Of a stretch of 43,954 bases of DNA, positions 1 to 43,954 are shown piece by piece. The stretch covers positions 1-43,954 of the forward strand of contig WFYR01000094.1 of the NCBI GenBank assembly GCA_015489955.1, given 5' to 3'. The translations under genes were made by a program, and so were the position numbers. The notes under the pieces were generated by a model. That model was not told the DNA's origin. It ran no database searches and was given only the letters and a program-made list of their open reading frames with translations. This stretch comes from Mesoaciditoga sp. GTDB lineage: Bacteria; Thermotogota; Thermotogae; Mesoaciditogales; Mesoaciditogaceae. Position 1 is the first letter of the stretch. Every line of letters begins with the position of its first letter.

Positions 1-1
1 A

Positions 2-562
2 CTCATAAGGTATGAGCAGGTAGACACAACGCTGGCCATGATAGTTGGATGGTTTGTTAACATTTCAATGATAGCCGTAGCTGCCGCTGTTTTTTTCAAA
101 CATCACATACTCGTGGACAGCCTTTCGCAAGCTTCTGAAACGCTCAAGCCCATTGCAGGACCACTTGCTCAACTTCTTTTCGCAATTGCTCTTTTATTTG
201 CGGGTATAAGCTCTTCCACAACTTCTTCTATGGCAGAGGCAAACGTTATAACCGGTTACTTTGGAAAAAATGAAGATCCGAAAAGCGCGTTTTATCGAAT
301 TTCGCTTATCGTAACGTCCATTCCCGCATTTTTCATAATCTTGTTTAGCAAGAGCTTTTACAACTTGCTAATATTCAGCCAGATTGTTTTAAGCGTCCAA
401 CTTCCATTTACGATAATTCCACTCATATTGTTATCGGCAAATCCGAAAATCATGGGAAAATTCAAACTCAGCAAATTGCAGCTTGTTGTATCCAGCGTAA
501 TAGCAATCGTGGTAATAGGTTTGAATATCTTCCTTATAAAACAAACCTTTGGGGGAGGATAA
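2..562 (+). CDS. Nramp-family divalent metal transporter, C-terminal part (cut by window edge)
   Basis: The reading frame is open from base 2, upstream of the first ATG at 38, so this is the last ~186 residues of a longer protein. It holds about five hydrophobic membrane segments. The segment reading DTTLAMIVG, the stretch LFAGISSSTTSSMAE and the segment SQIVLSVQLPFTIIPL match the C-terminal half of Nramp/MntH proton-coupled Mn2+/Fe2+ transporters of the cytoplasmic membrane. The N-terminal DPGN metal-binding helix lies outside the window, so the exact metal cannot be judged. It is followed 2 nt later by a UspA gene, probably co-transcribed. The family call is confident. Confidence 0.85.
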   Translation, partial: LIRYEQVDTTLAMIVGWFVNISMIAVAAAVFFKHHILVDSLSQASETLKPIAGPLAQLLFAIALLFAGISSSTTSSMAEANVITGYFGKNEDPKSAFYRISLIVTSIPAFFIILFSKSFYNLLIFSQIVLSVQLPFTIIPLILLSANPKIMGKFKLSKLQLVVSSVIAIVVIGLNIFLIKQTFGGG

Positions 563-564
563 AG

Positions 565-975
565 ATGTACGAAAAAATCCTTGTACCACTTGATGAAACT
601 GAAAACGATGACATGATAATAAAACATCTTTTGGAATTGGCAAAGATACATAACTCAGAGATTTTTTTAATAAGGGTCATACATCTACACACAAGAGATG
701 AATTGACATTCGAAACCGCTAAAACTGAAGAATATCTCAAAGAAAAGATGGATGTATTCAAAAAAGCAGGCATCCACTGCCGTTCTCTAATAGAATATGG
801 GGAACCAGAACACTTAATTCCAGAAAAGGCCAAAGAGTTGAACGTAGATCTTATCGCAATGGCCACTCATGGACACAATTGGTTAATTGATATACTTTTT
901 GGAAGTGTGGCCCATAAGGTAAGGCACACGGTTTCGATACCCGTTCTCATGATAAAGGGAAAGCGTCATCGTTAA
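565..975 (+). CDS. Universal stress protein, UspA family
   Basis: A 136-residue single-domain UspA fold. The N-terminus MYEKILVPLDETEND is the typical first strand with the ATP-binding Asp region. The C-terminal THGHN...FGSVAHKVRHTVSIPVLMIK corresponds to the G-2X-G-9X-G(S/T) nucleotide loop, though the first glycines are not perfectly conserved. The ATG lies just after a GGGGGAGG Shine-Dalgarno that overlaps the end of the transporter gene, so the pair looks like one operon. Small Usp proteins encoded next to membrane transporters often serve as nucleotide-responsive partners; that role here is inference. Confidence 0.85.
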   Translation: MYEKILVPLDETENDDMIIKHLLELAKIHNSEIFLIRVIHLHTRDELTFETAKTEEYLKEKMDVFKKAGIHCRSLIEYGEPEHLIPEKAKELNVDLIAMATHGHNWLIDILFGSVAHKVRHTVSIPVLMIKGKRHR

Positions 976-980
976 TATAG

Positions 981-1093
981 ATTCACATTACATCTCAACG
1001 TTACGAAGCATTTCAAAAAGAAATTAAATCTCACCCTCGAAATACTTGTCAGAACGGATCCGTTCAGGGCTTCAAAAAAAATTGCCTTGCTCG
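981..1093 (+). repeat. Dispersed intergenic element, copy A (decayed)
   Basis: This stretch aligns with the element at 8911-9045. It shares the TTACGAAGCATTTCAAAAAG block, the core AGAACGGATCCGTTC at 1051-1065, and the following GGGCTTCAAAAAAAATTG. The left terminus is degraded and the right terminus fades after about 1093. It lies between the convergent uspA-like and hutU genes. The remaining bases up to the hutU terminator (about 1094-1203) hold nothing I can identify. Confidence 0.7.
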
Positions 1094-1203
1094 CTTGGAA
1101 ATCGAGTTCTGAGATAAAAATGTTGTATTCAATGCTTGAATGTTCTCATAAAGTAATTGATACCTTTCACACTCTTCATATAGTTTCTTATTTAGGGAAT
1201 AAC

Positions 1204-1231
1204 CATAAAAATTGGCGGGCCTGAGCCCGCC
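1204..1231 (-). terminator. Rho-independent terminator of hutU
   Basis: On the minus strand GGCGGGC-TCAG-GCCCGCC (7 perfect GC pairs, loop of 4) is followed by an AATTTTTAT tract. It begins just past the hutU stop codon. Confidence 0.9.
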
Positions 1232-1240
1232 GAGTAATCC

Positions 1241-2896
1241 TTATTTCAACATCGGAATGTCGATGCCTTTTTCTTTGGCCGTTTTTATGGCTATTTCGTA
1301 TCCCGCATCTGCGTGCCTGGCAACTCCGCTACCAGGATCGTTGTTAAGCACTCTGGAAAGTTTTTCATCTTCCAATTTTGTGCCGTCTGCCACACAAACC
1401 ATTCCAGCGTGAATTGAGTATCCTATACCAACTCCTCCGCCGTGATGGACGGAAACCCACGTCGCTCCAGATGCGGTATTCAACAAAGCGTTAAGTATTG
1501 GCCAATCGGCTATGGCATCAGAGCCGTCTTTCATGGCCTCTGTTTCCCTATATGGAGATGCTACTGAACCGGTATCATGATGATCTCTACCTATAACTAT
1601 AGGAGCTTTCAACTTGCCGTCTCTTACCATTTTGTTTATCTCGAGCCCAAATTGTTCTCTTTCACCTTGTCCAAGCCAGCAAATTCTGGCTGGTAACCCC
1701 TGCCAGTGAACTTTCTCATGGGCCATCTTTATCCATCTTTTCAGATGATCATCGTATGGGAAGAGTTTCAAAACAACTTCGTCTGTTTTGTAAATGTCTT
1801 CCGGATCGCCTGAAAGTGCTACCCATCTGAACGGACCTTTACCTTCACTGAAAAGTGGCCTTATATACTCGGGTACGTATCCAACAATTTCGAATGCGTC
1901 TTTTGCACCTTGATCGTAAGCGTTTCTTCTAATGTTATTTCCATACTCAAAAGCTTTCGCGCCCTGGCGTTGCATTTCAACCATTGCTTCTACGTGTTTG
2001 ACCATCGACTCGTACACACGTTTCAGATAGCCTTCTTTATCTTTTTCTCTCATCTCGTTTGCTTCTTCCATGGACATTCCAGCTGGAATGTAACCGTAAA
2101 GTGGGTCATGAGCGGACGTCTGATCGGTCACGATATCTGGAATGAATCCTTCTTTAACCATTCTTGGCAACACATCCGCCGCGTTTGCCAGAAGGCCTAT
2201 GGAAAGAGGTTCTCTTTTCTTTTTTGCTTCTTTTGCCATTTTCAAAGCTTCTTCGTAAGAATCCGTCCATGTATCCAAATATGCGGTTTTTAACCTTCTG
2301 TCTATCATCCTTTTATTTACTTCTACATCTATAACAACGCCATCGTTCAGCGTAACGGCCAACGGCTGTGCTCCTCCCATTTCTCCAAGACCCGCTGTAA
2401 CTGTTATAGTGCCGGCAAGCGTTCCATTAAAGTATTTTTGCGCAACGGCGTACAAGACTTCATACGTTCCTTGTAATATCCCCTGAGTTCCTATGTATAT
2501 CCAACTTCCTGCGGTCATTTGCCCAAACATTATAAGCCCTCGTTCCTCGAGTTCTCGGAAATAATCCCAATTTGCCCACTTTGGAACGAGAAGAGAATTC
2601 GCTATTAAAACACGAGGTGCCCATTCGTTAGTTTTGAAAACGGCAACCGGTTTTCCGGATTGAACTAACATGGTTTCATCCGTGTTCAGCCTCTTGAGAG
2701 TTTCAATGATGGCGTCAAACGCATCCCAATTTCTAGCAGCGCGCCCCGTTCCACCGTATACTATAAGGTGTTCCGGATCTCTTGCTACCTCTGGATCTAA
2801 GTTGTTCATTATCATTCTCATTGGAGCTTCTGTTTGCCAACTCTTACATGTGAGCTCCGTACCCCGTGGTGCCCTAACAACTCGTGGTCCTGACAT
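1241..2896 (-). CDS. hutU: Urocanate hydratase (urocanase)
   Basis: Catalyses the NAD+-dependent hydration of urocanate to imidazolonepropionate, the second step of histidine breakdown; cytosolic. It has 551 residues, the usual family length. Visible family blocks are [16 protein letters not shown] near the N-terminus, [20 protein letters not shown], the NAD site [12 protein letters not shown], the catalytic-cysteine region [14 protein letters not shown] and [19 protein letters not shown]. An ATG at 2914 is in frame but overlaps the Shine-Dalgarno AAGGAGGGAG itself. The ATG at 2896, six bases after that site, is therefore taken as the start. No hutH, hutI, hutG or ftcD is present in the window, so histidine ammonia-lyase must be encoded elsewhere. 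It is transcribed alone and ends in a strong terminator. Confidence 0.97.
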
Positions 2897-2932
2897 ATTT
2901 GCTCCCTCCTTCATGAATGAATGCTTAATTCT

Positions 2933-2938
2933 ATTCTA
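2933..2938 (-). promoter_or_regulatory. Candidate -10 box of hutU
   Basis: TAGAAT on the minus strand, 37 bases upstream of the chosen hutU start. No convincing -35 box is seen, so this is tentative. Confidence 0.4.
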
Positions 2939-2984
2939 CACCATAAAAAATAAAAAGAAAACACTTGTCGATTCATTTTAAAGC

Positions 2985-3013
2985 TTGAAAAATAAATCTT
3001 AGCGTGGTAGAAT
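2985..3013 (+). promoter_or_regulatory. Sigma-70 type promoter of the btuFCD riboswitch transcript
   Basis: TTGAAA at 2985-2990 and TAGAAT at 3008-3013 are separated by exactly 17 bp. TGG precedes the -10 (extended -10). The predicted start near 3020 coincides with the first base of the cobalamin aptamer. Confidence 0.8.
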
Positions 3014-3020
3014 AACTCTG

Positions 3021-3171
3021 AAACAGGTACGAAGAGTTTAAAAGGGAAGACCGGTGAAAATCCGGCGCGGTCCCGCCACTGTAATCGGGGACGATATCCG
3101 CACGATGCCACTGGAAAAACCGGGAAGGCGCGGATGGAGGAAGAACCGAGAGCCAGGAGACCTGCCTGTTT
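3021..3171 (+). promoter_or_regulatory. Cobalamin (AdoCbl) riboswitch aptamer
   Basis: The closing stem pairs AAACAGG (3021-3027) with CCTGTTT (3165-3171). The hallmarks are present in order: GGTGAAAATCC, GCGGTCCCGCCACTGT, GCCACTGG, and the B12 box AGCCAGGAGACCTGCC at 3151-3166. Downstream, ATACC and GGTAT segments (about 3176-3207) can form an alternative hairpin before the terminator at 3225. This suggests transcriptional control that lowers btuFCD expression when B12 is plentiful. Confidence 0.96.
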
Positions 3172-3224
3172 CCAGATACCCTCCCACTCGGAGAAAGTGT
3201 GTGGTATGGTTAAAAAGGGAAACC

Positions 3225-3256
3225 AGCCGACTAAAAAAGTCGGCTTTTTATTTTTT
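3225..3256 (+). terminator. Riboswitch-controlled terminator
   Basis: AGCCGACT-AAAAA-AGTCGGCT, an 8-bp perfect stem, followed by TTTTTATTTTTT. It lies between the aptamer and the btuF ribosome-binding site, making it the expression platform. Confidence 0.9.
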
Positions 3257-3274
3257 AAAAAAGGAGGTTTTGCT

Positions 3275-4165
3275 ATGAAAAAGTATTTGATAGTTAGTGT
3301 GATACTCGTTTTGGCGTTCACAATGCTTTTTGCCGTGCAGTACCCTTTAACGTTAGTTGACGATGCCGGACACGTAGTTACATTCAATTCGGCACCTCAA
3401 AGAGTTATCAGTGCAGCACCTTCCATAACGGATTTCTTATTGGAATTAGGATATTCCAAAAATTTGGTTGGGGTAACGAAGTATGACTCTTACACAAAGG
3501 CAACGAACATTGGCTTAATGTACCCATTGAACATGGAAAAAATTCTTTCTTTGAGACCAGATGTGGTTTTCATGTTTGGCGGATTCCAGCTTTCACAGTA
3601 CCAACGTCTTACAAAGATAGGCGTGAAAGCATTCGTTTTAAATGCAAATAATCTTGATGGAGTGTACAGAGATCTAATGGATGTGGCAACCATTATGGGA
3701 GAACCACAAAAGGGGCAAAAACTTGTGTCTGCGTTAAAAGAAAAGGTCTTAAAGATTTCAAAGGCGGCTTACAATGTGCCGATTGACAAAAGACCAAAGG
3801 TTTTTTACGGCAGCGCTGGAAAACAGATTTGGACGGCTGGAATGGGCTCTTTTTTAAATCAAATTATATCCTTAGCCGGTGGTGTTAACGTTACAGGTAA
3901 TTACGCCGGACCTAACGGATGGCTGCCTGTAAGCCCGGAATTTGTAGTTTCACAAAACCCTGACATCATATTGGTACCATACTACGCTCCAAATGGGCAA
4001 AAAGCGGCTATTAAAGCTTTTGAAAGCTATCCCGCTTTTAAAGATCTCAAAGCCGTTAAAGAAGGACATGTTTATGCTATAAATGGAAATATCGCATCGC
4101 AGCCCAACACAAAGCTCGTAGGGCTACTAGAAGAGCTTTACGATATTTTCAGCAAAGCATGGTAA
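3275..4165 (+). CDS. btuF: Cobalamin ABC transporter substrate-binding protein
   Basis: A 296-residue periplasmic or envelope-exposed binding protein of the BtuF/FepB class. A basic and hydrophobic N-terminus (about residues 1-22) is a signal sequence. No lipobox cysteine is seen, so it is either cleaved free or kept as an anchor. The motif PQRVISAAPSITDFLLELGY and the later NPDIILVPYY segment are typical of this fold. The start is fixed by the AAGGAGG site 7 bases before the ATG. The frame stays open upstream through the riboswitch, but that extension has no value. It overlaps btuC by 7 bp. The B12 riboswitch directly upstream supports corrinoid over iron-siderophore as substrate. Confidence 0.92.
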   Translation: MKKYLIVSVILVLAFTMLFAVQYPLTLVDDAGHVVTFNSAPQRVISAAPSITDFLLELGYSKNLVGVTKYDSYTKATNIGLMYPLNMEKILSLRPDVVFMFGGFQLSQYQRLTKIGVKAFVLNANNLDGVYRDLMDVATIMGEPQKGQKLVSALKEKVLKISKAAYNVPIDKRPKVFYGSAGKQIWTAGMGSFLNQIISLAGGVNVTGNYAGPNGWLPVSPEFVVSQNPDIILVPYYAPNGQKAAIKAFESYPAFKDLKAVKEGHVYAINGNIASQPNTKLVGLLEELYDIFSKAW

Positions 4166-5163
4166 GGTTTAAAAGGGGAAGGGCCTTTTTGATCGCCCTC
4201 CCCATTTTAACGGCTTTTGTCCTACTGAATTTGGCATTTGGTTCTGTTTACATTCCCATCTCAGATATCATAAAAAGTTTGATAGGTATGAAGGTCTCTA
4301 ACGTTCAAAACGTTATCATATTGCAGCTTCGTCTTCCAAGAATTTTGCTTGGATTAGGCGTGGGTGCGGCATTGGCATCGACCGGTAACGCTTTTCAAGC
4401 CATGATGAAAAATCCATTGGCCGATCCATACATTCTTGGAGTTTCGTCTGGAGCGGCGTTTGGTGCCATTTTGATAAATGTTTTAGCGCAGATGTACAAC
4501 CCGAATTTGATATTTTACACGTGGATATTCGCCTTCATTTTCGGCATATTGGCCGCCGCTATAACTTATCTTGTGGCTAGAAAAAATGGAAAATTACCGG
4601 TAACAGAATTGATTTTAAGTGGTGTAATGGTAAATCTTCTTTTCAGCGCAGGGGTAACATTTTTGATAGTTTACGGATGGAGAAACGTTCAAATGACGTC
4701 TTTCTGGTTGCTTGGAAGTTTGTCAGGAAGCGGATGGAATTCTGTAATTTTGGTAGGAGTGGTTTCGATCGGAGTTTCGCTTTTTTTCACGTTAATTGGA
4801 AAATATCTGAATGCGATGACCGCAGGAGAAGAAGAAGCCATCCACGTTGGGGTAAGAGTAGAACTTTTAAAAGTTACCGTTTTCGTGGTTGGAACATTTG
4901 CCACTGCCGTGGCTGTTTCCGCATCCGGAATAATTGGTTTTGTCGGATTGATAATGCCCCACATAGCAAGACGCCTTTTTGGAACGGATCATAGAATTTC
5001 CATGCCGGCAAGCGCCGTGTTGGGAGGAGCGTTTTTAGTTGCATGTGATTCAATAGCCAGAACGGCTTTTACACCAGCGGAAATGCCAATAGGGACGATA
5101 ACCGCCTTAGTAGGTTCTCCAATATTTATATACATTCTCAGGAGGCGAAGAAAGGTTGTATGA
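4159..5163 (+). CDS. btuC: Cobalamin ABC transporter permease
   Basis: A 334-residue FecCD/BtuC family membrane subunit with about nine or ten hydrophobic segments. Diagnostic stretches are LQLRLPRILLGLGVGAALA, the motif NPLADPYILGVSSGAAFGA and GFVGLIMPHIARRLFGTDHR, the last being the coupling region that contacts the ATPase. The ATG lies inside the end of btuF, giving translational coupling. It imports corrinoid together with BtuF and BtuD under the same riboswitch. Confidence 0.95.
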   Translation: MVRFKRGRAFLIALPILTAFVLLNLAFGSVYIPISDIIKSLIGMKVSNVQNVIILQLRLPRILLGLGVGAALASTGNAFQAMMKNPLADPYILGVSSGAAFGAILINVLAQMYNPNLIFYTWIFAFIFGILAAAITYLVARKNGKLPVTELILSGVMVNLLFSAGVTFLIVYGWRNVQMTSFWLLGSLSGSGWNSVILVGVVSIGVSLFFTLIGKYLNAMTAGEEEAIHVGVRVELLKVTVFVVGTFATAVAVSASGIIGFVGLIMPHIARRLFGTDHRISMPASAVLGGAFLVACDSIARTAFTPAEMPIGTITALVGSPIFIYILRRRRKVV

Positions 5164-6004
5164 GATAGAGGTTAAAAATCTTGAATTTTCCTACAATGAA
5201 GGTAAAAAAGCCCTAAATGGTATAACTTTTTCCGTCAAAAAAGGGGAAATTATAGGAATAATAGGACCAAATGGATCTGGGAAGACCACGTTGGTAAAAG
5301 CGTTAAGCGCTATTTTGACTTATAAGGGCAGTGTAAAGGTGAAAGGTAAAGAAGTCAAAGAGTACTCAAAAAGAGAGTTCGCGCAATTGGTTGGCGTAGC
5401 TTCTCAAGAATTCACACCGGCCTACGACATGAAAGCGAAAGAAATAGTGGAAATGGGAAGAATTCCATACACTGGATTGCTTGGAAAATTGTCATCAAAA
5501 GATGATGAAATAGTTAAACACGCCTTTAAAGCGTTGGGAATAGAAAACCTTATGAACAGAATGTTTTATTCACTAAGTGGTGGAGAAAGGCAAATGGTCT
5601 ACGCTGCAAAAGTGTTTGCGCAGGACCCTGAAATACTCATTTTGGATGAAACAACTGCACATCTTGATATTGGTCACGTTGAAGTGCTATTGAATAAGAT
5701 ATTAAGAGCCTTCAAAAAAAGAAAGAAAACCGTTTTGGCAACATTTCACGATATAAATCAAGCGATCATCTTTTCAGACAAGCTACTTGTAATTAAAAAT
5801 GGAAAGTTATTCGCCAAAGGCTTCCCAAACGATGTGATCAACAAAAAACTCATTTACGAGGTTTATTCTGCTTCATGCTCAATAGTTAAACATCCACAGA
5901 GTGAAAAGGTGAATGTTCTCATGAATTTGGAAGATGAACGAAGTTATTTCCAATCTGAAGGTATCTTGAACCTATCCGAGAATCCCCAACAAGTTTTAAA
6001 ATAA
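5156..6004 (+). CDS. btuD: Cobalamin ABC transporter ATP-binding protein
   Basis: A 282-residue ABC ATPase with Walker A GPNGSGKT (37-44), signature LSGGERQ (140-146), Walker B ILILDE (160-165) and a D-loop/H-loop (TTAHLD, ATFHD). It begins at TTG 5156, eight bases overlapping btuC, with CAGGAGGCG as ribosome-binding site. The last 86 bp overlap the 3' end of the convergent ftsQ-like gene at 5919, so the two messages are mutually antisense there. No terminator separates them. Confidence 0.94.
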   Translation: MYEIEVKNLEFSYNEGKKALNGITFSVKKGEIIGIIGPNGSGKTTLVKALSAILTYKGSVKVKGKEVKEYSKREFAQLVGVASQEFTPAYDMKAKEIVEMGRIPYTGLLGKLSSKDDEIVKHAFKALGIENLMNRMFYSLSGGERQMVYAAKVFAQDPEILILDETTAHLDIGHVEVLLNKILRAFKKRKKTVLATFHDINQAIIFSDKLLVIKNGKLFAKGFPNDVINKKLIYEVYSASCSIVKHPQSEKVNVLMNLEDERSYFQSEGILNLSENPQQVLK

Positions 6005-6605
6005 CCTCTTCCGTACTGTTACTCAAATCAAATTTTTGCACTTTCACTGAGATTCCTCTGGTAAAGTACAGAGTTTTTTTCATTAAATCTACTTCTAAAA
6101 CTTCTTTTTTAAACCATAAAGGATACGACAGCACAACGCTTATATCCCGAACAATAGAAGTGTTTATTATCCTATAATCGTTAAAATTCTCACTTCCTAC
6201 GTCAAAAAAAATCTTGTATCCCGTTGCCTTGTACAATTCAGATGAAGGAATTTTTAAGAGGAAATACCCATCTTGAGAAATCAAAACGTATTCTCCATTA
6301 GCGTAAAGCACACAGCATATCTTTCTCTCTTTTACACTTAATAAGGCAATTCCCTTTCCTAAATACTTAATTGTATACGATTTTATGAATGGATCGTAAG
6401 GAACTTTCAATTTCGAAAGATGAACGCCGCCTATTGGCATTACGCTTGCTCTCAAGTAAGAGGGGTTGATGTAACTCAACCCCTTAATCTGTAAATTGTA
6501 TACAACCGGATCTAAACTTAAAGATAAAAGTGCTTTTATCAGAAGTAGAACTACGATGAAGCCTATTATTCCCAAAATAAAACGCGTTCTTACTGCAAAG
6601 CCCAT
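5919..6605 (-). CDS. FtsQ/DivIB-like single-pass protein with POTRA domain
   Basis: 228 residues: a short basic N-terminus, one membrane span (about 10-30), then an extracytoplasmic region. IKGLSYINPSYL followed by a strand reading YTIKYLGKGIALLSVKER and YVLISQDGYFL matches the POTRA-plus-beta arrangement of FtsQ/DivIB, which stabilises the FtsB-FtsL complex in the divisome. Sequence similarity is weak and rests on this pattern. The ATG is one base after the gyrB stop codon, so it is translated from the gyrB message. Its 3' end overlaps btuD tail to tail. Confidence 0.6.
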   Translation of the reverse strand: MGFAVRTRFILGIIGFIVVLLLIKALLSLSLDPVVYNLQIKGLSYINPSYLRASVMPIGGVHLSKLKVPYDPFIKSYTIKYLGKGIALLSVKERKICCVLYANGEYVLISQDGYFLLKIPSSELYKATGYKIFFDVGSENFNDYRIINTSIVRDISVVLSYPLWFKKEVLEVDLMKKTLYFTRGISVKVQKFDLSNSTEEVILKLVGDSRIGSRYLQIGNNFVHLPNS

Positions 6606-6606
6606 C

Positions 6607-8517
6607 TTACACGTCTATGTTAGTCGCGTTCAGCGCATGCCTTGTTATGAAATCTCTCCTGCTTTCCACATCATTTCCCATGAGTATCCTGAAAATATCG
6701 CTTGCATATTCCGCGTCTTCTATTTCTATCTTCATCATTTTTCTGGTTTCTGGGTTCATGGTTGTTTCCCACAGCTGTTCTGGATTCATTTCGCCAAGGC
6801 CCTTGTACCTTTGAACGTCAAATTTTTGACCGTTGGCCTTTAAATCATCGACTATTTTTTTCAATTCTTCATCCGAATAAGCGTATGAATGCTTTTTACC
6901 GTAACTAACTTTGTAAAGTGGAGGGACAGCGGCGTAGACTTTTCCCTCTTCTAACAGCGGTCTCATGTACCTGTAAAACAACGTCAACAGAAGAGTTCGT
7001 ATGTGGGCACCATCAACATCTGCATCTGTCATTATGACTATCCTATCATATCTCAGTTTGGAAATATCAAAATCCTGTCCTATATTCGTTCCTAAAGCAA
7101 CTATTATGTTGTTTATCTGCTCATTTTTGAGAAGCTTTTCCATGCTCGCTTTTTCAACGTTTAAAATTTTTCCTCTCAGTGGAAGTATGGCTTGAAGATT
7201 CCTATCCCTTCCCTGTTTTGCAGAACCTCCTGCCGAATCTCCTTCAACTATGAATATCTCGGAATTTTCCTTCCCACTCATCGTGCAATCCGCAAGTTTC
7301 CCGGGTAGTGATGTGCTTTCAAGCGCACTTTTCCTTCTCACCATTTCTCTGGCTTTTCTGGACGCTATACGTGCTGCCAGAGCCTGAGAAATCCTTTCCA
7401 AAATTCTCTTCAAATTTTTTTGATCTAATTCTAAAATTTCAGGAAGCCGGTCTTGCATGACGGAATTAACGACCTCTGTCACTTCTTCGTTACCAAGCTT
7501 AGCCTTCGTTTGCCCTTCAAATTGCGGTTCAGGTACCTTCACGCTAAGAACGGCAACCAGGCCTTCTCTGGTATCGCTTCCTCTAAAATTTTCAGAATCC
7601 TTTTTCAAAACTCCAAGTCGCCTCGCAAAGTCGTTCATTATCTTTGTTAAACTCCAGTGAAATGCCGTAACGTGTGTTCCACCCTCAACTGTGTTTATGT
7701 TGTTTACAAAAGCAACAAGATTTTCATCGTAATTGTTAGTGTAGGTAAACGCGCATTCAATTTCTACATTATTTTTCTTCCCAGAAAAATATATCGGTTC
7801 CTCAACGATCAATTTTGAAGTTCTTGAAAGGTATTTAACAAATTCTACTATTCCACCCTCATAGTGAAAAATTTTTCTGTAAGGTTCTTCTTCTCTCAGA
7901 TCGACAAACTCTATTGTCAAATTTTTGTTTAAAAATGCGAGTTCCATTAAACGATGTTCTACTATTTTCTTATCGAACTCTATAGTCCTGAATATTTCAG
8001 AATCTGGTTTAAACACACTCTTCGTACCGCTTCCGTTTGCTTCACCTATGATCTTTACTGGTTCAAGCGGCACACCGCGCTCGTACTTCTGATAATATAT
8101 CTTTCCATCTCTCTTTACGTAAACTTCCATCCATTCACTTAAAGCATTGACAACACTTGCACCAACGCCGTGAAGTCCTCCGCTTACCTTGTAAGTGCTT
8201 TGAGAGAACTTCGCGCCAGCGTGTAAGTCCGTCATAACAACTTCAAGTGCACTCTTATGTTCTTCCGGATGTTCATCCACAGGAATACCCCGACCGTTGT
8301 CTTCTATTGTGACGATAGATCCTGGTGCTATTTCAACTTTTACCCAATCACAAAAACCTGCCGTTGCTTCATCAACGCTGTTATCAACTATTTCATTTAT
8401 AAGATGGTGGAGACCTGCCGAACCTGTGGATCCTATATACATTCCGGGTCTTTTCCTTACAGCTTCCAACCCACGCAAAATCCTAATGCTTTCTGCATTG
8501 TAACCGTTGTTGTTCAT
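6607..8517 (-). CDS. gyrB: DNA gyrase subunit B
   Basis: A 636-residue type IIA topoisomerase ATPase subunit, full bacterial GyrB length. GHKL ATPase motifs are IVDNSVDEA, the motif DNGRGIPVD and GGLHGVGASVVNALS. The TOPRIM domain shows EGDSAGG (about residue 425) and DADVDGAHIRTLLL (about 497). The C-terminal QRYKGLGEMNPEQLWETTM is the conserved tail. With GyrA, encoded elsewhere, it introduces negative supercoils. The ATG follows an AGAGGTG site. It sits between a DciA-like gene and an FtsQ-like gene in a compact minus-strand operon. Confidence 0.98.
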   Translation of the reverse strand: MNNNGYNAESIRILRGLEAVRKRPGMYIGSTGSAGLHHLINEIVDNSVDEATAGFCDWVKVEIAPGSIVTIEDNGRGIPVDEHPEEHKSALEVVMTDLHAGAKFSQSTYKVSGGLHGVGASVVNALSEWMEVYVKRDGKIYYQKYERGVPLEPVKIIGEANGSGTKSVFKPDSEIFRTIEFDKKIVEHRLMELAFLNKNLTIEFVDLREEEPYRKIFHYEGGIVEFVKYLSRTSKLIVEEPIYFSGKKNNVEIECAFTYTNNYDENLVAFVNNINTVEGGTHVTAFHWSLTKIMNDFARRLGVLKKDSENFRGSDTREGLVAVLSVKVPEPQFEGQTKAKLGNEEVTEVVNSVMQDRLPEILELDQKNLKRILERISQALAARIASRKAREMVRRKSALESTSLPGKLADCTMSGKENSEIFIVEGDSAGGSAKQGRDRNLQAILPLRGKILNVEKASMEKLLKNEQINNIIVALGTNIGQDFDISKLRYDRIVIMTDADVDGAHIRTLLLTLFYRYMRPLLEEGKVYAAVPPLYKVSYGKKHSYAYSDEELKKIVDDLKANGQKFDVQRYKGLGEMNPEQLWETTMNPETRKMMKIEIEDAEYASDIFRILMGNDVESRRDFITRHALNATNIDV

Positions 8518-8528
8518 TTTACACCTCT

Positions 8529-8813
8529 TTACTTCATTCTTTTTACCTTCACATTATTCAAAAAAATTCCTTTTTCTTTGAACCAATCCAAAAAATCTGG
8601 AGCTTTAAATCTGAGTTCTGAAAGAACCACCGGATCTTTTGACCATATCTCCAAAGTTTCATTTTTAACAGAAACGTACGTCTTTGATGCCAAAAAATCA
8701 CTCACCATCTCTTTCCAGATGGCGTTGATCTGCACTCTCTTTTCCAGTTCCGAAAAAAAAGAATTCTTACTTGATAAAGCTTTCAAAACTTCGTCTATTC
8801 TGCGCTCTGACAC
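8529..8813 (-). CDS. DciA-like (DUF721) protein
   Basis: 94 residues with the DUF721 pattern: an N-terminal helical segment, then ...INAIWKEMVSDFLASKTYVSVKNETLEIWSKDPVVLSEL..., where a W before a short helix precedes alternating beta strands. DUF721/DciA proteins are the ancestral bacterial loaders of the replicative helicase DnaB and commonly lie beside recF/gyrB. Position next to gyrB supports this. The start is GTG at 8813. No Shine-Dalgarno is seen and a TGATATAAT box lies only 6 bases upstream, so the message may be leaderless. Confidence 0.7.
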   Translation of the reverse strand: MSERRIDEVLKALSSKNSFFSELEKRVQINAIWKEMVSDFLASKTYVSVKNETLEIWSKDPVVLSELRFKAPDFLDWFKEKGIFLNNVKVKRMK

Positions 8814-8818
8814 ATTTT

Positions 8819-8827
8819 ATTATATCA
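8819..8827 (-). promoter_or_regulatory. Extended -10 promoter of the dciA-gyrB operon
   Basis: TGATATAAT on the minus strand with a poor -35. The expected transcription start is around 8812-8813, at the GTG start codon itself. Confidence 0.65.
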
Positions 8828-8910
8828 CAAACGTAATGTTTTTATTGTTCGTGTGTACAAAGTATGTCGAAGCACAGACGAAGGTTGTGATAAACTATGG
8901 TTGTAATTTA

Positions 8911-9045
8911 CTCAACCTGTGCGTCAATGTTACAAAGCATTTCAAAAAAGAGTTAAACTTCATCTTCGAAGTACTTTTTAGAACGGATCCGTTCTGAGAG
9001 GGCTTCGAAAAAATTGTCCCTCGTAATGTTCACGCACAACATGAG
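8911..9045 (+). repeat. Dispersed intergenic element, copy B (135 bp, complete)
   Basis: The best preserved copy. The ends are inverted repeats (CTCA...TGTGCGT...TTAC against the complement of GTAA...ACGCACA...TGAG; about 19 of the first 27 positions pair). AGAACGGATCCGTTCT at 8980-8995 is a perfect 16-bp palindrome in the middle. TAATTTA flanks both ends directly (8904-8910 and 9046-9052). It lies between the divergent dciA-like and glf genes. It has no coding capacity. Confidence 0.8.
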
Positions 9046-9078
9046 TAATTTAAATCGTAAAATTTAGGAGGAAAGATC

Positions 9079-10188
9079 ATGAAAGACGTATGCGTTGTAG
9101 TGGGAGCTGGCCTGGCAGGCGCAACGGCTGCGAGGATTTTAGCAGAATCCGGTGAAAGGGTGTTCGTGATAGAAAGGCTGAATCACATCGCCGGTCATGC
9201 CTACGATGAGTTCGATGAAAATGGAATGTTGATTCATAAATATGGTCCACATATATTTCACACAAACGAAAAAAAGGTTTTTGACTTTGTCAGCAAGTTC
9301 ACTTCATGGCACTATTACCAGCATCGTGTTTTGAGTTACGTTGATGGAATGCTCGTTCCTTTTCCGATAAACCGGGATACGATAAATTCACTTTTTGGCG
9401 TGAACATATCAACCTCCGAAGTTGAGGATTTTTTGAAAGAAGAAGTCAAGAATTCCAATTTCAACAACCCTCCCAAGAACTTCGAAGATATGGTGATATC
9501 TCAAGTGGGAAGAAGGTTGTACGAAAAGTTTTTCAAAAATTACACCATAAAGCAGTGGAGCAGGGATCCAAAAGAGCTCTCTGCCGATGTGGCAAAGAGA
9601 ATTCCCACGCGTTCGAACAGAGATGACAGATATTTTTCGGATAAGTATCAAGGGCTTCCAAAATTTGGATACACCAAAATGGTTGAAAGGATGTTGGAGC
9701 ATCCAAAAATTTTCCTTGTAACCAATTGCGATTATTCCGAAATAAAAGATGAATTCAAAGCGAAACTCACGGTATACACGGGAGAACTGGATAAATTTTT
9801 TGGAGAAAGTATTGGAAAACTGGAATATCGTTCATTAGATCTCATCTTTGAGACTTTAGAAGAAAAGCAACATCAACAAGCCGCTGTGATAAATTACCCA
9901 AATGATTACGATTGGACGAGAATAACGGAATTCAAGATCATGACAGGGCAAAAGTCTGACAAGACGGTATTGTGTTACGAATACCCAAAAGATGAAGGAG
10001 AACCCTATTACATCGTGATGTCCGAAGAAAACATGCAAAAGCGCGAAAAGTATATGAAAGAAGTTGAAAAACTTGAAAAAAGTGGAGAATACATCTTTGT
10101 TGGAAGACTGGCTGAATACAAATATTACAACATGGATCAGGTTATCCTTGCATCCATGGAAAAAATCTCCAATTGGTTGAAGAGGTGA
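9079..10188 (+). CDS. glf: UDP-galactopyranose mutase
   Basis: A 369-residue flavoenzyme that interconverts UDP-galactopyranose and UDP-galactofuranose for surface glycans. The N-terminal FAD site VVGAGLAGATAARIL (GAGLAG 9-14) is followed by GHAYDEFDENGMLIHKYGPHIFHTN, the highly conserved UGM block, and YTIKQWSRDPKEL. RSLDLIFE and the C-terminal GRLAEYKYYNMDQVI complete the family pattern. Length is normal. An AGGAGG site lies 9 bases before the ATG. No glycosyltransferase cluster surrounds it, which is unusual for glf. The next gene starts 6 bases downstream. Confidence 0.96.
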   Translation: MKDVCVVVGAGLAGATAARILAESGERVFVIERLNHIAGHAYDEFDENGMLIHKYGPHIFHTNEKKVFDFVSKFTSWHYYQHRVLSYVDGMLVPFPINRDTINSLFGVNISTSEVEDFLKEEVKNSNFNNPPKNFEDMVISQVGRRLYEKFFKNYTIKQWSRDPKELSADVAKRIPTRSNRDDRYFSDKYQGLPKFGYTKMVERMLEHPKIFLVTNCDYSEIKDEFKAKLTVYTGELDKFFGESIGKLEYRSLDLIFETLEEKQHQQAAVINYPNDYDWTRITEFKIMTGQKSDKTVLCYEYPKDEGEPYYIVMSEENMQKREKYMKEVEKLEKSGEYIFVGRLAEYKYYNMDQVILASMEKISNWLKR

Positions 10189-10193
10189 AAAAT

Positions 10194-10916
10194 ATGGAAA
10201 GCGTGCTCTTGGAAAATGAAGGCCAAAAGATATTTGCGGTGGTTCACGATGCTGGAAAAGATTCTCCTGTTGTCGTCATGTTTCATGGATTTACGGGCAA
10301 CCACATAGAAAATCGGTTCATATTTGCAAAAATGTCAAGAGAATTGGAAAAAATCGGAATATCCTCTATAAGATTTGATTTTAGAGGATCCGGTGACAGT
10401 GAAGGAACTTTTGAAGAAATGACGCTTTCAAGTGAGATGTCTGATGCTAAAGTTGTAACAGAATACGCGAAAAAGAGATTCTCAAAAAAATTGGGTGTGC
10501 TCGGTCTGTCAATGGGAGGAACGGTGGCGCTTTTAACGGCAAAAGATATCGTGCCGGATGCTCTATGTTTATGGGCGCCGGCGGCGAAAAACGCCGAAGT
10601 TTTCACAAAAGGCGGCATGCCTCCTTCTTCAAACAAAAACCTGGATGTTGGAGGATTGGCTATTTCACCAAAATTCATAGAAGAGATTATGAAGTTTGAC
10701 GCATTTTCTAAAGCTCGATCGTATTATGGACCCGTTCTCATATTGCACGGCACAGAAGATCCAACGGTTCCGTTCGTTCACAGCAAAGATTTGGTGAAAG
10801 AATTTAAAAACGCCGAACTTGTACCAGTTGAAGGGGCAAACCATACTTTTACTTCAATTCCCTGGGCGAAATTTGTGATCGATAAAACTAAAAATTTCTT
10901 TCTTGACAAATTTTGA
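10194..10916 (+). CDS. Alpha/beta hydrolase (serine esterase-like)
   Basis: 240 residues with an alpha/beta-hydrolase fold: oxyanion region FHGFTGN (30-36), nucleophile elbow GLSMGG with Ser106, acid Asp189 in HGTEDPTVP, and His217 in GANHTF. This matches the BAAT/dienelactone-like serine hydrolase and feruloyl esterase-like group, so ester hydrolysis is expected but the substrate is unknown. The ATG at 10194 follows GAGGTG at 6 bases. An in-frame TTG at 10173 inside glf is less likely. It is co-directional with glf and probably co-transcribed. Confidence 0.85.
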   Translation: MESVLLENEGQKIFAVVHDAGKDSPVVVMFHGFTGNHIENRFIFAKMSRELEKIGISSIRFDFRGSGDSEGTFEEMTLSSEMSDAKVVTEYAKKRFSKKLGVLGLSMGGTVALLTAKDIVPDALCLWAPAAKNAEVFTKGGMPPSSNKNLDVGGLAISPKFIEEIMKFDAFSKARSYYGPVLILHGTEDPTVPFVHSKDLVKEFKNAELVPVEGANHTFTSIPWAKFVIDKTKNFFLDKF

Positions 10917-10951
10917 CTTTTTACCTACTTTCTTTCATCGATAAAATTTTG

Positions 10952-10960
10952 TGCTATAAT
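10952..10960 (+). promoter_or_regulatory. Extended -10 promoter of the TPR-pilD operon
   Basis: TGCTATAAT, a perfect extended -10 box, about 54 bases before the TPR gene start. The -35 region (CTTTCA around 10932) is weak. Confidence 0.7.
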
Positions 10961-11013
10961 CATAACGTCTAATTAAATGTGTCGCAACATTATTAAGGAG
11001 GCGAATACGCTTA

Positions 11014-12087
11014 ATGAACAATCGCATACTTTTGATGGTAAAAAATAAAGAGGTTCCAATAGATAAACAAGATCCATTTTTCTTTATGATAAGAGACTTG
11101 CTTTACAATGGCACATGGGAAGTCTTCGCGGCGGACATGCATGAACACCCTGATCAGCTCGAAAGGATTCACAAGCTGAAAGAATTGGAAAGCGGGGTTG
11201 GTGGTGTTTCTGGCTCACTTTTCTTGCCCATCTCCGTTGAGGAGATGGAAATTTACTTCGATGAAGTTGGATTGAAGCCGTCCGAACTCTGGCATGGAGT
11301 ACCGGACGGTTTTTATGAATTGGCGCAGGACAAAGCCGAAAATGAAAGTCTGGACGAAGCTATAAAGTTACTGAATTTGGTAATAGAAAATTGGCCCGAT
11401 TACGCTAAAGCGTACGAATTGAAGGGTTCTTTTTTAACTGAAAAGGGATTGTTGGAAGAGGGAGTAGAATTCTTACTTCACGCGATCAAATTAGATCCCA
11501 CGTTGGTGGAAGCATACGCAGAATTAGGGCAAACTTATTACAGCCTTGAAGACTACGAAAAGGCTATAGAGTATTGGAAAAAGGAATTAGAATACACTCC
11601 GCACGACAAATTCGCGTATTTTATGATTGCCGATGCTTACCAGAAGATGGGAAAATTTGGGAGCGCTCTAGAAGCGTTGAAAAAATTTGCGGATGATGAT
11701 AAGAAGAATCTGCTTGTGAGATATGAGATCATGGAACTTTACGAAAAACTTGGTGACTACGACAGCGCAAAAGAATACGAAGATGAAATTCTTAAATCAA
11801 CTCCCTATTATCCCAGTGATATAGAACCATGGGCAAAAGTTCTCTTCAAAAACGGAAAGTACGACGAAGTCGTTAGGGTTGTCGAAGATCATATCAAGAA
11901 ATACCCAATAGACAGCCACTTTAAGCTGTTGCTGGTAATTCCTTACGTCAAGCTTGGAAAGTACGATGAAGCGAAAAAAATACTTGAAGAGTTCAAACAT
12001 CAAAAAGATTGGTATCTCTACGGCAAGAAAGAACTTTTCGAATCTAATTTGAACGAAGAAGAAATGTCCCTGTGTGGGATAAAATAA
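11014..12087 (+). CDS. Tetratricopeptide repeat protein
   Basis: 357 residues. The first ~110 residues show no repeat. From about residue 115 to 330 there are several TPR units, for example AKAYELKGSFLTEKGLLEEGVEFLLHAIKLDP-like and VEAYAELGQTYYSLEDYEKAIEYWKKELEYTP-like helices. There is no signal peptide or membrane span, so it is cytosolic and likely a protein-interaction scaffold. The 3' end overlaps the prepilin peptidase gene by 16 bp, so the two are translationally linked. A role in type IV pilus or secretion assembly is only suggested by that neighbour. Confidence 0.85.
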   Translation: MNNRILLMVKNKEVPIDKQDPFFFMIRDLLYNGTWEVFAADMHEHPDQLERIHKLKELESGVGGVSGSLFLPISVEEMEIYFDEVGLKPSELWHGVPDGFYELAQDKAENESLDEAIKLLNLVIENWPDYAKAYELKGSFLTEKGLLEEGVEFLLHAIKLDPTLVEAYAELGQTYYSLEDYEKAIEYWKKELEYTPHDKFAYFMIADAYQKMGKFGSALEALKKFADDDKKNLLVRYEIMELYEKLGDYDSAKEYEDEILKSTPYYPSDIEPWAKVLFKNGKYDEVVRVVEDHIKKYPIDSHFKLLLVIPYVKLGKYDEAKKILEEFKHQKDWYLYGKKELFESNLNEEEMSLCGIK

Positions 12088-12818
12088 TATATTTGCCCGT
12101 TGCCATCGCTGTGGGATTGGCAATGGGCAGCTTTTACAATGTTTTGATATACCGTCTTCCAAGAAAAATTTCGTTGATAAATCCGGCGCGCTCTTTTTGC
12201 CCTGTATGCCATCATCAGTTGGCATGGAAAGATAACATTCCCATTTTAAGTTATATAATTTTAAGAGGGAAGTGTCGTTATTGTGGCACACATATCTCAT
12301 TGCGCTATCCAATTGTGGAAGGCATAACCGCAAGTGCGTTTGTAACAGCCATTTACCTTTCGCAAGATCCATTACAAATGATTTCTCTGTGGTTGTTGTA
12401 TTCAGGTGCCATTGTGGCTTCTGCCATAGATTTTGAATACATGCTTATACCGGACTCAGCCGTTGTGATCACGGCAATAGGTGGCGTAATATGGGCAGTG
12501 CAATCTTCGCATCTCTTACTCTCTATTGAAACAGCCGCTGGAGCCTTCGCCTTATTCCTTTTAATATACTTACTCTCGCGTGGAGGAATGGGCTTTGGCG
12601 ATGTTGAATTTTTTGGAGCACTCGCACTCTTTTTGACGCCGTTTTCAGCGGTTTTTGCGATTTTAATAGCGTCTGTAGTCGCGCTTATTTGGGCAATTCC
12701 ACAACTTCTATCTCACAAAGCCAACAAAAAAACAAAGGTGCCATTTGGACCTTTTTTGGCCATTGGAACAGCGGTGGCAATGTTTTTGAATTTCAACACA
12801 TTTATGTTCAAGGGGTGA
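12072..12818 (+). CDS. Prepilin peptidase / N-methyltransferase (type IV leader peptidase)
   Basis: A 248-residue polytopic membrane aspartyl protease that cleaves and N-methylates type IV prepilin-like signal sequences. The N-terminal [12 protein letters not shown] block and four cysteines in two CxxC pairs (43/46 and 68/71) form the zinc-binding cytosolic domain. Catalytic Asp120 ([11 protein letters not shown]) and Asp177 (GMGFGDVEF) are both present. The GTG start at 12072 lies inside the TPR gene and has only a weak ribosome-binding site. No pilins or pilus motor genes are in the window, so it is an orphan here. Confidence 0.93.
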
Positions 12819-12825
12819 TAACGGT

Positions 12826-13317
12826 ATGGACGTCAAATTCGAAGTGGTTCAGCTTAAAATTCCGGAAGGTTCAAATATCGTAGTTGGACAAACACATTTC
12901 ATAAAAACCATAGAAGATCTTTACGAAGTGATGACAACTTCTTCACCAGGCGCAAAATTCGGCATAGCATTCAACGAAGCCTCAGGACCTTGTCTTATAA
13001 GGCATGACGGCAATGATGAAGCGCTTGAAAAACAGGCAATAGAGAATGCGAAAAAAATAGGGGCAGGCCACGTTTTCGTTATGCTCATGAAAGAAATTTA
13101 CCCGATAAGCGTTTTGAACTCCGTTAAGCTAACCCAGGAGATATGCACCATCTACGCCGCCACGGCTAACCCTCTTCAGGCTATTGTGGCCGTGACGGAA
13201 CAAGGACGCGGCATCGTAGGCGTAGTTGATGGCTTCTCTCCAAAAGGTGTGGAGGGCGAAAAAGATATCGAAGACAGAAAATCGCTTTTGCGTGATGTTA
13301 TAGGATACAAGAGATGA
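12826..13317 (+). CDS. Adenosine-specific kinase family protein (PAE2307-like)
   Basis: 163 residues matching the small adenosine-specific kinase family described from hyperthermophilic archaea: [17 protein letters not shown], the stretch [21 protein letters not shown], and [17 protein letters not shown]. The family is thought to phosphorylate adenosine; its biology is poorly known. There is no P-loop, as expected. It starts 7 bases after pilD and ends 4 bases before the convergent DUF2207 gene, with no terminator visible between them. Family assignment is firm; activity is inferred. Confidence 0.85.
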
Positions 13318-13321
13318 GCTG

Positions 13322-15085
13322 TTAGAATCCACCTCTTCCACCACCACCAAATCCGCCACCAACGCCTCCGCCGAAACCACCAGAAGAACCGTTGTTTGAT
13401 TGGACGGAGTTGGTGGCCGCATACATTGGCAGTCTGTACATAGATGAATACCAGTACATATCTATCCAGGCTGGATAAAGGGGAGAGGACTCAACGATTT
13501 TCGGATCTACTTCCTTTATAGCACGCGTAACTTTTTTGGCAACGCCGAGGGCTGTGCCGTAAATAAGGTATTTATCCCATAGCGCCACCGATTCCGGTGG
13601 TTTTTCTTTTATAAGAGAATAGTCCGTTAGGTATTTTTCAAAATTCTTCCATCGTAGATAGTATTCTCTCCCATTCTTCGTCCATTTTCCAAAGATATCT
13701 TTTGGAAGCACCAACATTATCCAGGCTACCGTCCAATCGGCGAACGCAAACCACGCGGAGTATTGAGCAATCATCGGATACGCTTTTGTGGAGACAATAT
13801 AGGCTAAAAAGGACAGTGGTATTACAATCAGGGCAAAAATTGCTAAAATCTTTGCGATGGTATTTCCAGAAGTAACTATGTAATTTCTTTTTTCCACTTC
13901 CGAATAAACTTGATTTTTCCAATTTGTATAGGCAGACAAGAATTCCTTTGAAAAAACTATGTTTCCCTTCATCGAATCTCTCAAACTTTCGGGATCGAAA
14001 ATACCTTCAGTGGAGTAAGGCTTTATGACGAGTTTTAGGAGAAGGTTCTCACTTTCATCCAACGGTTTTTTCCCTTCACTTATCTTAAAAGTGCTCTTAC
14101 CGGCGAATTCCAGATATCCCTTTTCAACGAGGCTCAGAATCGTGGCGGCAAAGGCGTCACCATCTGGATCGGAAACTATTCTTTTCACGATGGAATTCAC
14201 CACGGCTGGTGGATCATCGTAAGGCAAGTCTCTTTCATATTCAGAATTCAATCTAACCTTTGGTTCTCTTCCGAAGAAGTAAAACGATGCAAAAGGAATT
14301 ACCCCTGCCAGGGCTAACAAAACCATCCAGGTAATCCATGTTATTCTCGCATTTGACACGTAAGAGTTTTCGATCTTCAAAATGTCCGAATAGTTTTTAT
14401 TCAGCGTTGAAGCGTACAAAGTTTTCGTTTCAGGAAAAATGAACCTGGCTTCCGCGTAAGCCTCTGGTGGAAAGTTCACGTACGTTATAACATATTCGTT
14501 TTTGTCATGGCTAACAACATGTGGAACGTCAATTGGGTGAACGAAGACGTTTTTAACCTTGAAATTCGATGGAAATTTGTAAACAACCGTCAAATTGTGA
14601 ACCCATGAAGGTGTGTTATCTCCCCAGAATTTGTGGAAAAATTGTGAAAAGCCTTCTCCATTTTGAAAAGCGTTATAAACATCGTAGGAAAGGTTCATCT
14701 CAACTTTGTCTCCACCAGCTTTCGGAACGTTGTACCCTCCATTCAGATATATTCTCAGATCAAATCCTCGTGACGTTACGCTTCCCGTTTTCTTCAATAT
14801 TTTTGCGCCTTTAACGGATACTTTGAAGTTTTCAAGTTGGACTCCTTTTGGAAGCATCATGTAAGGGGCTAAGCCGTGGTACGCCTTTTTAAAGGTGTAA
14901 AATTCATGTTCTTGAATATGGGCAACTCCTTGAGGATCGAGATCAACTTCTATTAGGGCTTTATCGACGTTCAAAACGGATTTAGAAACTGCCAGGTAGC
15001 CGTTGGCATACATGACAAGGAATATTCCGAATCCAGCAGCAAGCACAACTATTAACACACGTAAAAATATTCCCACTTTGTTCAT
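13322..15085 (-). CDS. DUF2207 family membrane protein with glycine-rich tail
   Basis: 587 residues. There is an N-terminal span (about 8-28), then a roughly 220-residue extracytoplasmic beta-rich DUF2207 region (YHGLAPYMMLPKGV, DLRIYLNGGYN), a span near 255-275, a cytoplasmic stretch, two spans around 410-460, and a C-terminus ending in a run rich in Gly-Gly-Phe. The low-complexity glycine tail is typical of this family. The function is unknown. The start overlaps the recN stop by 4 bp, so it is co-translated with recN. Confidence 0.85.
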   Translation of the reverse strand: MNKVGIFLRVLIVVLAAGFGIFLVMYANGYLAVSKSVLNVDKALIEVDLDPQGVAHIQEHEFYTFKKAYHGLAPYMMLPKGVQLENFKVSVKGAKILKKTGSVTSRGFDLRIYLNGGYNVPKAGGDKVEMNLSYDVYNAFQNGEGFSQFFHKFWGDNTPSWVHNLTVVYKFPSNFKVKNVFVHPIDVPHVVSHDKNEYVITYVNFPPEAYAEARFIFPETKTLYASTLNKNYSDILKIENSYVSNARITWITWMVLLALAGVIPFASFYFFGREPKVRLNSEYERDLPYDDPPAVVNSIVKRIVSDPDGDAFAATILSLVEKGYLEFAGKSTFKISEGKKPLDESENLLLKLVIKPYSTEGIFDPESLRDSMKGNIVFSKEFLSAYTNWKNQVYSEVEKRNYIVTSGNTIAKILAIFALIVIPLSFLAYIVSTKAYPMIAQYSAWFAFADWTVAWIMLVLPKDIFGKWTKNGREYYLRWKNFEKYLTDYSLIKEKPPESVALWDKYLIYGTALGVAKKVTRAIKEVDPKIVESSPLYPAWIDMYWYSSMYRLPMYAATNSVQSNNGSSGGFGGGVGGGFGGGGRGGF

Positions 15086-16629
15086 TTTTTGACTCCTTTT
15101 GGAATTTTACCGAACATTTCCTTTATCTCTTCTTTTCTCATTTTGTTGTTGAGTTCCTTTACAACAGAATAAGCTTTTCCGTCTTTCACGTGTTTTTCCA
15201 CTTTAAAATGCTTGTCGGCAATGGCAGCTATTTGAGGCATATGTGTTATGACTATGAGCTGGGTATCTTTTGAAATCTCTTTGAGTTTTTCAGCCACCAC
15301 GTCAGCCGTCCTCACTCCAACGCCTGATGCAACCTCATCAAAGACAACGGTCTCAACCGGGAGTTTTCTTCCAAGCGCCGCTTCCAATGCCAGGTAAAAT
15401 CTTGCCATTTCTCCTCCGGAAGATATTTTTGAGAGTGGAAGGAAACCAAGGCCAGGATTAAGCAAACCAACGAATTCTATGGAATCTCTCCCACTTTCAG
15501 TAAAATCTGTCTCCACGTAAATGTAATCTATTTTTGCTTCTTTCATTCCAAGATCTCGAAGGTTCTTTTCGGCATTTTTCAACAAATTTCTGGCGGATTC
15601 CTTTCTCAACTCACTTATTTTTGACGCGAGCGGAAGCATCTCGTTTTCCAATTCCTTCAAACGCCTGTTTGCCTTTCTAAGAACGTTAGCTTTTTTATCG
15701 AGCTCTGCCAGATGAGAATGAAACTCTTCGAGTTTTTCTTGCACATCTTTCAATGTGGGACCATATCTTCTTTTGATTCTTTCCACTTGTGATATCTTTT
15801 TTTCAAGCTCTACGATTTTTTCTTCGTCGATTTCCTGCTCCATGCCGTAGCTTTCTAACTCGCGCTCCAAATCGGCCATTTCATCCTGTATTGATTGCGC
15901 ACTCTCCAAAAAGCGCTCTGATTTTTCATCTAGAATACGGAGCTCTTTGGCTTTTTTTACCAAATTGAATGCGGCTTCTTCCATGCCACCCTCACCGTTT
16001 ATTATGTAAAGCATCTCTTGAACATTTTGAATGATTTGCTGTGCATTTGAGAGCCGCTTGTAATCGGAAAGCATTTCTTCGTATTCTTCTTCACTTACAA
16101 AACTACTTTCTATCTTTTCGATTTCTCTTTCGGTGATTTTCGCTTCTTCCTCTATTTCTTCGAGGTTCTCTTTCTGAATCGTCTTTTTGATGTGAGTGTA
16201 TTCTTTGAACAATTTTCTGTACTCTTTAAGTAAGGCATTTATCTTTGAATCGAAAAGATCAACGAATGCCATGTGTGTTTTCGGATCTCGTATGATTCCA
16301 GATGCACCCTGGCTATGAATAACGAGAAGAGACTCCACGAAACGTTTCAAATGGGAAAGCGTCGTTAAAGAGCCGTTTATCTTTGCACTTGTCCGGGATG
16401 GATTGAATTTGATCGAGACGATCTTTTCATCGTCGTCAACGAGAAATCGACCTTCTACTTCGCTTTTTTCAACCAGAGACGGCCTCTCACCGAATAAAGC
16501 TTTTAATGCGGACAAAAACAACGATTTTCCCGCACCAGTTTCTCCCGTTACAACGTTTAAGCCTTCGGAAAATTCGAGGCTTATCTCATTAAAAAGCACG
16601 AAATTCTTTACGTGTATTTCCGCTAACAT
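15082..16629 (-). CDS. recN: DNA repair protein RecN
   Basis: A 515-residue SMC-like ATPase of recombinational repair. N-terminal Walker A GETGAGKS (29-36) follows LAEIHVKNFVLFNEISLEF, the signature RecN opening. The long middle section (about 150-350) is heptad-rich coiled coil. The C-terminal part has SSGGEMARFYLALE (ABC signature) and ETVVFDEVASGVGVRTADVVAEKL (Walker B), then THMPQIAAIADKHF. It is slightly shorter than the ~550 residues usual for the family because of a compact coiled coil. The ATG overlaps the stop of the HhH gene upstream. Confidence 0.96.
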   Translation of the reverse strand: MLAEIHVKNFVLFNEISLEFSEGLNVVTGETGAGKSLFLSALKALFGERPSLVEKSEVEGRFLVDDDEKIVSIKFNPSRTSAKINGSLTTLSHLKRFVESLLVIHSQGASGIIRDPKTHMAFVDLFDSKINALLKEYRKLFKEYTHIKKTIQKENLEEIEEEAKITEREIEKIESSFVSEEEYEEMLSDYKRLSNAQQIIQNVQEMLYIINGEGGMEEAAFNLVKKAKELRILDEKSERFLESAQSIQDEMADLERELESYGMEQEIDEEKIVELEKKISQVERIKRRYGPTLKDVQEKLEEFHSHLAELDKKANVLRKANRRLKELENEMLPLASKISELRKESARNLLKNAEKNLRDLGMKEAKIDYIYVETDFTESGRDSIEFVGLLNPGLGFLPLSKISSGGEMARFYLALEAALGRKLPVETVVFDEVASGVGVRTADVVAEKLKEISKDTQLIVITHMPQIAAIADKHFKVEKHVKDGKAYSVVKELNNKMRKEEIKEMFGKIPKGVKK

Positions 16630-17181
16630 TCACATACCCCTTTTATAGCTCGAACCATCTTTTGTTCTTTTTATAAAACCATAATCCACAAGATACCTTC
16701 TTATGGCTATGTAATCATCATAAATTGGCGCCAAAATAGCGTTCACTTCGCTTTCGTCGTACAGTTGCCCTTTCTTGAATGCTCGTGAAATTTCTTTTAA
16801 AACGTAGAATTTGAAGGAATATTTTGAGGGCATCGTTTTGAGAGAGCCATCTTCGTTGAAAAACCTCTTTCTCACTTCTTCTTGCCATATTTTCCCCAAC
16901 GCCTTTGCATCTTGATTGAAGATCTTTTTTTTGTATTTTGCCGGAATAAGCTCCAAGAGCTGCGTGTGTTTCCTTATCTTCCCATTTTTCAAGAACTCCT
17001 CTGTTTTCTCTACTACAGCTTTTCCAATTCCTTTTATCTCTTTAAGCTTTTCAACATCCAATCCGGTTTTTTCTACCGTTTCAGCTGCAAAACGATAAGT
17101 GCGAGCTTTAAAAGGCTCTTCCAGGAAATCTTCCATATCTGCCATTTCTTTGAAAATTTTTGCAAGCTCTGATTTTCCCAT
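16630..17181 (-). CDS. PolX-type HhH domain fused to DUF2087
   Basis: 183 residues in two parts. Residues ~1-75 resemble the N-terminal 8-kDa helix-hairpin-helix domain of family X DNA polymerases (SELAKIFKEMADM...PFKARTYRFAAETVE, then LKEIKGIGKAVVEKTEEFL). The polymerase palm and PHP domains are absent. Residues ~110-180 match DUF2087, a small winged-helix-like domain usually found in transcriptional regulators (YDESEVNAIL...YDDYIAIRRYLVDYGFIKR). The ATG at 17181 is preferred because GGAGAG is well spaced from it; a GTG at 17190 is too close to that site. It overlaps recN by the stop codon, suggesting a DNA-repair or damage-response role (inference). Confidence 0.75.
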   Translation of the reverse strand: MGKSELAKIFKEMADMEDFLEEPFKARTYRFAAETVEKTGLDVEKLKEIKGIGKAVVEKTEEFLKNGKIRKHTQLLELIPAKYKKKIFNQDAKALGKIWQEEVRKRFFNEDGSLKTMPSKYSFKFYVLKEISRAFKKGQLYDESEVNAILAPIYDDYIAIRRYLVDYGFIKRTKDGSSYKRGM

Positions 17182-17202
17182 ATTTTCCACTCTCCGAGTG
17201 GG

Positions 17203-17211
17203 ATTATAACA
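17203..17211 (-). promoter_or_regulatory. Extended -10 promoter of the HhH/DUF2087-recN-DUF2207 operon
   Basis: TGTTATAAT on the minus strand, 22 bases before the gene start. The expected transcript begins right at the Shine-Dalgarno. The -35 is not recognisable. Confidence 0.6.
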
Positions 17212-17324
17212 TCGACGGTGACTTATTTTACCTAAAATGACTCATCGTGTTGGTAGACACTAAAAAAGCTACGCTCTCACGGATGAGTATCTGAACGTAC
17301 CTCATATTCACTAATTTCCACAAG

Positions 17325-17367
17325 TACTTCAAAAAATTGTCTTTCGTAATATTCACGCGCAACGTAA
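17325..17367 (+). repeat. Dispersed intergenic element, copy C (right half only)
   Basis: ACTTCAAAAAATTGTCTTTCGTAATATTCACGCGCAACGTAAG-like sequence matches the right arm of copies B and D. The left arm is not recognisable. It lies between the 3' end of the ABC-2 operon and the promoter of the HhH gene. Confidence 0.65.
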
Positions 17368-17383
17368 GTTAAAAATTCAAGAG

Positions 17384-18427
17384 TCATTTCACTTTGAAGA
17401 GCTTTCCAAATCCTATTAAGATCAAAACAAACCCCGCGAACATGAGAAATATCATTCCGTAAAAGCTTACAGTTGACATGGGCATTAGACCAAATACGTA
17501 TTTCATCGCATTCACTATGTAAATTACAGGAAGAGAATAGGCTATTTTTTGCATGGATTTCGGCATGATTTCCACTGGAAAGTAAACGCCTGAAAAGAAC
17601 ATGACAATGGTATAAACAACGCTTGATATTTCACTCGCTATTTTCGCGCTGGGCGAAAAGAATAGAATTATCATACCAATACCCATCATTCCAAAAGTCG
17701 AAGAAATGACCAAAATGGAAAATTTTGCCACATTTATATCGTAATGCGTCCCAAAAACAAGCATTGCAACGAAAAGAAGAAAAATAATTGAAAGGTAAGT
17801 TTCTATCACCTTTTCAAGAATAAAAGCACCGTAAAATTGCCATTTGAATAGTGGAAATGTCCACATCTTTTTGATCACTTTTTTGTCCCTTAAATGAGCC
17901 AATGATGCCGTCATGGAAAAAATGCCAGCCGAAAAAATGCTCAAAGCAAGTATTCCTGGAATAAGGGTATCAAGATATGAAAGTTTCTGGTTTGAAAAAC
18001 TCACATCTTTGCTGACAACCTTTATCACAGGCGTTACTCCATTTTTTTCGTTCAAGAATTCAGTTATTCTCTTTCCCAGAGAAACGTAATATTCATTTGA
18101 CTGAGCATTTGAAGGGTTCAAGTATAAAATCAGCGAGTTTGAAGTAGAAGAAGTGGAAAGAGTTATTCCCATATCCATCTTGCTTTTCATAACAGCCGTT
18201 CGCAAATCAGCCGCATTTTTAAATCTTACAAAGCTTACATTCTCAATCTCAGGAAGCTTTTTTACTCCCATTATCCCGATCTTAACATTGGAAGAAGTGT
18301 ACAATCCTGAAAATACAAAGCCGAAGATTATCAAAATGACAAGTGGGAAAAAGATGTTAAAAAACATGTTCATTCTGTCTCTGATCGCGTTAAGCGTTAA
18401 AGCCACAAATGATGACCAAAATCTCAT
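17384..18427 (-). CDS. ABC-2 type exporter permease, second subunit
   Basis: 347 residues. One N-terminal span is followed by an extracytoplasmic domain of ~130 residues, then five C-terminal spans, the usual ABC-2/YhgE-like layout of drug, antibiotic or lipid exporters. The ATG at 18427 is two bases after the upstream gene's stop and is preceded by GGGAGGT. A GTG at 18442 in the same frame lies inside that upstream gene and is less likely. It pairs with the next gene as a heterodimeric membrane part. The substrate is unknown. Confidence 0.88.
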   Translation of the reverse strand: MRFWSSFVALTLNAIRDRMNMFFNIFFPLVILIIFGFVFSGLYTSSNVKIGIMGVKKLPEIENVSFVRFKNAADLRTAVMKSKMDMGITLSTSSTSNSLILYLNPSNAQSNEYYVSLGKRITEFLNEKNGVTPVIKVVSKDVSFSNQKLSYLDTLIPGILALSIFSAGIFSMTASLAHLRDKKVIKKMWTFPLFKWQFYGAFILEKVIETYLSIIFLLFVAMLVFGTHYDINVAKFSILVISSTFGMMGIGMIILFFSPSAKIASEISSVVYTIVMFFSGVYFPVEIMPKSMQKIAYSLPVIYIVNAMKYVFGLMPMSTVSFYGMIFLMFAGFVLILIGFGKLFKVK

Positions 18428-18429
18428 CT

Positions 18430-19596
18430 TTAAACCTCCCACTTGAATTTTTTAACGCTGTAAAAAAGCATAAACGCAGCCCATGCAAGGGGAACAAAAA
18501 TATTCAAATAAAGGGGTGTAGTTGAATAACTTATCCCCATAAGCGCTCTTAGCCCATTTGCCAAATAAGTGGTTGGCAGTGAATAGGCCATGATCTTTAC
18601 GATAAATGGCACGTTATTTACAGGAAAGAAAAGTCCCCCTAAAAACATAAAGAGAAAGTTTAATATGTTGGCAATGGCATTTCCAGAGTTCGCACTTTTA
18701 GAAATGCTCGCCACAAAAAAACCGAATGGCATCGTTGAAGCAATGACAAAGAGCATAAACGAAATGGAAATGGCGTCTATTTTAAGATGAGCTCCAAGCG
18801 CGATCCCCGTTATCAAGATTAATGTAATTTGGATGAGTTCAAGAAGAATATTGGAAAGCGACATTCCAAGCACATAGTTAATTTTTGTTATAGGGGAAAC
18901 AAAGAGCCTTCTTAAAACTTTTTTCTCTCGCTGAACCAATAAATCGTCAGTTATACCAAAAAGTGAAACCGTCATAAGAGCCATGACGATTATTCCAGTG
19001 GTTAAAAAATCAACGTATGAGAATTTTTTTCCATTCTGTGTCAGATACTTTATTTCTAAAGAAATGGCGTGCTCTTTTTTCATTTTCAAAAATTTTTTGT
19101 TAAACGAAGAAAGAACCGAATCTAAAATCGAAAAAGCGATATTTGAACTTTGACTATTTCTCCGTTTGTATATCGTGACAATTGGATCAGCTTTTAAAGG
19201 TAATTTTGTTATTTTCGCATACACCAAAGAATTAAAGTCTTTTGAGATAACCATTACCGCATCTATTTTTCCATCCTTTAAATCTTTCAAAAAAATTCCA
19301 AGCGCCTTTGTTGTAGTGGCACTTTTTAAACAAGAAATGGGGCTTTTTCCATCTTTATGAGCCATTTTTTCCAACGTGGTGGTAATGTAACTGGCAAAAT
19401 CAAAATTTGTCCTTCTGAAAGTGGTATTCTCGTTTACAATGGCGATCCTTACATTTACAGACTTTTGAACATTGGAAAAGACGCTAGCCAATATCAAAAG
19501 AAGCAAAATTGGAAAAACGATCATCCAGAAAAGGGCGGAAGGATTTTTAACGCTTGCCGTTGTTAAAGCTTTAAAAACGCTGAAAGTTCTTTTCAA
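18430..19596 (-). CDS. ABC-2 type exporter permease, first subunit
   Basis: 388 residues with the same architecture as its neighbour: an N-terminal span (about 22-42), a ~165-residue extracytoplasmic domain, then five spans. The conserved FFVASISKSANSGNAIANILNFL-like and FLGGLFFPVNNVPFIVKIMAYSLP-like regions are typical of ABC-2 permeases. The start overlaps the ATPase stop by 4 bp, so the three genes are one translational unit. Confidence 0.9.
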   Translation of the reverse strand: MKRTFSVFKALTTASVKNPSALFWMIVFPILLLLILASVFSNVQKSVNVRIAIVNENTTFRRTNFDFASYITTTLEKMAHKDGKSPISCLKSATTTKALGIFLKDLKDGKIDAVMVISKDFNSLVYAKITKLPLKADPIVTIYKRRNSQSSNIAFSILDSVLSSFNKKFLKMKKEHAISLEIKYLTQNGKKFSYVDFLTTGIIVMALMTVSLFGITDDLLVQREKKVLRRLFVSPITKINYVLGMSLSNILLELIQITLILITGIALGAHLKIDAISISFMLFVIASTMPFGFFVASISKSANSGNAIANILNFLFMFLGGLFFPVNNVPFIVKIMAYSLPTTYLANGLRALMGISYSTTPLYLNIFVPLAWAAFMLFYSVKKFKWEV

Positions 19597-20516
19597 TCCC
19601 TCAAACTCCTTCCAGTTAGTTTCAGAAAGATGTCTTCGAGATTTGATTGTCTTACGATAAGATCCCTAACTTCTACTTTTCTTTTTTCAACCCAATCAAG
19701 AAAAATTTTCATGGTTTTTGGAAGATCATAAGCCTTCAAAAACACTTTAGACTTTCCAAATTCAACTTCATGAAGTATTTCTTTTAGCTCTCCTTTCAAG
19801 TTTTCATCAACATCCAAATGAGCTTCTATTATTCTTTCTTCACCAAAAGCGTTTATCAACTCTTGGACACTTCCTCTGGCTATTATCTTGCCGTGATCCA
19901 TTATGTAAATGTAATCGGACAAAAATTCGGCTTCTTCCATGTAATGAGTCGTGAGAAAGATCGTTTTACCATTTTCTTTTAAATTCACGATCATGTCCCA
20001 CACGTTTCTCCTCGCTTGAGGATCCAATCCTGTTGTTGGCTCATCCATGAAAATGAGATCGGGATTTCCAGCCAACGCAACGCCTATAGCAAGGCGTTGA
20101 CGTTGACCACCGGATAATTTTTCAACTTTTGTATTTTTCTTATCTTCAAGGCTCACTATTTTAAGGATTTCTTCTATTCTTAGTCCACTGGAGTAGAAGC
20201 CTCTAAAGGTCTTTAAAGTTTCAACAACGCTGAGATGATCAATGAAGTTATTTTCTTGAAGTACGACCCCAATCTTTTCTTTCAAACTAAGCGGAATTCC
20301 GTTTTTTATGTACGTTCCAAAAAGGAATACATCTCCTTCATCGTGTTTTTTCAATCCTTCCAATATTTCTAAAGTTGTCGTTTTACCAGCCCCATTCGGT
20401 CCTAACAACGTAAAAACTTCTCCCTTAAAGACTTCAAAGGATATACCATCGACCGCTTTCACATCATGATAATGTTTTTTAAGATTCTTTACCTTTAAAA
20501 TGCTTTCTTTTTCCAC
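19593..20516 (-). CDS. ABC-2 type exporter ATP-binding protein
   Basis: A 307-residue ABC ATPase of the DrrA/CcmA class: Walker A GPNGAGKT (39-46), signature LSGGQRQR, Walker B LIFMDEPTTGLDPQARR, H-loop FLTTHYMEEAE, and a C-terminal ~80-residue extension as in DrrA. The start is GTG at 20516 with GGGGGA five bases upstream. It begins only 31 bases after the adenosyltransferase gene on the same strand with no terminator between. The exporter may therefore be read from the B12-riboswitch promoter. Confidence 0.95.
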   Translation of the reverse strand: MEKESILKVKNLKKHYHDVKAVDGISFEVFKGEVFTLLGPNGAGKTTTLEILEGLKKHDEGDVFLFGTYIKNGIPLSLKEKIGVVLQENNFIDHLSVVETLKTFRGFYSSGLRIEEILKIVSLEDKKNTKVEKLSGGQRQRLAIGVALAGNPDLIFMDEPTTGLDPQARRNVWDMIVNLKENGKTIFLTTHYMEEAEFLSDYIYIMDHGKIIARGSVQELINAFGEERIIEAHLDVDENLKGELKEILHEVEFGKSKVFLKAYDLPKTMKIFLDWVEKRKVEVRDLIVRQSNLEDIFLKLTGRSLRD

Positions 20517-20547
20517 TTTTTCCCCCAGTATTCGAAATCAAGTGATC

Positions 20548-21060
20548 CTATTTTTCTATTCCGATTCTTTCTTGAACTCCTGCACTGAAATAGTGCTTGA
20601 TTTCTTTCATTTCAGTCACCAAATCAGCCATTTTCATTACATTTTCAGTAGCATATCTACCAGTTAAAATTAGTTCGGTTGAAGAGGACTTTTCTTTTAT
20701 AAGTTTCAGAACTTCCTCCTCTTTTATAAGTCCTAAATAAATGGCAACGTTAACTTCATCCAATACCACAACGTCATATTTCCCGCTGGTGACTTTTTCT
20801 TTCGCCAACTCAAGGGTTTTTTCCGCCGCTTCTATATCTTCTTTTTTTGGGCCGCCTATTATGAATTCTGGCCGTCCACCCTGATAGAATTCTATTCCCA
20901 GCTTTTTAAAACTTTCCAATTCGCTCGTGTACTGACCTTTCATAAACTGAATGAAAGAAACTTTCAATCCAGCCCCTGCGGCTCTTGCGCTAAGACCGAT
21001 GGCAGCGGTGGTTTTTCCCTTTCCATTTCCGGTATAAACTTGAACGTATCCTTTTTCCAT
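20548..21060 (-). CDS. btuR: Cob(I)alamin adenosyltransferase, CobA/BtuR type
   Basis: A 170-residue ATP:corrinoid adenosyltransferase that makes adenosylcobalamin. The P-loop GNGKGKTT (11-18) and the segments KVSFIQFMKGQYTSELE, DVVVLDEVNVAIYLGL and LILTGRYA are CobA/BtuR hallmarks. Its 5' leader is a cobalamin riboswitch, confirming the assignment. GAGGTGAT precedes the ATG. It works downstream of the BtuFCD importer encoded at 3.3-6.0 kb. Confidence 0.96.
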   Translation of the reverse strand: MEKGYVQVYTGNGKGKTTAAIGLSARAAGAGLKVSFIQFMKGQYTSELESFKKLGIEFYQGGRPEFIIGGPKKEDIEAAEKTLELAKEKVTSGKYDVVVLDEVNVAIYLGLIKEEEVLKLIKEKSSSTELILTGRYATENVMKMADLVTEMKEIKHYFSAGVQERIGIEK

Positions 21061-21140
21061 TTGAAGATCACCTCACTTAAATATTTTGGCGATCATGGAA
21101 AAGAGGCAAAAAGCGTAGAACAATTTTCACCAGCCTCTCT

Positions 21141-21292
21141 CCACGAAGGCGTGGCGTCATGAGTCTCCCGGCTTCCGGTTTCATCCTACTCCTCATGCCT
21201 TCCCGAACATTTGTCAGTGGCTTTGTTATGAGTTTCGTAGCCGGTCACGGTGGCGGGCCCGCCCTGGATTTTCACCAGAGTTCCTCGTAGAC
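21141..21292 (-). promoter_or_regulatory. Second cobalamin riboswitch, upstream of btuR
   Basis: Reading the minus strand: GGTGAAAATCC (21276-21266), GGGCCCGCCACCGTGACCGG, a GCCACTG block and the B12 box GAAGCCGGGAGACTCATG (about 21175-21158). A small hairpin CCACG-CCTT-CGTGG closes the region (21154-21141). Further downstream AGAGAGGC (about 21140-21133) could pair with GCCTCTTT (21107-21100), but the T-tract is short. It is unclear whether control is by termination or by masking the GAGGTGAT ribosome-binding site. The ends of the aptamer are approximate. Confidence 0.93.
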
Positions 21293-21298
21293 TGGAAA

Positions 21299-21307
21299 AT
21301 TATAGCA
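21299..21307 (-). promoter_or_regulatory. Extended -10 promoter of the btuR riboswitch transcript
   Basis: TGCTATAAT on the minus strand, a perfect extended -10. The predicted start is near 21292, directly at the aptamer. It forms half of the palindrome TAGCATATGTATGCTA (21303-21318). Confidence 0.75.
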
Positions 21308-21313
21308 TATGTA

Positions 21314-21322
21314 TGCTATGAT
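21314..21322 (+). promoter_or_regulatory. Extended -10 promoter of the arsC-like/HdeD operon
   Basis: TGCTATGAT on the plus strand, mirrored against the btuR promoter across the same palindrome. The two -10 boxes are only about 12 bp apart and point outward. Transcription would start near 21329, followed by AAAGGAG before the ATG at 21361. Confidence 0.6.
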
Positions 21323-21360
21323 CCACTTTGAAAGATGGTTTAAAGATGAAAGGAGAAAAG

Positions 21361-21819
21361 ATGAACAAGAAAAAGGTTTTGTTTATATGCACTCACAATT
21401 CCGCCAGTTCTCAGATGGCAGAAGGGTTTTTGAGAAGCATATATCCTGACAAATACGAAGTTGCAAGCGCTGGAACCATTGCATCCAAAGTCAATTCCTA
21501 CGCCATTAAGGCAATGGAAGAAATAGGTATAGACATTTCAAATCACCGCTCAAAGAGCATAGAAGAATTCAAGGGTGAAATATTCGATTACGTCATTACA
21601 GTATGCGATCATGCAAACGAAACGTGTCCTTTCTTTCCGGGGAAGGTTCATATACACCACAATTTTGAAGATCCAGCACAGGTAGTGGGATCAGACGAAG
21701 AAAAGATGGATGCCTTCAGGCGTGTTAGAGATGAAATAACCAAATGGATAGAAGAAAATTTCGTAAAAGAAAGTGAAAAAAATGTCGAATTACGGGTAGA
21801 AAAGGAGGGATTGTCATGA
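21361..21819 (+). CDS. ArsC-like low-molecular-weight phosphatase fold protein, P-loop Arg replaced by Ser
   Basis: 152 residues aligning end to end with thioredoxin-coupled arsenate reductases of the Staphylococcus/Bacillus type. The redox triad is retained at the canonical numbers Cys10, Cys82 and Cys89 (VCDHANETCP), and FEDPA keeps the general-acid Asp. The CX5R loop reads CTHNSAS, so the oxyanion-binding Arg16 is Ser (AGT, bases 21406-21408). That should cripple arsenate or phosphate-ester chemistry, so it may be a binding or redox protein instead. The ATG follows AAAGGAG; an in-frame TTG at 21328 is too early. It overlaps the HdeD gene by ATGA. Confidence 0.85.
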   Translation: MNKKKVLFICTHNSASSQMAEGFLRSIYPDKYEVASAGTIASKVNSYAIKAMEEIGIDISNHRSKSIEEFKGEIFDYVITVCDHANETCPFFPGKVHIHHNFEDPAQVVGSDEEKMDAFRRVRDEITKWIEENFVKESEKNVELRVEKEGLS

Positions 21820-22355
21820 TCTTCGAAAAAGAAGTCTTACAGAAATTCTCAAAACATTCAATAGTTGCTGGAATACTGATGATAATAGTTGGAACTCTTG
21901 GGATTTTAATCCCCCCAATAATGAGCCTGAGCGCGGCGGTTTTCTTTGGTAGCGTTCTCGTTACAAGTTCCATTTTCACGGCGTACGCCACTTTTAAAAG
22001 TTACAAAAAATCTCATGGTGCTTGGCTCAAATCCGTCGTGCTTTTTATAACTGGTTTGCTTATGCTTGTTTTCCCTGGAATTGGTGTTGCGGCACTGGGT
22101 ATTGTGTTTTCAGCTTACCTGTTGATCGATGCCTTTTCAAATTTCACTTTTGCATTTGATATATCCGGTTCTAAATTGAGTGCTTTGCTCGCCATATTAA
22201 ACGGCACGTTGTCCATATTCCTGGGAATTTGGATGATAATGGGATGGCCTTTCAGTTCCATATTTTGGGTTGGGTTGATCGTTGGCATAAGTTTGCTTTT
22301 CGATGGGTTTGAACTCATAATGCTGGGTTCAATTGCGAAAAAAGGAAACTTTTAA
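21816..22355 (+). CDS. HdeD-like (DUF308) membrane protein
   Basis: 179 residues with six predicted membrane spans arranged as three two-helix repeats, matching the HdeD/DUF308 family (ILMIIVGTLGILIPP; LFITGLLMLVFPGIGV; IWMIMGWPFSS). E. coli HdeD helps acid resistance; the role here is unknown. The start overlaps the ArsC-like gene in an ATGA arrangement with AAAGGAGG upstream. The stop codon abuts repeat copy D directly. Confidence 0.85.
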   Translation: MIFEKEVLQKFSKHSIVAGILMIIVGTLGILIPPIMSLSAAVFFGSVLVTSSIFTAYATFKSYKKSHGAWLKSVVLFITGLLMLVFPGIGVAALGIVFSAYLLIDAFSNFTFAFDISGSKLSALLAILNGTLSIFLGIWMIMGWPFSSIFWVGLIVGISLLFDGFELIMLGSIAKKGNF

Positions 22356-22451
22356 CTCACATTGTGCGTTAATGTTACAAGGTATTTCAAAAAGGGATTA
22401 AACCTCTCCTTCGAAAAAATTGTCCTTCGTAATGTTCAAGCACAACATGAG
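22356..22451 (+). repeat. Dispersed intergenic element, copy D (96 bp, short form)
   Basis: Both ends match copy B (CTCACATTGTGCGTTAATG at the left; the complement of CTCATGTTGTGCTTGAAC at the right) but the central palindrome is deleted. It fills almost the whole gap between the convergent HdeD and FdhD-like genes, starting at the base after one stop codon and ending 3 bases before the other. Its inverted arms may double as a bidirectional transcription barrier. Confidence 0.8.
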
Positions 22452-22454
22452 TTT

Positions 22455-23177
22455 CTAAGATTTAGAAGTCTTAATCCTTTCAAAACAAGAGTAAACGTTT
22501 GCCCTATCTTGACGTGCAAAGCCAATAAGAGTTATGCAACGTTTTTTCGATTCTTCAATTGCTCCAGCCGTAACGGCTGCTTTGGTTACGATCATTTGGA
22601 TGCCTATTTTGGCACATTTTTGAACGATTTCAAAATTCACACGCCCCGTAAAAAAAAGGGCGGGAATTTCTATTTTGCTTGAATGAGAAACCAAAAACCC
22701 AATGCACTTCTCAACAGCGCTGTGACGTGAAACATCTTCACAAATATAAGCGTACTTTCTTTCTTTCAAATCAAAAATGCCGGCTATGTGGCATCCACCG
22801 GTTTCTAAAAAAATTTCTGAAGAGCTAAGTAAATCTTCCATGCTCGTGGATATCGTTTTTATATCCACACAGTTCGCGTTGCATTTTCGTTTTGTGTTTA
22901 ACGCTTTTTTCTTAGAATCGTTTGGCTTCACTTTAACCTTTGATGTAAATATATTCACATCCACATTTGCATCACTTATGAGTCCCTTACAATAAAGGTA
23001 TCCAACAGCCAGATATTTAAGTTCTTTTGGCGTGCACGAAATCGTACCAACGGTATTTTCGTTAAAGAGTATTTCGATCATCTTCTCTTCGATGACGGAG
23101 TCTTTCATCTTTTTAGATCCTTTTTCATCTATCCTTAAGATTTCCGTTTTTCTCATCATTTTAATCACTTCGCACAT
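22455..23177 (-). CDS. FdhD-like sulfurtransferase family protein, atypical
   Basis: 240 residues matching FdhD in order: an early VGTISCTPKELKYLAVGYLYCKGLI, a middle FLETGGCHIAGIFD, EDVSRHSAVEKCIGF (family DVGRHNAVDK), FFTGRVNFEIVQKCAKIG and the tail ITLIGFARQDRANVYS. FdhD passes sulfur to the Mo/W-bisPGD cofactor of formate dehydrogenases. The conserved CGxCG pair is replaced by Cys99 and Cys103 in a CX3C spacing. Several FdhD residues differ, and no formate dehydrogenase is nearby. It may serve another Mo/W enzyme. The start is uncertain: ATG at 23177, 23159 or 23156, all with weak ribosome-binding sites. Confidence 0.75.
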   Translation of the reverse strand: MCEVIKMMRKTEILRIDEKGSKKMKDSVIEEKMIEILFNENTVGTISCTPKELKYLAVGYLYCKGLISDANVDVNIFTSKVKVKPNDSKKKALNTKRKCNANCVDIKTISTSMEDLLSSSEIFLETGGCHIAGIFDLKERKYAYICEDVSRHSAVEKCIGFLVSHSSKIEIPALFFTGRVNFEIVQKCAKIGIQMIVTKAAVTAGAIEESKKRCITLIGFARQDRANVYSCFERIKTSKS

Positions 23178-23260
23178 ATAAAATTTTCGTCGGCTTTGCT
23201 GACATTCTCCCCATAAATAGTGGCGGACTTCTTACATAAAAACGATTTCAGAAACAAAAT

Positions 23261-24262
23261 TCATAGAATTGCCAATTTTTGAGCCTTATTTTCAAAATTC
23301 ACAAACCACTTTACCGTATCTTGAAGCGTTTCAACAAAAGGCCTTGGAACGTATCCTAATTCCTTCGTTGCTTTTTCATGCGAAAAAGTATAGTCCATGT
23401 TCAACGTATGAACAGAATAAGGAGTAAAAATTGCCTTTTTCCTTCCCAAAACAGACGTTACCAATGAAAAATACGACAAAAGCATTGCATTTCTTTTTCC
23501 CAACATGACAAACGGTCCTCTTTTACCGGTGATTTTTCTCAATTCTTCCATCATTTTATCCATTTCCACTTTCTCGCCACTCAGTATGTAAGCTTCCCCT
23601 TTTTCGCCTTTTTCACATGCCTTTATCGCTCCATCTGCCACATCACGAACATCTACAAAATCAAAAGAGCCTTTTATCCCTATTGGTAATTCATCATGTA
23701 AAAATCTCAATATCATCGTACCCATCTCTGATTTCTTGAAATCGTAAGGTCCCACTATCCCCGTCGGGCATACGATGACAACATCAAGTCCACTTTTTGT
23801 CGCGTTCAGCACTTTCAAAGCGGCAAAAGCTTTTGTCTTTCCATACACTCCTGTCGTCAGTTTGGGATCAAATGGAGTGTTCTCATCTATAAAACTTCCA
23901 CGTGGCAACTCTGCAAAAGCATGAACGGAACTCATGTAGAGTATCCTTTTAACCTTGAAGATCTTCGCAGCATTTAAAACGTTTTCAACGCCCTTTACAT
24001 TCACACTTTGAATTAAACCTTTCTTTCCTGTACCTATACTTATCAATGCCGCTAAATGATATATGAAGTCCACGCCTTCGACAGCTTTTTTCACATCTTC
24101 AAAATTTCTGACGTCTCCTTCCACTTTTTCAACATTTAATCCCTTCAAAGGGGTTAAATCATCATCTTTCAATACAAGAACTCTCACTTTTTCACCTCTC
24201 TGAAGGAGTTTCCTGATAAGAACGTTCCCCACGTGTCCAGTTGCACCGGTAACAAGTATCAT
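23261..24262 (-). CDS. NAD(P)-dependent epimerase/dehydratase-like oxidoreductase (extended SDR)
   Basis: A 333-residue extended short-chain dehydrogenase with nucleotide-binding ILVTGATGHVGN at the N-terminus, DFIYHLAALISIG, and the active-site YGKTK (Tyr-x-x-x-Lys). It resembles dihydroflavonol reductase/NAD-epimerase-like members; the substrate is not predictable. The start at 24262 sits three bases after a GGAGG site; an in-frame ATG at 24292 overlaps the upstream marR gene and is rejected. It lies 19 bases after marR, so the regulator likely controls it. Confidence 0.85.
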   Translation of the reverse strand: MILVTGATGHVGNVLIRKLLQRGEKVRVLVLKDDDLTPLKGLNVEKVEGDVRNFEDVKKAVEGVDFIYHLAALISIGTGKKGLIQSVNVKGVENVLNAAKIFKVKRILYMSSVHAFAELPRGSFIDENTPFDPKLTTGVYGKTKAFAALKVLNATKSGLDVVIVCPTGIVGPYDFKKSEMGTMILRFLHDELPIGIKGSFDFVDVRDVADGAIKACEKGEKGEAYILSGEKVEMDKMMEELRKITGKRGPFVMLGKRNAMLLSYFSLVTSVLGRKKAIFTPYSVHTLNMDYTFSHEKATKELGYVPRPFVETLQDTVKWFVNFENKAQKLAIL

Positions 24263-24281
24263 TCCTCCACCTCCACATACG

Positions 24282-24734
24282 TCATGGTGCACTTTTTGCG
24301 CTTTTTGAGGAATTGAAGATCTTTATCATCCTGAAAAATCCATCTGATATCACATCTAAGTCTTTTGGTGGTATTCTTTCCATGACGTCATTTATCACCT
24401 TCTCAAAATTTTTCACCGTCAAGTCGAATATCCTTTTTCCTTTATCGGTAAGTTCTACATTTATTACTCTTCTATCATCGCTATTTCTCACTCTTTTAAA
24501 GTATCCCTTTTTCTCCATGCCGTCTACCAAAACCGTAACGTTGGACTTCGCTATTGAAAATACCCTGGCAAGCTCGCTCATCTTCTTGCTGGATTTCATG
24601 CCAATATACATAAGTATGTAAAACTCCATCGTCTTCAAATTTTCAGTTTCCTCGCAGCTTGGAAGTATTTTCGTGAAATTGATGATGAGGTCAAAAACCA
24701 TTTCCAATATCTTTTTACTTTCGTTCTTTTCCAT
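24282..24734 (-). CDS. MarR-family transcriptional regulator
   Basis: 150 residues with the MarR winged helix: MSELARVFSIAKSNVTVLVDGMEKKGYFKRVRNSDDRRVINVELTDKGKRIF-like recognition helix and wing, with the DDRR wing motif. The ATG at 24734 follows GGAGGAGG; upstream in-frame codons are less likely. It heads a two-gene operon with the SDR oxidoreductase. Two inverted repeats in its leader (24751-24765 and 24777-24791) are good candidates for autoregulatory sites. The ligand is unknown. Confidence 0.92.
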   Translation of the reverse strand: MEKNESKKILEMVFDLIINFTKILPSCEETENLKTMEFYILMYIGMKSSKKMSELARVFSIAKSNVTVLVDGMEKKGYFKRVRNSDDRRVINVELTDKGKRIFDLTVKNFEKVINDVMERIPPKDLDVISDGFFRMIKIFNSSKSAKSAP

Positions 24735-24750
24735 CTTATCCTCCTCCGAT

Positions 24751-24791
24751 TTGTTAGACTGACAACGAAAATAAAAGTTCAAAAAATGAAC
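24751..24791. promoter_or_regulatory. Inverted repeats upstream of marR, candidate operators
   Basis: TTGTTAGACTGACAA (24751-24765) has 7-base arms with one mismatch. GTTCA-AAAAA-TGAAC (24777-24791) has perfect 5-base arms. Both sit between the proposed -10 box and the marR start, where MarR proteins usually bind. Confidence 0.5.
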
Positions 24792-24805
24792 AGTTAAAAA
24801 TAAGA

Positions 24806-24811
24806 ATTATA
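24806..24811 (-). promoter_or_regulatory. Candidate -10 box of the marR-SDR operon
   Basis: A perfect TATAAT on the minus strand. No extended TG and no clear -35 are seen. Confidence 0.45.
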
Positions 24812-24831
24812 TTTTCCAATCATGCAAACGA

Positions 24832-24929
24832 ATATCATTGCTTGAACATTATGAAGGACAATTTTTTCGAAGTCCTGTCAGATTCGATTCCCTTTTGAAA
24901 TACTTTGTAACATCAACGCGCAGATTGAA
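24832..24929 (-). repeat. Dispersed intergenic element, copy E (inverted, internally deleted)
   Basis: Matches copy B in reverse orientation: CTTGAACATTATGAAGGAC at the left and CTTTGTAACATCAACGCGCAG at the right, with GAAGTCCTGTCAGA retained next to a shortened core that has lost most of the palindrome. It lies in the 382-bp divergent gap between marR and the dehydrogenase operon. Outside it that gap holds only the marR control region, a short inverted repeat AACATT/AATGTT at 24997-25014 and a -10 box. Confidence 0.75.
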
Positions 24930-25063
24930 AAATTCAAACACAAACATTTTAAAATTGAACATATTCAGGCATTCTTCGTGGTGCGACTATGTATTTAACA
25001 TTTCTACCAATGTTTTTCAATTTTTACACATGGCACGAGTAAAAAAATACATAACAAATGCTT

Positions 25064-25069
25064 TATAAT
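25064..25069 (+). promoter_or_regulatory. Candidate -10 box of the imino/amino-acid dehydrogenase-AOR operon
   Basis: A perfect TATAAT 48 bases before the first gene. The -35 region is an A-tract and not recognisable. An inverted repeat at 24997-25014 lies about 50 bp upstream and could be an operator. Confidence 0.5.
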
Positions 25070-25116
25070 ATCGATAGCATTTTACAATTTGCTAAAGAAG
25101 AGGAGGAGGAAGCATC

Positions 25117-25428
25117 TTGGAAGGAAGAATAGAGCAACATCCAATACTTCAGTTCAAGAGAAAGAAGAAAATTAAGTTTTATTTTGAAGACAGAGAAATA
25201 GAAGCTTTTGAAGGAGAAACCGTGGCCGCTGCGCTTCACGCGGCAGGAATAAGGGTCTTGAGACACACACCTAATTTGGGTAGGCCGGCAGGTCTCTTCT
25301 GCGCAATAGGAAAATGCTCGTCATGTCTGATGGAAATAGATGGTATTCCAAACGTCAGATCTTGCATGACAAAGGTTAAAGAAGGAATGAGAGTCAGGAG
25401 ACAAAAGGGAAAAGGTGATGTGCTATGA
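25117..25428 (+). CDS. [2Fe-2S] subunit of an FAD-dependent amino/imino-acid dehydrogenase
   Basis: A 103-residue plant-type ferredoxin-like domain with the cluster ligands Cys62, Cys67, Cys70 and Cys83 (FCAIGKCSSCLMEIDGIPNVRSC). It resembles the small subunit of hydrogen cyanide synthase, opine oxidase, sarcosine oxidase and proline dehydrogenase complexes. The start is TTG with a GAGGAGGAGG site. The stop overlaps the next gene by 4 bp. It likely passes electrons between the flavin subunits. Confidence 0.85.
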   Translation: MEGRIEQHPILQFKRKKKIKFYFEDREIEAFEGETVAAALHAAGIRVLRHTPNLGRPAGLFCAIGKCSSCLMEIDGIPNVRSCMTKVKEGMRVRRQKGKGDVL

Positions 25429-27227
25429 ATCTCTATCAAGCTGTGATAATTGGCGGTGGGCCGGCTGGTATGATGGGAGCAATAACATTAGGTAACCATG
25501 GCGTGAAAACGATCATTCTGGATGAGAATGAGAGTATCGGAGGGCAACTTGTAAAGCAAACTCACAAGTTTTTCGGTGATCACGCTCACTACGCTTCTAC
25601 AAGAGGGTTTGAAATAGCCCAAAAACTTGATGAAGAAATCTCAAAGAATAAAAACATCGAAGTTGAAAACAACGCAACGGTTATAGGGATTTATCCCAAC
25701 AACACCGTTGTTTACACAAAGGATGGACAAGAACACAAAATTCAAGCTAAAAAGATTCTTATAGCAACGGGTGCCATGGAAAAACAGCTTCCGTTTATCA
25801 ACTCAGATCTTCCCGGCGTTTACGGTGCAGGCGCCGTGCAAACGCTCATGAACGAATACGGTATTATGCCTGGCAAGCGCTTTCTTATAATTGGTTCTGG
25901 AAACATCGGCTTGATATTGGCTTATCAACTCATTCAGGCTGGCGTGGAAGTGAGAGCCATAGTCGAGGCTCTTGGAAAAGTTGGCGGATACGATGTCCAC
26001 GCCAACAAGGTGAAAAGATTGGGCGTTCCAATTTTACTCAATCATACGATAGTGAAAGCCATTGGCGATGAAAGCGTACAAGGGGCGATTATAGCCAAAA
26101 TAGATGATAAATTCCAAACGATACCCGGAACGGAAAGAGAAATGGTTGTGGATACGATAGCCATCTCCGTTGGACTTACTCCACTTACCGAATTGGCAGA
26201 ACAAGCCGGCTGCAAGGTCGAATTTATACCAGAACTTGGCGGGTATGTTCCCATACGCGATGAAAGGATGAGAACGACAAATCCAGATGTCTTTATAGCG
26301 GGAGACCTTTCTTCAATAGAAGAGGCTACAACCGCAATGATAGAAGGGAAAATAGCGGCTTTAGAAATGGCTCGGGATATAAATGGCAGCGATACAAAAG
26401 AGGAGATAGAAGAAGAATTAAGAACCCTTGCACTTTTTAGAAGTGGCCCAAAATCTGTTAAGATCAGATCGGGGCTGGAAAAAATGGGGATAAAAATCTC
26501 CATTCCCACCAAACCCATCATCAACGAAAAAAAAGAAGATGTCATAGGAAAATTAAGAGCCGTCCTGGAATGTGATGAAGAAATACCGTGTAACTCATGT
26601 GAAGCGTCATGTCCATTTGGGGCCATTCACATAGGTGAAAACCTTAACAGCACGCCCGTTTTAGATGCCGAAAAGTGTACAGGATGTGGTACGTGTGTTA
26701 ACGCGTGTCCTGGATTGGCAATATTCATGATGAAAGAAAACGAAGAAGAATCAACGGTAACGTTGGGGATCCCTTACGAACTCTTACCACTTCCCGAGAA
26801 AGGTCAAAAGATGTGGGGGCTCAGCAAAGAAGGAAATTACGTTTGCGATGTTACAGTCGAAAGGGTGGTTAAGTATCCCAACAAGACTAATATCGTCTAC
26901 GCAAAATTTCCAATAGAATTCAAAGATACCGTAAGACATTTTGCCTTCCCTAAAAAAGAAAGCCCCATCGTCTGTAGATGCGAAGAGGTCTCTTTGGAAC
27001 AAATTGAAAAAGTCATAGACAGTGGCGTTACCGATTTTGAAGAGATAAAAAGGTTGACAAGAGTTACAATGGGTCCTTGCGGAGGAAAAAATTGCAAATT
27101 GGTCGTTTTGGGAATTCTATCCAGAAAAACCGGTGTTCCCATTTCGAAGCTTTCACATGGAACATCAAGGCCGCCGGTAAAACCGGTTGAATTTTCCGTT
27201 TTCAAAAAAGGTGGCGATGATAAATGA
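25425..27227 (+). CDS. FAD/NAD(P) and iron-sulfur subunit of an amino/imino-acid dehydrogenase
   Basis: 600 residues. Domains in order: a pyridine nucleotide-disulfide oxidoreductase fold with FAD site GGGPAG (10-15), the second Rossmann GSGNIG (157-162) and FIAGD (about 290-294); two [4Fe-4S] ferredoxin motifs (Cys383/389/392/396 and Cys418/421/424/428); and a C-terminal BFD-like [2Fe-2S] domain (Cys517, 519, 552, 557). This is the alpha subunit of HcnB/SoxA/proline-dehydrogenase-like complexes carrying extra clusters, suited to delivering electrons to ferredoxin or NAD. The last ATGA overlaps the next gene. Confidence 0.88.
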   Translation: MNLYQAVIIGGGPAGMMGAITLGNHGVKTIILDENESIGGQLVKQTHKFFGDHAHYASTRGFEIAQKLDEEISKNKNIEVENNATVIGIYPNNTVVYTKDGQEHKIQAKKILIATGAMEKQLPFINSDLPGVYGAGAVQTLMNEYGIMPGKRFLIIGSGNIGLILAYQLIQAGVEVRAIVEALGKVGGYDVHANKVKRLGVPILLNHTIVKAIGDESVQGAIIAKIDDKFQTIPGTEREMVVDTIAISVGLTPLTELAEQAGCKVEFIPELGGYVPIRDERMRTTNPDVFIAGDLSSIEEATTAMIEGKIAALEMARDINGSDTKEEIEEELRTLALFRSGPKSVKIRSGLEKMGIKISIPTKPIINEKKEDVIGKLRAVLECDEEIPCNSCEASCPFGAIHIGENLNSTPVLDAEKCTGCGTCVNACPGLAIFMMKENEEESTVTLGIPYELLPLPEKGQKMWGLSKEGNYVCDVTVERVVKYPNKTNIVYAKFPIEFKDTVRHFAFPKKESPIVCRCEEVSLEQIEKVIDSGVTDFEEIKRLTRVTMGPCGGKNCKLVVLGILSRKTGVPISKLSHGTSRPPVKPVEFSVFKKGGDDK

Positions 27228-28369
27228 AGTCAAACGCATCAGTCGTGATAATAGGCGGTGGAATAATTGGAACTTCAATAGCTTTTAACCTTGCAAAACT
27301 TGGCGTAAAAGATGTGGTTGTCTTCGAAAAATCGTACATCTCTTCCGGTTCCACTGGAAGATGTGGAGGAGGAATAAGACAACAATGGACTTCTCCAATG
27401 AACGTCCGCCTTGCAATGAGAAGTGTGGAACTCTTCAAAAGATTCAAAGAAGATGTTGGCATGGATATAGAGTATTACCAGGGAGGATATCTCTTGCTCG
27501 CTTACGATGAAAAGGAGATGGCCGATTTCGAAAACAACGTAAAAATTCAGAAAAATGAAGGCTTGGATGTTGAATTAGTCACACCAAAAGAAATTCACGA
27601 AAAATTTCCCTTCATGGATTTGGAGGGAGTCGTTGGTGGTACGTGGTGTCCCAGCGATGGTCACGCAAATCCACAAATTGCGAATATAGCGTATGCGTTG
27701 AAAATAAAGGAAATGGGAGTGGATTTGAACACTCACACCGAAGTGAAAGGCATAGATGTTCAAAATGGTAAGATAGTGGGAGTAGAAACAGACAAGGGAT
27801 ACGTTAAAACAAACGTAGTTGTGAACGCCGCAGGCGGATTTTCACATGAAGTTGGCAAAATGGCTGGCGTCGATATTCCAACCTATAGCGAAAGGCACCA
27901 GATACTTGTGACAGAAGCGATAAACCATGTGTTAGATCCAATGGTGATAAGCTTCAAGAAAAATTACTACGTTAGGCAAACGATGCACGGATCGTTTATA
28001 ATGGGACAGAGTGATAAAGAACCCGCAAGGGGAAACGATCTTGGCCATACAGTGGAATTTTTGGAAGAGATGGCTCCAAAGATGGTTCACGACTTTCCAT
28101 TTATGAATCATCTTCACATAGTGCGGCAATGGTCGGGTGCTTACAACGTTTCGCCTGATGCGCAGCCAATAATAGATGAAGCAGATAACATTTCAAGGTT
28201 CATATTCGCTGTTGGCTTTAGTGGCCACGGTTTTATGCTTGCTCCGGCAGTTGGAGAAGCGGTAGCGGAAATGGTGGTGTACGGAAAATCAAAAACGATG
28301 GACATCAGTAACCTTAAAATGGAAAGATTCAAAGGTAAAAAAATAAGCAAAGAAAGAAACGTCGTCTAA
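27224..28369 (+). CDS. FAD-dependent oxidoreductase, DAO family (catalytic subunit)
   Basis: 381 residues with N-terminal FAD motif VVIIGGGIIGTSIAFNLA (GGGIIG 11-16), the RCGGGIRQQW stretch typical of SoxB/HcnC/PDH-beta proteins, VVNAAGGFSHEV and the C-terminal FAVGFSGHGFMLAPAVGEAVAEM. This family oxidises sarcosine, glycine, proline, hydroxyproline or D-amino acids to imines. It is the third gene of a 4-bp-overlapping trio, so a heterotrimer or higher oligomer is expected. The exact substrate cannot be read from sequence. Confidence 0.88.
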   Translation: MKSNASVVIIGGGIIGTSIAFNLAKLGVKDVVVFEKSYISSGSTGRCGGGIRQQWTSPMNVRLAMRSVELFKRFKEDVGMDIEYYQGGYLLLAYDEKEMADFENNVKIQKNEGLDVELVTPKEIHEKFPFMDLEGVVGGTWCPSDGHANPQIANIAYALKIKEMGVDLNTHTEVKGIDVQNGKIVGVETDKGYVKTNVVVNAAGGFSHEVGKMAGVDIPTYSERHQILVTEAINHVLDPMVISFKKNYYVRQTMHGSFIMGQSDKEPARGNDLGHTVEFLEEMAPKMVHDFPFMNHLHIVRQWSGAYNVSPDAQPIIDEADNISRFIFAVGFSGHGFMLAPAVGEAVAEMVVYGKSKTMDISNLKMERFKGKKISKERNVV

Positions 28370-28393
28370 TTTCAAAAAGTGAGGTGGAGTGCT

Positions 28394-30277
28394 GTGAAGG
28401 GAATTACACGAAAGATGCTATGGGTGGATCTTTCAAAAGGTAAAAGCGAAATTAGGGAAATACCACCAGAAATTTACGAAAAGTATCTTGGAGGACTTGG
28501 AATAGCCACGCGTTTGTTATTTGATGTGGCACCAACCGGTGTTGATCCATTTTCTCCAGATAATCCTCTAATAATAGCGCCTGGATTGTTGGTTGGAAGC
28601 GGTCTACCAACGGCGTCTAAAACAACTGTAACTTTTAAGTCCCCTGAAACGAACGCTTTTGGCAGAAGTGTAAGTGGAGCATATCTGGGAGTTGCCATGA
28701 AAAAGGCTGGATACGATGCCATGGTTATTGTTGGAAAAAGTGAAAAACCCGTGTATTTGATGATAGAAGATGACAAAGTTGAAATAAAAGATGCCTCACA
28801 TCTTTGGGGAAAAAATGTGATCGAGGCCCAAAAGATCATAAGAGAAGAGCTTGGAAAGGATTTCAGAACGGGAGTTATAGGTCCAGCTGGTGAAAAACTT
28901 TTAAAGATCTCAGATATTGATTTTGAAGAGAGACAATCCGCCAGAGGCGGTGGCGGTGCCGTAATGGGAAGTAAAATGCTGAAAGCCATCGCCGTGAAGG
29001 GAACGAAGAATGTGGAATATGCAGACAAAAGTGCTTTAACAGAAGAAATTAAAAAGTGGAACAATCTAATAAATTCCTCTGAAGCAAAAAGATTGGATAT
29101 GTCGTACGGTTCTGGAGAATTTTACACATGGATGAACAAAGAAAGGGGAGTTTTCCCAACTAAAAATTGGAACGAAAGCTATTTCGAAGAAGCGTACAAT
29201 TCAAAAGATGGTGTATCACACTTAGATCCTTACTATTGGGCTCCAAAGTACACGAAAGGCTACCATCCATGTCCAAATTGTACCAAACCGTGTGGAAGAT
29301 ATGTGAAGATCGAAGAAGGCAAGTATGCTGGCACTGAAGTTGACGGTGTTGAATATGAGCTTCTCTACTCACTTGGTGGAGATTTAGGAATAGATAACAT
29401 CGAAGTAAGCATGAAACTAAATGAAATTTGTGACAAAGCTGGTGTAGACGGAATTTCTGCCGGAGTAACTTTGGCGTGGGCAATGGAGGCCTACGAAAAA
29501 GGTCTGTTAACTAAAGAAGACACAGATGGGATTGATTTGAGATTCGGCAACGAGGATGCGGCCATCGAAGCCATGGAGAAGATCGTGAATCGCGAAGGAA
29601 AACTTGGCGAATTGCTCGCGGATGGTGAAAAAATAGCGGCCAAAAAATTGGGAAAAGGTTCCGATAAATTCACCACAGAAGTTAAAGGTCTGGAAATGCC
29701 AGCTTACGACGTAAGAGGCTTAAAAGGAATGGCCCTTGCAGAAGCCGTATCTGTGAGGGGAGCGTGCCATCTTACGGGAGGTATATACGGTCCTGAGCTT
29801 ACAGGTTCCTTCTGGAAAATGAGTGATATAGATAGATTTTCAACTGAGTGGAAAGGCTACGAAGTAAAAACGGGTGAAGACTTCATGACCGTTTACGACA
29901 CTCTTGGCATGTGCAAATTCTCAAGGGGTATTTTTCTTATTGAAGGCCTACTTGATGGGGTAAAAGCTGTAACAGGCGAAGACTTTGATGTTGCAACAAT
30001 GATGATAATAGGAGAAAGAATATACAATCTTCAACGCCTTTACAACGTTAGAGAAGGTTTGACAAGAAAAGATGATTACTTGCCATATCGTGTAACTCAC
30101 GATCCAATTTCTAATGGTGTGTCTAAAGGACATTACGTAAAAGAGGAAGAACTTCAGAATATGTTAGATCAATACTACATGGTCAGAGGATGGTCAAAGG
30201 ACGGCATTCCAACGAAGATGCATCTCTTTGAACTTGGATTAGAAAAAGAAGCGGAAGAATTAGGCGCAAATATATAA
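28394..30277 (+). CDS. Aldehyde:ferredoxin oxidoreductase (tungsten-pterin)
   Basis: 627 residues. The N-terminal RKMLWVDLSKGKSEIREIPPEIYEKYLGGLG is the AOR opening. Cluster ligands are Cys293, Cys296 and Cys300 (HPCPNCTKPCG) with the fourth at Cys507 (LGMCKF). The pterin-binding GPAGE and DYLPYRVTHDP segments are present. It oxidises aldehydes to acids, reducing ferredoxin; cytosolic and oxygen-sensitive. The GTG at 28394 follows GAGGTG at a good distance; an earlier in-frame GTG at 28379 overlaps that site. It starts 24 bases after the dehydrogenase trio and is surely part of that operon, so an aldehyde made by the trio is a likely substrate. Confidence 0.94.
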   Translation: MKGITRKMLWVDLSKGKSEIREIPPEIYEKYLGGLGIATRLLFDVAPTGVDPFSPDNPLIIAPGLLVGSGLPTASKTTVTFKSPETNAFGRSVSGAYLGVAMKKAGYDAMVIVGKSEKPVYLMIEDDKVEIKDASHLWGKNVIEAQKIIREELGKDFRTGVIGPAGEKLLKISDIDFEERQSARGGGGAVMGSKMLKAIAVKGTKNVEYADKSALTEEIKKWNNLINSSEAKRLDMSYGSGEFYTWMNKERGVFPTKNWNESYFEEAYNSKDGVSHLDPYYWAPKYTKGYHPCPNCTKPCGRYVKIEEGKYAGTEVDGVEYELLYSLGGDLGIDNIEVSMKLNEICDKAGVDGISAGVTLAWAMEAYEKGLLTKEDTDGIDLRFGNEDAAIEAMEKIVNREGKLGELLADGEKIAAKKLGKGSDKFTTEVKGLEMPAYDVRGLKGMALAEAVSVRGACHLTGGIYGPELTGSFWKMSDIDRFSTEWKGYEVKTGEDFMTVYDTLGMCKFSRGIFLIEGLLDGVKAVTGEDFDVATMMIIGERIYNLQRLYNVREGLTRKDDYLPYRVTHDPISNGVSKGHYVKEEELQNMLDQYYMVRGWSKDGIPTKMHLFELGLEKEAEELGANI

Positions 30278-30299
30278 GCGAAAACATCTAATTTAAAAA

Positions 30300-30403
30300 G
30301 CGCTCCCGTTTTTTAAAGAAAGGATGATGAAAATATGACATTTGTAAATAAAAAAAGAGGAAGATCAACCTGAAGTCCGGATTCGTATGCTTAGCGGGAG
30401 CGC
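30300..30403 (+). promoter_or_regulatory. Long-range inverted repeat enclosing the era start
   Basis: GCGCTCCCGTT (30300-30310) can pair with AGCGGGAGCGC (30393-30403) over 11 bp including one G-U pair. The 82-nt loop contains the leader frame, the AGAGG site and the CTG start of era. The 3' arm lies in codons for the P-loop region of Era. GC-rich arms stand out in this AT-rich region. A regulatory role is inferred. Confidence 0.45.
30335..30373 (+). CDS. Possible 12-codon leader peptide upstream of era
   Basis: ATG at 30335 opens a frame for MTFVNKKRGRST ending in TGA at 30371-30373. That stop overlaps the proposed era start CTG (30370-30372) as CTGA, mimicking the ATGA coupling seen elsewhere in this genome. 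It contains an A7 run. It has only a weak ribosome-binding site (AGGATGATG) and could be meaningless. Confidence 0.3.
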   Translation: MTFVNKKRGRST

Positions 30404-31251
30404 CTAACGTTGGAAAATCTTCCATTGTCAACGCTTACATTGGAAAAAAGGTTTCCATAGTTTCAGATAAACCGCAAACTACAAGAAACAGGATAAATGC
30501 CATACTAAACTTAAAAGAGGCGCAAATCGTCTTTGTTGATACGCCGGGTATTCATAAACCGGTTCACAAACTTGGAAGTTATCTTGTAAAAATAGCCGTA
30601 AAAGCCCTCGAAGGTAATGATTTGTTGCTATTTGTCGTGTCCGCTGAAAGATTTGGTGAGTTTGACAGGATAGTTGCAGAAAGGGTTCAAGCCTCTGGAA
30701 TACCTTTTATTGGCGTTGTAAATAAAATGGATAAAGCTTCCACAAAAAATGTGGAAATGGCACATGAGATGTTTAAAAGCATGTCAAAGTGCGTTTCAAT
30801 AAAGCACGTTTGCGCAATTAAAGGCGAGGGATTAAACGAACTTCTTGACGATGTGATAAACAACCTTCCAGAATCTCCAGCCTTTTATCCTCCAAATATG
30901 ATAACCGATAAGCCGCTGAGCTTTATGGTTTCCGAAATAGTAAGGGAGAAGATATTTTCTCTTACGCACCAGGAAATCCCATACTCAACGGCTGTAAGTG
31001 TTGATTACATTGAAGAATTTCCAAATTTGATTAAAATATGGGCCACGATATGGATAGAAAGAAAATCACAAAAGCCTATCCTTCTCGGCAAAGGCGGAAA
31101 GATGATAAAACAAATAGGCGTTAAAGCACGTCAGGACATTGAAAATCTTCTTGATAAACACGTTTTTCTTTCCCTTCACGTAAAAGTGAAAGAAAAATGG
31201 ACGGAAAACGAGAAGAATTTGAACGAGATTTTCAAAGATGAATTATCGTAA
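30370..31251 (+). CDS. era: GTPase Era, apparently with a CTG start codon
   Basis: 293 residues; the essential GTPase that binds 16S rRNA during 30S assembly. G1 GAPNVGKSS, switch DKPQTTRNRI, G3 DTPGIH and G4 NKMD are followed by a C-terminal KH domain with the GKGGKMIKQIG loop. No in-frame ATG, GTG or TTG exists between a stop at 30349 and residue 85. The frame becomes Era-like exactly at CTG 30370 (LKSGFVCLAG), the position where Thermotoga Era, as I recall it, has Met. GAGG lies 9 bases before. Alternatives are a frameshift from the leader at the A7 run or a sequence error. It is followed by pepF and pfp. Confidence 0.85.
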   Translation: MKSGFVCLAGAPNVGKSSIVNAYIGKKVSIVSDKPQTTRNRINAILNLKEAQIVFVDTPGIHKPVHKLGSYLVKIAVKALEGNDLLLFVVSAERFGEFDRIVAERVQASGIPFIGVVNKMDKASTKNVEMAHEMFKSMSKCVSIKHVCAIKGEGLNELLDDVINNLPESPAFYPPNMITDKPLSFMVSEIVREKIFSLTHQEIPYSTAVSVDYIEEFPNLIKIWATIWIERKSQKPILLGKGGKMIKQIGVKARQDIENLLDKHVFLSLHVKVKEKWTENEKNLNEIFKDELS

Positions 31252-31284
31252 AAACGTTGCGAATACTGAAAAAGAGGTGAAAAA

Positions 31285-33051
31285 ATGGAGACAGGCGCTG
31301 AAAAGGTTATATGGGATCTCAGCGATCTCTATTCAAGCGAGGAAGCGTTGAAAAGAGACGCAAACGATGTTTTAAAACAAAGCAAAACTTTTAATGAAGA
31401 GTATCATGATGTGAAAAATCTTTTTAAAGACGCACAGAAAACACTTGAAGCGGTAAAGAAACTAGAAAGCATTTATTCTAAAATGGCTCGAATTTCTCAG
31501 TACGTTAGCCTTAGATTTTCCGCAGATACGTCTTCTGAGAAGAACAAAAAACTGTACGCATGGGCTGAAAATGTTGAAAATGAAGTTGAATCCAATTTGC
31601 TTTTCATTCAAATAGCTTTTTCCAAGATGAGTGATGAAGAATTCAAGACAGTTTCTGAAACTCTAAAGGATTATCGCCATTTTTTGGAATCTGCAAGAAA
31701 GTTCAGAAATCACACGCTTGGTGAAAAAGAAGAGCAAATCATAGTCTACAAAAACTCCACAGGCTCGAACGCTTTCGTCAAATTCTACACGCAACTGACA
31801 TCCAAGTACAAATTCAGAATGGAGATAGATGGAAAAACACTTACACTCAACTCTTCCCAATTGAGATCCTTGCGCACACACCCCGATGCCAAAGTGAGAG
31901 AAGAAGCGACTTCCAAACTCTTTAAAAGATATAAAAAGGACGCTTTAAGCATTGAAACGGCCTACAACGCGGTTGCAAAGGATTACGATTTTGAGGCAAA
32001 ATTGAGAAATTATCCAACACCCAATAGCATGAGGAACCTTCAAAACGAAGTGAATGATTCCGTGGTTAACGCATTGGTAGAAGTAACGACAAAAAACAAT
32101 TCTCTTGTTAACAGGTATTACAAGATAAAGGCAAAACTTTTGAACGTTGAAAAGATAAAGTTGAGTGACGTTTACGCTCCAATTGGAAAAACAACTAAAA
32201 AGTTCACGTGGGAAGAAGCGTCAAACATTGTCAGGCAAACATTTCACTCTTTTCATCCAACTTTTGGAAAGATCGTTGACGAGTTCTTTGATAGACACTG
32301 GATACACGCTGCGCTTAAACCTTCAAAAAGTGGTGGGGCTTTTTGCTCTTACGCCGATCCGGGTCACCATCCTTACGTCCTTGTAAACTTCACAGGTGAG
32401 ATCAGGGATGTTATGACGTTAGGTCATGAGCTTGGTCATGGTGTACATGGATATCTTTCCAGAAAGCAGAACATTCTTCAATACAGCACCCCTCTTACAA
32501 TGGCGGAAACGGCATCCACATTTGCCGAAACGCTCCTTATGGATCATTTCCTGGAAACGCTTCCAAAAGAAGAGATTGTGCCATTCGTTTCTTCAAAAAT
32601 CGAAGACCTTTTCGCTACAATGAACAGGCAAAACATGTTCACAAGATTTGAACGTAGGGCTCATGAAAAGATATCCAAAGAAGGCGCTTCATTTGAAGAA
32701 TTGTCCGACATATATGAAGAAGAACTCCATCTTATGTTTGGTGACGCCGTCATTTATAATCCGGAATTCAGATGGGAGTGGTCAAGCGTACCTCATTTCT
32801 TCCACACGCCATTTTACTGTTACGCCTACGATTTTGCCCAATTGATGGTGTTGTCACTTTATCAAAAGTACAAGGAGGGAATGCCGAATTTCAAAGAGAA
32901 GTACATAAAGTTGTTGGAATCGGGAGGTTCCGATTCACCTCAAAATCTTTTAAAGCCATTTGGAATAAATTTAAGCGATCCTGACTTTTGGCAAGGAGGG
33001 TTCGATTTTATAGAAAGAGATCTCTTAACAAAATTGGAGGAAAACGCATGA
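31285..33051 (+). CDS. pepF: Oligoendopeptidase F (M3 family zinc metallopeptidase)
   Basis: 588 residues, a typical PepF length. The zinc motif HELGH is at 381-385 (TLGHELGHGVHGYL), with the downstream glutamate region TMAETASTFAETLLMDH. The N-terminal helical region (VIWDLSDLYSS) and the C-terminal FYCYAYDFAQLMVLSLY are family signatures. It cleaves short peptides in the cytosol, feeding the amino-acid fermentation routes encoded on either side. GAGGTG precedes the ATG. The stop overlaps the phosphofructokinase start as ATGA. Confidence 0.95.
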   Translation: METGAEKVIWDLSDLYSSEEALKRDANDVLKQSKTFNEEYHDVKNLFKDAQKTLEAVKKLESIYSKMARISQYVSLRFSADTSSEKNKKLYAWAENVENEVESNLLFIQIAFSKMSDEEFKTVSETLKDYRHFLESARKFRNHTLGEKEEQIIVYKNSTGSNAFVKFYTQLTSKYKFRMEIDGKTLTLNSSQLRSLRTHPDAKVREEATSKLFKRYKKDALSIETAYNAVAKDYDFEAKLRNYPTPNSMRNLQNEVNDSVVNALVEVTTKNNSLVNRYYKIKAKLLNVEKIKLSDVYAPIGKTTKKFTWEEASNIVRQTFHSFHPTFGKIVDEFFDRHWIHAALKPSKSGGAFCSYADPGHHPYVLVNFTGEIRDVMTLGHELGHGVHGYLSRKQNILQYSTPLTMAETASTFAETLLMDHFLETLPKEEIVPFVSSKIEDLFATMNRQNMFTRFERRAHEKISKEGASFEELSDIYEEELHLMFGDAVIYNPEFRWEWSSVPHFFHTPFYCYAYDFAQLMVLSLYQKYKEGMPNFKEKYIKLLESGGSDSPQNLLKPFGINLSDPDFWQGGFDFIERDLLTKLEENA

Positions 33052-34202
33052 GATTTTTAATCGCACAATCTGGTGGTCCCACAGCGGTGATAAACGCTTC
33101 ATTAGTTGGGGCAATTCAACGCGCCAAAGAGAAAGGACATGAGATCTTTGGAAGCCTTTACGGAATAGAAGGAATTCTCAATTCTAAAATTGCTCCTTTG
33201 AATTTTGAAAGAGACGAACTTGAAAGAATTTCACATACGCCAGGCGCGTTTTTAGGCTCGTGCAGGCATAAATTACCAAACGATCCGACAGATGAAGAAT
33301 ACGATATGATTTTCAAAAAAATAAAAGAAGAAAAGATAGACGCTTTTCTATACATAGGTGGAAATGATTCCATGGATGCGGTTTCAAAGCTTTTTCACCA
33401 AGCTGAAAACAGAGAAATTCCTTTGATAGTTAACGGCATCCCAAAGACAATAGACAACGATCTTATGAAAACAGATCATTGCCCTGGTTTTGTAAGCAGC
33501 GCAAAGTTTCTAAATGTTATCGCTTCTGAATTTGTGATCGATTCGTTCTCTTATTCCACCTTTCCAATATGCGTTATTGAAGTTATGGGGAGAGACACAG
33601 GCTGGTTAAGCATTTCTTTGAAATACGTAGAAAAGCTCGTGGATGGACTAAAAGTCTTAACTTACGTTCCGGAGAAGCCCATCTCAGAAGAAAAAATGAT
33701 CGAAGATGTGAAAAGGTACTCCAAACAGCCTTTGTTAGTTGCAGTTTCAGAGGGGATCAAAAATGAAAAGGGAGAATACTTTCATTCTACAAACACAATG
33801 GACGCTTTTGGACATCCAAAACTCGGAGGAGTAGGTGAATACGTCTCACATATCTTACAAAAAGTAAAAAAAGTAAAATTTGTCAATCCATCTTTTACTC
33901 AGCGAGCGGCTTCCCATTTTGTTTCTCATCTGGATTTTGAAGAAGCAAAGATGGTTGGAGCACAAGCCATAGACATTTCGGAAAGTGGAAAAAGCGGTCT
34001 CTTTATGGCAATAGAAAGGGTGGAAAACGATTACCTTTCAAAGGTAAATCCTATAAGTGTAGACGAAGTTGCAAATAAAGTAAAGTGCGTACCAGATTCT
34101 TTTCTAACAGAAGATTCTACAGAATTTATGCGTTACATTTCACCTTTATTGAAAGAGTTAGAAGCTTTTCCTTCACTTTCACGGAGAAATTGGATGCAAT
34201 AA
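33048..34202 (+). CDS. Phosphofructokinase, PPi-dependent type
   Basis: 384 residues. The PFK fold starts with LIAQSGGPTAVINASL. GGNDS (104-108, where ATP-PFKs have GGDGS) and PKTIDND with Lys133 (ATP enzymes usually have GTIDND) are the two marks of pyrophosphate-dependent enzymes; MGRDTGWL is the fructose-6-phosphate site. It phosphorylates fructose 6-phosphate with PPi, reversibly. ATG 33048 after TTGGAGG is chosen over an in-frame codon 60 bases earlier inside pepF. It is followed by two terminators. Confidence 0.92.
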   Translation: MRFLIAQSGGPTAVINASLVGAIQRAKEKGHEIFGSLYGIEGILNSKIAPLNFERDELERISHTPGAFLGSCRHKLPNDPTDEEYDMIFKKIKEEKIDAFLYIGGNDSMDAVSKLFHQAENREIPLIVNGIPKTIDNDLMKTDHCPGFVSSAKFLNVIASEFVIDSFSYSTFPICVIEVMGRDTGWLSISLKYVEKLVDGLKVLTYVPEKPISEEKMIEDVKRYSKQPLLVAVSEGIKNEKGEYFHSTNTMDAFGHPKLGGVGEYVSHILQKVKKVKFVNPSFTQRAASHFVSHLDFEEAKMVGAQAIDISESGKSGLFMAIERVENDYLSKVNPISVDEVANKVKCVPDSFLTEDSTEFMRYISPLLKELEAFPSLSRRNWMQ

Positions 34203-34203
34203 A

Positions 34204-34253
34204 TTTCATATGAAAATTATTGCATAATGAATTTTTTTTCATATGATTTTTTT
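34204..34253 (+). terminator. AU-rich hairpin terminator after phosphofructokinase
   Basis: TTTCATATGAAAA pairs with TTTTTTTCATATGA, with an inner ATTAT/ATAAT stem, followed by T7 at 34247-34253. The TTTCATATGAAA arm is itself a 12-bp palindrome, so an operator role is also possible. Confidence 0.55.
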
Positions 34254-34263
34254 GCTATTTTCC

Positions 34264-34297
34264 AGAGTTGATGCGTATTTGCATCAACTCTTTTTTT
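34264..34297 (+). terminator. Strong rho-independent terminator
   Basis: AGAGTTGATGC-GTATTT-GCATCAACTCT, an 11-bp perfect stem, followed by T7. It is the second of two tandem terminators separating the era-pepF-pfp group from the fermentation operon. Confidence 0.92.
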
Positions 34298-34349
34298 GGC
34301 ATGTTTTTTGCTAAATAATGTGGGTATAAATGCAGGAGGTGAAAGTTAA

Positions 34350-35552
34350 ATGGAAATAGAAAAACGCTTTTCAAAGATGTCAAAGAGAATGCGCTCTTCC
34401 ATAATAAGAGAATTATTGAGAGATGCCACCAACACTTCCATAATATCTTTTGGAGGAGGAGCACCGGATCCAGAAACATTTGATAGAGAAGCTCTGTCAA
34501 AATTGTCGCAAGAAGTTCTCACAAATGAATACCAATACGCTCTTCAATATGGTGCAACCGAAGGCGATCCGATTTTAAAAGATGAATTTATAAAGATATT
34601 AAAAGAAAGACATGGAATAACGGGGTTGGAACACGATAATCTTCTTATAACCGTAGGTTCACAACAGGCACTAGACCTGATGGGAAGAATTTTTCTTGAT
34701 GAAGATTCTTATGTAATGGTTAGTCATCCCATATATTTAGGAGCTGCCAGCGCTTTTAGAGCATATGGGCCAAAATTCATCACAATAGATTTGGAAGAAG
34801 ATGGGCTTAACATCAACCAAGTTGAAAGCGCTTTAAAGGACTTGGACAAAAAAGGCGAAATTTCAAAATTGAAATTCATATATACCGTTCCAAATTTCCA
34901 TAATCCAGCCGGTGTAACGATGTCCCTGGAAAAGAGAAAGGCACTCATCGAATTGGCTCATAAATACGATGTGCTCATTCTGGAAGATGATCCGTACGGT
35001 GAATTGAGATATGAAGGAGAACGCTTGCCAGACATATATTACCTTGCGAAAGGCGAAGGTGTAATGTTGCTAAACACCATGAGCAAGATCATGAGTCCTG
35101 GTATAAGAATTGGAATGATAGCAGGGGACAAACAGGTCGTTGCAAAGGCTGCGCTTGCAAAACAAGGAGCCGACCTGTGCACGCCAACTTTTACTCAACG
35201 GTTAGTTGCGAGATACCTTCAACAGGGAACTATTTTCAATAAAGTTAACGAAGCTATAGAAGTTTACAGAAAAAAGAAAAATTTGATGCTTGATGCCCTT
35301 CAAAAATATGTGACAGTCGAGGGAGCAAAATGGACAAAGCCAGAAGGCGGCCTCTTCATATGGGTAACCCTTCCCGAAAAATACGATACCATGAAACTTT
35401 TCGAAGAAGCTAAAAAAGTTGGAGTTGCATATATACCAGGTGCGGCCTTTTACGTAGATGACAGGACAAGTTCCGATTTAAGACTTTCTTTCTGCCTTCC
35501 TCCAGAAGATCAAATAGAAGAAGGCATAAAGAGAATAGCCAAACTTCTTTAA
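34350..35552 (+). CDS. PLP-dependent aminotransferase (class I/II, 2-aminoadipate/branched-chain type)
   Basis: A 400-residue fold-type I aminotransferase of the LysN/aminoadipate group (MocR-domain-like without HTH). The opening MSKRMRSSIIRELL...ISFGGGAPDPETF is characteristic. YTVPNFHNPAGVTMS, ILEDDPYGELRYEG and Schiff-base Lys246 (NTMSKIMSPGIRIGM) are present. It converts amino acids to 2-oxoacids. It leads the gene run that continues into Buk, Ptb and 2-oxoacid oxidoreductase, so it probably supplies their 2-oxoacid. GGAGGTG precedes the ATG. Confidence 0.93.
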   Translation: MEIEKRFSKMSKRMRSSIIRELLRDATNTSIISFGGGAPDPETFDREALSKLSQEVLTNEYQYALQYGATEGDPILKDEFIKILKERHGITGLEHDNLLITVGSQQALDLMGRIFLDEDSYVMVSHPIYLGAASAFRAYGPKFITIDLEEDGLNINQVESALKDLDKKGEISKLKFIYTVPNFHNPAGVTMSLEKRKALIELAHKYDVLILEDDPYGELRYEGERLPDIYYLAKGEGVMLLNTMSKIMSPGIRIGMIAGDKQVVAKAALAKQGADLCTPTFTQRLVARYLQQGTIFNKVNEAIEVYRKKKNLMLDALQKYVTVEGAKWTKPEGGLFIWVTLPEKYDTMKLFEEAKKVGVAYIPGAAFYVDDRTSSDLRLSFCLPPEDQIEEGIKRIAKLL

Positions 35553-35563
35553 GGGTGATAAAT

Positions 35564-36640
35564 GTGTCTAAAATACTGGTGATAAATCCAGGTTCAACAT
35601 CGACAAAAATAGCCCTTTACGATGATGAAAGAAGCGTGTTTGAAAAATCTATAGAGCATTCACCAAAAGATCTTGAAGAATTTGAAAGAATTACGGATCA
35701 GCTGGAATACAGAGAAAAGCTAATTCTGAATGCTTTAAAAGAAGAAGGTTATTCTCTCGATGAACTAAATGCTATCGCATGCAGAGGTGGGTTAATAGGT
35801 CCTGTGGAAAGTGGCACTTACGTTGTTGATGAAGCAATGGTTGAAGCGTTGAAAAATTCAAAAATTGAACACGCTTCCAATTTAGCCGGATTAATTGGAT
35901 ATTCGCTTGGGAAACAATTGGGAATAAAGGCGTATATAACCGATCCGGTATCGGTCGATGAAATGGATGAAATTGCAAGAATTTCCGGAATGAAAGACAT
36001 AGAAAGAAAAAGTTTTTCACATGCTTTAAACATAAAGGCGGTGGCGAGGAAAGCGGAATTTGAACTTGGGAAAAAGCATACAGAAATGAATTTGGTGGTT
36101 GCGCATCTTGGTGGAGGTATTTCAATAAGTGCTCTTAGACGAGGGAAAATCGTAGACGTAAACGGTGCAAATGATGAAGGCCCGTTCAGTCCAGAAAGAA
36201 GTGGAGAACTACCAGTAGGAGATGTGGTAAAAATTGCGTATTCAAGAAAATATTCAAAGCGAGAATTGAAAAAAAGGTACGTAGGCAAAGGCGGTTTAGT
36301 TGCTTACTTGGGTACAAATGATTTAAGAGAAGCTATGAAAATGGCTCAAACAGATGAAAGAGCTATGAGCATTGTGAAAGCCATGGCCTACCAAATAGCA
36401 AAAGGAATAGCGGAAATGTGGACGGTTTTGAACGGAGATGTTGACGCCATCGTTTTAACAGGCGGAATGTCTTTGAATTCAAAATTCGTTGAAATGATAA
36501 AGTCGTACGTTCCCAATCTTGCGTTAATATTGGTTATAGCTGGAGCTTATGAAATGGAGGCACTGGCTTTAGGAGCTTTGAGAGTTATAAGAGGAGAAGA
36601 AGAAGCAAAAACGATAAAGAAAATGAAGATAAAGAGGTGA
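35564..36640 (+). CDS. Butyrate kinase paralogue 1 (branched-chain fatty-acid kinase)
   Basis: A 358-residue acetokinase/Buk family member: [16 protein letters not shown] at the N-terminus, HALNIKAVARKAE, the motif VAHLGGGISIS and [12 protein letters not shown]. It makes ATP from acyl phosphate. Compared with the second copy it lacks one residue in the loop before GPFSPERSG and reads IAGAYEMEALA where the other copy reads [11 protein letters not shown], so its substrate or activity may differ. GTG 35564 follows AGGGTGAT; a GTG at 35555 overlaps that site. Confidence 0.88.
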   Translation: MSKILVINPGSTSTKIALYDDERSVFEKSIEHSPKDLEEFERITDQLEYREKLILNALKEEGYSLDELNAIACRGGLIGPVESGTYVVDEAMVEALKNSKIEHASNLAGLIGYSLGKQLGIKAYITDPVSVDEMDEIARISGMKDIERKSFSHALNIKAVARKAEFELGKKHTEMNLVVAHLGGGISISALRRGKIVDVNGANDEGPFSPERSGELPVGDVVKIAYSRKYSKRELKKRYVGKGGLVAYLGTNDLREAMKMAQTDERAMSIVKAMAYQIAKGIAEMWTVLNGDVDAIVLTGGMSLNSKFVEMIKSYVPNLALILVIAGAYEMEALALGALRVIRGEEEAKTIKKMKIKR

Positions 36641-36647
36641 AAACGAA

Positions 36648-39302
<2,655 letters not shown>

Positions 39303-39335
39303 AAAATTTTAAAAACTTTTGGGAGGAGGAATTTT

Positions 39336-39575
39336 ATGGAAAGGAAAGCGTACATAGAAATAGATTCGGAAAGGTGTAAAGGATGCGGTTTATGTATCAA
39401 CGCGTGTCCACAGCACATAATCCAATTTTCGAAAGAATTCAACAACAAAGGTTATCATTACGCTGAATTTGTAGACCCGGATAACAAGTGTGTAGGATGT
39501 GCTTTCTGCTATAACATGTGCCCTGATGTTTGTATAACCGTACATAGACTGGAAAAGGAGGAGAGTAAAGCATGA
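39336..39575 (+). CDS. 2-oxoacid:ferredoxin oxidoreductase, ferredoxin-like (delta) subunit
   Basis: 79 residues with two [4Fe-4S] motifs: Cys14/17/20/24 and Cys52/55/58/62. They are spaced as in the small subunit of VOR/KOR enzymes. One extra cysteine (66) follows. It conveys electrons from the TPP active site to ferredoxin. GGGAGGAGG precedes the ATG. The stop overlaps the alpha-type gene by 4 bp. Confidence 0.92.
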   Translation: MERKAYIEIDSERCKGCGLCINACPQHIIQFSKEFNNKGYHYAEFVDPDNKCVGCAFCYNMCPDVCITVHRLEKEESKA

Positions 39576-40624
39576 AGATGCTCTTTAAAGGTTCAGAAGC
39601 CATAGCTGAGGCCGCCATAAGGGCAGGATGCAGACTTTATTTTGGTTACCCAATAACTCCACAAAGTGAACTCACAGAGTACATGTCAAGAAGGCTCCCA
39701 GAAGTTGGAGGAACCTTTCTTCAAGCAGAAAGTGAAGTTGCAACGGTCAATATGATGTACGGTGCGTCATGTACTGGTAAAAGGGTTATGACTTCCACTT
39801 CATCACCAGGGTTCAGTTTGATGATGGAAGGAATTTCGTACATGGCAGGAGGAGAGCTCCCAGCTGTCTTCGTAAACGTTGTGCGTGGAGGACCAGGCCT
39901 TGGTGATATCCAGCCAGCTCAAAGCGATTATTTTCAAGCCACAAAAGGTGGAGGTCATGGCGACTATCGTATGATAGTTCTTGCACCACATACAATTCAA
40001 GAAGCAGTTGATTTAATGAACCTGGCTTTCGATCTCGCGGACAAATACAGAATGCTTGTTACTATTTTAGCAGATGGTATGCTTGGTCAGATGATGGAAC
40101 CGGTGGAATTTCCACCGATGAGAGATCCTAACGATGTTCCAGAAAAAGATTGGGCGCTAACTGGTGCCAAGGGAAGACCACCTAGAAAGGTTACCTCATT
40201 CCACATAGATCCATATGAATTGGAAAAAATGAATTTGAGATATCAAGCAACTTACAAAAAAGTTGAAGAAAATGAAGTGAGATACGAAGAATTGAATACG
40301 GATGGTGCAGACATAATAGTGGCTGCCTACGGTACAATGGCAAGGATAGTGAAAACTGTCATCCACATGGCAGAAAAAGAAGGAATAAAGGTCGGCCTTT
40401 TCAGACCAATAACACTTTGGCCGTTCCCTTACAAACGTTTAAATGAACTCGCTGACACGGTAGACACCATTCTTACCGTAGAGATGAGCTACGGTCAAAT
40501 GTTGGAGGACGTTAGACTGGGAGTTAATGGAAAAGCAAAAACCCCCTTCTACGGCAGAAGTGCTGGTGTGGTTCCAACCCCAACGGAAGTTTTAGACGCC
40601 GTAAAAAAAGCGATAGGTAGGTGA
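39572..40624 (+). CDS. 2-oxoacid:ferredoxin oxidoreductase, large (PorA/KorA/VorB-type) subunit
   Basis: 350 residues: [33 protein letters not shown] is the conserved N-terminus, [33 protein letters not shown] the pyrimidine-domain core, and [33 protein letters not shown] the signature. With the next two genes and the ferredoxin subunit it decarboxylates 2-oxoacids to acyl-CoA. Sequence alone does not separate 2-oxoisovalerate from 2-oxoglutarate use; the Ptb/Buk context favours branched-chain substrates. Confidence 0.95.
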
Positions 40625-40629
40625 TCGTT

Positions 40630-41385
40630 GTGATAGACAAAATAGTGGCTAAAATGCCTGAATCTTTAAGTGGAAAAGAGTTTACCTATTGTCCGGGATG
40701 TCATCATGGTATAGTACACAGATTGATCGCTGAAGTTATAGATGAACTTGGAATACGCGAGAAAACTTTGATAGTTGCTCCTGTGGGATGCTCGGTTTTT
40801 GCTTACGAATTTTTCAACGTTGACGGAACTGTTGCGCCTCATGGAAGGGCACCTGCGGTTGCAACTGGAATGAAGAGAGCCACTCCTGACAAGATCGTAT
40901 TTACATATCAAGGAGATGGAGATCTTGCATCAATAGGAACCGCAGAAATCGTTCATGCGGCAAACAGAGGAGAAAATATAACGACTATATTCATAAATAA
41001 CGCCGTTTACGGTATGACAGGCGGTCAGATGGCTCCGACAACATTACTCGGTCAAAAAACCACGACGACTCCTTATGGAAGAGATGCCAAAGCAAATGGA
41101 TATCCCATACGAATGAGCGAAATGCTTTCCACCCTATCTGGAGTTGCGTACATAGAAAGGGTTATGGTAACAACACCTCAAAACGTTATTAAAGCGAAGA
41201 AAGCCATAAAAAAAGCTTTTGAAGCTCAAATAAAAGGATTAGGATTCTCTCTTGTGGAAGTACTTTCAACGTGTCCTACCAATTGGGGAAAGTCACCGGT
41301 AGAAGCTGGAAAATGGCTGGAAGAAAATATGGCTAAGTATTATCCATTAGGCGTTTACGTAGACAGAACAAAGGAGGCTGAGTAA
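40630..41385 (+). CDS. 2-oxoacid:ferredoxin oxidoreductase, TPP-binding (KorB/VorA-type) subunit
   Basis: 251 residues. The TPP motif GDGDLASIG...[16 protein letters not shown] is clear, along with [13 protein letters not shown] and the PVGCSVF segment. GTG 40630 with AGGTGAT seven bases upstream is preferred; a GTG at 40621 overlaps the previous stop and is also possible. It is part of the four-gene oxidoreductase. Confidence 0.95.
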
Positions 41386-41388
41386 GCT

Positions 41389-41934
41389 ATGTCTACCTAC
41401 TCTGTTGTTGCCGCCGGCTTTGGTGGACAAGGTGTTATGTTAATGGGAAAAATAATCGCGGAAGCGGCAATGCACGATGGGAAAAAGGTAACATGGCTTC
41501 CTTCTTACGGACCTGAAATGAGAGGAGGAACAGCCAATTGTACTGTTGTGATTAGTGATGAGGACATCGGTTCTCCTGTTGTCGACACCCCGGACGTGGT
41601 AATAGCCATGAATATTCCTTCTATGATAAAATTTGAAGAAGTATTGAAAAAAGATGGCATATTGCTCATAAACTCGTCTGTGGTAGACAGACAGCCTACA
41701 AGAAAAGATGTTAAAGTCTTCAAAATAAAAGCAAACGACGTAGCAGATGAAATTGGAAACGTTAAAGTTCTAAACATGGTGGCTCTCGGGGCATTTGCAA
41801 AAGCAAGTGGTTTGATAACATTTGGTTCCATAAAAAAAGCTCTTGAAGAAACGATGACGGGAAAAAAGAAAGTCTTTCTGGATATAAACATAAAAGCCGT
41901 TCAGGAGGGAATGGAAAAGATAGAAAAAGCCTAA
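41389..41934 (+). CDS. 2-oxoacid:ferredoxin oxidoreductase, gamma subunit
   Basis: 181 residues. The conserved gamma-domain motifs are [22 protein letters not shown] and [22 protein letters not shown]. It completes the delta-alpha-beta-gamma set. AAGGAGG lies ahead of the ATG. The operon ends here at a strong bidirectional terminator. Confidence 0.95.
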
Positions 41935-41950
41935 TTTACTCATATAAATG

Positions 41951-41982
41951 AAAAGCCCCTTTTATTTAAAAGGGGCTTTTTT
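41951..41982. terminator. Bidirectional terminator between the oxidoreductase operon and the chemoreceptor gene
   Basis: AAGCCCCTTTT-ATTT-AAAAGGGGCTT is an 11-bp stem with T6 on the plus strand and a shorter T-tract on the minus strand. It lies between two convergent genes. Confidence 0.92.
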
Positions 41983-41994
41983 AGTGTTTTTTTT

Positions 41995-42912
41995 TCATAT
42001 TTTCACATTTTTGAGTCTCGATTGCGTTGTGAGAACCACATCAACAACTTGGTTTACGACCGTGATAACTTTTGAAAAATCCGCGATTTCCTCCTCTGAC
42101 TTGGCTAACATTTCCATGCCGTTATTCATAGAGGTCGCTATGTTTTCAGAATCATCTTTTAACTCAAACAAAAAATCCTCATTATCGGAAACTACATTTG
42201 TCATCTTGGTAAAAGCGGATTTAATAGCTTTAAACACCATTACTTTTTGTAAATTATTCATGGAATTCTCTATTTTTTTGGAAAGCTCTCCAACTAACCT
42301 TGATATCTCCGCTGAAGCTTGATTCGAATCTTGGGCCAAATTTTGAATTTCCTTCGCAACAACTGAAAATCCTTTTCCAGCCTCTCCTGCTCTTGCTGCT
42401 TCTATTGAAGCGTTCAAGGCAAGAATAGACGTTTGATGAGAAATATCCAGAATTCTTTCAGTCATCTTCAAAATTTTAGAGAATTCGGACAACGTTGAGG
42501 AAGTTTCTTCTATGGTAGAAATAACGTCTTCTTCAAGGCTGTCTAAGTTGGTGCCAAATTTCTCAAGTTCCTCTTTTATTTCTTCGTTACTCTTTATTAT
42601 ATTTCCAATTTTTTCTTTTGAAACCGTGTTCAGTTTTTCGATCATGGCCACAGCTTCCTGAAGTAAACTCGAAGTTTCGTTTATAGATTCTTTTACTTCG
42701 AGTGCACTTTCTTTTACCTTGTTTACCCTATTTCCTATGGTTTCTTTTAAATTTATCGTAAAAGAGGAAATTATATCCTCATGATATACGCTTTCTGAGA
42801 TAACTTCCAATGATTTTTTTAAATTTTCAACGCTCTCATTTTCTTTTTTTCGTTGACTTTCCTTTTTTTCTATCGAATCCTCAGGATCTCTTTCTTTTCG
42901 TCCCCAAAGCAT
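41995..42912 (-). CDS. Soluble methyl-accepting chemotaxis protein
   Basis: 305 residues with no membrane span or periplasmic domain. After a charged ~45-residue N-terminus the protein is a long coiled coil. The kinase-control hairpin tip reads [40 protein letters not shown], the MCP signature (about 165-205). A cytoplasmic receptor that must sense through a partner fits its position 9 bases after a diiron-type beta-lactamase-fold gene on the same strand. It would signal to CheA/CheW encoded elsewhere. Confidence 0.93.
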
Positions 42913-42921
42913 ATTAATTCA

Positions 42922-43689
42922 TCATCCCCATATCTCGTTCAAAATATCTACTCCACATTTTATCTTTTCAAACCAATCGAAAAATTTTAAAACACTATCA
43001 CCTTTATACAAAGCCCCGTGTTGAGGAGCCATTATCTCTATATCAAGTTTTTTCATCTTTTCTGAAAACATCTTACACGCCTCATGCGATGTCATGTATC
43101 TTTTATGAAATCCTTCAATATATTTCAGATGTTTTTGAAAATCATCGACAAAAACGTATCTTTCACCTTTTGGAAAAACGGAAGCACCAATATCACCTGA
43201 AAAAAGAATCTTGGCATTTGGATCGTAAAGAATAAAGTTTCCAACAGAGTGCAAAAAGTGAGCTGGAATGAATTTCAATTCTCTACCGGATTTGAATTTA
43301 AAGGTTCCACCTTTGTCTTCAATACCCTTTACCTTGGAAAAATTAAAAACGCCGAAATGAGGCAAAAATCTCACCCACAGATTGGAAATATAAACGTTGG
43401 CATCGGTGCTTGAAAGCCAAAGCGAGATACCAGATGAGACATCAGGATCTTGATGAGTATAAAATATAGCCTTTATTTTGTTAACAGGTACCACTTCAGA
43501 AATATTTGCCAACACCCTTGGAAATACGTGAACTCCTCCCGGATCTAAAAGAACAGCTTCATCGTTATCTACTATGGCGTATTGATTCGTTTGAATAGCC
43601 CCTTCTTCACTATCCTCGCTCCACCCAAGCAAAAGAAATCTATGTTCATCGTTTTCATAAAGAACTTTTACACCTGAATCTTTTTCCAT
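42922..43689 (-). CDS. Flavodiiron-like beta-lactamase-fold protein (ODP-type oxygen sensor)
   Basis: 255 residues from ATG 43689. It is the beta-lactamase-like domain of flavodiiron proteins without the flavodoxin domain. Metal ligands fall at the expected places: His79, Asp81 (usually Glu), Asp83, His147, Asp166 and His224 (THQDPDVSSG, FLHSVGN, LFSGDIGA, APQHGAL). The usual His84 is Val. Stand-alone diiron proteins of this type next to a soluble MCP are known as oxygen-binding chemotaxis sensors (ODP) in Treponema and are also reported in Thermotoga. AGGAGG is 8 bases from 43689; an ATG at 43695 is too close to it. Confidence 0.85.
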   Translation of the reverse strand: MEKDSGVKVLYENDEHRFLLLGWSEDSEEGAIQTNQYAIVDNDEAVLLDPGGVHVFPRVLANISEVVPVNKIKAIFYTHQDPDVSSGISLWLSSTDANVYISNLWVRFLPHFGVFNFSKVKGIEDKGGTFKFKSGRELKFIPAHFLHSVGNFILYDPNAKILFSGDIGASVFPKGERYVFVDDFQKHLKYIEGFHKRYMTSHEACKMFSEKMKKLDIEIMAPQHGALYKGDSVLKFFDWFEKIKCGVDILNEIWG

Positions 43690-43728
43690 AGTCATTTCCT
43701 CCTAAAGAAATTAGAACTACTTTGTTTT

Positions 43729-43737
43729 ATTATATCA
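43729..43737 (-). promoter_or_regulatory. Extended -10 promoter of the ODP-MCP operon
   Basis: TGATATAAT on the minus strand, about 40 bases before the gene, giving a leader of roughly 33 nt that contains AGGAGG. It is the same box as in front of the dciA-gyrB operon. Confidence 0.7.
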
Positions 43738-43767
43738 CTGCTTTCCAAACATATAAAATATAGAAAG

Positions 43768-43800
43768 AGAAAAAAAGAGGAAAGCCATTTGCTTTCCTCT
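43768..43800 (-). terminator. Terminator after the rRNA operon
   Basis: On the minus strand AGAGGAAAGC-AAATG-GCTTTCCTCT, a 10-bp stem, is followed by T6. It lies 15 bases downstream of the 5S rRNA end. Confidence 0.9.
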
Positions 43801-43815
43801 TTATTCATTTCTAAA

Positions 43816-43934
43816 CCCGGGCGATAACCTACTCTCACAAGGGGCTACCCCCTCACTACCATCGGCCCGCGGTGGCTTAACGGCCGTATTCGGAATGGGA
43901 ACGGGTGTTTCCCACCACGGTATCCTCACCCGGG
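43816..43934 (-). rRNA. rrf: 5S ribosomal RNA
   Basis: About 119 nt. The ends CCCGGGTGA and TCGCCCGGG pair to form helix I. The middle has the universal CCCGTTCCCATTCCGAA-type loop and ACGGCCGTTAAGCC, then GATGGTAGTGAGGGGG and GAGAGTAGG. It is transcribed leftwards. The 20 bases beyond it to the window edge are probably the 23S-5S spacer. Confidence 0.97.
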
Positions 43935-43954
43935 AAATCGTTCACTCAAAACTG

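What the first reader, a model, noticed from the sequence alone, without database searches (positions are those of the whole stretch)
8911..9045. A dispersed, non-coding element family with terminal inverted repeats, five copies in 44 kb
Copies at 981-1093 (A), 8911-9045 (B), 17325-17367 (C, half), 22356-22451 (D) and 24832-24929 (E, inverted) share the same end and arm sequences and all lie between genes. B and A carry the core AGAACGGATCCGTTC(T), a 16-bp palindrome in B; D and E have lost it. Inverted ends, length variation by internal deletion and intergenic placement fit a MITE- or REP-like element moved by a transposase encoded elsewhere. No transposase gene was seen in this window. A mobilised structured RNA is another possibility.
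Basis: seen in the sequence. Interest (0 to 1): 0.72.

Follow-up and report, generated by a model that had tools for sequence, protein, structure and literature searches.

The report
Transposon-borne twin-hairpin RNA family
The five repeats are worn-down copies of a small jumping DNA element whose intact relatives carry a conserved RNA structure resembling binding sites for the global regulator CsrA, so a jumping element appears to be spreading a possible regulatory RNA through the genomes of these bacteria.

Summary
The five copies belong to a non-autonomous transposon (MITE) family of Mesoaciditogaceae (Thermotogota), with termini CTCA(N3)TGTGCGT...ACGCACA(N3)TGAG and 7-bp target duplications (B: TAATTTA on both sides; exact in 21 of 54 copies, shuffled mean 0.55). 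The window's genome gives 38 blastn matches; a sister species has 84 left-end sites and many ~360-bp copies. Insertion sequences with the same kind of ends and an IS4/IS701-like DDE transposase exist in the family, including the window's own genome, and three intact relatives in other Thermotogota make 7-bp duplications. Intact elements carry a ~152-nt core: a three-way-junction RNA in which 25 of 41 pairs show compensatory changes across three genera. It is homologous to Rfam TwoAYGGAY (RF01731), earlier proposed to bind CsrA; both hairpin loops hold GGA and the genome encodes CsrA. Window copies A, B, D and E lack the core (its loss in place is shown for D); C keeps a remnant. Mobility and RNA structure are shown; the mobilising enzyme, transcription and CsrA binding are inferred. 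I found no description of a MITE carrying such an RNA: a new variant of a known kind.

The parts
981..1150 (+). Copy A: eroded element, core lost, long right arm partly kept; outer right end not recognisable
   Evidence: blastn to full-length element at 995-1055 and 1051-1150; alignment
8904..8910 (.). Left target duplication of copy B, TAATTTA
8911..9045 (+). Copy B: 135-bp MITE with intact ends CTCAACCTGTGCGT...ACGCACAACATGAG, core lost
8980..8995 (.). Palindrome AGAACGGATCCGTTCT: remains of the core's basal helix after deletion
   Evidence: sequence compared with full-length element; interpretation inferred
9046..9052 (.). Right target duplication of copy B, TAATTTA
17252..17368 (+). Copy C: right arm (17327-17368) plus a degenerate remnant of the RNA core (about 17252-17308, second hairpin CTCACGGATGAG still readable)
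   Evidence: blastn, covariance model 12.9 bits E=0.11
22349..22355 (.). Left target duplication of copy D, CTTTTAA (decayed); includes the stop codon of the upstream ORF 21816-22355
22356..22451 (+). Copy D: 96-bp form; the orthologous copy in the sister species is 267 bp and has the core
22452..22458 (.). Right target duplication of copy D, TTTCTAA
24832..24929 (-). Copy E: eroded ends, core lost

Best explanation
The repeats are copies of a non-autonomous DNA transposon (MITE) that, when intact, carries a TwoAYGGAY-type structured RNA. Shown here: (1) the element has CTCA(N3)TGTGCGT terminal inverted repeats and 7-bp target duplications; (2) insertion sequences with the same kind of ends and DDE transposases of an IS4/IS701-like group exist in the family and in the window's own genome, and intact relatives in other Thermotogota make 7-bp duplications; (3) intact elements of about 265-370 bp contain a ~152-nt core that folds as a three-way junction with two hairpins and keeps its helices by compensatory changes across three genera; (4) at two sites shared with the sister species the core has been lost by internal deletion, giving the short form. 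Inferred: those transposases move the MITE in trans; the core is transcribed; its two hairpins (ACA(N)GGAYGU and a hairpin with an AYGGAY loop) bind the CsrA dimer, as a decoy or as a site in whatever transcript the element lies in. Window copies A, B, D and E no longer have the core and are probably remnants without that function.
For: Copies: 38 in own genome, 50 in sister species, 84 against 0 control end sites in G001. Duplications: exact 7 bp in 21 of 54, shuffled mean 0.55, maximum 4. Empty site and in-place core loss. Transposases with matching ends and 7-bp duplications AAATATA, TATTTAT, TTAACTA in three intact relatives. RNA: 25 of 41 pairs with double changes; 95.6% paired against 84.0% shuffled, covariation 0.399 against 0.182 shuffled and at most 0.085 slid. 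Homology to TwoAYGGAY: blastn to family-f7 loci, which match RF01731; the model of Mesoaciditogaceae cores hits RF01731 loci it was not built from. CsrA link: proposed for TwoAYGGAY in PMC4333381; GGA in 53 of 58 first loops; consensus RUACARGGAUGU; CsrA gene in own genome.
Against: No expression or binding data. RF01731 itself does not score the Mesoaciditogaceae core. No strand preference of cores beside co-directional genes, 8 against 7. Some cores lack recognisable MITE ends. The closest parental IS is decayed in the own genome, and no intact IS with both flanks was available inside the family, so the 7-bp duplication is shown only for IS with ~40% identical transposases.
Confidence: 0.8

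Rival explanations
1. An ordinary MITE whose core is a passenger or works only as DNA (cruciform or hairpin used in transposition or replication); no RNA function.
For: No strand preference; short forms without core are common and keep intact duplications, e.g. B; core lost without visible replacement.
Against: Conserved unpaired motifs (GGA in both loops, linker GAGAAAGCGAA) as well as compensated helices; relatives of the core in other families in elements with other ends and in Rfam TwoAYGGAY.
Confidence: 0.3
2. A conserved regulatory RNA at fixed, vertically inherited positions; the inverted repeats are only RNA stems.
For: Copy D is at the same site in the sister species.
Against: 7-bp target duplications, an empty orthologous site, dozens of dispersed copies and transposase-bearing elements with the same ends.
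Confidence: 0.02
3. A mobile element with a structured RNA of another kind: a guide or bridge RNA for an RNA-guided transposase or nuclease.
For: Structured RNA inside a mobile element; core also found outside MITE ends.
Against: The linked transposases are DDE_Tnp_1; I saw no variable guide segment in the core alignment; the layout matches TwoAYGGAY. Nuclease partners were not searched for.
Confidence: 0.04
4. REP-type palindromes moved by a RAYT (TnpA-REP) transposase.
For: Short palindromic intergenic repeats.
Against: Long terminal inverted repeats, 7-bp duplications and DDE IS partners with the same ends. RAYT genes were not searched for.
Confidence: 0.01

Closest known systems
TwoAYGGAY RNA (Rfam RF01731; Weinberg 2010, PMC2864571)
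   Same: Two neighbouring hairpins with GGA loops, the second carrying GA/GA mismatches, closed by a longer basal stem; the model from Mesoaciditogaceae cores hits RF01731 loci.
   Different: The Mesoaciditogaceae core is not scored by RF01731 and sits inside a MITE. PMC2864571 lists TwoAYGGAY from human gut, gamma-Proteobacteria and Clostridiales.
CsrA-sequestering sRNAs CsrB/CsrC, RsmX/Y/Z
   Same: GGA motifs in hairpin loops, more than one per molecule.
   Different: Those are dedicated sRNA genes; here the unit is dispersed by a transposon. Binding is not shown.
Bacterial MITEs such as bcr1 of the Bacillus cereus group
   Same: Non-coding intergenic repeats, MITE-like, often within transcripts for bcr1-bcr3; bcr10 and bcr18 have conserved RNA structures (PMC3446304).
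   Different: Different sequence and host; here the cargo is related to a known Rfam family and a transposase group with the same ends is identified.
IS4/IS701-like DDE insertion sequences
   Same: DDE_Tnp_1 transposase with a Y-2-R-3-E-6-K motif (by inspection), inverted ends like those of the MITE.
   Different: All NCBIfam IS4/IS701 models score below their curated cut-offs; 7-bp duplications, whereas IS701 members are recalled to make 4 bp.

Membership tests
MITE (non-autonomous DNA transposon) | Terminal inverted repeats | tested here: met
   CTCA(N3)TGTGCGT / ACGCACA(N3)TGAG in 54+ copies
MITE (non-autonomous DNA transposon) | Target-site duplication of constant length | tested here: met
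   Exact 7 bp in 21 of 54, shuffled mean 0.55
MITE (non-autonomous DNA transposon) | Presence/absence at orthologous sites | tested here: met
   G001:C20 copy absent at G000:C114; one site only
MITE (non-autonomous DNA transposon) | Autonomous element with the same ends | tested here: met
   Deleted IS L088 and decayed IS L131 share both end types or one end; intact relatives make 7-bp duplications
MITE (non-autonomous DNA transposon) | Mobilised in trans by that transposase | not testable with these tools
   Needs a transposition assay
TwoAYGGAY (RF01731) | Score above Rfam gathering threshold | tested here: not met
   No hit for Mesoaciditogaceae cores even at E<=10; met only by relatives in family f7
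TwoAYGGAY (RF01731) | Two adjacent hairpins with GGA-type loops, GA/GA mismatches in the second, closed by a basal stem | tested here: met
   Consensus structure and alignment; mismatch by inspection
TwoAYGGAY (RF01731) | Homology to known members | tested here: met
   Model R1 hits RF01731 loci L187:1805-1950 (37.7 bits) and L211:1500-1649 (36 bits)
CsrA-binding RNA | GGA in hairpin loops in pairs | tested here: met
   53 of 58 first loops, 56 of 58 with GGA in the second region
CsrA-binding RNA | CsrA encoded in the genome | tested here: met
   PF02599 at G000:C6:2276-2431, E=2.9e-22
CsrA-binding RNA | Binds CsrA and is expressed | not testable with these tools
   Needs binding and RNA data
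IS4 or IS701 family (partner transposase) | Score above the curated NCBIfam cut-off | tested here: not met
   Best 132.5 bits against 250; Pfam DDE_Tnp_1 is above its cut-off
REP element | RAYT transposase partner and GTAG or CGTC tag | not tested
   Not searched; disfavoured by long inverted repeats and 7-bp duplications

The most novel reading that the evidence does not exclude
A transposon family spreads CsrA-binding twin-hairpin RNA units through the genome, so that each transposition adds a CsrA decoy or a CsrA-responsive site to a new transcript and a mobile element rewires the Csr network.
Probability: 0.33. Interest if true: 0.82.

Novelty: new variant of a known kind. Interest (0 to 1): 0.62.

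Why it matters
TwoAYGGAY has been an RNA family of unknown function; a CsrA role was proposed only from motif matches. Finding a relative in tens of copies on a DDE-type MITE, with a candidate transposase group, explains how such an RNA can become multicopy. If CsrA binds it, transposition would directly change the number of CsrA sites in the cell, which can be tested. For the window itself the copies are ordinary remnants.

Tried and rejected
Rfam scans of the window and of element loci gave no credible known RNA on the Mesoaciditogaceae element. A 1847-bp IS in nine near-identical copies of G007 contains TGTGCGTCAAGGTTAC about 125 bp inside one end, not at its ends, and has a transposase resembling IS1634 by eye (Pfam DDE_Tnp_1): rejected as the parent. 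Copies B and E could not be tested for empty sites because the two species are rearranged there. The flanks of the 600-bp deleted IS L088 and of the G003:C68 IS show no matching duplication by eye: treated as decayed or composite. The genome-collection search with the C43 transposase gave one named relative. A strand bias of cores towards neighbouring genes was looked for and not found. Literature on MITEs with CsrA sites or MITEs in Thermotogota: nothing relevant found. Folding of eroded copies A and E alone gave no signal above shuffles.

Full report
WHERE. The window is contig 94 of a 1.77-Mb draft genome in 120 contigs. G001 is the only other species of the window's genus among the genomes searched.

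THE OBSERVATION. The five copies are real, with corrected limits: A 981 to about 1150, B 8911-9045, C 17252-17368, D 22356-22451, E about 24839-24928. B has perfect 7-bp flanking repeats, TAATTTA.

IT IS A MOBILE ELEMENT. The own genome has 38 blastn matches to B and G001 has 50, among them many elements of about 360 bp. The left-end pattern TGTGCGTNAATGTTAC with up to one mismatch occurs 84 times in G001 and 12 times in G000, and the backwards control 0 times in both. Of 54 distinct copies with both ends, 21 have an exact 7-bp duplication (shuffled mean 0.55, maximum 4 in 500 shuffles); the signal is far weaker at 4, 5, 6, 8 and 9 bp. The duplications are A+T-rich and usually begin with T and end with A. 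One G001 copy (C20, 361 bp) is absent at the orthologous place in G000 (C114), where both flanks align.

THE SHORT FORMS ARE DELETION DERIVATIVES. Window copy D (96 bp) and a G001 copy of 267 bp share one site and flanks; the window copy lacks the internal core, apparently lost between short TCGAA repeats. The 138-bp copy at G000:C23 and the 358-bp copy at G001:C21 show the same at another shared site, with a further deletion in the right arm. Deletion end points differ between copies. The palindrome in B is read as what is left of the core's basal helix.

THE ENZYME. G003 carries a ~600-bp deleted insertion sequence with the element's ends and the remnant of a DDE_Tnp_1 transposase. The own genome carries an 86%-identical transposase (G000:C43) with the end CTCACCCTGTGCGTGAACATTACGAAATATG, but its N-terminal part is decayed and another MITE has inserted. 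The MITE's right end resembles the IS end downstream of the transposase and its left end the end upstream (sequence comparison). A related IS group (386-aa transposase) has several copies or ends in the own genome, including C-terminal ends on four contigs, and several contig-end copies in G001. In more distant Thermotogota three intact copies of related IS (1338, 1338 and 1366 bp; transposases about 40% identical to the G000 group) have ends of the same design and 7-bp duplications AAATATA, TATTTAT and TTAACTA. That such enzymes move the MITE is inferred from shared ends and shared duplication length. NCBIfam IS4 and IS701 models are hit only below their cut-offs.

THE CARGO. Intact elements contain a ~152-nt core that folds as a three-way junction. 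On 26 cores from genera g1, g3 and g4 RNAalifold predicts 41 pairs, 25 of them with compensatory double changes. Counting pairs for that structure: 95.6% of cells paired against 84.0% after shuffling (0 of 500 shuffles as high), covariation score 0.399 against 0.182, and at most 0.085 when partners are slid by 1-3 columns. The structure was derived from the same alignment, so the slid control is favourable to it; the number of double changes is nevertheless large. A second core subfamily has recoded helices but keeps the loop motif and the linker GAGAAAGCGAA.

WHAT THE CORE IS. By blastn the core matches loci in family f7 (E down to 6.5e-10). Loci of that genus match Rfam RF01731 TwoAYGGAY, several above the cut-off. 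In reverse, the model built only from Mesoaciditogaceae cores hits RF01731 loci that were not used to build it (37.7 and 36 bits). The Rfam model does not score the Mesoaciditogaceae core itself, so it is called TwoAYGGAY-like. PMC4333381 proposed that TwoAYGGAY binds CsrA. The loops here read ACA-GGAY-GU, ACAYGGAYGU and CUCAYGGAYGAG; the CsrA consensus is RUACARGGAUGU, preferred with GGA in a hairpin loop (PMC4347634). GGA is kept in 53 of 58 first loops. The own genome encodes CsrA.

WHAT IS NOT SHOWN. There are no transcription or binding data. Copies lie between genes (0 of 45 inside an ORF by a simple ORF criterion), but cores show no strand preference beside co-directional genes (8 against 7). 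That argues against a general leader role and is compatible with a decoy, a neutral cargo or site-by-site effects. Some cores in G000 lack recognisable MITE ends, so the RNA may also exist outside the transposon.

VERDICT. In the window the element is a set of worn remnants. The interesting object is the intact element in relatives: a DDE-type MITE with a TwoAYGGAY-like, possibly CsrA-binding, RNA as cargo.

Noticed in passing
window 3008-3183 (+) and 21161-21286 (-): Two cobalamin riboswitches (RF00174, 122.8 and 69.4 bits).
   Followed up: no
window 43816-43933 (-): 5S rRNA gene at the end of the contig (86 bits).
   Followed up: no
window copies B (8911-9045) and E (24832-24929) against G001: Both copies lie at synteny breakpoints between the two species: the sequence on either side of each copy matches different G001 contigs. 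The repeats may mediate rearrangement.
   Followed up: partly
L190, L197, L202, L208 (G000 contigs 114, 117, 62, 44): Cores without recognisable MITE ends; by eye, in L190, L197 and L202 a terminator-like hairpin follows within about 100 bases.
   Followed up: partly
L208 about 1454-1604, L168 about 1065-1216: Chimeric cores that join the 5' half of one core subfamily to the 3' half of another, as if recombined.
   Followed up: no
L085 about 2994-3712 and L098 about 2358-3024 (G006, genus g4): Larger elements of about 670-720 bp without a clear transposase gene, with related ends CTCACAATGTGCGTGAATGTAAC and by eye 7-bp duplications TTGAAAC and GTTGTTA.
   Followed up: partly
L131 about 2550-2866 (G000 contig 43): A second kind of MITE (about 307 bp, ends with TTAAGTAATTAA-like inner sequence) inserted in the decayed group-1 transposase gene.
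   Followed up: partly
L070-L078 (G007): A 1847-bp insertion sequence in nine near-identical copies, transposase with DUF4277 and DDE_Tnp_1 domains.
   Followed up: partly
L002 1751-1812 (+) and 1369-1429 (-), G000 contig 66: Two fluoride riboswitches on either side of one element copy.
   Followed up: no
G057, G058, G060, G015, G037 (family f7, genus g10): TwoAYGGAY RF01731 is itself dispersed and multicopy here, up to 19 matches in one genome, in loci with other ends by eye.
   Followed up: partly
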